NCBI GenBank assembly: GCA_903820035.1 | Contig: CAIJFT010000302.1 | Location: forward strand, 1-41,558 | From: an uncultured Opitutia bacterium | GTDB lineage: Bacteria; Verrucomicrobiota; Verrucomicrobiia; Opitutales; Opitutaceae | DNA: 41,558 bases | Direction: 5' to 3' | Shown here: positions 1 to 41,558 of the stretch, piece by piece | How positions within the stretch are numbered: position 1 is the first letter of the stretch | Layout of the letters: every line of letters begins with the position of its first letter | Notes under the pieces: model-generated | The model's input: the letters and a program-made list of their open reading frames with translations, nothing else | Told to the model about the DNA's origin: nothing | Database searches by the model: none | Made by a program: the position numbers and the translations under genes

Positions 1-408
1 CGGGTTGACGTCGAGAATGCCCACGCCCACGAGCGGCTCGACCTTGAAGAGGCAGAGGTGCGTGGGATTAGGCAGGGACTCGGTAAACTTGGAGAATGCG
101 ACTGTCGTGAGTTTCGCCATCTTGAGGCCGAACTCCATGCGTAGGTAGAGCGAGAGCCGGGCGCTGAGATAGCGGATAAAGTCTTCGTGGAGCAGGCGCA
201 GGCGCCGTAGTTCCACCTCGGAGAGAAACGCGGGGTTGCGGAAGTCGTAGGCTTCGACCTTTAACGCCGAACCGTTCTCGCCCCGGGTACCGTCGGAGCG
301 CAGCAGCACCTGCTTCGGCGCCTGCGCTTCGACCGTCTGGGCCAGCAGTTTGTCGATTTCCGATTGGTCGAGAAAATCGCTCGCGGGTGTGGCGGGATCG
401 TCGGCCAT
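1..408 (-). CDS. fliM: Flagellar motor switch protein FliM (N-terminal part, cut by window edge)
   Basis: FliM is the C-ring subunit that binds phosphorylated CheY and sets rotation direction. Only the first 136 codons are in the window; the rest lies beyond position 1. The protein opens MADDPATPASDFLDQSEID, and the run FLDQSEIDKLLAQ corresponds to the short N-terminal CheY-binding helix of the family (usual form LSQxEIDxLL). It continues with YDFRNPAFLSEVELRRL and then HEDFIRYLSARLSLYLRMEF, typical of the start of the FliM middle domain. The ATG at 406-408 was chosen because the CheY-binding segment starts just after it; no Shine-Dalgarno sequence precedes it (local sequence aaccgccATG). It follows fliL with a 5-base gap and is the last flagellar gene visible in this operon. 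The identification is firm. Confidence 0.93.
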   Translation of the reverse strand, partial: MADDPATPASDFLDQSEIDKLLAQTVEAQAPKQVLLRSDGTRGENGSALKVEAYDFRNPAFLSEVELRRLRLLHEDFIRYLSARLSLYLRMEFGLKMAKLTTVAFSKFTESLPNPTHLCLFKVEPLVGVGILDVNP

Positions 409-413
409 GGCGG

Positions 414-1001
414 TTATTGCACCACGAAGTCCGAGAAGTAGACCTGCTCGGCGACCTTCTTCCCGAGGGCCTGGTTATACGCGGAAACAAGTTTTTCGCG
501 CAGGATGTTTTTCGCCCCCGGCTCTTCCAGATCAGCGAGCGAGAGCGAGGAAAGGACGTTGAGAGTGACGTCGGTCAAACGCGGTTTCTGGCTCTCGAAG
601 ATGCCTTTGATGCCGGCGTCGGGGCCCGTCACGATGAAACTCGTCTTGAGGTAACGCGTGCCCATGGTCCCCGCGAGATTCACCACGACGTTGGTGAACT
701 CGTAGTTGGGCCCACCCTTCTCCTTGCCGGCCGGCGCCCCGTGGCCGCCATGACTATCCGCGGCCGGAGCCTCGTGCCCACCGGCGGACTCGGTGACCGG
801 CGCGGCGAGCTTACGTTGGAAGCGCGGCAGCACGACGAACTCAACGGCGGCCCACGTGGCCACCGGGGCTAACACCACCGTCGCGATCGTCGGCAGCCAC
901 GCGCTCAATCCCGCCTTGCCGCCGGCCGGAGCCGGCACCGGAGCGGCGGCCGGAACCGCCGCAGCGGCAGCGGCGGCGGCGGGAGCAGGTTTGTTCGACA
1001 T
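414..1001 (-). CDS. fliL: Flagellar basal body-associated protein FliL
   Basis: The 195-residue protein is predicted to sit in the inner membrane around the stator units and support torque. Residues 1-30 are an Ala/Pro-rich cytoplasmic tail (a run of nine Ala), one membrane helix covers about residues 32-58, and a Gly/His-rich linker (about 72-92, with motifs GGHEAP and SHGGHGAP) precedes the periplasmic FliL domain. That domain carries NVVVNLAGTMGTRYLKTSF and ends VYFSDFVVQ, which fits the family pattern of a terminal YFTEFVVQ-like strand. It lies between flgE and fliM, a common position. The Ala run and His-rich linker are unusual decorations; the C-terminal half makes the call secure. Confidence 0.92.
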   Translation of the reverse strand: MSNKPAPAAAAAAAAVPAAAPVPAPAGGKAGLSAWLPTIATVVLAPVATWAAVEFVVLPRFQRKLAAPVTESAGGHEAPAADSHGGHGAPAGKEKGGPNYEFTNVVVNLAGTMGTRYLKTSFIVTGPDAGIKGIFESQKPRLTDVTLNVLSSLSLADLEEPGAKNILREKLVSAYNQALGKKVAEQVYFSDFVVQ

Positions 1002-1012
1002 GGCGGGTCAGG

Positions 1013-1897
1013 TTAGCGTTTGAGGTCCACGATGTCCTGCAGCAGCGAATCGGATACGGTCACAAGCCGGGATCCGGCCTGGAAGCTGCGCTGCATCGTG
1101 ATGAGTTGCGAAAATTGCTCGGTGAGATCGACGTTCGATTGCTCGAGCGCGCCGGACTGGATGAGGCCGAGGCCATTGGAACCGGGCGCGTTCGTGCCGG
1201 TCGCCAAAAGCGTCGCCGTGCCGGCGGCCGCACCGACCGGACCGGCGGCCACCATCCCGGCGAACAAATTGTTACCCTCCTTCACCAAAGCGGAGGGATC
1301 GTTGTAATTCTGCAGCAGGACGCGGTTGCTCGTCGCCGAGGTGCCGTCGGAGTAGAACTCCACCACGCTGCCGTACTTGTCGACGCTCACCGACTGCAAC
1401 TGCGTGCCGGTCGGCGGCGTGGCGAACTTGATGTCACCCACGGCCGCAAGTCCCGTGCCGGTCAGACCCTGCACCCGCAGACCCTGCGACGTCACGAGGT
1501 AGCCGCGATCGTCCCAGCGAAAGTCGCCGGCCCGCGTCGCATATTCGGAACCGTCGGTGACATTCTTAACGCGGAAGTAACCGTTGCCGGAGACCCCCAG
1601 ATCCGTGGGCTTACCGGTGCTCTCCAGGGAGCCTTGCGCGAAATTCGAAGTGACCCCGGTCAAGCGGACGCCGGTGCCCACGCCGGAGTAGGAGGTGTTG
1701 CCCGCCGCCGTGGCCGCCGCTCCGGCAGACGGAGAGGATTGCTCCAGCAAGTTGCTGAAGCTGTCGGCGAACTTTGCCTCCGAGCTCTTGAAGCCGGTGG
1801 TGTTGATGTTCGCGATGTTATTGCCGATAACTTCAAGTCCCTTGGAAAAGGTCCGCAGGGCGCTAACGCCGCTGCTCATGGTGCCGATGAGTGACAT
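1013..1897 (-). CDS. flgE: Compact flagellar hook protein (FlgE-type)
   Basis: A 294-residue rod/hook-family axial protein. The N-terminal helix includes VIGNNIANINTTGFKSS, matching the conserved Flg_bb_rod motif of hook and rod proteins. The middle has GNGYFRVKN and YATRAGDFRWDDRGYLV, the FlgE/F/G core. The C-terminus SNVDLTEQFSQLITMQRSF is the D0 coiled coil that packs in the filament axis. The gene directly follows flgD (hook cap), which points to FlgE rather than FlgF or FlgG. At 294 residues it is much shorter than the roughly 400-residue enterobacterial hook protein, so the outer D2 domain seems largely missing. A distal-rod FlgG-like role is the main alternative. A second in-frame ATG lies 18 bases inside; the first was kept because the family begins about there. 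Confidence 0.82.
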   Translation of the reverse strand: MSLIGTMSSGVSALRTFSKGLEVIGNNIANINTTGFKSSEAKFADSFSNLLEQSSPSAGAAATAAGNTSYSGVGTGVRLTGVTSNFAQGSLESTGKPTDLGVSGNGYFRVKNVTDGSEYATRAGDFRWDDRGYLVTSQGLRVQGLTGTGLAAVGDIKFATPPTGTQLQSVSVDKYGSVVEFYSDGTSATSNRVLLQNYNDPSALVKEGNNLFAGMVAAGPVGAAAGTATLLATGTNAPGSNGLGLIQSGALEQSNVDLTEQFSQLITMQRSFQAGSRLVTVSDSLLQDIVDLKR

Positions 1898-1911
1898 GGT
1901 CGTGGAGTGGT

Positions 1912-2391
1912 TTAGGATTTACCCAGGAGCCCGCCGGCCGAAGCCGGGAGCGGCGTGGGGGTGGAAAGAGAGCCAGGCTCCACGCGGAGCACGGCCGAAA
2001 GCGGGAATTTCTTATCACCGACGATGAGCTGAGGCGTCGCGTCGGTCACATCGATGCCGGAAACCAGGCCGGAGGGTGTCGTGCCGTCGCCGGCATCCAC
2101 GGTCACGAGCCGGCCAAGATAACTGGCGGCGGTGGCCCGAGACTGATCCGCGCGCATGGCCGCCAAGTCCTTGCTCATCGCGCTGGTCTGATCGAGCGAG
2201 GTGAACTGCGCCATCTGCGCGATGAAGGAGGTGTCTTCCATCGGCTTCATCGGGTCCTGTTTTTGAAACTGGACCGCGAGGAGTTTCAGGAAGTCATCCT
2301 GACCGAGGGCTTTTTTTTTGGTGACGAGGTTGACCACGGCGGCCGGGTCGGCGGCAGAAGCCGCGGTCGATGAGAGGGAGGCGATTTGCAT
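1912..2391 (-). CDS. flgD: Flagellar hook assembly (cap) protein FlgD
   Basis: FlgD is the scaffold that caps the growing hook and is needed for FlgE polymerisation. The 159-residue protein has the family signature FLKLLAVQFQKQDPMKPMED followed by FIAQMAQFTSLDQ, the conserved N-terminal FlgD region, at about residues 35-70. A short C-terminal part (SYLGRLVTVDA onward) fits the Tudor-like start, but the protein is shorter than the 230-residue enterobacterial form and lacks most of the FnIII-like portion, as in several other phyla. Codons 25-27 are AAA AAA AAA, giving a run of nine A on the coding strand (T9 at 2311-2319), a possible slippage site. It lies between fliK and flgE, the expected position. 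Confidence 0.92.
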   Translation of the reverse strand: MQIASLSSTAASAADPAAVVNLVTKKKALGQDDFLKLLAVQFQKQDPMKPMEDTSFIAQMAQFTSLDQTSAMSKDLAAMRADQSRATAASYLGRLVTVDAGDGTTPSGLVSGIDVTDATPQLIVGDKKFPLSAVLRVEPGSLSTPTPLPASAGGLLGKS

Positions 2392-2399
2392 GGGAAAAG

Positions 2400-4433
2400 T
2401 CAGGCGAAGGCTTGCAGCCGGTGTTGAGGGGAAAGCGGGCGACCCTGGGCCTGGGCAACCTGCGGCGAGCGGGCCGGCTGGACCGACGAAAAACGCTGGA
2501 GGCCCCGCGCGGCCGCGGGCCGCTCGCCCGGCTGACGGGAGTCGGACTCACGCTGCTCCGGCATCGACGAGGCCCCGGAGCTCGTATCGCTGGTAGCATG
2601 ACTGCGCTCGGGGCTGGCGGCAGTGGCAAAGACCGGGTCGATCGCCCGCAGGGGGCGGCCCGCTTCGGTTGCACTCACCGCCCGCCATTCCTCCGCCAAC
2701 GCGGTCCGGAGTTCGGTGGTGTCCGAGCGAAACGTGACATGCACTTCCCCACTCCGGGATTCCACGCGCACCGCCAGGTCGGCCCCGGCAAAAGCGAAGC
2801 GCAGGTTCACCACCTGGGAACCACCGGCGGCGAACTGTTCCTTGATCTCCGCCACGGCATTCACCGCGCGGGTCGCGATCCGCACGGCCGACGACGTTTC
2901 ACCGAACGCCGCACTCCGGGCCGTTTCAACCGGATCGGAGGTCGTGATCAACGACGTCACCTGGGGGACGAAGTCGACCAGCGGCCGGCGTTGGGAGTGG
3001 GCAAGAGACATTGCTGGGTCTGATTTAGCAACGCCGGTGCCAAGCGAGGGACCCTCCCTCGCAGGTTGCTCTCCTTGAGCGGTTAAAACTTTTATCTCCG
3101 TCCGCTCAGCCGACGCTGGGCGCAGGTTCGGCAGGTCGTCCGCCGCACCGGCAATATTTTCCGCGGGTTGCGGTACTGCCCCGGCAACCGGGGGACGGAA
3201 CGCTGTTCTAGCCTCGAAACCCGCCGTCACCGCCGCCCGGGAAAGCCCCGGCGCCGGCGGTCGGCTGGCGGTGGACTCCGGCGCGGTCGAAATGGATTGG
3301 GATCGGTTCCGCCCAAGGGCGAGCCCGGACTCGACCGCCTCGCGGTCGCGACCCTTGCCCGGAGTCGCCACCACCCCGGAGGATTCAGACTCCGCGTCGT
3401 CCGCGACTTCCGGCCCGACCGGATCCAGGCAGGTCTCCACAATGTCGGCGGCGGACGGGCCAACCGCAGGCAGCAGTGCAGTATGAGGGAGGCGGTTTGG
3501 CACGGCGACCGAAGTCGCATCGGACCCACCCGCGTCAGAGGCGTCGCCGCCCAACCGGCGATGGTCCGCCTGCCGGATAAGTGCCGTGCCGACGACCTCC
3601 GCCTTGGCGGGCATGGCCGCCAACCCCCGTTCTTCGGCCCGGCTCGAACGGGCAGATTCCGCCGTGAGCGCGGGAACGAGCGAAGCCGCTGAAGCGGCCG
3701 CGGCGGCCGGAATTGCCGGATTCGAGGCCCAACTCGATTCAAGCGGGCCGACCGGTGCCACCGCGCTCTCCGTTGGGCCGGGCGCGGTCCGTCCACGCGG
3801 GATTTGGTTCTCACTCGCCGCGGCATTCGCCTCTCCACCGGCAAGAAGAGCCGGAGCCGGCCGATCTGTTTGGTCATGACTTTGTGGATTCGCCTGCAGC
3901 GTTGATGCCCCGGAAAGAACGTGGGGAGCGTCGGCAAACACCTTCCCACCACGGCCGCAGGCCACGGGCCGGCGCGCAGGCCCCACCAGCTCGGCCGTCG
4001 TCGCATCCGATTCAACCTCCTCGGTCGCACCCGGGGCGCCGTCCGAACCCGAGGGCACCGGTGCCACCATGGATTCCGCCCACGCTGGGGCGAGCGGCGC
4101 GGGAAAAGGTTCCCCCGACCACGCCATCACGGGCTGAACGGCCACACGTGACCCAGGCTCAGCCTCCGGGTCCAGCTCGTCCGCGTCTGCAACCGGCTCG
4201 CCCTCGCTCTCGCCGATCGCAGCGGTGACCGCTCCGGCGGATTGAGGCACGGAACCTAAGCGGCCCGCGGCGATGCCCCGTGACGCGGGTTCAAGCCCGG
4301 CAAAAAGCAGCGCAAAGTCGCCGAGGGCAGCGAAGGGAGGCAGTGGCGGTGCACCGCGATCAGATGGAACCGGTGGCGCGGACAGCGTGACGCCACCGAA
4401 CCCGGAAGCGGGAAGCGAAGAGGACATTTGCAT
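2400..4433 (-). CDS. fliK: Flagellar hook-length control protein FliK
   Basis: FliK is the secreted molecular ruler that stops hook growth and switches export specificity. The 677-residue protein is low complexity for about 480 residues (Ala, Pro, Gly, Ser and Glu rich, no recognisable domain), as expected for the ruler region. The C-terminal part resembles the FliK C-terminal (Flg_hook) domain: VVNLRFAFAGADLAVRVESR, then GEVHVTFRSDTTELRTALAE. Poor overall conservation is normal for FliK, and position between the motE-like gene and flgD supports the call. It is longer than the roughly 400-residue enterobacterial protein, so if ruler length scales as in other species a longer hook would be expected. 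The start ATG at 4431-4433 has a second ATG two codons later; neither has a Shine-Dalgarno sequence. Confidence 0.82.
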   Translation of the reverse strand: MQMSSSLPASGFGGVTLSAPPVPSDRGAPPLPPFAALGDFALLFAGLEPASRGIAAGRLGSVPQSAGAVTAAIGESEGEPVADADELDPEAEPGSRVAVQPVMAWSGEPFPAPLAPAWAESMVAPVPSGSDGAPGATEEVESDATTAELVGPARRPVACGRGGKVFADAPHVLSGASTLQANPQSHDQTDRPAPALLAGGEANAAASENQIPRGRTAPGPTESAVAPVGPLESSWASNPAIPAAAAASAASLVPALTAESARSSRAEERGLAAMPAKAEVVGTALIRQADHRRLGGDASDAGGSDATSVAVPNRLPHTALLPAVGPSAADIVETCLDPVGPEVADDAESESSGVVATPGKGRDREAVESGLALGRNRSQSISTAPESTASRPPAPGLSRAAVTAGFEARTAFRPPVAGAVPQPAENIAGAADDLPNLRPASAERTEIKVLTAQGEQPAREGPSLGTGVAKSDPAMSLAHSQRRPLVDFVPQVTSLITTSDPVETARSAAFGETSSAVRIATRAVNAVAEIKEQFAAGGSQVVNLRFAFAGADLAVRVESRSGEVHVTFRSDTTELRTALAEEWRAVSATEAGRPLRAIDPVFATAASPERSHATSDTSSGASSMPEQRESDSRQPGERPAAARGLQRFSSVQPARSPQVAQAQGRPLSPQHRLQAFA

Positions 4434-4491
4434 GGAAGGACGCCGGAGCGTGGCGAGATCGGCCGGGACGAGAGGCCGGACGGAGGCGGGC

Positions 4492-5100
4492 CTAGGGCCT
4501 GTTGGATTTCATCAACCGCATCTTCTCCGTCAGAATTGCGGCGCGCTTGGCCAGGGATGCGTCGGCCCCGGTGGCGCGGCTCATTTCTTCGAAAATGGGG
4601 CCAACGATATCGGACTTCATCAGCGAGAGTATTTTCACCGCCGTGGTGTCATCCAGATCCCGGAAGATCGCCACGACCGCCTTCGGAGTCAGATTGCCGT
4701 AGGTTTGGGCGAGCGTACGCAGGTTCTTCGTCTCGTCGGCATTGATCTCCGCCACCTTGTCGCCGATGTCCTTCCGCATTTTTTCGATCTCGCTGCGAAT
4801 TTTCTCCAGTTCCTTGCTGTCGGCCGCGATCCGCCCCGCGCGCTGGTCGAGCAGGTCGGCCTGCTTCTTCAGCCGCCCGCGCTCCTCCTTCAGTTCGTTG
4901 GAAATGTTTTCGATTTCAATGGTCCAGAAATCCCAACCCTTGGTCTTGTCCTCGACCAGGGCTGGTTCCTTCGGTTTGGCCTTGGCGACCGCCGCCATGA
5001 TCGGGCCGGCGGCGCGCCAACAGAGCCCGACGCCGACGCCGACACTCAGGACGAATCCCAGGGCCGCGGTGACGGCCGGGCTTTGCAATTTGGCGATCAT
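4492..5100 (-). CDS. MotE-like flagellar protein (MgtE N-domain type)
   Basis: A 202-residue protein with one N-terminal membrane helix (about residues 9-30, VTAALGFVLSVGVGVGLCW), a long charged coiled coil (about 55-125, with runs such as ELKEERGRLKKQADLLDQRA), and a C-terminal MgtE-type intracellular domain (TYGNLTPKAVVAIFRDLDD, TTAVKILSLM, IFEEMS). This layout matches MotE, described in other bacteria as a periplasmic partner that helps stabilise the stator protein MotC, and proteins annotated as flagellar protein FlbB/YlxF. In this locus it lies between fliJ and fliK, a frequent position. Its ATG overlaps the fliJ stop (ATGA), so translation is probably coupled. The exact role is inferred from family; MotC itself is not in the window. 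Confidence 0.78.
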   Translation of the reverse strand: MIAKLQSPAVTAALGFVLSVGVGVGLCWRAAGPIMAAVAKAKPKEPALVEDKTKGWDFWTIEIENISNELKEERGRLKKQADLLDQRAGRIAADSKELEKIRSEIEKMRKDIGDKVAEINADETKNLRTLAQTYGNLTPKAVVAIFRDLDDTTAVKILSLMKSDIVGPIFEEMSRATGADASLAKRAAILTEKMRLMKSNRP

Positions 5101-5552
5101 GACGCGGAGGCCACCGGGGAGCTCAGGCGGCGGTTGGCAAAATCATCAAACTCCGCCTGCTCGAGCCGGAGGTTTTGCTGCCGGTGCGACGCCCGCACCT
5201 TGTCTTCCAGCCGTTGCAGGATCTGCACTTTCCGATGCGCCGCGAGGTAGGCGTTACGGCGCTGATCCATGGCGGCGTGGGCGGCAATGACCGCGCGCTC
5301 GCCCGCCATCTCCTCCTCACACTCCCGCCGGTAAGCCGCCAACTGGCTGGCCGCCTCGGCGGGCCGATACGAAGTCTGCCTAACCTCGTGGAGCGCCGCC
5401 TCGCCGGCGATCAGGCGTTGGCGCGTCTGCGCCAGATCGGACTCGGCCTGGACGTAGGCGTGGACCGCGACGGCAAAAGCCTCGCGCGCCCGCACCTCCT
5501 GGTGCGCACGGAGCACGGCGATGGAGCGTAGGGGAAAATGAAAGCGTTTCAT
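5097..5552 (-). CDS. fliJ: Flagellar export protein FliJ
   Basis: FliJ is the coiled-coil stalk that inserts into the FliI hexamer and links it to the FlhA export gate. The 151-residue protein opens MKRFHFPLRSIAVLRAHQE, which matches the FliJ start (F-x-F-x-L-x-x-V/I-L-x-x-R), and is otherwise one long alpha-helical hairpin rich in Ala, Arg, Glu and Gln (for example LAQTRQRLIAGEAALHEVRQ). Length is typical. It overlaps fliI upstream and the motE-like gene downstream by four bases each (ATGA at both junctions), so fliI, fliJ and the motE-like gene form a tight translationally coupled set. The sequence is poorly conserved in the family, so position contributes much to the confidence. Confidence 0.88.
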   Translation of the reverse strand: MKRFHFPLRSIAVLRAHQEVRAREAFAVAVHAYVQAESDLAQTRQRLIAGEAALHEVRQTSYRPAEAASQLAAYRRECEEEMAGERAVIAAHAAMDQRRNAYLAAHRKVQILQRLEDKVRASHRQQNLRLEQAEFDDFANRRLSSPVASAS

Positions 5553-6868
5553 GCGACGAGGGATTTGAGGTTCAGGAACGTCTGCGCCCGCGGCACGATC
5601 TCATGGACCGGTTGGCGCAGGAACTGCCGGAGGGGGTCATGCAGGGCGATGGCGTGGTCGAGGGCGGCGTTGGTGCCCTTGGTGTAGGCGCCGATCGAAA
5701 TCAGGTCCTCATTTTTGCGATACAGCGCGAGTTGCTCGCGGGCCCGGCCGGCGCAGGCAATCTCCTCCGGCGTGCAAATGTCGCGCGTCAGGCGGCTGAC
5801 GCTCTCAAGCACCTCGATCGGCGGATAATGGTTGGCGTGGGCCAGCGCACGGGAGAGTACAATGTGACCGTCGAGGATGCCGCGCACCGCATCGGCGACC
5901 GGCTCATTCATATCATCGCCCTCGACCAGGACGGTATAGAGCGCGGTGATCGCCCCCTGCTCCCCGGCGCCAGCGCGTTCGAGGAGACGGGGCAACATGG
6001 CAAAGACCGACGGCGTGTAGCCGCGGGTCGTCGGCGGTTCCCCGATGGCGAGGCCGATTTCGCGCTGGGCCAAAGCGAGTCGCGTCACCGAATCCATCAT
6101 GAAGAGGACATTCTTGCCGGCATCGCGCCAGGCTTCGGCGATGGACGTGGCGGTCTGGGCTGCCCGCAACCGGAGCGGGGCGGGGGTGTCGGAGGTCGCC
6201 ACCACCACGATCGCCCGTTTCAGGCCCTCGGGACCGAGGTCGCTCTCAATGAATTCGCGCACCTCGCGGCCGCGTTCCCCAATCAGCGCAACGACCACCA
6301 CATCGGCTTCGGAGCCGCGCGCGATCATGCCCATGAGCGTCGACTTACCGACGCCGGAGCCGGCAAAAAGACCGAGGCGTTGTCCGCGGCCGAAAGGAAT
6401 AAACGCGTCGATCGCCCGAATGCCGGTGACGAACGGCTGCCGGATCCGTTGGCGACGCAGCGGATGCGGTGGCTGCCCCGCCTGCGCATTACCCCGCTCC
6501 ACCGGCAAAAGCCCCAACCCGTCAAAAGGCCGGCCAAACGCGTCGAGTACCCGCCCCAGCATCTCCGCCGTCGGACGCGGCAACGCCGGACGATCCGCGG
6601 CCACGACCTCGCAGCCGACGCGCAAGCCGGCCATGTCACCGAGCGGCATGAGAAGCACGCGGTGCTCGCGGAACCCGACGACTTCGGCCCGTACGCTCAA
6701 CTCGTCGCGGGGGGAGCGCACCAGGCAAATATCACCGAGCCCGACGTTCGGACCGTCCGACTCGATGATCAGGCCCGCGACTCCGGTGACCGTGCCGATG
6801 CGCTGCACCGGCGGGAGGTGCCGAATTTGGGACCGGAGCGCATCGACCAAGGGGGCAACCGTCGTCAT
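5549..6868 (-). CDS. fliI: Flagellum-specific ATPase FliI
   Basis: FliI is the hexameric ATPase of the flagellar type III export apparatus, related to the F1 beta subunit. The 439-residue protein has a Walker A motif GSGVGKST at residues 170-177, a Walker B strand VLFMMDSVTR with Asp259, and the export-ATPase signatures GERGREVREFI and EIGLAIGEPPTTRGYTPSVF. The C-terminal domain includes NHYPPIEVLESVSRL. Length matches the family (about 440-460). It lies between fliH and fliJ. The start ATG at 6866-6868 has no Shine-Dalgarno sequence (tttcctgttcctATG). All motifs needed for ATP hydrolysis are present. Confidence 0.97.
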   Translation of the reverse strand: MTTVAPLVDALRSQIRHLPPVQRIGTVTGVAGLIIESDGPNVGLGDICLVRSPRDELSVRAEVVGFREHRVLLMPLGDMAGLRVGCEVVAADRPALPRPTAEMLGRVLDAFGRPFDGLGLLPVERGNAQAGQPPHPLRRQRIRQPFVTGIRAIDAFIPFGRGQRLGLFAGSGVGKSTLMGMIARGSEADVVVVALIGERGREVREFIESDLGPEGLKRAIVVVATSDTPAPLRLRAAQTATSIAEAWRDAGKNVLFMMDSVTRLALAQREIGLAIGEPPTTRGYTPSVFAMLPRLLERAGAGEQGAITALYTVLVEGDDMNEPVADAVRGILDGHIVLSRALAHANHYPPIEVLESVSRLTRDICTPEEIACAGRAREQLALYRKNEDLISIGAYTKGTNAALDHAIALHDPLRQFLRQPVHEIVPRAQTFLNLKSLVA

Positions 6869-6881
6869 AGGAACAGGAAAT

Positions 6882-7463
6882 TTAGGGACCAGTCAGGGTG
6901 TGCTCGAGGGCCGCGAGCTTGGTTTGCTGGCGGGCATCGGTGAGACCGAAGCGACTGCGAACCTGGCAGTCGCCGGGCACGAAGGACGGTTCGACCCGCA
7001 GGCGGATGCCGGGATAACTCTGCATCCAGTCGGGTTTGAATTCTTGGATCAGCGCGACATCGCGCGCGGACAGGAGGACTTCGAGATTTTCCCGTTCGGG
7101 CAGCAATTCGGCGAGCGTTTCCTCGCAGAGCTTGGCAATCACTTCCGGCGGCGGCTCGTAGCCGGCGAGCAGACGCCGTGCGATGTCGAGGGCGAGGGCC
7201 GGCAACGCCTCCCGCAGCTGATCCATCATGACGGGTTCAATTCCTCCCAACTTCGCCAGCGCCCCGTGACACAGCACCTGCACGTCCGCCCGGAGTTGCA
7301 CCATTTGCTGGTCGCCCAAGGCGCGGGCGGCATCGATCCCGCGGTTGTAGCCGTCCTGCGCGATCTGCCCGAGCTCGGCCTCGGAACAAAAGCGGCCGCG
7401 TTGGCCCGGGATGGCCGCGGCGGCGAGCGGGCGGTCGAAGGCGATGAGTTTGGCAAAGGCCAT
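6882..7463 (-). CDS. fliH: Flagellar assembly protein FliH
   Basis: FliH is the negative regulator and peripheral-stalk-like partner of the ATPase FliI. The 193-residue protein has a helical central part (GQIAQDGYNRGIDAARALGD, then VQVLCHGALAKL) and a C-terminal part resembling the V-ATPase E-subunit-like domain: LALDIARRLLAGYEPPPEV, EENLEVLLS-type strands, and a closing LRVEPSFVPGDCQVRSRFG. The last segment matches the family ending in which a strand with GDC/GGC-type turn is followed by a short amphipathic region. It lies 2 bases after fliG and 13 bases before fliI. The N-terminal MAFAKLIAFDRPL fits the FliI/FliN-contacting end. Sequence conservation in FliH is weak, so the call rests partly on order. 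Confidence 0.87.
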   Translation of the reverse strand: MAFAKLIAFDRPLAAAAIPGQRGRFCSEAELGQIAQDGYNRGIDAARALGDQQMVQLRADVQVLCHGALAKLGGIEPVMMDQLREALPALALDIARRLLAGYEPPPEVIAKLCEETLAELLPERENLEVLLSARDVALIQEFKPDWMQSYPGIRLRVEPSFVPGDCQVRSRFGLTDARQQTKLAALEHTLTGP

Positions 7464-7465
7464 GG

Positions 7466-8488
7466 TCAGTTGACGAGCCCCTGGGCGGAATCCGATTCGA
7501 GGGTGATCTGCCCTTCCTCCTCGAGCCGGCGCACGGCCTGAATGATCGCGTCCTGCGCGGCCTCGACGTCCTTGAGCCGGACCGGACCGAGCATCTCAAA
7601 CTCCTCGCGCAGGCTCTCGGCGGCCCGTTTGGAAATCGCGCCGTAAATCCGGGAGCGCAGGTTCTCGCTCGCCGACTTCATCGAAACGGCGAGGTTGTTA
7701 GAATCCACTTCACGCAACACCCGCTGGAGGTCGGCGGGCGCGAGGCGGTTGAGATCCTCGAAGCTGAAGAGTTTTTTGCGGATCGCCGCGCTGAGGGCCG
7801 CATTGCGCTCCTCGAGGCGGGCGAGGAGGTTTTTGCCCGTATCCTTGTCGAGCTGGTTGAGCAGATCGGCGACCACGCGGACGCCGCCGCTGTGGTGGAA
7901 GGACGGACGGACCTTACTGTCAAAATGGCGGCCGAGGCTCCGGGCGATCTTGCCGACGATTTCCAAGGAAGTGGACTCGATCGTGCCTAGCCGCTCGATG
8001 ACATCCTCGCGCAGTTCGGGCCCGAGCAGGTTGAACACCTCGGCCGACTTCGCACTCTCCAGATAGGAAAGCACAAACGAGATGGTCTGCGGCTGCTCGT
8101 TTTTGACCAGGTTGAAGATCTGCCGGCCCTCCATCTCGCTGATGTCCTTGATCACATCCAGGGATGTCCCAACCGGCCCGATACGGCTCACGATGCCGGC
8201 GGCCTTGTAGTCGCCCTTGGCGATTTCAAGCGTGCGCTGGGCGTACGCCAGACCGCCGAGCGCGGAATTGGCGCTGTGGGCGACGACGGAGGAAAACTCC
8301 TCAAGGACCTGGTTCTGCACCGACCTTGGAATGATCGAGAGCACGGACATTTCCCGGCAAAGGGCCTCGATCTGCACATCGTCGAACTGTTTGAGCACCT
8401 CGGCGGCGGCTTCGGGGCCGATCACCACGAGGAAGACGGCCAGCTTCTGCTGCCGGTTGAGCTTGGAGTAGTCGAGGTCGGCGGACAC
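7466..8488 (-). CDS. fliG: Flagellar motor switch protein FliG
   Basis: FliG is the C-ring subunit that contacts both MS ring and stator and generates torque. I place the start at the GTG at 8486-8488, giving 340 residues beginning (M)SADLDYSKLNRQQKLAVFLV; an open frame continues upstream into fliF, but the family starts here, no nearer ATG exists, and the GTG lies 11 bases after the fliF stop. The N-terminal domain has KLAVFLVVIGPEAAAEVLKQ. The EHPQT motif of the middle domain reads EQPQTI. The C-terminal torque helix carries the charged series LRSRIYGAISKRAAESLREE, followed by GPVRLKDVEAAQ, all standard. The region after it (RRLEEEGQI) closes normally. Confidence 0.95.
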   Translation of the reverse strand: MSADLDYSKLNRQQKLAVFLVVIGPEAAAEVLKQFDDVQIEALCREMSVLSIIPRSVQNQVLEEFSSVVAHSANSALGGLAYAQRTLEIAKGDYKAAGIVSRIGPVGTSLDVIKDISEMEGRQIFNLVKNEQPQTISFVLSYLESAKSAEVFNLLGPELREDVIERLGTIESTSLEIVGKIARSLGRHFDSKVRPSFHHSGGVRVVADLLNQLDKDTGKNLLARLEERNAALSAAIRKKLFSFEDLNRLAPADLQRVLREVDSNNLAVSMKSASENLRSRIYGAISKRAAESLREEFEMLGPVRLKDVEAAQDAIIQAVRRLEEEGQITLESDSAQGLVN

Positions 8489-8499
8489 GGGGTGGGTGC

Positions 8500-10119
8500 T
8501 CAGTTGTTGTTCGCGCCGGGCGCCGAGGTGGACACCCAGTCGCGCAACGCGATTCCGATGTTCGCCGGTTTCTGGCGAATGAGCTCGTTCAGCAGTTCCG
8601 GGGTAATTTGATTGGATTTCGGCAGCGCACGGGACGCGGCCTCCGGGGTCATCGCCAGTACTTCCACCGGCACCGGCTCCGGCTTTTGCTGCGCCAGGGT
8701 CCGCCAGAAGATAAAGAAGATCGCGACGGCGCCGGCCACGGCAGCCCAGCGGCTCGCCGCGGCAAACCACCCCTGCCAGCGGCCTTCGGTCTGCAACGCC
8801 TCCATCTGCGCCGGGATCGTCTCGACGGTCTGGAACGACATTTCCTGTAGTGACACCATGGATTCGAGCGACTGCCCGGCGCCCGGCTTCAAGCCGAGCG
8901 CGTTGATGACCACCTGCCGGAGGGCGGTGAGCTCCTCGGCCGTGCGTTTTTGCACGGCCGCTTCCACCGCCGGGGCGCCGGGCGCGGCGGGTTTCGCCGG
9001 GGCGGAGAGACGCGGGGCGATAAATACGGCGGCCGTAAGACTCTTTACCGTGCCCGGACTGCGGGTGGTGTTGGTCAAGGTCCGGTTGATCTCGTACGTC
9101 ATCGTGCGGTTCTTCCGGTTCTGGTCGGAGGAAGACGAAGGCCGGGTGGTCCCGTCGGCCAACTGGGCCTTCTCGGGCACATTGCTGCTCACCCCCACCG
9201 CGCCGCCGGCGGCGCGCGACTCGGTGGTGACGATCACATCCTCGGTCGTGGTCTGGGAGCGCAGGACCTGCCCGTCGGGATCATACTTTTCCTGCGTGAG
9301 GGTCGTGGCCTCGGTGTCGATTTCGGCGGAGACGCGAACCACCGCGTTGCCGGGGCCGATGACGGCGGCGAGCATGGACTCAACTTTCTTGGCAAAATAA
9401 TCCTCCACCTGCTGGCGGTACTTCATCTGCGACGTGGCGCTGCCGAGGGTCGGATCCTGCCGCAGGTCCTCGGACAACACGCGGCCACGGTTGTCGACCA
9501 CCGCGACCTGGTCGGGGTGCAAACCCTGCACGGCATTGGCCACGAGGTGACGGATCGAATTGACCTGATCCAACTCCAGGCGCCCGCCGCCGACGTCGAC
9601 GAAGACGGACGCGGTGGCCTTCACGCCTTGGTCGGTCAGGAGGAGGCGATTCTCCGGTTGCACGATCATGACCCGGGCGGAGCGCACGCCCTGCACTTGG
9701 GTGATGGTGCGGGCGAGTTCCCCTTGCACCGCGCGCAGGTAGTTCGTGCGTTGGACGAAATCCGACAGACCGAACTGGCCCTTATCGAAGATCTCGAAGC
9801 CGACGCCGTCGCCGCTGGGCAGGCCCTTGCCTGCGAGATCCATGCGCAGCTTGTAGACCATGCCGGACGGAACCTGGACGGCGGTGCCGCCGGCGGTGAC
9901 TTGGTGCGGGATGTTTTGCGCCTCCAGGTAACCGATGACGGCGGCCGAGTCTTTTTCCCCGAGCCGCGCGTAGAGGAGTTGGAAATCGGGGCGCTGGGAC
10001 CACGCGACGACGCCGGCGAGTCCGATCGCGACGGCAATGGCCGCGACCACGAGGGAGACCCGCTGGTTGAGGCCGAGTTGCTTCCACAGTTCGAGCAGAG
10101 ACTGGGCAAAATTCTTCAT
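8500..10119 (-). CDS. fliF: Flagellar MS-ring protein FliF
   Basis: FliF forms the MS ring in the inner membrane, the base on which rod and C ring assemble. The 539-residue protein has an N-terminal membrane helix (about residues 20-42, SLVVAAIAVAIGLAGVVAWS), the YscJ/FliF ring domain with PSGMVYKLRMDLAGKGLPSG and FGLSDFVQRTNYLRAVQGEL, the further signatures RSARVMIVQPENRLL and VDNRGRVLS, and a second membrane helix near residue 455-475 (AAVAGAVAIFFIFW). The C-terminal cytoplasmic tail (ELLNELIRQKPANIGIALRDW) is the FliG-binding segment. Length is close to the family norm. It follows fliE with a 23-base gap and has no Shine-Dalgarno sequence (aattacccccATG). Confidence 0.97.
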   Translation of the reverse strand: MKNFAQSLLELWKQLGLNQRVSLVVAAIAVAIGLAGVVAWSQRPDFQLLYARLGEKDSAAVIGYLEAQNIPHQVTAGGTAVQVPSGMVYKLRMDLAGKGLPSGDGVGFEIFDKGQFGLSDFVQRTNYLRAVQGELARTITQVQGVRSARVMIVQPENRLLLTDQGVKATASVFVDVGGGRLELDQVNSIRHLVANAVQGLHPDQVAVVDNRGRVLSEDLRQDPTLGSATSQMKYRQQVEDYFAKKVESMLAAVIGPGNAVVRVSAEIDTEATTLTQEKYDPDGQVLRSQTTTEDVIVTTESRAAGGAVGVSSNVPEKAQLADGTTRPSSSSDQNRKNRTMTYEINRTLTNTTRSPGTVKSLTAAVFIAPRLSAPAKPAAPGAPAVEAAVQKRTAEELTALRQVVINALGLKPGAGQSLESMVSLQEMSFQTVETIPAQMEALQTEGRWQGWFAAASRWAAVAGAVAIFFIFWRTLAQQKPEPVPVEVLAMTPEAASRALPKSNQITPELLNELIRQKPANIGIALRDWVSTSAPGANNN

Positions 10120-10142
10120 GGGGGTAATTCAGCGCGGCGGGC

Positions 10143-10475
10143 CTAGGCCTGCATCCGCATCAGTTCCTGGTAGGATTCGACGAGTTTGTTGCGGACCTGC
10201 ACCATCATGGAAAAAGCGACCGACGCTTCCTGCATCGCGATGACGCTCTGATGCAATTGGTCGGTTTCTCCGAGCAGCACCTTGCGGGTGACGGACTGCG
10301 CAGCGCTCTCCTTGGTATCCACCGCTGATACCAGGCCCTCCAGCATTTGACCGAAGCCACCCGCCGGCGGCACCGCGGTGGGCCCCTGCGGGTTGATCTG
10401 GATCTTGGGGATCGGGGCGTCGACCCGGGTGAAGGCGGTGGAAGCGAGGGGATTGACGGAGCCGATGGGCGACAT
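10143..10475 (-). CDS. fliE: Flagellar hook-basal body complex protein FliE
   Basis: FliE joins the MS ring to the proximal rod. An open frame begins further upstream at 10577, but the segment before the ATG at 10473-10475 is Pro/Arg-rich non-family sequence, so I start there, giving 110 residues (MSPIGSVNPLAS...). The family core is clear: GGFGQMLEGLVSAVDTKESA, then TDQLHQSVIAMQEASVAFSM, and VQVRNKLVESYQELMRMQ at the end, which is the conserved C-terminal FliE signature. It lies between flgC and fliF as in most flgBC-fliEFGHIJ operons. No Shine-Dalgarno sequence is present (gactccccccATG). Confidence 0.93.
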   Translation of the reverse strand: MSPIGSVNPLASTAFTRVDAPIPKIQINPQGPTAVPPAGGFGQMLEGLVSAVDTKESAAQSVTRKVLLGETDQLHQSVIAMQEASVAFSMMVQVRNKLVESYQELMRMQA

Positions 10476-10577
10476 GGGGGGAGTCGGAGGGCGGTGGGGC
10501 CGGGGGTTGAGCGTTGGGAGATCCGGAGCAGGTGGGGGGTGGGTCGGGGTTCGTCGGGTTTGACGCCCAGCCCTCAA

Positions 10578-10593
10578 CGCCCGACTTCGGGCG
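10578..10593 (-). repeat. Short hairpin between flgC and fliE
   Basis: A perfect inverted repeat, CGCCCGAAGTCGGGCG on the coding (minus) strand, can form a 6-7 bp stem with a tiny loop. It sits 7 bases after the flgC stop, in the 124-base C-rich gap before fliE. No U-tract follows, so it is not a standard intrinsic terminator; an operon-internal processing or attenuation role is possible. Function is unknown. Confidence 0.35.
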
Positions 10594-10599
10594 CAGGGC

Positions 10600-11022
10600 C
10601 TACAGTTTGCCGATATCCAAGGCCTTCTTGGCCATTTGGCGGGCGTTCTTGACGACGGAGAGATTGGCCTCGTAGGCCCGCGAGGCCGTGATCAGGTCGA
10701 CCATTTCATAGGCAATGTTGACGTTCGGCATGGTGACGAGTCCGTCGGCCCCGGCGTCGGGATGCTGCGGATTGTAGACCTGTTGACCCGGCGTGCGGTC
10801 GGCCGAGATGGCGCCCAGGCGCACACTCTGCAAAGCGGAGGTGCCATTGCCCACGGCGCGAATGAGTTCGGTTTCAAAGGAAACCACCTGCCGCTGATAG
10901 GGACCACCGGCGGGCGTGCGCGTGGTCTGGGCGTTGGCGATATTTTGCGCGACAATATCAAGCCGCGTCTTTTGCGCGGAGAGTGCGCCCGCAGTGACAT
11001 TGATACCGGCGATGAGGTTCAT
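10600..11022 (-). CDS. flgC: Flagellar basal-body rod protein FlgC
   Basis: FlgC is a proximal rod subunit. The 140-residue protein starts MNLIAGINVTAGALSAQKTR and carries the rod signature LDIVAQNIANAQTTRTPAGG, followed by PYQRQVVSFE, which is characteristic of FlgC. The end, PNVNIAYEMVDLITASRAYE with KNARQMAKKALDIGK, is the conserved C-terminal coil. Length is typical (about 135-150). It follows flgB with a 14-base gap. All family features are present, so the identification is secure. Confidence 0.96.
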   Translation of the reverse strand: MNLIAGINVTAGALSAQKTRLDIVAQNIANAQTTRTPAGGPYQRQVVSFETELIRAVGNGTSALQSVRLGAISADRTPGQQVYNPQHPDAGADGLVTMPNVNIAYEMVDLITASRAYEANLSVVKNARQMAKKALDIGKL

Positions 11023-11036
11023 GCAGAAGGGGCGGA

Positions 11037-11420
11037 TTAGAGGTGACCGGCGATCGCCAGTTTCAGCTGCTTGAGATTTCCCGAAACGATTTCGGTGAGG
11101 TAATCGTACTCCATGGTGTTCCGGCTCATGGCCATGAGCTCATGCTCAAGTTCGACGTTGTTGCCGTCGGGCCGGAAATTGCGCGCCGCCGGATCTTCCG
11201 CCACGGATACGTTCAGGGCCTCGATCCCGCGGAGGGATCCACCGTTCGCCACCCGCTGTTTCAGCTCGCGCTCGAAATCAGGAGCCACATCGACGCGGTG
11301 GTAGCCCGGGGTCTCCGCATTGGCCAGGTTGGCCGCGATCGCCTCGTGCCGTTGCGCCGACACATCCAGAAGCTTCCGAGCCATCTCGTAGTTGTTGGAT
11401 TGGAAGATCGGATCAATCAT
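11037..11420 (-). CDS. flgB: Flagellar basal-body rod protein FlgB
   Basis: FlgB is a proximal rod subunit and the first gene of this operon. The 127-residue protein has the motif RHEAIAANLANAETPGYHRV at about residues 24-43 and the C-terminal EHELMAMSRNTMEYDYLTEI that identifies FlgB. The ATG at 11418-11420 gives the normal N-terminal length before the rod motif; the next ATG (codon 13) would remove the first helix. There is no Shine-Dalgarno sequence. The predicted sigma-54 start point lies only about 2 bases before this ATG, so the message may be leaderless. Confidence 0.95.
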   Translation of the reverse strand: MIDPIFQSNNYEMARKLLDVSAQRHEAIAANLANAETPGYHRVDVAPDFERELKQRVANGGSLRGIEALNVSVAEDPAARNFRPDGNNVELEHELMAMSRNTMEYDYLTEIVSGNLKQLKLAIAGHL

Positions 11421-11432
11421 GCGGCACGAGTT

Positions 11433-11448
11433 AGCAGGCTCGGTGCCA
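11433..11448 (-). promoter_or_regulatory. Sigma-54 (-24/-12) promoter of the flgB operon
   Basis: On the minus strand the sequence TGGCACCGAGCCTGCT matches the sigma-54 consensus TGGCAC-N5-TTGCW, with GG and GC exactly 10 bases apart (only one T of the -12 TTGC differs). With the -12 C at 11434, transcription should start near 11422, 2 bases before the flgB ATG. The same window encodes a GAFTGA-containing sigma-54 activator (37297-38772), the likely partner. The match is read by eye and is not experimentally shown. Confidence 0.72.
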
Positions 11449-11543
11449 CGGGCCCGCCTTGGATTTCATCTGCATGCCGCTGCGAAACTTACAATTTACG
11501 GCGCCAGGCCGCCCCGCGTTTCGCACGGCGCCGAAAAGGTGCG

Positions 11544-11558
11544 CGGCAAAAAATGCCG
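11544..11558 (+). repeat. A-loop hairpin upstream of cheR
   Basis: CGGCAAAAAATGCCG forms a 5 bp stem with a loop of five A on the strand coding for cheR, about 95 bases before its ATG. Two related hairpins with A-rich loops in the sense strand occur before the single-receiver gene and cheX. It lies in the 233-base divergent gap between flgB and cheR. It may be an operator or RNA element of unknown function. Confidence 0.35.
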
Positions 11559-11653
11559 ACCCTTGCTTTCGCCGCCGAGAAAGGGCGGCCCATCATGTAT
11601 CTTACCACTTCACTCCTTGGCGATTGCGCCGATTTAGCCGGACAAAATCTATC

Positions 11654-12463
11654 ATGAGGGAGAGCGAATTCGATTACATCCGGACCATTGTCTACGAGCA
11701 CAGCCGCATCAGTCTGGGGTCAGACAAACGCGAGTTGGTCTCCGCGCGGCTGAGCAAGCGATTGCGGGCGATGAACCTCACCACCGTGGGGGAGTACTGC
11801 GAACTTTTGCGGTCCCCCGGCGCCGCGGATGAGTTGGCCAACCTGATCGATGTCATCTCGACCAACCACACGTTTTTTTTCCGCGAAGCCGCGCACTTTG
11901 ATTTCCTGCGGACCCAGGCCGTTCCGGAGTTATGCGCCCGCCCCGAACGCTGGAATAAATTCTACGTCTGGAGCGCCGCGTCCTCCTCCGGCGAGGAAAC
12001 GTACTCGATCGCCATGACGCTGGCCGCCTCCCTCGCCGACCGACCGTGGCACGTCGAGGGCACCGATATCTCGCACCGCATCCTCGCAAAGGCCAAGGCC
12101 GCGCTCTACCGCGAGGAAGCGGTCACCCGGCTGCCGCCGGACACGATTCGCACGTACTTCCAACGTGGATTCGGTCCCCAGGAAGGCGTGTACCGCGTCC
12201 GCAGCGCCCTGCGCGACCACGTGAGCTTCCACCAACTGAACCTCCTCGAGGGCGAACCACCGTTCCGCGACCCCTTTCAAGTCATCTTCTGCCGCAACGT
12301 CATGATCTACTTCGACCGGGCCACCCAGGAGGAACTGGTGGCGCGTCTCACCCGCCGGCTCGTGCCCGGGGGATACCTTTTCGTCGGTCACGCCGAGAGC
12401 CTGACCGGCATCCGCCATGGCCTGAAGTCCATCAAGCCGGCCATTTACCAGCGCCCGATGTGA
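11654..12463 (+). CDS. cheR: Chemotaxis protein methyltransferase CheR
   Basis: CheR transfers methyl groups from S-adenosylmethionine to glutamates on chemoreceptors. An open frame extends upstream to 11459, but the family begins at MRESEFDYIRTIVYEHSRIS, so I start at 11654, giving 269 residues. The N-terminal helical domain ends with STNHTFFFREAAHFDFL (canonical TxNxTxFFRe). The SAM pocket reads VWSAASSSGEETYSIAM, and FQVIFCRNVMIYFDRATQEE plus PGGYLFVGHAESL are the conserved methyltransferase elements. It is divergent from flgB and lies 10 bases before cheB. The FFF codons form a T8 run (11873-11880). No Shine-Dalgarno sequence is seen. Confidence 0.97.
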   Translation: MRESEFDYIRTIVYEHSRISLGSDKRELVSARLSKRLRAMNLTTVGEYCELLRSPGAADELANLIDVISTNHTFFFREAAHFDFLRTQAVPELCARPERWNKFYVWSAASSSGEETYSIAMTLAASLADRPWHVEGTDISHRILAKAKAALYREEAVTRLPPDTIRTYFQRGFGPQEGVYRVRSALRDHVSFHQLNLLEGEPPFRDPFQVIFCRNVMIYFDRATQEELVARLTRRLVPGGYLFVGHAESLTGIRHGLKSIKPAIYQRPM

Positions 12464-12473
12464 GCCCGTTTGT

Positions 12474-13574
12474 ATGAGCGCCCAACCCATCCGCGTCCTG
12501 ATCGTCGACGACTCCGCCGTCGTCCGCAAACTGGTGAGCGATGTCCTGAAGGCCGATCCCGGCATCGAGGTCGTCGGCACGGCCATGGACCCGTACATCG
12601 CCCGCGACCGGATCAAGGAGTTGAACCCTGACGTCATCACCCTCGACCTTGAGATGCCGCGCATGGACGGCCTGACCTTTCTCAAGATCCTGATGGAGCA
12701 GCACCCGCTGCCCGTGATCATCATGAGTTCGCTGACGCAGCAGGGCTCCACCTACGCGCTGGAGGCCTTGCGACTGGGAGCGTTCGATGTGCTCTCGAAG
12801 CCGAGTGGCGCCTACTCGTTCGGCAACCTCGGGCCGCAGCTCATCGCGTGCATCAAGGCGACCGTCGGCGCCCGTCTTCCCCGCGGCCGCGCCGCAACCG
12901 CAACCGCGACCGCGGCCCCGTTCCCGATCGCCCGCCCCACCCTGCCCACCCGCCCGGGCCCCGCCCGGGAGGTTATTCTGCTCGGCGCCTCCACCGGCGG
13001 CACGGAGGCATTGCGCGAAGTCCTCACGCACCTTCCGACCGGCCTGCCCGGCATCGCAATCGTGCAACACATCCCGGCCGTTTTTTCCAAGGCCTTCGCC
13101 GATCGCCTCAACCAACTTTGCGCCTTCGAAGTACGCGAAGCCGTGGATGGCGACCGGCTCACCCCGAATCTCGCCCTCATTGCACCCGGCAATTTCCACA
13201 TGATGTTGAGCTGGCAGGTCGACCACTACTACGTCCGGATCACCGACGGCCCGCCGGTCTGGCACCAACGTCCCGCGGTCGATCTCCTGTTCAAATCCGC
13301 CGCGGACTGCGGGGCTGCGCCGCACGCCTTGGCCGGGATTTTCACCGGCATGGGGAAAGACGGCGCGGAAGGCCTGCTGCGCCTGCGTCAGCGCGGCGCC
13401 ACCACCTTCGCCCAGGACGAAGCCTCCAGCATTGTCTATGGCATGCCCCGGGCCGCGTGGGAAATCGGCGCCGCCCAACGTCAGGTCGCGCTCGAACGCG
13501 CCGCCCCTCTGATCACGCAACACTTCGCCACCACGGCTCCGCCGTTCGCGCGCCCCGTCGCCCTCAAGCCATGA
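12474..13574 (+). CDS. cheB: Chemotaxis response regulator protein-glutamate methylesterase CheB
   Basis: CheB removes methyl groups from (and deamidates) chemoreceptors when phosphorylated by CheA. The 366-residue protein has a receiver domain (LIVDDSAVVRKL, phosphoacceptor Asp58 in ITLDLEMPRMDG, Lys109 in LSKPSG), an Ala/Pro-rich linker (about 135-163), and a methylesterase domain with the catalytic triad Ser173 (LGASTGGTEAL), His199 (IVQHIPA) and Asp296 (TGMGKDGAEG). These lie at a near-constant offset of 9-10 residues from Ser164/His190/Asp286 of the enterobacterial enzyme, so it should be active. It lies 10 bases after cheR and its stop overlaps the next gene (ATGA). Confidence 0.97.
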   Translation: MSAQPIRVLIVDDSAVVRKLVSDVLKADPGIEVVGTAMDPYIARDRIKELNPDVITLDLEMPRMDGLTFLKILMEQHPLPVIIMSSLTQQGSTYALEALRLGAFDVLSKPSGAYSFGNLGPQLIACIKATVGARLPRGRAATATATAAPFPIARPTLPTRPGPAREVILLGASTGGTEALREVLTHLPTGLPGIAIVQHIPAVFSKAFADRLNQLCAFEVREAVDGDRLTPNLALIAPGNFHMMLSWQVDHYYVRITDGPPVWHQRPAVDLLFKSAADCGAAPHALAGIFTGMGKDGAEGLLRLRQRGATTFAQDEASSIVYGMPRAAWEIGAAQRQVALERAAPLITQHFATTAPPFARPVALKP

Positions 13575-14848
13575 GTGAAATCCCCCCCGCGGCACTGACC
13601 AACCGGACCGTTCTCGTTGTCGACGACGAGCCGGTGGTCCTGAAATCGATCACCCTGTCGCTCGAGCGCCAGGGCTTTTCCGTCGTCGCCTGCACCAATC
13701 CGTTGAAGGCCCTCGCGATTCTGGGTGAACGCGACTTCGCGGTGATCATTTCCGACCAGGCCATGCCCGAGATGCTCGGTCTGGACTTTCTCGTCGATAG
13801 CCGGCGCATCCGTCCGCACGCCTCGCGTATTCTGATCACCGCGGTGTTTTCCGTACCGACGATCATCGAGGCCATCAACAAGGGAGAAATCTTCCGCTTC
13901 ATCGCGAAGCCCTGGCTGCACGAGGAGTTGATCGCCACCGTATGCAACGCGATCCAGCGCCACGATCTGATCGCCAGCAACGCCCGGCTGCAGGAAGAAA
14001 CCCAGCGATTGAACGGCCAGCTGACCACCGCCAACTGCACTCTGGCCGAGCGCATCGGGGAACTGGAGGTCCAGCACCGGCAACTCGACGCGGCCAATCG
14101 CGAGCTCGCGACCAACTACGAAAACTCGCTCGAGCTGTGCCGCCGCATCCTCACAACCTTCGATCCGATCCTCGGCGGCGAATTGAAGGTGCTCGTGGAA
14201 TTAGCCAAGCAGATGGCCCTGACCGATCACTTTACCGCGGACGAACGCCATGCCCTGCGTTCCTCCGCCTGGCTCTGCGACATCGGCCTGATCGGGGTCA
14301 GCCGGGAAATGCTACGGACGTTCCGGCAAACGCCGGACCGACTGAGCAAAAGGGAATTGGCCACCCTCCACTATCATCCGGTCTATAGCCAGACGCTCTC
14401 GTCGCTGCTGGATAATCGCGGCAGCGTCGGGGAAGTCATCCGCGCGCACCACGAGCGCTTCGACGGCCGCGGGTTCCCCGATGGCCTTGCCGGCAATGCG
14501 ATCCCCTGGCCTGCCCGCTGCCTGGCGGTGGCAGTGGGTTACGCGGAGTCCGGCCTCTCCAAGGCACAGGCCACCGAAAAGCTCCTCGCCGAGTCCGGCA
14601 CCACCTACGATCCCGAGGCCGTCCGTCTCTTCCTGAAGGCGACGAATCTATCCCATCTGCCACGCCAGGTAAGGGAGATCCTCCTCAATGAACTGGAACC
14701 GGGCATGGTCCTGGCCAACGGCATCTACAGCCCGCACGGGCTGCTCCTCGTCGGCGAAGGGCAACGGCTCAGTCAGCCGATGATCGCCAAGATCCACAGC
14801 CACAACGAAACGACCCCGATCAGTCATCAATTGCTGGTCTACACCTGA
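13571..14848 (+). CDS. Receiver domain fused to a degenerate HD-GYP domain
   Basis: A 425-residue response regulator of RpfG-like layout. The receiver (1-130) has Asp19-Asp20, phosphoacceptor Asp62 (SDQAMPEM) and the closing FRFIAKPW with Lys113. A coiled coil (about 133-185) follows. The C-terminal half aligns with HD-GYP c-di-GMP phosphodiesterases but is changed at key sites: the HD pair of LLHDIGKIG reads WLCDIGLIG (Cys236-Asp237), the GYP motif reads HHERFDGRGFPDG (293-305, Tyr to Phe), and the later VAD element reads AVAVGY. Loss of the metal-binding His suggests it binds or senses rather than cleaves c-di-GMP. The start overlaps the cheB stop by 4 bases, so it is coupled to cheB. A role in linking chemotaxis to c-di-GMP is an inference. 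Confidence 0.88.
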   Translation: MSEIPPAALTNRTVLVVDDEPVVLKSITLSLERQGFSVVACTNPLKALAILGERDFAVIISDQAMPEMLGLDFLVDSRRIRPHASRILITAVFSVPTIIEAINKGEIFRFIAKPWLHEELIATVCNAIQRHDLIASNARLQEETQRLNGQLTTANCTLAERIGELEVQHRQLDAANRELATNYENSLELCRRILTTFDPILGGELKVLVELAKQMALTDHFTADERHALRSSAWLCDIGLIGVSREMLRTFRQTPDRLSKRELATLHYHPVYSQTLSSLLDNRGSVGEVIRAHHERFDGRGFPDGLAGNAIPWPARCLAVAVGYAESGLSKAQATEKLLAESGTTYDPEAVRLFLKATNLSHLPRQVREILLNELEPGMVLANGIYSPHGLLLVGEGQRLSQPMIAKIHSHNETTPISHQLLVYT

Positions 14849-14858
14849 ACCTGCCCTC

Positions 14859-14877
14859 GCCGGCTGGAAAATCCGGC
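14859..14877 (+). terminator. Weak hairpin after the receiver/HD-GYP gene
   Basis: GCCGG and CCGGC are separated by a 9-base loop (ctggaaaat), starting 11 bases after the stop codon. No T-run follows, so termination would need a factor or it is only an RNA stabilising hairpin. The rest of the 216-base gap before cheD shows no gene and no convincing promoter. Confidence 0.25.
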
Positions 14878-15064
14878 CAATGCCCGGCAAGTCGCGCTCA
14901 AGTTAGCGCCGGACGCGTCGCATGTAATTTCGAGCCCGATGCATTTCCACGCGGGCGCGCCCTCTCCTCCCATGTCTTACGTTTGGCCCCCGTGCCGGTC
15001 CAGCCCACCCCGCCCCCTCCTCCGGTTGCCCGGAGCCGCCATGCGACCGGCAACCCTCTAAACC

Positions 15065-15586
15065 ATGGCTTCACCCACCATCGGATCGCTGTTCACCCAA
15101 CGCGTCGTCGTCGGGGTTGGCGACATGGCCGTCTCCAACAATCCGCAGATGGTCCTCAGCACCTACGCGCTCGGCTCCTGCGTCGGCATCGTCGCCTACG
15201 ACTCCGTGATGAAGGTGGGCGGGCTCCTGCACATCCTCCTGCCCGATTCAACGCTCTCCCCGCAAAAGGCCGCCGCGCAGCCGGGAATGTTCGCCGACAC
15301 CGGACTGCCGATCTTTTTCAACGCCCTCTACGGCCTCAAGGCCCACCCTGCCCGGATGCGTCTCTTCGTCTGTGGCGGCGCCAGCGTGCTGAGCGGCCAT
15401 GACCCGTTCAAGATTGGCGATCGGAATGTCGCCGCCACCCTGACCTATCTCAGCCAACAAGGCCTCGTCGTACGGCAACGCGACGTCGGCGGCACCGTCA
15501 ACCGCACCATCCATCTGGAAATTTCCTCGGGCTCGCTTGAACTCAAGACGCCGATCGCGACCAGTCGGTGCCTGCTGACCGGCTGA
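15065..15586 (+). CDS. cheD: Chemoreceptor glutamine deamidase CheD
   Basis: CheD deamidates receptor glutamines and in many species binds the phosphatase CheC. The 173-residue protein has the catalytic set Thr33, Cys39 and His56 in STYALGSCVGI and GGLLHILLP, each offset by exactly 12 residues from Thr21/Cys27/His44 of Thermotoga CheD. The later motifs MRLFVCGGASVL and FKIGDRNVAA are also family hallmarks. Length is normal. It is the last of the plus-strand chemotaxis genes and lies 216 bases after the receiver/HD-GYP gene. A CheX phosphatase but no CheC is seen in the window, so its partner here is unclear. Confidence 0.96.
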   Translation: MASPTIGSLFTQRVVVGVGDMAVSNNPQMVLSTYALGSCVGIVAYDSVMKVGGLLHILLPDSTLSPQKAAAQPGMFADTGLPIFFNALYGLKAHPARMRLFVCGGASVLSGHDPFKIGDRNVAATLTYLSQQGLVVRQRDVGGTVNRTIHLEISSGSLELKTPIATSRCLLTG

Positions 15587-15776
15587 CCCCCGGAACCCGG
15601 ACCGGAGCCACGGACAACGGTCGCCCGTCACCAGCCAGGCCCTACCCTCGCCGCAGGTTACTCCCTTGGTTTGCCGTGGAGAATGCCCTCCGGTCAACTC
15701 AACACCCCACGACAACCACGCGCCACCCCGGCGATCCTCTGGCACCACCGCCATCCTCCTCGGAGATCCCCCGACC

Positions 15777-16970
15777 ATGAAGTTCCACCTTCGCCTTCCC
15801 TTTTTCCTCCTCCTCATCCTCTCGACGGCAATCGCAGCCCAAACGGATACCGCGACGCTGGAAAGCCGGCTTGCGAAACTCGAACAACAGCTGGCCCGGA
15901 TCGAAGCCCGGCTCGGAGAAACCGGCGGCGCCGGCGATCTCGCCCCGACGATCAAAGAATTCAACATCCTGAACCGCCAGCTCGGCGGGGACGGAAAGTC
16001 GCCGCCCACGTTGGTCCAGGCCGGCGGAAGCGAGCCGAAGCTCACCATCAGCGGGTTCGTGCACACCCACGCCGAATTCGGCGGCACGCCGGATTCCCGC
16101 TATAACGGCATCAACAATCGCATCCTGCTCCGGCGCGCGCGTATCACCACCAAGGCGACCTTCGCGGAGAATTTCGAACTCACCGTCCAGCCGGACTTCG
16201 GCAACAACTCCATCGCCGGCAACACCGCGTATCGCGGGGGCTTCGCCGATGCCTTTGTCGCCTGGACCAAGTACGAAGCTGCGAATCTTCAGCTCGGCCA
16301 ATTCAAGAGCGCGTTCGGCTACGAGCAGCTGGTCTCGGATACCAAAACCCCGCTCGTCGAGCGGGCCTTGCCCAGCGACATGATGACGGTGGGCCGCCAG
16401 ATCGGCGTCGCCCTGCTCGGCAGCGTCGCCGACAAAACCATCACCTACAACGTCGGCGCCTACAACAGCAACGGGGTCAACAACGGCAATAACGACAACA
16501 GCCAGTTCATGTACGCCGGTCGCGTCGGCGTCACCCCCTGGTCCAAGGGCACCGATAAGCTCTCCCTCGCCACCAACGGCTATTGGTCAAACGACACGGG
16601 GGCGTTCACCGGCTGGCGTACAGCCTGGGGCCTCGACACCCAGCTGACCCTGGGGCGATGGGACCTCAACGTGGAGTACCTGCATTCGTTGCAAAATCGC
16701 CTCAACGGCACCGGCATCCGATCCGACGGCTGGTCCCTCCTCGGCGCCTATTACCTGATTCCGAAGCGCCTCCAGGCGCTGATCCGATACGAGACCTTCG
16801 ACGCGAATACCACGCTCAGCGGCACGACGAGCGCGACTTGGATCTACGGGGCGAACTACTTCCTCAAGGGCGACGACATCAAGTTCAGCCTGGACTACTA
16901 TCTCGGCAATCCGGCCGGACCCCTCAAGCAGCAGGGCCGCTTCATGAGCCGGATGCAGGTTGTATTTTAA
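15777..16970 (+). CDS. OprP/OprO-type outer-membrane porin
   Basis: A 397-residue outer-membrane beta-barrel. I start at the ATG at 15777, directly before a signal peptide (MKFHLRLPFFLLLILSTAIA, cleavage about residue 21). A short coiled coil follows (TLESRLAKLEQQLARIEARL), typical of porins that trimerise or attach to the wall, then a barrel rich in alternating aromatic strands: FVHTHAEFGG, RARITTKATFAENFELTVQP, FVAWTKYEAANLQLGQFKSA, and a terminal FMSRMQVVF ending in Phe. The strand set RRARITTKATF and GQFKSAFG is characteristic of the phosphate-selective porin O/P family. Substrate cannot be read from the sequence; phosphate or polyphosphate is only the family suggestion. It is monocistronic between cheD and an intergenic hairpin. 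Confidence 0.88.
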   Translation: MKFHLRLPFFLLLILSTAIAAQTDTATLESRLAKLEQQLARIEARLGETGGAGDLAPTIKEFNILNRQLGGDGKSPPTLVQAGGSEPKLTISGFVHTHAEFGGTPDSRYNGINNRILLRRARITTKATFAENFELTVQPDFGNNSIAGNTAYRGGFADAFVAWTKYEAANLQLGQFKSAFGYEQLVSDTKTPLVERALPSDMMTVGRQIGVALLGSVADKTITYNVGAYNSNGVNNGNNDNSQFMYAGRVGVTPWSKGTDKLSLATNGYWSNDTGAFTGWRTAWGLDTQLTLGRWDLNVEYLHSLQNRLNGTGIRSDGWSLLGAYYLIPKRLQALIRYETFDANTTLSGTTSATWIYGANYFLKGDDIKFSLDYYLGNPAGPLKQQGRFMSRMQVVF

Positions 16971-17048
16971 TTTCAAGCACCGCTGCGCACGGCACCGGCT
17001 CAGGCAGCGGAACGGTGAAGCGGGAAAGTATCAACGGGTGTGCCTCAC

Positions 17049-17072
17049 GGCATGCCCCGGAGAGGGCATGCC
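17049..17072 (+). terminator. Strong hairpin after the porin gene
   Basis: GGCATGCCC and GGGCATGCC form a perfect 9 bp stem with a 6-base loop, about 80 bases after the porin stop. No T-run follows. The half-site GGCATGCC is itself a palindrome, so a protein-binding role is also possible. The surrounding 16971-17273 gap (303 bases) holds no gene that I can support. Confidence 0.4.
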
Positions 17073-17273
17073 ATGGCCTGAAGGGCGCGGGCGGCGTGGG
17101 CCTGCCGGATCCGGCGCCCTGGGAAAGCGGGCGGATTCAAACCCGCACCCCGGCCAATCAGCCGCAACCTCCGGCCTCAAAGCGTCGCCCGGTTGCACCC
17201 AAAGCCGTCGTGCAAGACAGGCTCGCCTCCGCCCTGACCCGTGGCACGGTCGGCAGCCGCCTACTCTTCACCT

Positions 17274-18944
17274 ATGCCATGCCACGAGCCGAAGGGATCT
17301 GATCCGACCCTGCTGACTGCTGCGCCGAAGAAGACCCGGTCCGAATGCCCGACCGGACCGTCCTGGCTGCGCACCGCCGCTTACGGCACCCTCGCGGCGG
17401 TGGTCATCTTGCGCAACGCCCCGGTCCTTGGTCATGACTGGGTTCATTTCGATGATGACATCAACATCTTCCTCAACCCGAACCTAACGGGCGGATCTTT
17501 GGCTACGGTCGTCTGGGCCTGGACGGACATGACCTACATTCACCGATATATTCCGGCGGGGTGGATGATGTTCGACGCTCTCTTCGCCGCCGGTGGGCTC
17601 GAACCCTTTTATTTTCACGCCGCCAGCTTGCTCCTGGCGGTCGTCAATGCGGGCCTACTGCTCTCCATCGCACTCGCGTGGGTTGAAGAAAGAGGGCCCA
17701 CCGCTCCTGCGGGCATCGGCCTTGCGACGCTCGCCGTTGCCCTGGCCACCGGTCATCCGCTCCTCGCTGAAACCGTCGGCTGGGCCTCGGGATTGCTTTA
17801 CCTCGCCAGCACCTGCGCCGCGCTGCTTGCCGTCCGCTGCACGCTGCGCCGCACCCAGCCCTCGGCAGGGTGGCACCGCCTGAAGGCCGCGGCCTTATAC
17901 GCCACCGCGCTTCTGATTTACCCGATCCACCTCTTTCTTTCCGTTCAATTATTACTGGCCCGACTACTCCTGTCCTCCCCCGAAGGGCGGGCGCGCACGT
18001 TGCGGTCGGCCCTGCCGGACGCGGCCTGGTGGGTCCCCGTATCCGTTATCGTTGGACTGGCGAATTTAACGGCGGCCCGGGATCCCGCCGCCGGACACCC
18101 CGCCCTGCCGGCCTGGGCGGACCAGGATCTCGTGGCCCGAATTGCCCGGGGCAGCGAAACGTTCACCGGGTATGTCTGCCGGCTCCTTTGGCCCGGGCCG
18201 ACATCCTTTTTCTACGCTGAGAACGCGGGCCCCGCGCAACCAATCTGGCTGCTCGTCGGCCTCGCCGGAGCCGTGGTTTTGCTGCTCGGTCACCCTCGTA
18301 CCCGGGCGCTTACCTGCAAGCTCCTCCTGCTGGCCGTGCTCGCCCTCGCTCCCTTCCTGGGCATCGTCGATCCCCGACAAAGCGCCTGCGACCGGTATGC
18401 CCTGCCCGTCGTCTGCCTCGGCGCGGTGGCCCTCGCCGTAGGTGTCGCCCGACCAACCCGGTCCACTCATTGGTGGGCGGCCGCCGGGCTTGGCCTGTTG
18501 GCCATCAGCTGGCAGCCTTACCAAAACGCCCTGGCGCGGTGGCGCGACACGAACGCCTTGCAGGCCCGCGTTGATGACGTCTGCCAACGCCACCCCAACC
18601 TGCGCCTCGGCTTTACCCGACCCGCGCTGGTCGCATTCCTCCGCGGCGACGAGACCGATGCCACGCGGCGACTGGAGCGGGCCGAACAGATTTTCGGACC
18701 GGCCCCCGCAATCGCCGAGACCCGCGCGGAAATGGCAAGGATCCGGCGCAATCTCGCCCGACGAATCCCCCTCGTCCAAGCCGTACCCTACGCCGCGCTC
18801 CATTTTGAAATCGCCACCGATCACCGGCGGCGGCGGCAAATCGCCGCGGCCGAGGCGCATGAGCGGGCGGCCGCGCAACTGCTCCGAAAACGAACGGACA
18901 CCTACACTGCCGCGAAACCGGAAAGCGGGGATCCACTCCGCTAA
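17274..18944 (+). CDS. TMTC-like multi-spanning membrane protein (GT-C superfamily candidate)
   Basis: A 556-residue protein with about 8-10 membrane helices. After the first helix the loop reads HFDDDINIFLNPNL, resembling the FDDDxxxxxNP motif of TMTC-type O-mannosyltransferases and other bacterial TPR membrane proteins. Further family-like elements are YIPAGWMMFDALFA, FYFHAASLLLAVVNAG, GHPLLAETVGWASGLLYLAS (compare HPxxxExVxWxxGRxxLL) and CDRYALPVVCLG (compare DRYxYLP). The last 120 residues are soluble and helical (VAFLRGDETDATRRLERAEQ) and may be one or two degenerate TPRs. The start ATG at 17274 was preferred to an upstream frame opening. Enzymatic function and acceptor are unknown. The gene stands alone and is not obviously tied to motility. 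Confidence 0.68.
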   Translation: MPCHEPKGSDPTLLTAAPKKTRSECPTGPSWLRTAAYGTLAAVVILRNAPVLGHDWVHFDDDINIFLNPNLTGGSLATVVWAWTDMTYIHRYIPAGWMMFDALFAAGGLEPFYFHAASLLLAVVNAGLLLSIALAWVEERGPTAPAGIGLATLAVALATGHPLLAETVGWASGLLYLASTCAALLAVRCTLRRTQPSAGWHRLKAAALYATALLIYPIHLFLSVQLLLARLLLSSPEGRARTLRSALPDAAWWVPVSVIVGLANLTAARDPAAGHPALPAWADQDLVARIARGSETFTGYVCRLLWPGPTSFFYAENAGPAQPIWLLVGLAGAVVLLLGHPRTRALTCKLLLLAVLALAPFLGIVDPRQSACDRYALPVVCLGAVALAVGVARPTRSTHWWAAAGLGLLAISWQPYQNALARWRDTNALQARVDDVCQRHPNLRLGFTRPALVAFLRGDETDATRRLERAEQIFGPAPAIAETRAEMARIRRNLARRIPLVQAVPYAALHFEIATDHRRRRQIAAAEAHERAAAQLLRKRTDTYTAAKPESGDPLR

Positions 18945-18980
18945 GGAACAGGCAACACGGCGCTGCACGATGGAGCCCGC

Positions 18981-18994
18981 AGCCCCCGGGGGCT
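18981..18994. repeat. 14-base perfect palindrome
   Basis: AGCCCCCGGGGGCT is identical on both strands and lies 37 bases after the stop of the TMTC-like gene. It could fold as an RNA hairpin or be a protein-binding site. No T-run follows. Function is unknown. Confidence 0.35.
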
Positions 18995-19224
18995 AAAGGC
19001 GGAGCGAGGTTCTTCCGAGACAACCCGCGAAGGACTTCCCCTCGAAAATGCGTTCCTGAGCGGATGGATTTTTTTCGAAACCGCGTTTGAGCCAGAGGCC
19101 AAAGTGGGCCACGCCCGATCGGCGCGTGGTCGCAGCTCCAACCCGGCGCCGAAATCCCGGTGCTCACCGCCAAACTGCGCGCGAGACTCAAGACCGACAC
19201 CCACGCTGCGTGGGCCCTCGTCGG

Positions 19225-19590
19225 GTGAGCTGCCATCGCGTGGGCGAGGCCGGCGCCAAACTCGGCCCCGATCGATCCTCCCTCCGCAAGATTCGGAACC
19301 TGCGCGATCTGCTCAAGGGGATTGCATGCCCCGACGCCAGAATCGCCCGCGAGGACGATTCATTTCGCCTCGAAAACAAGTTGGGCGAAACCAGGAAGGG
19401 GAAGATTACCCGGGAACCGGCGGACCCATTCATCATCGGGACCATGGATGGGCGCGAGGTTCTGGTGCCACGCGCAGCCAACGCCAAACCTGAGGCGGTC
19501 GCAAACTCGCTGAAGCAACCGGCGCTCGATCCAAATGCGCCCGCCGACTTGATCACGTTCCTGAAAACGCTGCCGCGAATCTCTCAATAA
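19225..19590 (+). pseudogene. Relic of a planctomycete/verrucomicrobial-type haem-binding domain
   Basis: The frame from 19225 reads VSCHRVGEAGAKLGPD, then DLLKGIACPDARIA, GKITREPADPFIIGTMDGRE, VLVPRA and DLITFLKTLP. This follows, in order, the C-terminal haem-binding domain that ends membrane-bound dehydrogenases of planctomycetes and verrucomicrobia (CxxCHxxxGxGxxxGPDL, ILxPSxxIxxGY, GxVxxExxDxxxLxDxxGxE, DLxxFL). The first Cys of CxxCH is absent, no N-terminal dehydrogenase precedes it, and upstream fragments are in other frames. I read it as the 3' remnant of a dead gene. It is isolated from its usual dehydrogenase partners. A short expressed protein is unlikely but not excluded. Confidence 0.6.
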
Positions 19591-19798
19591 AGGACACCGG
19601 CGCATTTGATCTCGCACCATTTCACTTCAACGGCTGAGATGGATCCGCGACGAACAAATACCCCTTCCGTCGCTTAGGGCCAATTGCAGGAGCCCGGTGA
19701 CCTGTGTTCGCAGCGCACACCGCCAGACTGCGAATAAAGCCACGGGCCAGCAGGAGCCTACACCCGGCCCACTCAAACCGAGGGAACCAAAGCCACCC

Positions 19799-22700
19799 AT
19801 GAAACGAAACCCCTCCCTGGACTACTTAACCGCCGGCATCGTTTTCGTGCTGGCCCAAGGTCAGGCGCTGCGGGCCGAGGAGCGCATCCCCGTCGCCGCG
19901 GCCGTCCAATCCTCCGGCGCAATTTCCGGCCGGGTCCAAAATAACGCGCTTGGCCGGTACCTGAATAACGCACGAATCGCCGTAAAGGGAACCGATGTCG
20001 TCGCTTTCACCGACGAGTTCGGCGAGTATCATCTCAACCGCGTTCCGGTCGGTCCAATCGTCCTGGAAATCTTCTACACTGGACTGGATCCACAGCAAAT
20101 CGCGGTGCAGATCAGCGCCGGCCAGACGGTGGTCCAGGACATAAACCTGAGCAGTGCCGCCTTGTACGGAAAGAACACCGGCCCGGTAAAACTCGACGCC
20201 TTCGTTGTCTCCAATTCGAAGGAAACCGAAGGCGCGGCACTCGCGACCAACGAGCAGCGCTTCGCGGCCAACATCAAGAGTGTCGTGGCGACCGACACCT
20301 TCGGTGATGTGCAGGAGGGAAATCTCGGCGAATTCATCAAGTTCCTTCCCGGCGTGGCCGTAAACTACGGCGACGCCGAGGCACTGTCCGTTTCCCTCCG
20401 GGGCTTCTCCCCCAACCTGACCTCAATCTCCACCGATGGCGCGCAGTCCTCCAATGCGAACTACACCGGATCCTCCCGCGCCCCGTACCTTTCGCAAACC
20501 TCGATCAACAATATTTCCCGCGTGGAGGTCTCCAAGGTCCCGACCCCCTCGTCCGCCGCGGATTCACTCGGCGGATCGATCAACATGATCAGCAAGAGCG
20601 CCTTCGAACGCACCCGCGCCGAGTTCCGCTACCGCTTTTATCTCTCCGGGAATTCGCTGCGGATGAAGACCAAGGACCCGTACACGTTTGACGAAGAGAC
20701 CTACAAGATTCTCCCCAACTTCGATTTCGATTACACGCTCCCGATCGGCAAGAACTTCGGGGTGGTCGTTACCGGCATGACGTCGAATTTCTACAACGAG
20801 CAGCGCATCCATCAGTCGGCTTGGGCGGCCGCGGCGACGGGCACGACGGCCTCGTTCAGCTCTCCGTTTCTCTCGAGCGACGTGATTGTCGATGCCCCTA
20901 GGTACACCTGGCGAAAAGCCTTCGGCCTCAACGCCGACTGGCGGGTGACGAAAAACTCGGTGCTGTCGGTCGGTCTGGACATCAGCGATTTCCACGCGCA
21001 AGTCGCGAACGTCAGCCGCAGCGCGCTGACCGGCACGACCGGGACGCCCACCCTCACGGTGGCGGCCGGCGGGGTGCCGTTCACTTATGGCAGCGACTAC
21101 TCCAGCGGGGCCACGGGCCGGGGCAGCGTGAACCTCGCCGGAAATTCAACCAACCGGTACGAGAGGACGAACGCGGGAAAAATCCGTTATCGTTACGACA
21201 ATGGTGACTGGCGGATAAACTCCACCCTCAGTCGCTCGGCTTCGTCGACCAAATTCCGTGGCGGCTCGGACGGCTGGTTCTTCGTTAGCGTCGCGGGTAC
21301 GCTCGACCAGCCTGTGCGCATCGCCCTTTCGAACATCGCCCCCCCCGGAAACGGCGATTCGCCGACCGTCGTCCGGGGATTTTTCAATGACGGCCGCGAG
21401 GTCGATCTCAACAATATCGGCAATTACCGGGTCACGACCGCCACGATCTCCCTGCGCGACGTCACGGACAATGCGGCATCCGGTGACGTTAGCATCCGGC
21501 GGCGGCTTGGGTTCCTCTCGTTTCCGGCCGCGCTGCAAATCGGCGGCCTCGAGCGCGTGCAGATTCGCGACAACCGTATCCCGGCGAGCAGCTACACCTA
21601 CAACGGATCCCAGGGCAACCTCTCCGCCGCGCCCTACCAATATCAGGTCTACGTCAAACAGGACTCCGGCTTTGGCGCGCGCGATATCCATTTCATCAAC
21701 GTCGGCCGGGCCTCGCGGGCGTTCAAAGCGGACCCGACCCTGTTTTCGCAGACGCCCGCGCAGGTGGTGGCGGCGGCAACGTCGCAAATCACAACGTCCG
21801 AGCACCTCCGGGAGAAGGTTACAGCCTACTATGCCCAGACGGAGATGCAGCTCTTCAGCAATCGACTGAAGGTTCTGACCGGCGTGCGCTTTGAAAAGAC
21901 GCAGGATGAGGGCGAAGGTCCGTTCTTTGATCCCGGCGCCGCGTTTCAGCGCACGGCCAGCGGTACATTTGCGCGCAACACCCTGGGCCAGCGGATCCGT
22001 AAACCGGAGGCCGGCGCCGCCGGTTCCATCGAAGAGCTGCGATTGATCCGGCGGGAGCGCGGCAACCAAGCGAGCGGTTCCTACGACGGGTATTATCCCA
22101 GCCTGCACCTTACCTATAACCTCACGGAGAATTTTCTCGCGCGGGCTGCCTACGCGAAGACGTACGGGCGGCCCGACTTCAATGAAGTGATCCCGAACGT
22201 GACCATCAACGAGCGGGATCTGACCGACGACCAGTTGACCAATCCGGGCGTGATTCCCGGTACGATGACGGTGCGCAACCCCAACTTGAAACCATGGTCG
22301 GCGGACAACTATGATGTCTCCCTCGAGTACTACACCGATCAAGGCGGCACGTTTACGGCCGGGACTTTTCGGAAGCAAATTCGAAACTTCTTCGCCAATG
22401 AAGTACGGCTGAGCACGGCGGCCGACGTGGAAGTCCTCGGGTTGGATTCCAAGTATATCGGCTACGAAATGACGACGCGGATCAACTCCGGTAACGCGCG
22501 GATCTCGGGCGTCGAGTTCAGCGCGCGGCACTCGCTGGCCCCTTTGGGTTTATGGGGACGCCACTTCACGGTTTTCATGAATGCCACCAAACTCACGCTG
22601 GAGGGGGATCGGCAGGCGGATTTCAGCGGCTTCATCCGGGACAGCCGAAGCTGGGGCGTCACGTTCGCCCGAAAAGCCCTCACCTTCATGGCCAAGTGGA

Positions 22701-22963
22701 ACTGGCGCGGAGAGCAGAAGAATGCGGCCTTCATCGGACTCGGTCCGGACGCATTCAACTACACCGCGCCCCGAACCCAGCTCGACCTGAACCTCGACTA
22801 CCAGTTCGGCAAACGCCTGTCTTTCTTCGTCAACGCCCGGAACGTTTTCGATGCCCGCAACGTCCAACTCCGCTATGGTTCGGCGACGCCGGCCTACGCC
22901 CGGTTCTTCAGCAGCGCGGACTACGGCGTGCAGCTGGGCGCCGGCATCAAGGGCACGTTCTAA
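19799..22963 (+). CDS. TonB-dependent receptor with N-terminal carboxypeptidase-like domain
   Basis: A 1054-residue outer-membrane active transporter. The ATG at 19799 is followed by a signal peptide (about residues 1-26, ending QALRAE). A carboxypeptidase regulatory-like beta-sandwich covers about 37-125 (ISGRVQNNALGRYLNNARI, YHLNRVPVGPIVLEI). The plug (about 165-300) has GEFIKFLPGVAVNY, SVSLRGFSPNLTSISTDGA and SSAADSLGGSINMISKSAF. The barrel includes YGRPDFNEVIPN and RNPNLKPWSADNYDVSLEYY, and the chain ends VQLGAGIKGTF with the terminal Phe. The DAFVVSN segment (133-139) is a possible TonB box. Such receptors are abundant in Opitutaceae and import glycans or metal chelates; substrate cannot be inferred. 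No SusD-like partner is adjacent. It converges with the HDOD gene. Confidence 0.94.
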   Translation: MKRNPSLDYLTAGIVFVLAQGQALRAEERIPVAAAVQSSGAISGRVQNNALGRYLNNARIAVKGTDVVAFTDEFGEYHLNRVPVGPIVLEIFYTGLDPQQIAVQISAGQTVVQDINLSSAALYGKNTGPVKLDAFVVSNSKETEGAALATNEQRFAANIKSVVATDTFGDVQEGNLGEFIKFLPGVAVNYGDAEALSVSLRGFSPNLTSISTDGAQSSNANYTGSSRAPYLSQTSINNISRVEVSKVPTPSSAADSLGGSINMISKSAFERTRAEFRYRFYLSGNSLRMKTKDPYTFDEETYKILPNFDFDYTLPIGKNFGVVVTGMTSNFYNEQRIHQSAWAAAATGTTASFSSPFLSSDVIVDAPRYTWRKAFGLNADWRVTKNSVLSVGLDISDFHAQVANVSRSALTGTTGTPTLTVAAGGVPFTYGSDYSSGATGRGSVNLAGNSTNRYERTNAGKIRYRYDNGDWRINSTLSRSASSTKFRGGSDGWFFVSVAGTLDQPVRIALSNIAPPGNGDSPTVVRGFFNDGREVDLNNIGNYRVTTATISLRDVTDNAASGDVSIRRRLGFLSFPAALQIGGLERVQIRDNRIPASSYTYNGSQGNLSAAPYQYQVYVKQDSGFGARDIHFINVGRASRAFKADPTLFSQTPAQVVAAATSQITTSEHLREKVTAYYAQTEMQLFSNRLKVLTGVRFEKTQDEGEGPFFDPGAAFQRTASGTFARNTLGQRIRKPEAGAAGSIEELRLIRRERGNQASGSYDGYYPSLHLTYNLTENFLARAAYAKTYGRPDFNEVIPNVTINERDLTDDQLTNPGVIPGTMTVRNPNLKPWSADNYDVSLEYYTDQGGTFTAGTFRKQIRNFFANEVRLSTAADVEVLGLDSKYIGYEMTTRINSGNARISGVEFSARHSLAPLGLWGRHFTVFMNATKLTLEGDRQADFSGFIRDSRSWGVTFARKALTFMAKWNWRGEQKNAAFIGLGPDAFNYTAPRTQLDLNLDYQFGKRLSFFVNARNVFDARNVQLRYGSATPAYARFFSSADYGVQLGAGIKGTF

Positions 22964-22984
22964 GCCCCCATTTAACCCTGCCTA

Positions 22985-23018
22985 ATCGGCTCTGAAACCT
23001 GACCGCGCCCGAGCCGAT
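22985..23018. terminator. Inverted repeat between convergent genes
   Basis: ATCGGCTC and GAGCCGAT form a perfect 8 bp stem with an 18-base loop, 22 bases after the TonB receptor stop and 75 bases beyond the HDOD stop on the other strand. Its place between convergent genes suggests a bidirectional terminator, although no T-run flanks it. The 129-base gap holds nothing else recognisable. Confidence 0.4.
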
Positions 23019-23092
23019 CAATCTGAAATCGAATCGCTCGCCGGCGGTTTATCGCCCGCGTCACTGAGAACCACGGGGCGCTCCCGTCGCGC

Positions 23093-23971
23093 TCAAAGCA
23101 CGACTGCGCCGTGGGTGAGCTTGCCGCCCAGGCGTTTGGCGGCTCGCTCGAGCAAATCAGGCATCGCCGATTCCACCAGCTCGGCCCCCAGGCCGTACTC
23201 GGCGAGAAATTCGCCATGCAATTCAAAGAGGAACCCCTCCTCCGCGACGCCCGGCCCCATCGTGGTCGCGAGGTACTTGGCGGCATGCAAGTGCGCGAGG
23301 AGCGTCCGCGCCGCAGCCGGTGCCTCGGCCGGATGAAACTGGAATTCGGCCGCCTGCGCAAAGATCTCCGGGAACCGCCACTGCCGGAGCAAAACACCAC
23401 CCACCTGCGCGTGGTTGTAGCCCAGCGTCATTTTTTCCGCCTGTTCCCACGTGCAGCCGGGCTGCTCGCAGCACCGCCGGACGGCCGGATAAAACGCCGC
23501 ACAGCTTTGCGCGAGGGCGAGTTTGCCGAGATCCACGATCAGGCCGGCGGTGTACGCCACCTGCGGATCGATTTTCCCCGTCTTCTCCGCCAACACCTCC
23601 GCGGCCAGCGCCGTGCACAGCGAATGGCGGCAAAAGTCCCCGGGCTCGCACCGTAGCGCCACGGCGTGGCCGGTCTCCCAGCGGTTGACCAACGCCAATG
23701 CGGCCAAACGGTACACTTCCTTCAAACCAAGCCGGATAACCGCCTGCTCGAGCGTGTCGACCGTGTGGCCACCGAAATACGCCGAGTTGGCGAGGCGCAA
23801 CGTCGACGCCGCCAGCGCGCTGTCGAGCTCGATGATTTCCTGAATGTCGGAGGCCGAGCTGTCCTCCTTCTGCAGCACCTCCGCGAGCCGCGGCAACATC
23901 GCCGGCGCACACGGCAACCGGACCGCGCTGGCGCAAACCTGTTCGAGCGAGGGGGGATGAAGGTCGGACAT
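23093..23971 (-). CDS. HDOD-domain signalling protein
   Basis: A 292-residue protein made almost entirely of one HDOD domain, a catalytically reduced relative of HD hydrolases found in bacterial signalling. Key segments are LPCAPAMLPRLAEVLQKEDS, IIELDSALAASTLRLANSAY, FGGHTVDTLEQAVIRLGLKE, and YTAGLIVDLGKLALAQ. In the last one the His of the HD pair is Val, as is common in HDOD proteins, so no phosphohydrolase activity is expected. It is the last gene of the cheA transcription unit (11 bases after cheA). HDOD proteins often act as scaffolds or respond to phosphorylated receivers; a role in the CheA pathway is inferred from position only. Confidence 0.9.
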   Translation of the reverse strand: MSDLHPPSLEQVCASAVRLPCAPAMLPRLAEVLQKEDSSASDIQEIIELDSALAASTLRLANSAYFGGHTVDTLEQAVIRLGLKEVYRLAALALVNRWETGHAVALRCEPGDFCRHSLCTALAAEVLAEKTGKIDPQVAYTAGLIVDLGKLALAQSCAAFYPAVRRCCEQPGCTWEQAEKMTLGYNHAQVGGVLLRQWRFPEIFAQAAEFQFHPAEAPAAARTLLAHLHAAKYLATTMGPGVAEEGFLFELHGEFLAEYGLGAELVESAMPDLLERAAKRLGGKLTHGAVVL

Positions 23972-23982
23972 GGCCGTGAAGT

Positions 23983-26157
23983 TCAGGCGGCCTTCAGGAG
24001 CGAGCCGGGATCGATGATCAACGCGATGCTGCCGTCACCGAGAATCGCGCCACCCGCGACACCGGGCAGGCCGTGCATGAAGGCCCCGAGGTTCTTGATC
24101 ACGACTTCCTGCTTGCTGACCATCTCGTCGACGAGCAACGCATACGCCTTCCCGCCATGCTCGACGATCACGATGATTCCGTCCCACGGGTTCGCGGCGT
24201 CAGCTGGGATCTTGAAACAACGGCTCAGCCGGTGGACCGGCAAAAGCCGGCCGCGCAGGTCAAGGACTTCGCCCTGGCCCTGCACCATCGAAAGATTCTC
24301 CTTTTGCGGACGCAGGGCCATCTGCACCGACATGGTCGGAAGGATGAAACGGTCCGCGCCGACCCGCACCACGAGACCGTCAACGATCGCCATCGTCAGG
24401 GGCAGCTTGAGCCGGAAAATGGAGCCGCGTCCAAGTTCGGAGGAGATCTCGATCTTGCCGCGCAGTTTTTCGATGTTCCGTTTCACCACATCCATTCCCA
24501 CGCCTCGTCCGGAAACGGCGGTGACTTTTTCCGCGGTGGAAAATCCCGGGGCTAAAATCAGCGCCAAAATCTCGTCGCGACTAAGGACGGCGCCGGCGGC
24601 AATCAGCCCCTTTTCAACCGCCTTTTTGTAGATGCGATCCGGGTCCATGCCCCGGCCGTCGTCCTCCAGCTCGATCACGATGTTGCCACCCTGATGGTAG
24701 GCCTTGAGCTGCAGCGTGCCCGTCTCGTTTTTGCCCGCGGTGACACGGGCGGCGGTGGGCTCGAGCCCGTGGTCGAGCGCATTGCGCACCATGTGCACCA
24801 GCGGATCACCGATCTCTTCGACCACGGTGCGGTCGAGTTCCGTTTCGTCGCCGCTCGTCACGAAAGTCACCTTCTTGCCGAAATCGCGGGCCAGGTCGCG
24901 GACCACCCGCTCCATTTTCTGGAACGTGGCCTTGATCGGAATCATGCGCAGCGACATCGCGGTCCCCTGCAGTTCCTTCGTCAGCCGGCTCAGTTGCGCG
25001 ATATTGCGCTGCAACGGCGTGCCGGTCGCGGGATCGGTGGCACGCGCCGTCTCCTGCAGTTGGCTTTGCACGATGACCAGTTCGCCGACGACGTTCATCA
25101 GCGTATCAAGTTTCTCCGTATTGACGCGCACGGTGGCGCCACCCGCCGCCTTGGCCGCGGGCACGCCCGTGGCGGAATCTCCCCCGGCGACTTTGCCGGG
25201 GACGGCGGCAGGGGCGACCTCCGTGGCGATCGGAGTCTCCGGGTCAGGCCCCGGCGAATCGACGGCCACCGCCGCGACCGGGACGGCGGGGGGCGCCGCG
25301 GGGACTTCCCGCGGCGCCGGAGCCACTCCCGCCGGAGCGGGAGCAAACGGCTCAACCTCATTCGCCCCGGCGGCAAGACGTTTTACCGCGGCGACGAGGT
25401 GCCCCACCGGCACCACCTGATCGGGCAGTTGCCCGTTTTCGAGCGCACGCCCCACCTGCTGGTTGAGCGTGAGCAAAGCATCCCGACTGCGCAAAATTTC
25501 CGTCACGATCGGCGAGCTCAGGCGCAGCTTGTGGTTGCGCGCGAGATCCAGCAACGACTCCACCTCGTGGGCGAGCGTCTGCATGGGCTTCAAACCGAGA
25601 AAACCGGCGTTGCCCTTGATCGTGTGGAACGAGCGAAAAATGGCATTGAGCGAATTCGGGTCGTCGGGGTTTAACTCGAGGGCCAGCAGCACTGATTCGA
25701 TCTGCGCCAGATGGTCCATGACCTCGCTGAAGAATTCCCCGAGCAGTTCGCGGTTCTCGTCCAGGTTCAGATTGAGCATCACCTCGGACCCCGCCGCGGT
25801 TTGACTTTCTCCAGTCGGAGAGGCAGCGACGACCAGCGCGGGCGGCGGGGCAATCCCCTCCCCCTCCTTGGCCTTGGCGACGGCCCCGGGCAACCACGCG
25901 ACCACACGGCGCAACTCCTTCAACAACTCGGCATCAAAGGGCATCGCCGTATCCAGGTGTCGCTCACAGAGTCGGTGCAACGCGACGACGGGCTGGAGCA
26001 GTTCCGCATCCGTCGAGCAAAGGTCCCGCAAGTCACCGAGCAGGCTGTACGCGGGCACGAGGCCGTCGTCCCGGCCCGCTTGGGCCAAAATGGATTCCGC
26101 GGCGAGGCGTTCAATGGCGTCACCTAACGCCTGATAAGATTCCGAGGGAATGGACAT
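23983..26157 (-). CDS. cheA: Chemotaxis histidine kinase CheA
   Basis: CheA autophosphorylates in receptor arrays and passes phosphate to CheY and CheB. I start at the ATG at 26157 (MSIPSESYQAL), 724 residues; an in-frame extension to 26265 is less likely. Residues 1-125 are an extra helical segment not seen in standard CheA. The Hpt domain (about 133-240) has the phosphorylated His178 in FRSFHTIKGNAGFLG. A Pro/Ala linker (268-340) replaces a clear P2 domain. Then come the dimerisation domain (VNTEKLDTLMNVVGELVIVQ), the ATPase domain (HMVRNALDHGLEP, DDGRGMD, GRGVGMDVVKRN) and a C-terminal CheW-like domain (GLVVRVGADRFILPTMS). It lies between the hybrid kinase and the HDOD gene. Confidence 0.96.
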   Translation of the reverse strand: MSIPSESYQALGDAIERLAAESILAQAGRDDGLVPAYSLLGDLRDLCSTDAELLQPVVALHRLCERHLDTAMPFDAELLKELRRVVAWLPGAVAKAKEGEGIAPPPALVVAASPTGESQTAAGSEVMLNLNLDENRELLGEFFSEVMDHLAQIESVLLALELNPDDPNSLNAIFRSFHTIKGNAGFLGLKPMQTLAHEVESLLDLARNHKLRLSSPIVTEILRSRDALLTLNQQVGRALENGQLPDQVVPVGHLVAAVKRLAAGANEVEPFAPAPAGVAPAPREVPAAPPAVPVAAVAVDSPGPDPETPIATEVAPAAVPGKVAGGDSATGVPAAKAAGGATVRVNTEKLDTLMNVVGELVIVQSQLQETARATDPATGTPLQRNIAQLSRLTKELQGTAMSLRMIPIKATFQKMERVVRDLARDFGKKVTFVTSGDETELDRTVVEEIGDPLVHMVRNALDHGLEPTAARVTAGKNETGTLQLKAYHQGGNIVIELEDDGRGMDPDRIYKKAVEKGLIAAGAVLSRDEILALILAPGFSTAEKVTAVSGRGVGMDVVKRNIEKLRGKIEISSELGRGSIFRLKLPLTMAIVDGLVVRVGADRFILPTMSVQMALRPQKENLSMVQGQGEVLDLRGRLLPVHRLSRCFKIPADAANPWDGIIVIVEHGGKAYALLVDEMVSKQEVVIKNLGAFMHGLPGVAGGAILGDGSIALIIDPGSLLKAA

Positions 26158-26298
26158 AACCGGATGGGGTGGAGACGAGGAGTCACCCGGTTGATTCGGC
26201 ACATCCTGGCAAAAATTGATGCTTTTCGCGCGGCCGGCCGTGAAATCGCTCCACCGCGGCGTCACGCCGGGCGGCGACCGCCGCGGCGCCGGGCCCCG

Positions 26299-29200
26299 TT
26301 AACGGGGCATGACCTTCGCGAGCGTCACCGCCAGCCGGTACAGATCGATCGGCTTTTCGAAAAAGCCCGCGACGCCCGCGGCAAGCATCTTCTCCGGTGT
26401 CATTCCACCCGAGAAACCGCTCGCCACCAGCACCGGCATCGTCGGCCGCTGGGTCAGGACGGCGCTGGCCAACGCCATGCCGGTCATGCCCGGCATCTGA
26501 AAGTCGGTCAGGAGGACGTCGAAATCATCCGGCGCCGCGCGGAAGCGGCTCAGGGTCATCTCCGGGCTCGTGAACATACTCACGCGGTAGCCCAGACGTT
26601 CGAGCATGATCAGAAGCGACTCCGCGACGGTGAGTTCATCGTCCACCAGGAGAATCCTTTGCCCGTCGCCGCGCGGAATCTCCTCGTACTCCTGATCCTG
26701 GCTGACCGCCGCCAGCGGCAGCACAGGCAGCAAGATCTCAAAGGTCGTGCCCACGCCGGCGGTACTCTGCACAGTGATGGCGCCCTCGTGGCTGTGTACC
26801 ACACCCCGCACAATCGAAAGGCCCAAACCGGTGCCTTCCCCGCGTTTTTTCGTGGTGAAAAACGGATCGAAAATACGCGGCACCACCTCGGGGTCCATCC
26901 CCGTGCCGGTATCGGAAATCTCCAAGCAAACATGCAGGCCGGGCGCAAGCGTGGTGAGCTGCTGCAGGTGGGTTTCGTCCAGCAGGCGTTGATACAACTT
27001 CACCGTCAGAACCCCGCCCTGCTCCTGCATCGCATGGGCGGCATTTACCCCCAAGTTGACGATCACCTGGTGAATTTGCGTCGCGTTGGCGAGGACCACC
27101 GGCGCCGCCTTGTCGAGGTCGGTCCGGATTTTTACGGACGCCGGAATGGTCGAACGGAGCAGGAAAATCGCTTCACCGATTACATGCTGCAGGCTGAGCG
27201 GCACCCGCTCCGCATCCTCCGAACGACTGAACAGCAGGATCTGCCGGACCAGATCCTTGGCGCGATTGCCGCAGTACAGCACCTCGCCGAGAAACTCCTT
27301 GATCTGCGGATGGGTCGGCGGGCAGTCCGCCTCGGCGAGAGCGGTGTAGTTGATGACGCCCGTCAGGATATTATTGAAATCGTGGGCAATGCCGCCGGCC
27401 AGCGTACCCAAGGCCTCGTACTTCTGCGCCTCGAATACCCGCTCCTGCATCCGGGCCTGCTCGCTTTCCGCGCGGCGGACGGCGGTAATTTCAATCGCCG
27501 ACATCAGCACACAGGCCAGGCCGCCGACGATAATCTGCCGCCCCGAGCAAAGCATGATGCGCTCGTCCCCGGACTGGGTGCGCATTTTTGCCTCCACGCC
27601 ACCGATCGACTGCCGCTCGGCAATCTCCTGGAAGAATTTCACCCCCTGCTCCGGATTTTCCCAGAGCCCGAGTTCCTCGATCGTCTTGCCGATGAATGCA
27701 TCGCGCGAGTGACCAAAGAGGGCGACCGTCGAGGCGTTGACCTCGATCAGTCGGCCTTCCTCGCCCGTCGAAATCAAGATGGGGATCGGGCTGCCATCGA
27801 AGACGACCCGGAAAAGACCCTCGCGCTCGCGCAGCGCCGCCTCCGCCAATTTCTGGGCCGTGATGTCGTCCTTGATCGCGCTGAAATGCGTCACCTGGCC
27901 GTCAGGCCCGACGATCGGCGCGATCACCGCCATTTCAACATAGACGCTGCCGCTCTTCTTGCGGTTGTGCAACTCACCCCGCCACACGTGGCCGGACGTG
28001 ACGCTCCGCCACAAATCGCGGTGCACCTCGGGCGGCGTAAAGCTCGTCTTAAGGATGCGCGCATTTTTACCCCGGACCTCCTCAAACGTGTAACCCGAAA
28101 CCTGCGTAAACCACGGGTTCACGTACTCGATGGCCCCCGCAGTATCGGTGATCATGATCGAAACCGGCGCCTGCTCCAGCGTGCGGCTGATCTTGTGCAA
28201 TTCGACTTCCGCCCGCTTGCGCTCGGTAATGTCGATGAAGACGGTGGCAAATTGGCCGAGCTTCGGACTAAACGCAGAGATTTCGAAATGGCGGTGTAGG
28301 TTCGCCATGTACTGTTCGAACTCCTGTCCCATACCGCTCATCGCCACCCGGCCGTAACGCTCGATCAGCAACGGATCCGTGTCGGGCATGACCTCCAGCA
28401 CGGTGCGCCCGACGACATCAGCCGCCCGCAAGCCGGTGAGACGCTCAAAAGCGGGATTAACCGAGAGGAACCGGTAATCCACCGGCCGGCCACCGTCATC
28501 CTGGATGATTTCATGGACCGCAAAACCGTCGAGCATACCGGCGAAGAGCAAACGGTAGTTGCGCTCGCTCTCCGCCAGCGCCGCCTCCGCGTGCTTGCGC
28601 GGCGTAATATCGCTATGCGTTCCGATCATGCGCGCAGGCCCGCCGGCTATATCCCGGCTGACCACCAGCCCGCGGTCGAGGATCCACTTCCAACCGCCGC
28701 CCTTGATCCGCACGCGGTGCTCGTTGCGGTACACCGCCACGCGCCCGTCGAAATGCGCCTGCACCTCTGCGAGCACCAGCGGCAAGTCCTCGGGATGGAC
28801 CAACTGCCGCCACTCGTCGTAGACCGAACCCACCGTCTGCCCTTCAAGCCCGAGCATTTCACTCCCGAGCTTCGAGTAGACCACGCGGTTGGTCACGAGG
28901 TCCCAATCCCAAACCCCGTCCCCGGAGCCTTCGACCGCAAACTTCCAGCGCTCCTCGCTCAGGCGCAGGCTTTCGGTCAACTCGTCCGCCAAACGGTGTG
29001 CCCGATGACGCGCGCTGAACAGCGATACAAACAACCCGAAAAAGGAGAGGCTTGAGATCGTGCCAGTCGTGAGGATCAGCCAAGCGAGGGTGTAGTCGGC
29101 GGGCAAACCGCCGGGATAGGCCGCCGAAAATCGCAACAACCAGCGCCGCCCGGCCCAATGGATCGGATACTCGAAAATCGGAAATTCGCTGCCCTCGCGC

Positions 29201-30048
29201 GCGACCGCGCCAACCCCGCGATTATCGTAAAGTAAATTGGACCGATCACGCCCATCACCATCAAAGACCTCTATGCGATAGCCCTGCTCCGGCTGGGCCT
29301 CGCGCACGGTCCGCATCAAATCCCCGATTCGGTAGGGACCGTAAACCCAACCCTGTAGCGCCGCCCGACGCTCCGCCACGGTCTCCGCCGGCATCCCTTT
29401 CCGATACACGGGCATATAGACCAGCGTGCCGGCTTGAACATCCTTGTCGGTCTCCTGCACCAGGAGGACTTTGCCGGTTTGGACAGCCTCATCGATATCA
29501 CGCGCGTGCTCCATGGCGAAGCGGCGCACGGGCTCCGTCAGCATATCATAACCCAAAGCCCGCAGGTTTCGCTCCGAGCGGGGTTCGAGGTAGATGACGC
29601 TGGAAAAGAACTCCCGATCACTTTCCGGCCAAACCCGATAATCCCGGTCGTCGTTGGCGCGCACGCTCGCCACGTGCCCCGCCAGTTCCGTCCGGGGCAG
29701 CAAAATCACGTAGCCCAATCCCTGCATCCCCGGCAACCGTCGGTCGAACTCCTGGTGATTACAAAAAAGGCGCCATTGATCCGCGCTGACCTGGTCACTG
29801 GCGGCCATGAACGCCACTCCGGAGTGCACCGCCTGCTCGTAATCGCCCAAACGACGTTCGAGGTTGAGGCGGAAATTCCGGCATATCACCTCAAAGTCAC
29901 TCAGGGCCTCCCGTTCCGCCGCATTTTTTTCGTAACGCGCCAACGTCACCGTCAACGCCAACCCGGCCGCGAGCGCGATCACCGACCAGACGCCCCCCCG
30001 CCTGGTCCCCGGCTGCAGATAGGCCGCGATGTTGCGCCGCACGGTCAT
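26299..30048 (-). CDS. CHASE-domain, multi-PAS hybrid histidine kinase
   Basis: A membrane sensor of about 1249 residues. A GTG 45 bases upstream is possible; the ATG at 30048 sits closer to the first membrane helix. Order: membrane helix (about 20-38); periplasmic CHASE domain (about 55-300; CNHQEFDRRLPGMQGLGYVI, GYDMLTEPVRR, QGWVYGPYRIGDLM); second helix (about 320-345); four PAS domains (first with GDGVWDWDLVTNRV, third with YVNPWFTQVSGYTFEEV); HisKA with the phosphorylated His in LAGGIAHDFNNILTG; ATPase domain (DTGTGMD, FFTTKKRGEGTGLGLSI); and a C-terminal receiver (LLVDDELTVAES, Asp in VLLTDFQMPGMTG, EKPID). All catalytic motifs are intact. It lies 141 bases before cheA on the same strand. 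The ligand is unknown; CHASE domains sense small extracellular molecules such as cytokinin-like adenines or peptides. Confidence 0.93.
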   Translation of the reverse strand: MTVRRNIAAYLQPGTRRGGVWSVIALAAGLALTVTLARYEKNAAEREALSDFEVICRNFRLNLERRLGDYEQAVHSGVAFMAASDQVSADQWRLFCNHQEFDRRLPGMQGLGYVILLPRTELAGHVASVRANDDRDYRVWPESDREFFSSVIYLEPRSERNLRALGYDMLTEPVRRFAMEHARDIDEAVQTGKVLLVQETDKDVQAGTLVYMPVYRKGMPAETVAERRAALQGWVYGPYRIGDLMRTVREAQPEQGYRIEVFDGDGRDRSNLLYDNRGVGAVAREGSEFPIFEYPIHWAGRRWLLRFSAAYPGGLPADYTLAWLILTTGTISSLSFFGLFVSLFSARHRAHRLADELTESLRLSEERWKFAVEGSGDGVWDWDLVTNRVVYSKLGSEMLGLEGQTVGSVYDEWRQLVHPEDLPLVLAEVQAHFDGRVAVYRNEHRVRIKGGGWKWILDRGLVVSRDIAGGPARMIGTHSDITPRKHAEAALAESERNYRLLFAGMLDGFAVHEIIQDDGGRPVDYRFLSVNPAFERLTGLRAADVVGRTVLEVMPDTDPLLIERYGRVAMSGMGQEFEQYMANLHRHFEISAFSPKLGQFATVFIDITERKRAEVELHKISRTLEQAPVSIMITDTAGAIEYVNPWFTQVSGYTFEEVRGKNARILKTSFTPPEVHRDLWRSVTSGHVWRGELHNRKKSGSVYVEMAVIAPIVGPDGQVTHFSAIKDDITAQKLAEAALREREGLFRVVFDGSPIPILISTGEEGRLIEVNASTVALFGHSRDAFIGKTIEELGLWENPEQGVKFFQEIAERQSIGGVEAKMRTQSGDERIMLCSGRQIIVGGLACVLMSAIEITAVRRAESEQARMQERVFEAQKYEALGTLAGGIAHDFNNILTGVINYTALAEADCPPTHPQIKEFLGEVLYCGNRAKDLVRQILLFSRSEDAERVPLSLQHVIGEAIFLLRSTIPASVKIRTDLDKAAPVVLANATQIHQVIVNLGVNAAHAMQEQGGVLTVKLYQRLLDETHLQQLTTLAPGLHVCLEISDTGTGMDPEVVPRIFDPFFTTKKRGEGTGLGLSIVRGVVHSHEGAITVQSTAGVGTTFEILLPVLPLAAVSQDQEYEEIPRGDGQRILLVDDELTVAESLLIMLERLGYRVSMFTSPEMTLSRFRAAPDDFDVLLTDFQMPGMTGMALASAVLTQRPTMPVLVASGFSGGMTPEKMLAAGVAGFFEKPIDLYRLAVTLAKVMPR

Positions 30049-30215
30049 GGGCAAAGGCCGCCCGGGCCCTGCGCGGGGGTCGCTTGCGTGCACAATAAAA
30101 GATTTTCGCAGGATAAAGGCATACCCGTCTGACTAGCTCAGCGGAACGACTCCGCCGTAATCGTTCGTCCGCGGCGGCAGAGCACCGTGCAACCGCGGAT
30201 CGTTCATTCTGGATT

Positions 30216-30644
30216 TCACGGTTTAAGCAGCGCCAACAACTCGAGATAAGTAAAAGGCTTCTCGAGGACATGGTCCGCTCCAAGCGATTGCGCCACCCGC
30301 AGGTAGCCATCCACTCCACCCCGGCGTCCGCCGGACATGGCGACGATGCGCAGTCGCGGATAAAGCCCCCGGGCCAGCCGGATCAGTTCGAAACCATCGC
30401 GCCCTGGCATAAAGATATCCGTCACGATCCAGTCAAAGGCCACGGTCTGGAGCCGGGCGAGCGCCGCGCTTCCGTCCGCCACCGCCTCGGCGTAAAAACC
30501 CGCCCCCTGCAACCCCCGCTGCATCGACAAGCGCACCGCCGCGATATCGTCGACAATGAGGATCGAGGTCCGCCCCGCCCACGGCACCGCCGACGCGCTC
30601 AGCGCCCCCTCTTCACCCGGTGCTGCCTCGCGCGGGTGACTCAC
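30216..30644 (-). CDS. Single-domain response regulator (CheY-like)
   Basis: A stand-alone receiver domain with a short N-terminal tail. I start at the GTG at 30644 (142 residues); the frame is also open from a GTG at 30791, but that stretch has a hairpin and no domain character. Receiver residues are all present: Asp32-Asp33 (ILIVDDIAAV), phosphoacceptor Asp76 (WIVTDIFMPGRDG), Ser104 in place of the usual Thr/Ser (VAMSGG) and Lys129 (LEKPFTY). It lies between cheW upstream and the hybrid kinase downstream, so it may receive phosphate from CheA or from the hybrid kinase. It is the only free-standing receiver in the window and hence the best CheY candidate, though FliM-binding cannot be judged. 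Confidence 0.8.
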   Translation of the reverse strand: MSHPREAAPGEEGALSASAVPWAGRTSILIVDDIAAVRLSMQRGLQGAGFYAEAVADGSAALARLQTVAFDWIVTDIFMPGRDGFELIRLARGLYPRLRIVAMSGGRRGGVDGYLRVAQSLGADHVLEKPFTYLELLALLKP

Positions 30645-30982
30645 GTTGCACCCGCAGCGTTTAAATTCAATCGCCCCCCGGCCGCGATCGCGCCCCGGGC
30701 AACCGAAGGGGCCGGACTTTTTTTCCGGCAATTGAGGATGTGAAAGCGTGAGTTCGGCGCCATGGAGAAAATCGGGACTTTCGTCGCTCACCTTGTGGTT
30801 TGCGGACTCCGCGCGGTCAATGTTGCTGTCGCATCAGTTGATTCACTACGCCCCCCCCACCACGGCCCGGAGGCCGCCAGGCACCGCAGGCGCACCCGCC
30901 GGTCCGGCCGGCCGGCGCCGGCAAACCGAAGGCCGAGATGCCCTGGTGAATCGCCCCGCGCAACGCCGGCCGCCGATCCCCC
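30645..30982. other. 338-base gap between cheW and the single-receiver gene
   Basis: No gene is supported here if the receiver gene starts at 30644. The stretch has the A-loop hairpin at 30712-30729 and a C-run (CCCCCCCC near 30851). An open minus-strand frame up to 30791 would extend the receiver by 49 residues of Gly/Arg/Lys-rich sequence with no domain. A promoter for the receiver and hybrid kinase could lie here, but I see no clear elements. Confidence 0.4.
30712..30729 (-). repeat. A-loop hairpin upstream of the single-receiver gene
   Basis: On the minus (sense) strand GCCGGA-AAAAAG-TCCGGC forms a 6 bp stem with an A-rich 6-base loop, 68 bases before the preferred GTG start. It resembles the hairpins before cheR and cheX in stem GC content, loop content and distance. 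Function is unknown; a shared regulator site or RNA element is possible. Confidence 0.35.
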
Positions 30983-31501
30983 CTACGGATTCGCGGCGGC
31001 CGTAATCGCCCGGATCGCATCCGGCGCAACGACGCGATCGATGTCGAGGAGGGTCTTCACCTGCCCCTTCACCTTAGCCATCCCGAGGAGATACTCCGTG
31101 TTCAGTTGCGCCCCAAAATCCGGCGTCGGCTCGATCTCGTCTTTACCGAGGATGACAACCTCCTCGACCGAATCAACCACCAGCCCCATCTGGACACTGT
31201 GCTCGGCCGTCAGCGCGATCTGGACGAAGACGATGCAGGTGAGCTCGGTCATAGCCGCTTTGAGGCCGAAACGAATCCGCAGATCCACGACCGGAATCAC
31301 GCGGCCGCGCAAGTTGATCACCCCTTTCACGTGCTCGGGCAACTGCGGCACCGGCGTTATCTTTTGAATGCGGATGATTTCGCGGACTTTGAGCACCGCG
31401 ATGCCGTAGGCCTCGCCGTCGAGCACGACGGTTAAATATTTTCCGGACAAACCGGCCTGCCCGGAGGAGACCGCTGGTTTTAGAGTGGTGGTTGTGGCCA
31501 T
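30983..31501 (-). CDS. cheW: Chemotaxis coupling protein CheW
   Basis: CheW links chemoreceptors to CheA. The 172-residue protein has the full CheW beta-barrel fold signature: YLTVVLDGEAYGIAVLKVRE, IIRIQKITPVPQLPEHVKGV, INLRGRVIPVVDLRIRFGL (the most conserved CheW segment), GLVVDSVEEVVILGKDEIEP, and KVKGQVKTLLDIDRVV. An N-terminal tail of about 20 residues is variable. It lies 78 bases after the methyl-accepting protein on the same strand. The ATG is preceded by a pyrimidine tract (cacctcctccctccATG) and no Shine-Dalgarno sequence. Length is normal for the family (about 150-170). Confidence 0.97.
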   Translation of the reverse strand: MATTTTLKPAVSSGQAGLSGKYLTVVLDGEAYGIAVLKVREIIRIQKITPVPQLPEHVKGVINLRGRVIPVVDLRIRFGLKAAMTELTCIVFVQIALTAEHSVQMGLVVDSVEEVVILGKDEIEPTPDFGAQLNTEYLLGMAKVKGQVKTLLDIDRVVAPDAIRAITAAANP

Positions 31502-31579
31502 GGAGGGAGGAGGTGCTGACGTTGGGGGTGCGGGGAAAGCGGCCGACCCGGCGACCGCCGAATTAAAGGAGCGTGGGGG

Positions 31580-33610
31580 TCAGCTCTCAAAATGATCCCC
31601 GTTCCCGTTCACCGGCGGGCGCCCGTTGACGGCCGGCAGGATCGGGCCATCGGCGAACGTCAGCGCCGCTTGCCCGCGCGCCGGCGGAGAGAAGTGGCCG
31701 GGCGCAACCGGACGCACGAGGCGGCCGGCGGGTTTCTGAAGTGCTTTGGTGGTCGGCGGCTTGGCGGCCCGTTGCACGGCGGTCGCGGGGTGGCCGGACG
31801 CTTGGGCGGCGCCATCCACCAGGGCCAGCAGTTCCGCCACCGATTCCTGCAATACGACGGATTGAGCCGAAAGCTCCTCGGCGGCGGCGGCGGATTCCTC
31901 CGCGCCGGCGGCGTTGGACTGGGTGACCTGGTCCATTTGCGATACGGCCGTATTCACCTGTTCAATGCCCTGAGTCTGCTCCTTCGAGGCCTGGGCGATT
32001 TCGGCCACCAAGGTGTCGACTTGACGGGCCTTCGCGACGATTTCACCCAGCGACTGAGCGACCTTCCCGCAGATCTCGACGCCGTGTTCGCTCTTGCGCA
32101 CGGAGTCCTCGATCTTGCCCGCGGTTTCCTTGGCGGATTGGGCGCTGCGTTGGGCCAGGTTGCGGACCTCTTCGGCCACGACGGCAAAACCCATGCCGGC
32201 TTCGCCGGCGCGCGCGGCCTCGACCGCGGCGTTGAGCGCGAGGATGTTCGTCTGGAAGGCGATCTCATCGATCGTCTTGATGATTTTAGAAATGTCGTCG
32301 GAGGAACCCTTGATCGCGTCCATCGCGCGCTTCATTTCCTCCATGTCGGCAGCGCCGGTGTCCGCCGCCACCCGCGTTTGCCCGGCCAGGTCCTTCGCCT
32401 GCGTGGCGCTCTCCGCGTTGCGCTTCGTCATACCGGAAATCTCCTCGAGTGAAGCGCTCGTCTCCTCGAGCGAGGCGGCCTGTTCACTGGAGCCTTCGGC
32501 CAGCGATTGACTGGAAGATGAAACCTGCCGCGCCGCGGCGGCGGTTTGGTCGGCGCCGGCGGTTAAAGCCGTGGCGACCGACTTGATCGGGAAGGAAATG
32601 GATCGGGTCATGAAGACGGCGATCAGAACGCCCATAATCGCCGTGCCCGCGAGCCCCCCGATCAGAACCGTGGACGTGTTGGCGAGGGCCTGCGCGTTGG
32701 CTTTGGATGTATCACCGGTTTCCTTCAACCCGAGGGCCGCCGTAGCCTGCGCTTCGGCCAGGACCGCCGCGCCCACGACGCCCCGCTTCTTGGCCAGCTC
32801 ATCCCGGGCGACCCAGTTGGCCACCAGGCTCTTGATGGCCGCGAAATAACCATCGGCCGCCTTCTGGCATTCGTTGATCTGTTGCACCTGCTCGGCCCGC
32901 GACGAATGGGCCCGGAGAGCATCCAGGTCCTTCTTAATCTTTTCGAAATCACCGTAAGCCGCCTCGATGATTTTCGGTTCGCGCTCTGCTTGCGCGCGCC
33001 AGGCCGCAATCCGCACGTCGTTCACGAGGTCGGTGACTTCGCTGGCCGTGATGATCTTTCCGTTGCCCTGCCGGACCTTCTCCATCGCGGCGCCGGCCTT
33101 GGTGTCGGCGTCAAAGGCCTTCACCTCGTAATCGATGAATTCGTTGGAAACCTTGATGAAGGCCTTCGCAAAGAGATCCATCTGCTGCCGGTTACCCTCG
33201 ATCAACTTGTCGTTCGCGTAGGTGTCCTTGACGAGCTGCTCGTATTCGAGGGTCCGGGCTTCCGCCTTTTCCGCGGCGCGCTTGAGTTGCTCCAGGCCGG
33301 TATATTTTTCGGCCAGTTCCTTCGCCGCCTTCAGCTGCGACTTTACCTCGGCCAGATTCTTGAGCCCCGCAGTGTGATAGGCGTCCTCGCCGGTGAGGCC
33401 GAACCCGCGGATTTCGTACATCGTCAGCATGGCGGCCCGCTCCACCCCGTTGGCCAACCCCACGGCGGGAACTTTTTCACTGGCGAGCACCGTCGCCTGC
33501 AGGGTGGCGGTGGACATTTGCCAGACCGAGAAACCACCCAAAAGCAGGGCGAGCAGAATAACCAGGCCGAAACCGACCGCGAGTTTGAGGGCGAGTTTGA
33601 GATTTTTCAT
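31580..33610 (-). CDS. Methyl-accepting chemotaxis protein
   Basis: A 676-residue transmembrane chemoreceptor. The ATG at 33608-33610 was chosen over a TTG 12 bases earlier because GGAGCG lies 6 bases before it, the only convincing Shine-Dalgarno sequence among the main genes here. Membrane helices lie at about 10-30 and 314-334. The periplasmic part (31-313) is all helical and about 280 residues, suggesting a helical bimodular (HBM) sensor like McpS. After a short linker the cytoplasmic coil has methylation-type sites ([20 protein letters not shown], about 375-392) and the receptor tip [20 protein letters not shown] (about 448-467). The Pro/Ala-rich C-terminus ends GDHFES, with no CheR-tethering pentapeptide. 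The ligand is unknown. Confidence 0.96.
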
Positions 33611-33738
33611 AGTACGCTCCAATTAATGACCGCCAGGGCCAGCACGGCTGGCGCCGTAATGCGGAGACCGCATCGTATCGCATCCCGCGTGACGTCGACC
33701 ATGCCGAGGATGAAGCGGCTGGCCCCCGCTGACACCGG

Positions 33739-33760
33739 TTTTAACTTCATAAAGTTAAAA
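33739..33760. promoter_or_regulatory. AT-rich perfect palindrome upstream of the chemoreceptor gene
   Basis: TTTTAACTT-CATA-AAGTTAAAA is a perfect 9 bp inverted repeat with a 4-base spacer, about 130 bases before the chemoreceptor ATG. It is strikingly AT-rich in this GC-rich DNA, so an operator site or promoter-linked element is more likely than a terminator. It lies in the 301-base gap 33611-33911, which holds no gene. Confidence 0.5.
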
Positions 33761-33911
33761 ACCACGGGTCGCGGCGAATTCATGGATGGACTGGATCGGT
33801 CACCGAGAGCCGGAGCCACGATCCGTGGATTTAAATCGGCTCCTCCGCTCGGATCTTGAGGAGATTTATCGCGGCCGATTTGCGGTGCCCGCCCCGCCCG
33901 GTTCGGCCGCT

Positions 33912-35165
33912 TCAGAACGACGCCTTCACGCGGAGCAGAAACAGGCACGCATCGCGCCGCAAGGCACTCCCCCCCGGATGGCGGATAAATTGGAAATCCG
34001 GCTGGAGCGACACGCGCTCCGTGAGTGCGGCGCTGTAATTGAGTTCCACCACGTGCTCGAAGTCCGGAGCCGGGCTCGCCGGATCCAACGCCCGGGCATG
34101 ACTGGAAAAGCGCGGGCTAAACCGGTCAAAAACCAAGCCGAGCGACGCCACGTCGGAGGGACGTCCCGGCAACAACCCGGTCACAGCCACCCCGCTGTCC
34201 ACCACCCAGGACAGGGCGTTCCGATCGACCGGGGCTAAACCGGCCCGCACAAACGCGGAGACGCACCCAGCTTCACCGGATTTTCCCGCGACGGTCCGCT
34301 CCGCCACCACGTACCCGCCGAAATTCCCGGCATGCATGCGCGCCGCGTTTCCCGTATCGGCGATTCGGCGACCACCGACGTCGTCACGCACGTCGGCAAA
34401 CTCAGCCGTATGCCACCAAAACCCGACTTTAGCGCGACTGGCGCCACCGACCGGGGCGAAACTGAACTCACTGAGCACCAGCCAACCTTGGGCGCCACCG
34501 ACCCGATAGTGCAGCCCGTGACGCGTCGACTGCGGATCCCCCGCCGGGGAATCAAATGAATCGCCATCATACACGCCGAACCGCCATGTCGCGCCGGCCC
34601 CGAGTCCGCGCTCAAGCCGCACCCCCGGAGCTGCCACGTAAAAAGCGGGCCCCGTGTTCACGGTGTTGGCGGAAATAAACGCCGGCCAGCCGAAGGCACT
34701 GTGGAAGAGATTCCCCCCGGCCTCGGTACCGCAAAATTCGTCGTCGGCCAGCAGTGCGCCCGCCCGCAGGTTCCAATCCCCGGCCTTCGCCTCGGCCCAC
34801 CACGAATAGAGCCGGGTACTTGCAAAGCCCTCGATGTTACTCGCCGCCAGAAAGTCGCCGAGAAATCGTTCCGACGGCCCGCGGCCCATGAGTGACAACA
34901 CGCTCACATAGGTCTGCAGGTGAACCCCCTCGGGGCGCTCGGCCGGATTCCAGGCAATTTTCGCCAAGGCAAGGCCGTGCCACGATTGGCCGCGGGCCGC
35001 GCCTCCCCGCCCGCCAACGGCTCCCTCTGTCACCAAATCCAGACCGGTCGTCCAGTCAGGTTTAGGATCGACCGCGGCGGCGGACGCCGGGCGAAGGAGC
35101 TGCATCGCCAGGACCGCGGCGACCACGGAACCGGCGGGAAGGAAGGGAAAGGATTTGGCGGGCAT
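33912..35165 (-). CDS. OprB-type carbohydrate porin
   Basis: A 417-residue outer-membrane barrel. A signal peptide covers about residues 1-31 (VVAAVLAMQLLRPASAAA). OprB-family features follow: WHGLALAKIAWNP, SLMGRGPSERFLGDFLAASN, LYSWWAEAKAGDWNLRAGAL, LADDEFCGTEAGGNLFHSAF and GWPAFISANTVNTGPAFYVA, then the later barrel segment VVELNYSAALTERVSLQPDF and the C-terminal LRVKASF ending in Phe. OprB proteins allow sugar diffusion through the outer membrane; substrate here is unknown. The gene lies between the receiver-STAS gene upstream and the chemoreceptor downstream, all on one strand, which may reflect a nutrient-sensing link but is only positional. Confidence 0.9.
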   Translation of the reverse strand: MPAKSFPFLPAGSVVAAVLAMQLLRPASAAAVDPKPDWTTGLDLVTEGAVGGRGGAARGQSWHGLALAKIAWNPAERPEGVHLQTYVSVLSLMGRGPSERFLGDFLAASNIEGFASTRLYSWWAEAKAGDWNLRAGALLADDEFCGTEAGGNLFHSAFGWPAFISANTVNTGPAFYVAAPGVRLERGLGAGATWRFGVYDGDSFDSPAGDPQSTRHGLHYRVGGAQGWLVLSEFSFAPVGGASRAKVGFWWHTAEFADVRDDVGGRRIADTGNAARMHAGNFGGYVVAERTVAGKSGEAGCVSAFVRAGLAPVDRNALSWVVDSGVAVTGLLPGRPSDVASLGLVFDRFSPRFSSHARALDPASPAPDFEHVVELNYSAALTERVSLQPDFQFIRHPGGSALRRDACLFLLRVKASF

Positions 35166-35281
35166 GGGAAAAAATGAACGTGAGTTACGGGCGAACGAAC
35201 GGGACCTCCCTTATCGAGGGCCGCCGGGAATCATTGATCGCACGCCCGGACGTGAACGCGCGGACATGGCAAACACCGTCT

Positions 35282-35320
35282 GGGCGCTACGCGCCCCGCG
35301 GTGTTCTTTTAAAAAACCGC
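35282..35320 (-). terminator. Hairpin pair downstream of the receiver-STAS gene
   Basis: Reading on the minus strand, the first structure (35320-35298) has GCGGT and ACCGC arms around a T/A-rich interior. It is followed by a compact hairpin, GGGCGC-GTA-GCGCCC (35296-35282). Both lie within 75 bases after the stop of the receiver-STAS gene and before the OprB gene. They may end the cheX/receiver-STAS message. No clean U-tract follows the second stem, so the call is tentative. Confidence 0.4.
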
Positions 35321-35354
35321 CCCCCCGGACAAGCGGGGACGGCGTCGGGCCGGC

Positions 35355-36518
35355 TCAGGCCGGCGCGAGTTGGGGCGCGGCCCCCGCCGGAGCTTTGCCG
35401 AGGTTCGCCTTGGCCTCGTCCAGGCTCTCATAGAAGGTCCAGCCGCGCGTATCTTCGAATCCTTTACACTCGGAGATGATCTGCGCGTTGCCGACGAGGG
35501 CGAAGTGCATGCCGAGTTCGCGGCAGGTTTGCATCGCCGAGAAGAGCAGTTTGATCACGCCCATGTGGAGCGCCTTGAGCTGATGGATGTCGATCACCAC
35601 CTTGTTCAGGCCGGCGTCCACCGCATCGGAGAGCTTGGGCTTAAGGTAGATGGCCGCCTCGGCCAGCACCGGATTCGAGCAGTTCTCGGGGAGACGCATC
35701 ACCAGGTTGTTCCCTTCGGTCGCAAAGTAGCGCTGCGACGTGTCGAGGTTCATCGCCTTGGCGATCTTGGTCTCCAGTTCGCCGAGGTCGATCGGCTTGG
35801 TTACAATGGCGGAGAATCCCAGGGTCTGCGCCTGTTGCTGCTGCTGTGCCTCGGTCTTAACGACCAGCGCGAAAACCGGGGTGTACTTGGTCTTCACGTT
35901 GGTCCGGATCAACCGGAAGAGCGTGAACGCCGATTCCTCCGGCAAGGACAGGCTGACGATGATGATGTCGGGCGGCGTCCGTGCGCAAAAATCAATCGCC
36001 TCACCCTGTGTCGCGACGCCGTGCACCCGCCACGGGGTGTGCTTCAAGCCGTCCTGAATCTGCTGAATAATCGCGGGCTTGTCGTCGATGATTACGATGT
36101 CCGCGGCGTCCAGGATCGACTTCGTCTTGGAGGGCGCATCGGAGAGCGGCTTGAGATCGATCACGCGACCGACCTTTTCGATCAAAACGTCCTCCTTGAA
36201 AGGCTTAACCAGGTAGTCGCGCACGCCGATCTTGGCGATCTTGAGGACATGATCCCGGCCGCCCTCCGCGGTGAGCATCATTACCGGGATCGCCTTGAGC
36301 GTGGGATCGGCCTTGAGCTTGGTGAGCATCTCGACGCCGTCCATCACCGGCATTGTGACATCGAGCAGGATGAGGTCGGGCATTTCTTTGGCGGCCAGCG
36401 CCAGGCCCTCGACACCGTTGCCGGCCTCGAGAATGTCACAGTCATAGCCCTTGAATGCCTTGCGGACGATGATGCGGACGGTCTTGGAATCGTCCACGGT
36501 GAGAATCTTGTAACGCAT
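35355..36518 (-). CDS. Receiver-pseudoreceiver-STAS protein
   Basis: A 387-residue soluble signalling protein. Domain 1 (1-122) is a complete receiver: Asp9-Asp10, phosphoacceptor Asp53 (LILLDVTMPVMDG), Thr83 and Lys105 (YLVKPF). Domain 2 (138-258) has the receiver fold, with IVIIDD and IVTKPID (Lys241), but the phosphoacceptor position is Ser189 (DIIIVSLSLPEE), so it cannot be phosphorylated in the usual way. Domain 3 (about 263-375) is a STAS-like domain with KVVIDIHQLKALHMGVIKLL, where the usual DSSG phosphoserine motif is replaced by LHMG. The Pro/Ala tail is short. The gene follows cheX by 15 bases, so CheX may be the phosphatase for receiver 1. No direct output enzyme is present; it is probably a protein-protein switch. 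Confidence 0.88.
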   Translation of the reverse strand: MRYKILTVDDSKTVRIIVRKAFKGYDCDILEAGNGVEGLALAAKEMPDLILLDVTMPVMDGVEMLTKLKADPTLKAIPVMMLTAEGGRDHVLKIAKIGVRDYLVKPFKEDVLIEKVGRVIDLKPLSDAPSKTKSILDAADIVIIDDKPAIIQQIQDGLKHTPWRVHGVATQGEAIDFCARTPPDIIIVSLSLPEESAFTLFRLIRTNVKTKYTPVFALVVKTEAQQQQQAQTLGFSAIVTKPIDLGELETKIAKAMNLDTSQRYFATEGNNLVMRLPENCSNPVLAEAAIYLKPKLSDAVDAGLNKVVIDIHQLKALHMGVIKLLFSAMQTCRELGMHFALVGNAQIISECKGFEDTRGWTFYESLDEAKANLGKAPAGAAPQLAPA

Positions 36519-36533
36519 GGTGGTATTGGGTGC

Positions 36534-37067
36534 TCAGTCGCCGATTTTGATCAGGATGTCGGCGACCACCCGGTGGGCACCGCATTCGAAACGGAAAGTT
36601 TGTCGCATCACCGAGCTGATGGGCTCGATGGAGAAGCTGCTGCCGCGCAGAATGGACGGAATGGTGAGGGTGCAGGGAAACCCGGAGTCGCAGAGCCCAT
36701 TCTTGAAGCTGCCGACCGTCATGTTGGTGATCTCCCCGATGGCGTCGTTGATCACCTCATCCCCCGCCTGCTCAAGTTCCTTGTCGCTCATGCCCAGCAT
36801 ATGGGCGGTGCAATGGCGGGCAAAAGGCAGGTCGAGATACAGATAAATCAAGCCGTTGATCGTACCGACAAATCCGACCGCCCCCACGATGTGGGGCCCG
36901 GTTTCAATCACGCCCCCCGGCGCGTGGCGCGGAGAATCGCTCGGCGTACTTGAGGTAGCAATACCAAGAACAAGTTCAAGGCCGAGCATGGTCTTGAAGA
37001 CGTCGCTGGCCGCACGGGATATATTGTTCTGAATCAGGACCGGTGAAATTTGCTCGATGGCGGGCAT
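36534..37067 (-). CDS. cheX: CheX-type chemotaxis phosphatase
   Basis: CheX dephosphorylates CheY-type receivers. I start at the ATG at 37065-37067 (MPAIEQISPVLIQN), 177 residues; a long open frame further upstream is not family sequence. The phosphatase motif ExxN is present as Glu112-Ile-Thr-Asn115 within DAIGEITNMTVGSFKNGL, and GFVGTINGLIYLYLD and HMLGMSDKELEQAGDEVIND are also typical of CheX. The second half (LTIPSILRGSSFSIEP) completes the fold. It lies 15 bases before the receiver-pseudoreceiver-STAS gene, suggesting coupled expression, and 229 bases after the sigma-54 activator. Confidence 0.93.
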   Translation of the reverse strand: MPAIEQISPVLIQNNISRAASDVFKTMLGLELVLGIATSSTPSDSPRHAPGGVIETGPHIVGAVGFVGTINGLIYLYLDLPFARHCTAHMLGMSDKELEQAGDEVINDAIGEITNMTVGSFKNGLCDSGFPCTLTIPSILRGSSFSIEPISSVMRQTFRFECGAHRVVADILIKIGD

Positions 37068-37144
37068 GGGCGAATGGGTTGGCAGTAACAACGCTGCCAC
37101 TTTATCGGCGCGTTTCCGCGGAGGTTTAGGCGGAGAAAGCAATC

Positions 37145-37163
37145 TCGGCCTTTTTTTGGCCGA
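37145..37163 (-). repeat. A-loop hairpin upstream of cheX
   Basis: On the minus (sense) strand TCGGCC-AAAAAAA-GGCCGA forms a perfect 6 bp stem with a loop of seven A, 78 bases before the cheX ATG. It lies in the 229-base gap after the sigma-54 activator. It could equally be a weak terminator for that gene, but the homopolymer is in the loop rather than after the stem. Compare 11544-11558 and 30712-30729. Confidence 0.4.
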
Positions 37164-37296
37164 TCTGTCACCGTCGGAGGTGCCGCGGGAGCCGCCTTGC
37201 CCCGCGCGACGCCGCCCGCCGGGGCCCGCGCAGAGCCACCCCGTCCGCCCTGCCCGGGGCAAACGGAAGATCCCCCCGCCGCCCCGCCCGCTCCGG

Positions 37297-38772
37297 CTAA
37301 GCGTCCACGCTGTCCGGAACCGACGCTCCCGCTTCGTGGTATTCGTGCAATTTGTTCCGCAAGGTGCGGATACTGATGCCAAGCGCCGTGGCCGCCTGCA
37401 TCCGGTTGCCGCCGGTTTGGCGCAAGGCGGAGAGAATGGCCTGCTTTTCCAATTCGTCGAGACGCACCACCCCGCCGTCGACGGGCGCAAGCGGGGCCGG
37501 CGCCAATGCCGCTGTATCCGCGGGGAACAACGGGGCCGACCCGGCCACCTGGGAAACCTCTTCCGCCGCCGCCAACGGAGCGGATAAATCCGGCATCGGA
37601 AAATCCACGGGTAATCCGAGCAACGACGCGGGCAAGAGGCGGCCGGGCTCCGACAGAATCACCGCGCGCTCGATCGTGTTCTGGAGTTCGCGGACGTTAC
37701 CCGGCCAACCATAGGCTTGGATCGCGGCGTTGGCGGTGTCGGACAGCCCGGTCGGCTTGACCCCGTGCTTGCGGGCGAAACGAATCAGAAAGTGGTTGGC
37801 CAGGAACAAAAGGTCTTCCGGTCGCTCCCGCAGCGGGGGCGTCCGCAGCGGAACCACATTAAGCCGGTAATATAAATCCTGGCGAAACTCCCCTTTCTCC
37901 ACGCAGCTCGCGAGATCACGGTTCGACGTGGCGATGATGCGCACGTTGACTTTGATGGTCCGGCTCCCGCCCACCCGCTCAAATTCGCGCTCCTGGAGCA
38001 CCCGCAGCAGCTTGGCCTGCAGCGCCGCTGGAATCTCGCTCACCTCGTCGAGCAAAAGCGTGCCGTGGTTCGCGAGCTCGAAGCGTCCTTCGCGTCGGGT
38101 GGTCGCCCCGGTAAAAGCCCCGCGTTCGTGGCCGAAGAACTCGCTCTCGATCAGGTTTTCCGAAATCGCGGCGCAATTTACCTTGATGAAGGGCTGCCCT
38201 CTCCGGGCACTTTGCCGGAAAAGCTCACGCGCCACCATCTCCTTTCCGGTGCCACTCTCCCCCGTGATCAACGCCGTCGCATCCGTGGGCGCAACCCGCT
38301 CGATCAATTGCCGCAAACGGGACATGGCCGGACTGGAACCCACCATCCCCCCCGATTCCTCCGCCTCCGGGTCATCGCTCAACAACCGATTCACGCTGAC
38401 CAGCTGGCGATAGGTCTGCGCCTTCTTCATGATCACGTCGATCTGGCTGGGCGTGAAAGGCTTCAGGACATAGTCGAAAGCCCCGGCCCGCATGCAGGCC
38501 ACGGCGGAATCAATCGTCCCGTGCCCCGTGACCATGACAATCAACGGCCGTTCCGGCAACAGGGCGAGTTGATCCAGGAACCGGTGACCGTCGCCGTCCG
38601 GCAGCCGAATATCGAGCATCATCAGGTCGAACGACTCCCGGGCCACGGCGGCGTTGGCCTCCGCAATGGTCGTCGCAAACGACACACTGCACTTATGTCG
38701 CAGGAAAATAGTCTGCAGAATGCTGCGGACGATCGGCTCATCCTCAACGATCAGAATTTTTTCCAATGACAT
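37297..38772 (-). CDS. Sigma-54-dependent response regulator (FlrC/FleR/AtoC type)
   Basis: A 491-residue NtrC-family activator. The ATG at 38770-38772 is used; an in-frame upstream opening to 38928 lacks domain sequence. The receiver (1-120) has Asp54 in LMMLDIRLPDGDG and Lys104. The AAA+ domain has Walker A GESGTGKE (171-178), the sigma-54-contacting GAFTGA loop (218-223), Walker B TLLLDEVSEIP and the arginine-finger region YRLNVVPLRTPPLRERPEDL. After an Ala/Pro-rich linker, a Fis-type helix-turn-helix ends the protein (GGNRMQAATALGISIRTLRN). All functional parts are present. A sigma-54 promoter precedes the flgB operon, so flagellar class control is the likely role, with the cognate kinase not identified. 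Confidence 0.94.
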   Translation of the reverse strand: MSLEKILIVEDEPIVRSILQTIFLRHKCSVSFATTIAEANAAVARESFDLMMLDIRLPDGDGHRFLDQLALLPERPLIVMVTGHGTIDSAVACMRAGAFDYVLKPFTPSQIDVIMKKAQTYRQLVSVNRLLSDDPEAEESGGMVGSSPAMSRLRQLIERVAPTDATALITGESGTGKEMVARELFRQSARRGQPFIKVNCAAISENLIESEFFGHERGAFTGATTRREGRFELANHGTLLLDEVSEIPAALQAKLLRVLQEREFERVGGSRTIKVNVRIIATSNRDLASCVEKGEFRQDLYYRLNVVPLRTPPLRERPEDLLFLANHFLIRFARKHGVKPTGLSDTANAAIQAYGWPGNVRELQNTIERAVILSEPGRLLPASLLGLPVDFPMPDLSAPLAAAEEVSQVAGSAPLFPADTAALAPAPLAPVDGGVVRLDELEKQAILSALRQTGGNRMQAATALGISIRTLRNKLHEYHEAGASVPDSVDA

Positions 38773-38992
38773 GGTACGGTGGGCGAAAAGCAGAACGAAA
38801 TGCTCTGCGGACCGCGCACTAAGGCACCGCTTGGGGTGCGGTTCAAATAAATGTTCGGCTAACTTTAGCGCCAAACCAGGGCGCGCTTTGGCTCCGCACG
38901 GGACCGGCTGAATCCTGAATCCATTCAAGGTTCTCCGCGCCGGGCCGATCTTAGCCTAGGAGCCTTCCAGCCACGCCACCTCATCTCAGGAC

Positions 38993-39412
38993 ATGCAACT
39001 CCTCACTTTTCTCACCGAAATCGGCGAAGCCCTCACCAAACAGTCCGTCGCCGACATGGGTCCGACGTGGGATCTCTCGCGCATGGTGAATTACCATCAC
39101 GGACTCGGCCGGATGACGCTCAGCCCACCCGCAGGGGCGGATGAGAGTCAGGCCCGCGGCGCCATCTTCCTTCAGACCTATAACCTCGCCGACGGGTCGC
39201 TCTGCCTCAAAGCCACCTTAAACTGGCACGGCAGCGAGCAGCTTTCGACGATCACCGTCTTTGCGAAACCCGGACTCGATTGGCGCTCGGCCACCAAACA
39301 AATCGCCTCGGCCTGGCTGGCCGGTCCAACCGCCGCACTCGCGACCGTTGTCACCCCGGATTGGAGCACCGGAAGCGCGGAAAGTATCATCCGTCAGGCC
39401 GCGGCTCATTAG
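38993..39412 (+). CDS. Conserved-looking hypothetical protein
   Basis: A 139-residue protein that I do not recognise. It has no signal peptide or membrane helix. It opens MQLLTFLTEIGEALTKQSVA, with central YNLADGSLCLKATLNWHG and the closing GSAESIIRQAAAH. Composition is balanced and the frame is free of low complexity, so it is likely to be real. It is divergent from the sigma-54 activator (220-base gap) and converges with the FliT/FlgN-like gene. A motility role is possible by position only. Confidence 0.7.
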   Translation: MQLLTFLTEIGEALTKQSVADMGPTWDLSRMVNYHHGLGRMTLSPPAGADESQARGAIFLQTYNLADGSLCLKATLNWHGSEQLSTITVFAKPGLDWRSATKQIASAWLAGPTAALATVVTPDWSTGSAESIIRQAAAH

Positions 39413-39534
39413 CGCGGTTCAACGCTGGCGACTTCGCCTGGGCGGCGCCGGGGGCCGAAAACGCCGGAGCCGCAGCGCCGAACTGCGCAAAAGGGTTGTC
39501 CGTCTCGGCAACGGCGCTACCTCGGATCGAACCG

Positions 39535-39550
39535 GCGCGTAACCACGCGC
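39535..39550. terminator. Hairpin between convergent genes
   Basis: GCGCGT-AACC-ACGCGC is a perfect 6 bp inverted repeat with a 4-base loop, in the 192-base gap between the plus-strand hypothetical gene and the minus-strand chaperone-like gene. A bidirectional terminator is plausible by position; no T-run is present. Confidence 0.3.
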
Positions 39551-39604
39551 GAAAACCCGTCGTCCCTGCACTCCACCGCGGCGACGAAACGGCCGGGGGC
39601 GCCG

Positions 39605-39964
39605 CTAACCCACGGCGGACAAACGACGCCCATCCGGCCTCGGTCCCGTATAAGCGGGGCGCATCCGGACCAACCGCCGCTGATCGGCTTCCATTTGCCG
39701 AAGCTCCGCCCGGCCACGTGCAACCACCTCATCCAGCCATTTTTCGCTCGCTAGCCGCTGCGCGACAATCGCCGCGATCCGGCGGCGCAACCCGGGATCC
39801 ACGTCGGTCGCGTTCGCCGCGAGGGCCTGGATCAAGGGCGCCATGCGAAGCTGGACCCCGCGGGCGGAAGCGGCATCCCCTCCGCGCAGTAAAAGCGCCT
39901 CCTGCCCGGCCATATCCTCCAGCGCGGTAATCAGGCGCGGAATCCGGTGGGCTGGAGTTTCCAC
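39605..39964 (-). CDS. Putative flagellar export chaperone (FliT/FlgN-like)
   Basis: A 119-residue protein starting at the GTG at 39964, 2 bases after the fliS stop (TAGTCGTG). The frame is open further upstream inside fliS, but the GTG suits coupling. The protein is almost wholly helical: PRLITALEDMAGQEALLLRG, RMAPLIQALAANATDVD, RRRIAAIVAQRLASEKWLDE and RGRAELRQMEADQRR. Size, helical content and position after fliS fit FliT or FlgN chaperones, which are too divergent to be named by sequence alone. The last 20 residues are Arg/Pro-rich. No catalytic motif is seen. Confidence 0.5.
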   Translation of the reverse strand: METPAHRIPRLITALEDMAGQEALLLRGGDAASARGVQLRMAPLIQALAANATDVDPGLRRRIAAIVAQRLASEKWLDEVVARGRAELRQMEADQRRLVRMRPAYTGPRPDGRRLSAVG

Positions 39965-39966
39965 GA

Positions 39967-40395
39967 CTAACCCACTCCGCGCATGTGCACGGTTTGAGGA
40001 TTTCCGGCGTGACTGACCAACATTTCGGCCCACGCATTGCGGATTTCACGCAGCAGTCGCTCCACCTCGGCCACCGGCGCCGGGTCCTTGCGCAAATTAG
40101 CCTCAAACAGGCGGCGGTTGTGATAGCTGTACAGCCGATTCATCGTCTGGGCAAATTCACCGCCTTCCTGCAGATTAAGGCCGGACTGCAATTCGGTGAT
40201 GATGGCCTGGGCCTTGAGTAGGTGCTGATTGATTTCCTCAATCCGATGCGGGCTTTCCGCGGGTTGCGCGAAGGCGCTCTTCGCCAGCTCAAGAAAACGC
40301 AGGGCACCATCATACAGCATCAGCACCAACTGCCCCGGAGTCGCGGTCATCACCGCATTCGTGCGATAAGTCCGGGCATAGGCTTGGGCGTTCAT
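39967..40395 (-). CDS. fliS: Flagellin export chaperone FliS
   Basis: FliS binds the C-terminus of flagellin and prevents premature polymerisation before export. The 142-residue protein starts MNAQAYARTYRTNAVMTATP and has the family signature GQLVLMLYDGALRFLELAKS at about residues 21-40. The central NQHLLKAQAIITELQSGLNL and YSYHNRRLFEANLRKDPAPV segments (usual form LYxYxxxRLxxAN) are also typical. Length is close to the usual 125-140. It lies 8 bases after the FlgM-like gene and 2 bases before the FliT/FlgN-like gene. Flagellin (fliC) itself is not in the window. Confidence 0.95.
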   Translation of the reverse strand: MNAQAYARTYRTNAVMTATPGQLVLMLYDGALRFLELAKSAFAQPAESPHRIEEINQHLLKAQAIITELQSGLNLQEGGEFAQTMNRLYSYHNRRLFEANLRKDPAPVAEVERLLREIRNAWAEMLVSHAGNPQTVHMRGVG

Positions 40396-40403
40396 GACCT
40401 GGT

Positions 40404-40688
40404 TCAGGTGTCCATTTCACTCAGATCAGGGGAACCCAGAATCTGACGGGCCACATCGCGCATGATCGCCGGGGAAGGATAAGCGGGATCCGCCGCGAGG
40501 GCCTTGGCCCGTTCCAACACTTCAGGGCGAATCTCCGGCTGGCGGTTCATCGACTCCTTCAGACGGAGGCTGCTCTCGGGCGAAAACTGGTCTGAGACGC
40601 TCGGCGCCCGGCGCGCCACCGGCGCGCCACCCAGCGGCGTAAGGTCGGGGCGCCGCAGGGGATCAAGGGGAGAGGTAGGTGATATCAT
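40404..40688 (-). CDS. Small FlgM-like protein (candidate anti-sigma factor)
   Basis: A 94-residue protein. The N-terminal half is Pro/Ser-rich and probably disordered (SPTSPLDPLRRPDLTPLG). The C-terminal half is helical (EIRPEVLERAKALAADPAYP, then SPAIMRDVARQILG), which resembles the C-terminal sigma-28-binding pattern of FlgM (VxxxKxAIxxGxYxxDxxxIAxxLL). It lies directly before fliS, and late-flagellar neighbours favour such a role. Similarity is by pattern only and no conserved residue proves it. No sigma-28 gene lies in the window, so the partner cannot be checked here. Confidence 0.4.
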   Translation of the reverse strand: MISPTSPLDPLRRPDLTPLGGAPVARRAPSVSDQFSPESSLRLKESMNRQPEIRPEVLERAKALAADPAYPSPAIMRDVARQILGSPDLSEMDT

Positions 40689-40694
40689 TGAGAG

Positions 40695-40772
40695 TTAGGT
40701 TTCGGTTGGCGAAACGGTCAGCCGCTGATACCGCAGGGAACGCCGTTGCTGGTTACGGGGAATTTCGGCCAT
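40695..40772 (-). CDS. Possible 25-residue small protein
   Basis: An ATG opens MAEIPRNQQRRSLRYQRLTV and ends in TAA 6 bases before the FlgM-like ATG. The open frame also extends upstream without a stop into the end of the lipoprotein gene, reading SDLSFTDSAQEFPE in a shifted frame. It could be a leader peptide coupled to the FlgM-like gene, or the frame-shifted true tail of the lipoprotein. Evidence is thin: no family match and no proper Shine-Dalgarno spacing. Confidence 0.2.
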   Translation of the reverse strand: MAEIPRNQQRRSLRYQRLTVSPTET

Positions 40773-40818
40773 CTCCGGAAATTCTTGAGCAGAATCGGTA
40801 AAAGACAGGTCACTTCGT

Positions 40819-41547
40819 CTACTCCCGACGGCGCGACGCCACCCCCGCGACGGGAGAATAGACCGCCGGGAGCGTCACAAACATGGCCGCGGCAACGTAC
40901 TCGGCATAGCGGGACGGCGACTGGAGCACCGCCGGGGTCAAATCCCCGGGCACGCCCCGACCGTCACTCACCATGAAATGGCGCCGCGCGCTGTTGGCGA
41001 CCGCCGGGTTCTCGGAGGCGAAAATATTGTCGAAGGACCACACGAGGTGCGAATCCGTGAGAACCGCCAGCTTGGCCCGAACGCCGAGCGTCAGCGGGCG
41101 GTAAGCAGCGAAAGCCGTGAGTTCGATGAACATCACGCCGTCGACGGCAAAGTCCCGCCGCAGCCCCGGCAGCAGATCACGTGGCAAGACCGAGGTGGAC
41201 GCGATAGACTCGACCCCGAAGCGCCGCCGACACTCCTCCCGGGAAAGGGTGATCACCTCGAAACGGTTCTCGCGCTGCAACGCCGTGACAAAAACCGGCT
41301 CCAAAACCGCGCAGGTCTCCGCCGGCGCAAGTTCGCCGCCGTAGAGCGGCAGCACCATCACCCGGCGCAGGTCCGACGGTAACGACACCTCGCCGGTCGT
41401 ATTGGTCGGCGTGTAGAAAGGTCCGCGCCGCAAGGGATCGCTGGTCAATGGCGTCGAGCAACCGGCGAAAAACAGTCCGCCGCAGACAACCGTGAGCGCA
41501 AGGGCCCGCCGGCGGGCAGCCAGCCGAGAAAAAGGATAACCGGTCAA
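40819..41547 (-). CDS. Lipoprotein of unknown function (5' end uncertain)
   Basis: A protein of about 242 residues with a lipoprotein signal peptide: an Arg-rich N-region (RLAARRR), a hydrophobic core (ALALTVVCGGLFF) and a lipobox FAGC with lipidated Cys30. The mature part has alternating beta and helix elements, RRVMVLPLYGGELAPAETCA, ALQRENRFEVITLSREECRR, VDGVMFIELTAFAAYRPLTL and VRAKLAVLTDSHLVWSFDNI, a pattern reminiscent of CsgG/FlgO-type or related outer-membrane assembly lipoproteins, but I cannot name the family. The only start in the window is a TTG 11 bases from the edge, so an upstream ATG beyond the window is possible. It heads the group with the FlgM-like gene, fliS and the chaperone-like gene. 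Confidence 0.72.
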   Translation of the reverse strand: MTGYPFSRLAARRRALALTVVCGGLFFAGCSTPLTSDPLRRGPFYTPTNTTGEVSLPSDLRRVMVLPLYGGELAPAETCAVLEPVFVTALQRENRFEVITLSREECRRRFGVESIASTSVLPRDLLPGLRRDFAVDGVMFIELTAFAAYRPLTLGVRAKLAVLTDSHLVWSFDNIFASENPAVANSARRHFMVSDGRGVPGDLTPAVLQSPSRYAEYVAAAMFVTLPAVYSPVAGVASRRRE

Positions 41548-41558
41548 AGCGGGGGGAG

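Follow-up and report, generated by a model that had tools for sequence, protein, structure and literature searches.

A cheX-linked receiver-pseudo-receiver-STAS response regulator as a candidate CheY-type output regulator in Opitutales and relatives

Introduction

Textbook chemotaxis relies on CheY, a messenger of one domain that diffuses freely, and CheY combined with CheX is the system of the spirochaete and Thermotoga type. In a stretch of 41,558 nucleotides from an uncultured Opitutia bacterium (the whole stretch is called the window here), cheX is followed by a gene for a response regulator of three domains, a receiver, a pseudo-receiver and a STAS domain (REC-REC'-STAS, hereafter RRS). 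What does a protein of this build do beside a CheY-P phosphatase, and on which of its receivers could CheX act? The open-licence PMC literature, outside which most subscription papers lie, gave no description of a receiver-receiver-STAS protein or of a STAS response regulator linked to cheX. From the same layout in locus L097 and genome G013, we infer that a protein left nameless in one literature passage is the present RRS protein, as far as the text of that passage goes.

Genome samples and searches

The named-genome scan comprised 136 relatives, and the counts rest on the best 80 of the 136, which are Opitutaceae, Opitutales or other Verrucomicrobiota by record name, one being just 'bacterium'. 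Loci L076 and L143, at contig ends, stand outside the cheX and full-length counts, and the frame-shifted record L109 was left unmended. Active-site columns were read from an alignment of 66 of the 79 full-length proteins. Domain conservation was determined on 22 sequences, from which L030 (gap of N) was dropped. The order sample comprised 132 genomes of the window's order, in which adjacency was judged by eye from coordinates. The second sample of 29 genomes consisted of 16 new genomes with an RRS match and 13 new genomes of the same family without one; 341 further genomes without an RRS match stand outside its CheA and FlhA counts. In this sample, cheX adjacency was looked at in two genomes (G201 and G241) out of the 14 with uninterrupted copies. 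Separate CheY proteins were searched for in the 23 pair-bearing genomes with a CheY model at E 1e-16, and a match was called small when its frame was 200 aa or less. The FliM peptide tally covered 16 genomes by a script motif scan and three more.

Results

The gene pair and its surroundings in the window

The earlier note had placed cheX 15 bases ahead of a receiver-pseudo-receiver-STAS gene, and both the coordinates and the Pfam search bore this out (Table 1). The product of the upstream gene scored 71.1 bits with the Pfam CheX family against a cut-off of 27. It carries the E-x2-N motif, which we take to be the catalytic motif of the CheX family, and Glu112 and Asn115 of this motif were kept in 79 of 79 relatives. 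The RRS protein matched Response_reg twice (E 2.4e-41) and STAS (PF01740) at 24.4 bits, with a cut-off of 22.6. Asp53 in the first receiver and Ser189 in the second were both found at the positions claimed for them.

The pair is embedded in a large cluster of genes for flagella and chemotaxis, which contains fliM (cut), fliL, flgD, fliJ (slightly below its Pfam cut-off), fliI, fliH, fliG, fliF, fliE, rod genes, cheB, cheD, cheA, a hybrid kinase, a small receiver, cheW, a chemoreceptor and fliS. The sigma-54 activator that had been reported upstream of cheX is present, 229 bases away, and a longer frame with a TTG start is also possible for it.

A gene for an OprB-type porin (window 33912-35165) lies directly after the RRS gene, amid the chemotaxis genes. 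The same was seen in G241, a genome of another order (L211 6802-8088).

Table 1. Features of the window and of two related loci (positions are those of the window unless a locus is named)
Feature	Position	Strand	Description
cheX	36534..37067	(-)	177 aa, CheX-family CheY-P phosphatase; Pfam PF13690, E 8.1e-20
cheX E-x2-N motif	Glu112 codon 36732-36734; Asn115 codon 36723-36725	(-)	
Intergenic gap, cheX stop to next start codon	36519..36533	(-)	15 bases, from coordinates
REC-REC'-STAS (RRS) response regulator	35355..36518	(-)	387 aa, downstream of cheX
First receiver, residues 1-122	36153..36518	(-)	Pfam; Asp53 codon 36360-36362
Pseudo-receiver, residues 137-256	35751..36110	(-)	Ser189 codon 35952-35954 replaces phosphoacceptor Asp
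STAS domain, residues 265-373	35400..35726	(-)	Pfam STAS; Met319 at phosphoserine place (by eye)
Sigma-54 activator with receiver (AtoC/NtrC type)	37297..38769 (ATG start)	(-)	Pfam
cheA, likely kinase for first receiver	23983..26265	(-)	Pfam Hpt, H-kinase_dim, HATPase, CheW
Small receiver, rival CheY candidate	30216..30791	(-)	Between cheW and hybrid kinase; Response_reg at residues 77-189 of frame
cheW	30983..31501	(-)	Pfam CheW
Chemoreceptor (MCP)	31580..33622	(-)	Pfam MCPsignal
cheB	12474..13574	(+)	Pfam CheB_methylest and Response_reg
cheD	15065..15586	(+)	Pfam CheD PF03975, 86.6 bits
fliM, N-terminal part, runs off contig	1..408	(-)	FliM family match at 1-249; translation
Receiver-Hpt relatives	L149 4639-6162; L150 8021-9550		

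Conservation of the pair and of its phosphorylation sites

The cheX gene was directly upstream of the RRS gene, on the same strand, in 78 of the best 80 loci, and the other two loci begin inside the RRS gene at contig ends. The gap between the two genes was -4 to 61 bases in 76 of these 78 relatives. The outlying gaps were 116 bases in L109, whose gene is frame-shifted, and 176 bases in L115, where the cheX match is in two pieces. In the order sample, a cheX-like gene was found in 23 of 132 genomes, and an RRS gene lay beside it in all 23. The receiver-receiver-STAS order next to cheX, which the earlier note had proposed to look for in Verrucomicrobiota, is a kept link, and the adjacency exceeds chance, so that the two genes are a conserved module. 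In G201 and G241, which belong to other orders of the class, cheX also adjoins the RRS gene. A partner gene for the STAS domain was sought among the loci, and no neighbour besides cheX was constant next to the RRS gene.

Asp53 was kept in 78 of the 79 full-length proteins, and the frame-shifted record L109 was the sole exception. Position 189 was Ser in 78 of 79 proteins and Asn in the remaining one (L120). An orthologue with Asp in the second receiver, against which the earlier account could be checked, was looked for and was found in none of the 79; the two class-level relatives G201 and G241 had Asn and Ser, respectively. The second receiver cannot take phosphate because the Asp is absent. 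Since the cheX link, the intact first receiver and the Ser or Asn of the second receiver are all conserved, action of CheX on the first receiver would be the natural reading of these sequences.

CheY-like features of the first receiver

The active-site residues D9, D10, D53, T83 and K105 of the first receiver were invariant in the 66-row alignment. The best single-domain PDB match of this receiver was H. pylori CheY (3h1g, about 82.4-82.7 bits), and its best single-domain solved relatives were mostly CheYs. The first receiver of PleD scored lower, at 70.2. Mean pairwise identity among the 22 orthologues was 0.78 for the first receiver, 0.58 for the second and 0.44 for STAS. Among the best 80 loci, the identity of the first receiver to that of the window was higher than the identity of CheX (74 of 74), CheA (8 of 8), CheW (14 of 14), CheB (6 of 6) and CheD (7 of 7) to their window counterparts, in comparisons of a domain with whole proteins. 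The AAA domain of the sigma-54 activator was nearly as conserved; the first receiver exceeded it in 54 of 57 loci.

These features are shared with the CheY/CheX systems: the five active-site residues of the first receiver are there, the E-x2-N of CheX is intact, and CheA is always present. However, CheY is a single domain, whereas RRS has 387 aa and carries a 265-residue tail with the pseudo-receiver and STAS. The RRS protein scored 77.7 bits on the NCBIfam CheY equivalog, whose cut-off is 189, a value that none of the proteins of the 23 genomes reaches. Because it is multi-domain and below the equivalog cut-off, RRS was not filed as a CheY. According to a passage of PMC2829493, sequence alone cannot tell cheY from other single receivers.

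A possible target for a CheY is present in the window, where FliM carries the CheY-docking-like peptide FLDQSEIDKLL. Such a peptide was found in 19 of 19 genomes, by a loose pattern used without a shuffled control, and it was likened to what we take to be the E. coli CheY-docking sequence. In the FliM proteins of G040 (L198), G070 (L199) and G012 (L194), at least two CheY-docking-like peptides lie in a long stretch ahead of the domain; such repeats could raise CheY binding.

The pseudo-receiver and STAS tail

By the definition in PMC12632262, a receiver counts as a pseudo-receiver once any of its five active-site residues is missing. The second receiver falls under this definition, with no Asp at position 189 in 79 of 79 proteins, and in the window it has Val219 where the first receiver has Thr83 (alignment by eye). 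Ser189 was also considered as the target of a serine kinase. This is not favoured even though the Ser is near-invariant, since Asn stands at the equivalent position in L120, G201 and PleD, which points to a structural role of the position.

Because the fold search with the whole model mostly tested residues 1-122, the STAS domain was modelled separately. Predicted alone it reached a pLDDT of 91.8, and it matched SpoIIAA/RsbS-type structures with a best Foldseek E of 3e-5 and Moorella RsbS with a VIA Z of 15.5 (rmsd 2.4, 114 aligned). By this model, the predicted fold of the tail end is clearly that of a STAS domain. The usual STAS phosphoserine presumably lies in a D-S-S-G-like motif, from which the column of Met319 was assigned. 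At this by-eye position M, V or L was found in 79 of 79 proteins, so that the claim of a STAS domain without its usual phosphoserine held, and the serine of anti-sigma-factor antagonists is absent. RRS thus resembles RsbS and SpoIIAA in the fold of its STAS domain, but differs from them in this residue and in its fusion to receivers.

PleD of Caulobacter (REC-REC'-GGDEF) was the best full-length solved match of RRS (residues 3-256, 89.2 bits) and also came top in Foldseek. In both proteins an intact receiver is followed by a pseudo-receiver that has lost its phosphoacceptor (Asn in PleD in the alignment). In contrast to PleD, RRS ends in STAS and has no GGDEF domain, its first receiver scores higher with CheY than with the first receiver of PleD, and it is paired with cheX. 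According to passages of PMC12632262, phosphorylation of the PleD receiver changes how it interacts with the pseudo-receiver, and PleD dimerises as a result.

Distant relatives of RRS, in genomes without the cheX pair, have a cyclic-nucleotide-binding domain followed by the pseudo-receiver and STAS. Ser was at the phosphoacceptor place in 7 of 7 of those aligned, and Pfam was run on four. These relatives are the loci L032-L038 and L151-L160, and no che gene of the window's types was recognised in the ten stretches covered. In G063 and G031, a protein of about 510 aa consists of a receiver, a weak Hpt match and a pseudo-receiver, and lies beside a hybrid histidine kinase; its STAS-like end was seen by alignment only, and Pfam made no call. 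The front domain is swapped while REC'-STAS stays, which argues for a portable module.

These data allow a reading in which RRS serves an output other than the motor. Phosphorylation of the first receiver by CheA would drive dimerisation through the receiver and pseudo-receiver, STAS would bind, for example, an anti-sigma factor or a second-messenger enzyme, and the motor CheY would be another protein. The match to PleD over both receivers, the likeness of the STAS fold to stressosome proteins and anti-sigma antagonists, and the cyclic-nucleotide-binding relatives, which keep REC'-STAS as an output module would be kept, are in its favour. However, the loci gave no conserved partner gene beside RRS, the usual STAS serine is missing, and the tail has diverged far more than the first receiver. 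The packing of the domains in the model also differs from that of PleD (rmsd about 17, in a single-chain model, where such packing is unreliable). Five che-linked stretches of 18-20 kb near cheA (G054, G095, G012, G013 and G241) contained no receiver frame of 200 aa or less, although this reading places the motor CheY elsewhere than in RRS. On balance we give it a rather low probability.

Co-occurrence with CheA and with flagella

In the order sample, all 23 genomes with the cheX/RRS pair had CheA and 21 had FlhA, the two without FlhA being G015 (64% complete) and G063 (81% complete). Ten of the 109 genomes without the pair gave any CheA-family match at E 0.001 (G018, G035, G037, G042, G051, G083, G104, G111, G117 and G121). 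Among them, the match came close in strength to those of the 23 only in G035, which has no FlhA, and G111, which is 75% complete and has FlhA. FlhA-family matches were found in 38 of the 109 genomes without the pair, and 34 of these 38 had no CheA match. The FlhA family also covers type III secretion.

The second sample gave a similar pattern. All 14 genomes with an uninterrupted RRS copy had CheA and FlhA, and the 13 genomes with no RRS copy had CheA in none and FlhA in one. G364 and G412, which contain only remnants of RRS, had neither. These remnants (a fragment at G364:C11:48887-49186, and a copy with internal stops at G412:C2:175655-176266) are cases of decay along with loss of motility. 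The cheX/RRS module tracks CheA rather than flagella, and in its co-occurrence across both samples the RRS gene resembles a part of the chemotaxis machinery that degenerates once CheA is gone. Close linkage was seen as well: the order was cheX-RRS-cheA, then fliF and fliG, in G054 and G095, cheX-RRS was less than 3 kb from cheA in G012 and G013, and G241, of another order, had cheX-RRS-oprB-cheW-cheA-mcp.

The earlier note had suggested that the pair, which follows a sigma-54 activator, could tie chemotaxis signalling to the control of flagellar genes. This activator lies directly upstream in the window, and 47 of the best 80 loci also have it there in the same orientation. However, the activator was inverted in 9 loci and was not within 3 kb in 14, and contig ends account for the other 10. 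Moreover, most FlhA-positive genomes that lack the module also lack CheA, as counted above, and G328 likewise. With a neighbour that varies and a module that goes with CheA, this suggestion was not supported, and it was rejected as the main reading; we regard it as very improbable.

Separate small CheY-like receivers

If RRS is a CheY, it matters whether the same genomes have another one. The small receiver of the window was matched at 36% identity or more in 6 of the best 80 loci, and some receiver frame of 200 aa or less was present in 16 of these 80. Such a frame has 121 aa and lies in the che cluster in L111, has 170 aa and follows cheA in L120, and lies just before cheX in L116. With the CheY model, the RRS receiver was among the matches in all 23 pair-bearing genomes, and a small match was present in 13. 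The other ten (G000, G050, G102, G002, G012, G015, G054, G105, G118 and G130) gave no small match, and in nine of them the RRS receiver was the top match. This negative is weak, since Thermotoga maritima, which has a CheY, also gave no match at E 1e-16, and weaker small receivers were seen in G102, G105 and G054. G012 (1.3 Mb, 91% complete) gave 21 receiver matches, of which one lay in a frame shorter than 300 aa, and this short receiver has 177 residues with a C-terminal extension; what this inventory says of a CheY elsewhere is suggestive only.

In ten of the 13 genomes with a small match, the small CheY-like protein lay within about 10 kb of a CheA. In G003, G030, G031, G046, G063 and G076, that CheA is the only CheA match of the genome, and it sits with the small CheY on a contig other than the RRS contig. 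Because the only CheA is beside the small CheY in these six genomes, the separate CheY may serve the motor there. The order in G063 and G031 was cheA-cheW-mcp-cheY-cheB, and no cheX was found at these two loci.

Several further arrangements of small receivers and cheX were observed. In about a dozen loci (for example L069 6663-7118), low-scoring receiver frames of 139-185 aa occur, mostly just upstream of the sigma-54 activator; no such frame is upstream of the activator in the window. A second cheX is followed by a gene for a single-domain receiver in G013 (G013:C13:42336-43205) and G105 (G105:C50:10010-11006), a layout parallel to the cheX/RRS pair, and has no receiver neighbour in G114 and G126, so that two of the four cases examined show it. 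In L111, two tandem cheX-like matches (8602-9578) stand ahead of the RRS gene, and the che cluster there holds CheA, MCP and CheB besides its small receiver.

The genomes with two regulators bear on a possible role of RRS as a phosphate sink. Passages of PMC4214558 and PMC12654446 describe CheS of alpha-proteobacteria (rhizobia) as a STAS protein; it binds CheA and gives CheA an about 100-fold higher affinity for CheY1, and for S. meliloti the former states that this sharpens the response. A passage of PMC12654446 calls a role of CheS in gene expression uncertain. As in the CheS/CheY1 pathway described in these passages, a STAS domain here accompanies a receiver that would likewise depend on CheA. 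However, CheS is a separate STAS-only protein without a pseudo-receiver, whereas the STAS domain of RRS is fused to two receivers, and the two are likened here by description. Within the literature covered, CheS is the best precedent for a possible role of the RRS STAS domain.

As a sink, RRS would be a fused CheY1 and CheS. STAS would hold the first receiver on CheA, phosphate would be drained from CheA and from the true CheY, and CheX would finish the drain. Receiver and STAS in one chain suit this, as does the small CheY-like receiver that coexists with RRS in 13 of 23 genomes, which in the six named above gives a layout of one kinase and two regulators. In the ten genomes without a clear separate CheY (the weak negative noted above), however, a sink would have nothing to serve, and an adjacent dedicated phosphatase is less needed by a sink. 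We give this role a rather low probability. Since RRS is the constant partner of CheA and the small CheY the variable one, both the reading of RRS as a CheY and that of a sink beside CheY fit parts of the data.

Discussion

Our tentative answer, to which we give somewhat less than an even chance, is that the cheX/RRS pair delivers the output of flagellar chemotaxis in Opitutales and related groups: beside CheX it would comprise an output regulator of the CheY type, modulated by its tail. The separate small CheY-like proteins of 13 of the 23 genomes count against this answer, and the phosphate sink and the PleD-like output are live competitors of it. CheA would phosphorylate Asp53 of the first receiver, which would then act as a CheY and signal to the motor by way of the FliM N-terminal peptide; CheX from the adjacent gene would strip the phosphate off again. 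In the genomes without a clear separate CheY, RRS would be the sole CheY. The pseudo-receiver and STAS would form a fixed tail, and by analogy with the receiver contacts of PleD and with rhizobial CheS, this tail would most likely tune the docking of the first receiver on CheA, on itself or on another partner. The sequences themselves show the domains of RRS, the kept linkage and residues, and the co-occurrence with CheA; we infer the flow from CheA through the first receiver to FliM, the action of CheX on that receiver and this role of the tail.

A bolder form of this reading is possible but doubtful. In it, a motor-controlling CheY of Opitutales and relatives would itself be a three-domain protein, in which a CheY receiver is permanently joined to a PleD-like pseudo-receiver and to a CheS-like STAS domain, through which it docks on the kinase array; CheX would be its dedicated phosphatase. 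REC'-STAS would be a reusable unit, joined in other proteins to a different N-terminal input, either a cyclic-nucleotide sensor or a receiver with Hpt.

In the abstract of PMC12632262, the mechanisms of pseudo-receivers are termed a mystery. If the bolder reading is true, a three-domain CheY with its own docking tail would change how the speed, localisation and termination of the signal can be set, and these proteins would offer a natural system in which to study the roles of pseudo-receivers and STAS domains in chemotaxis.
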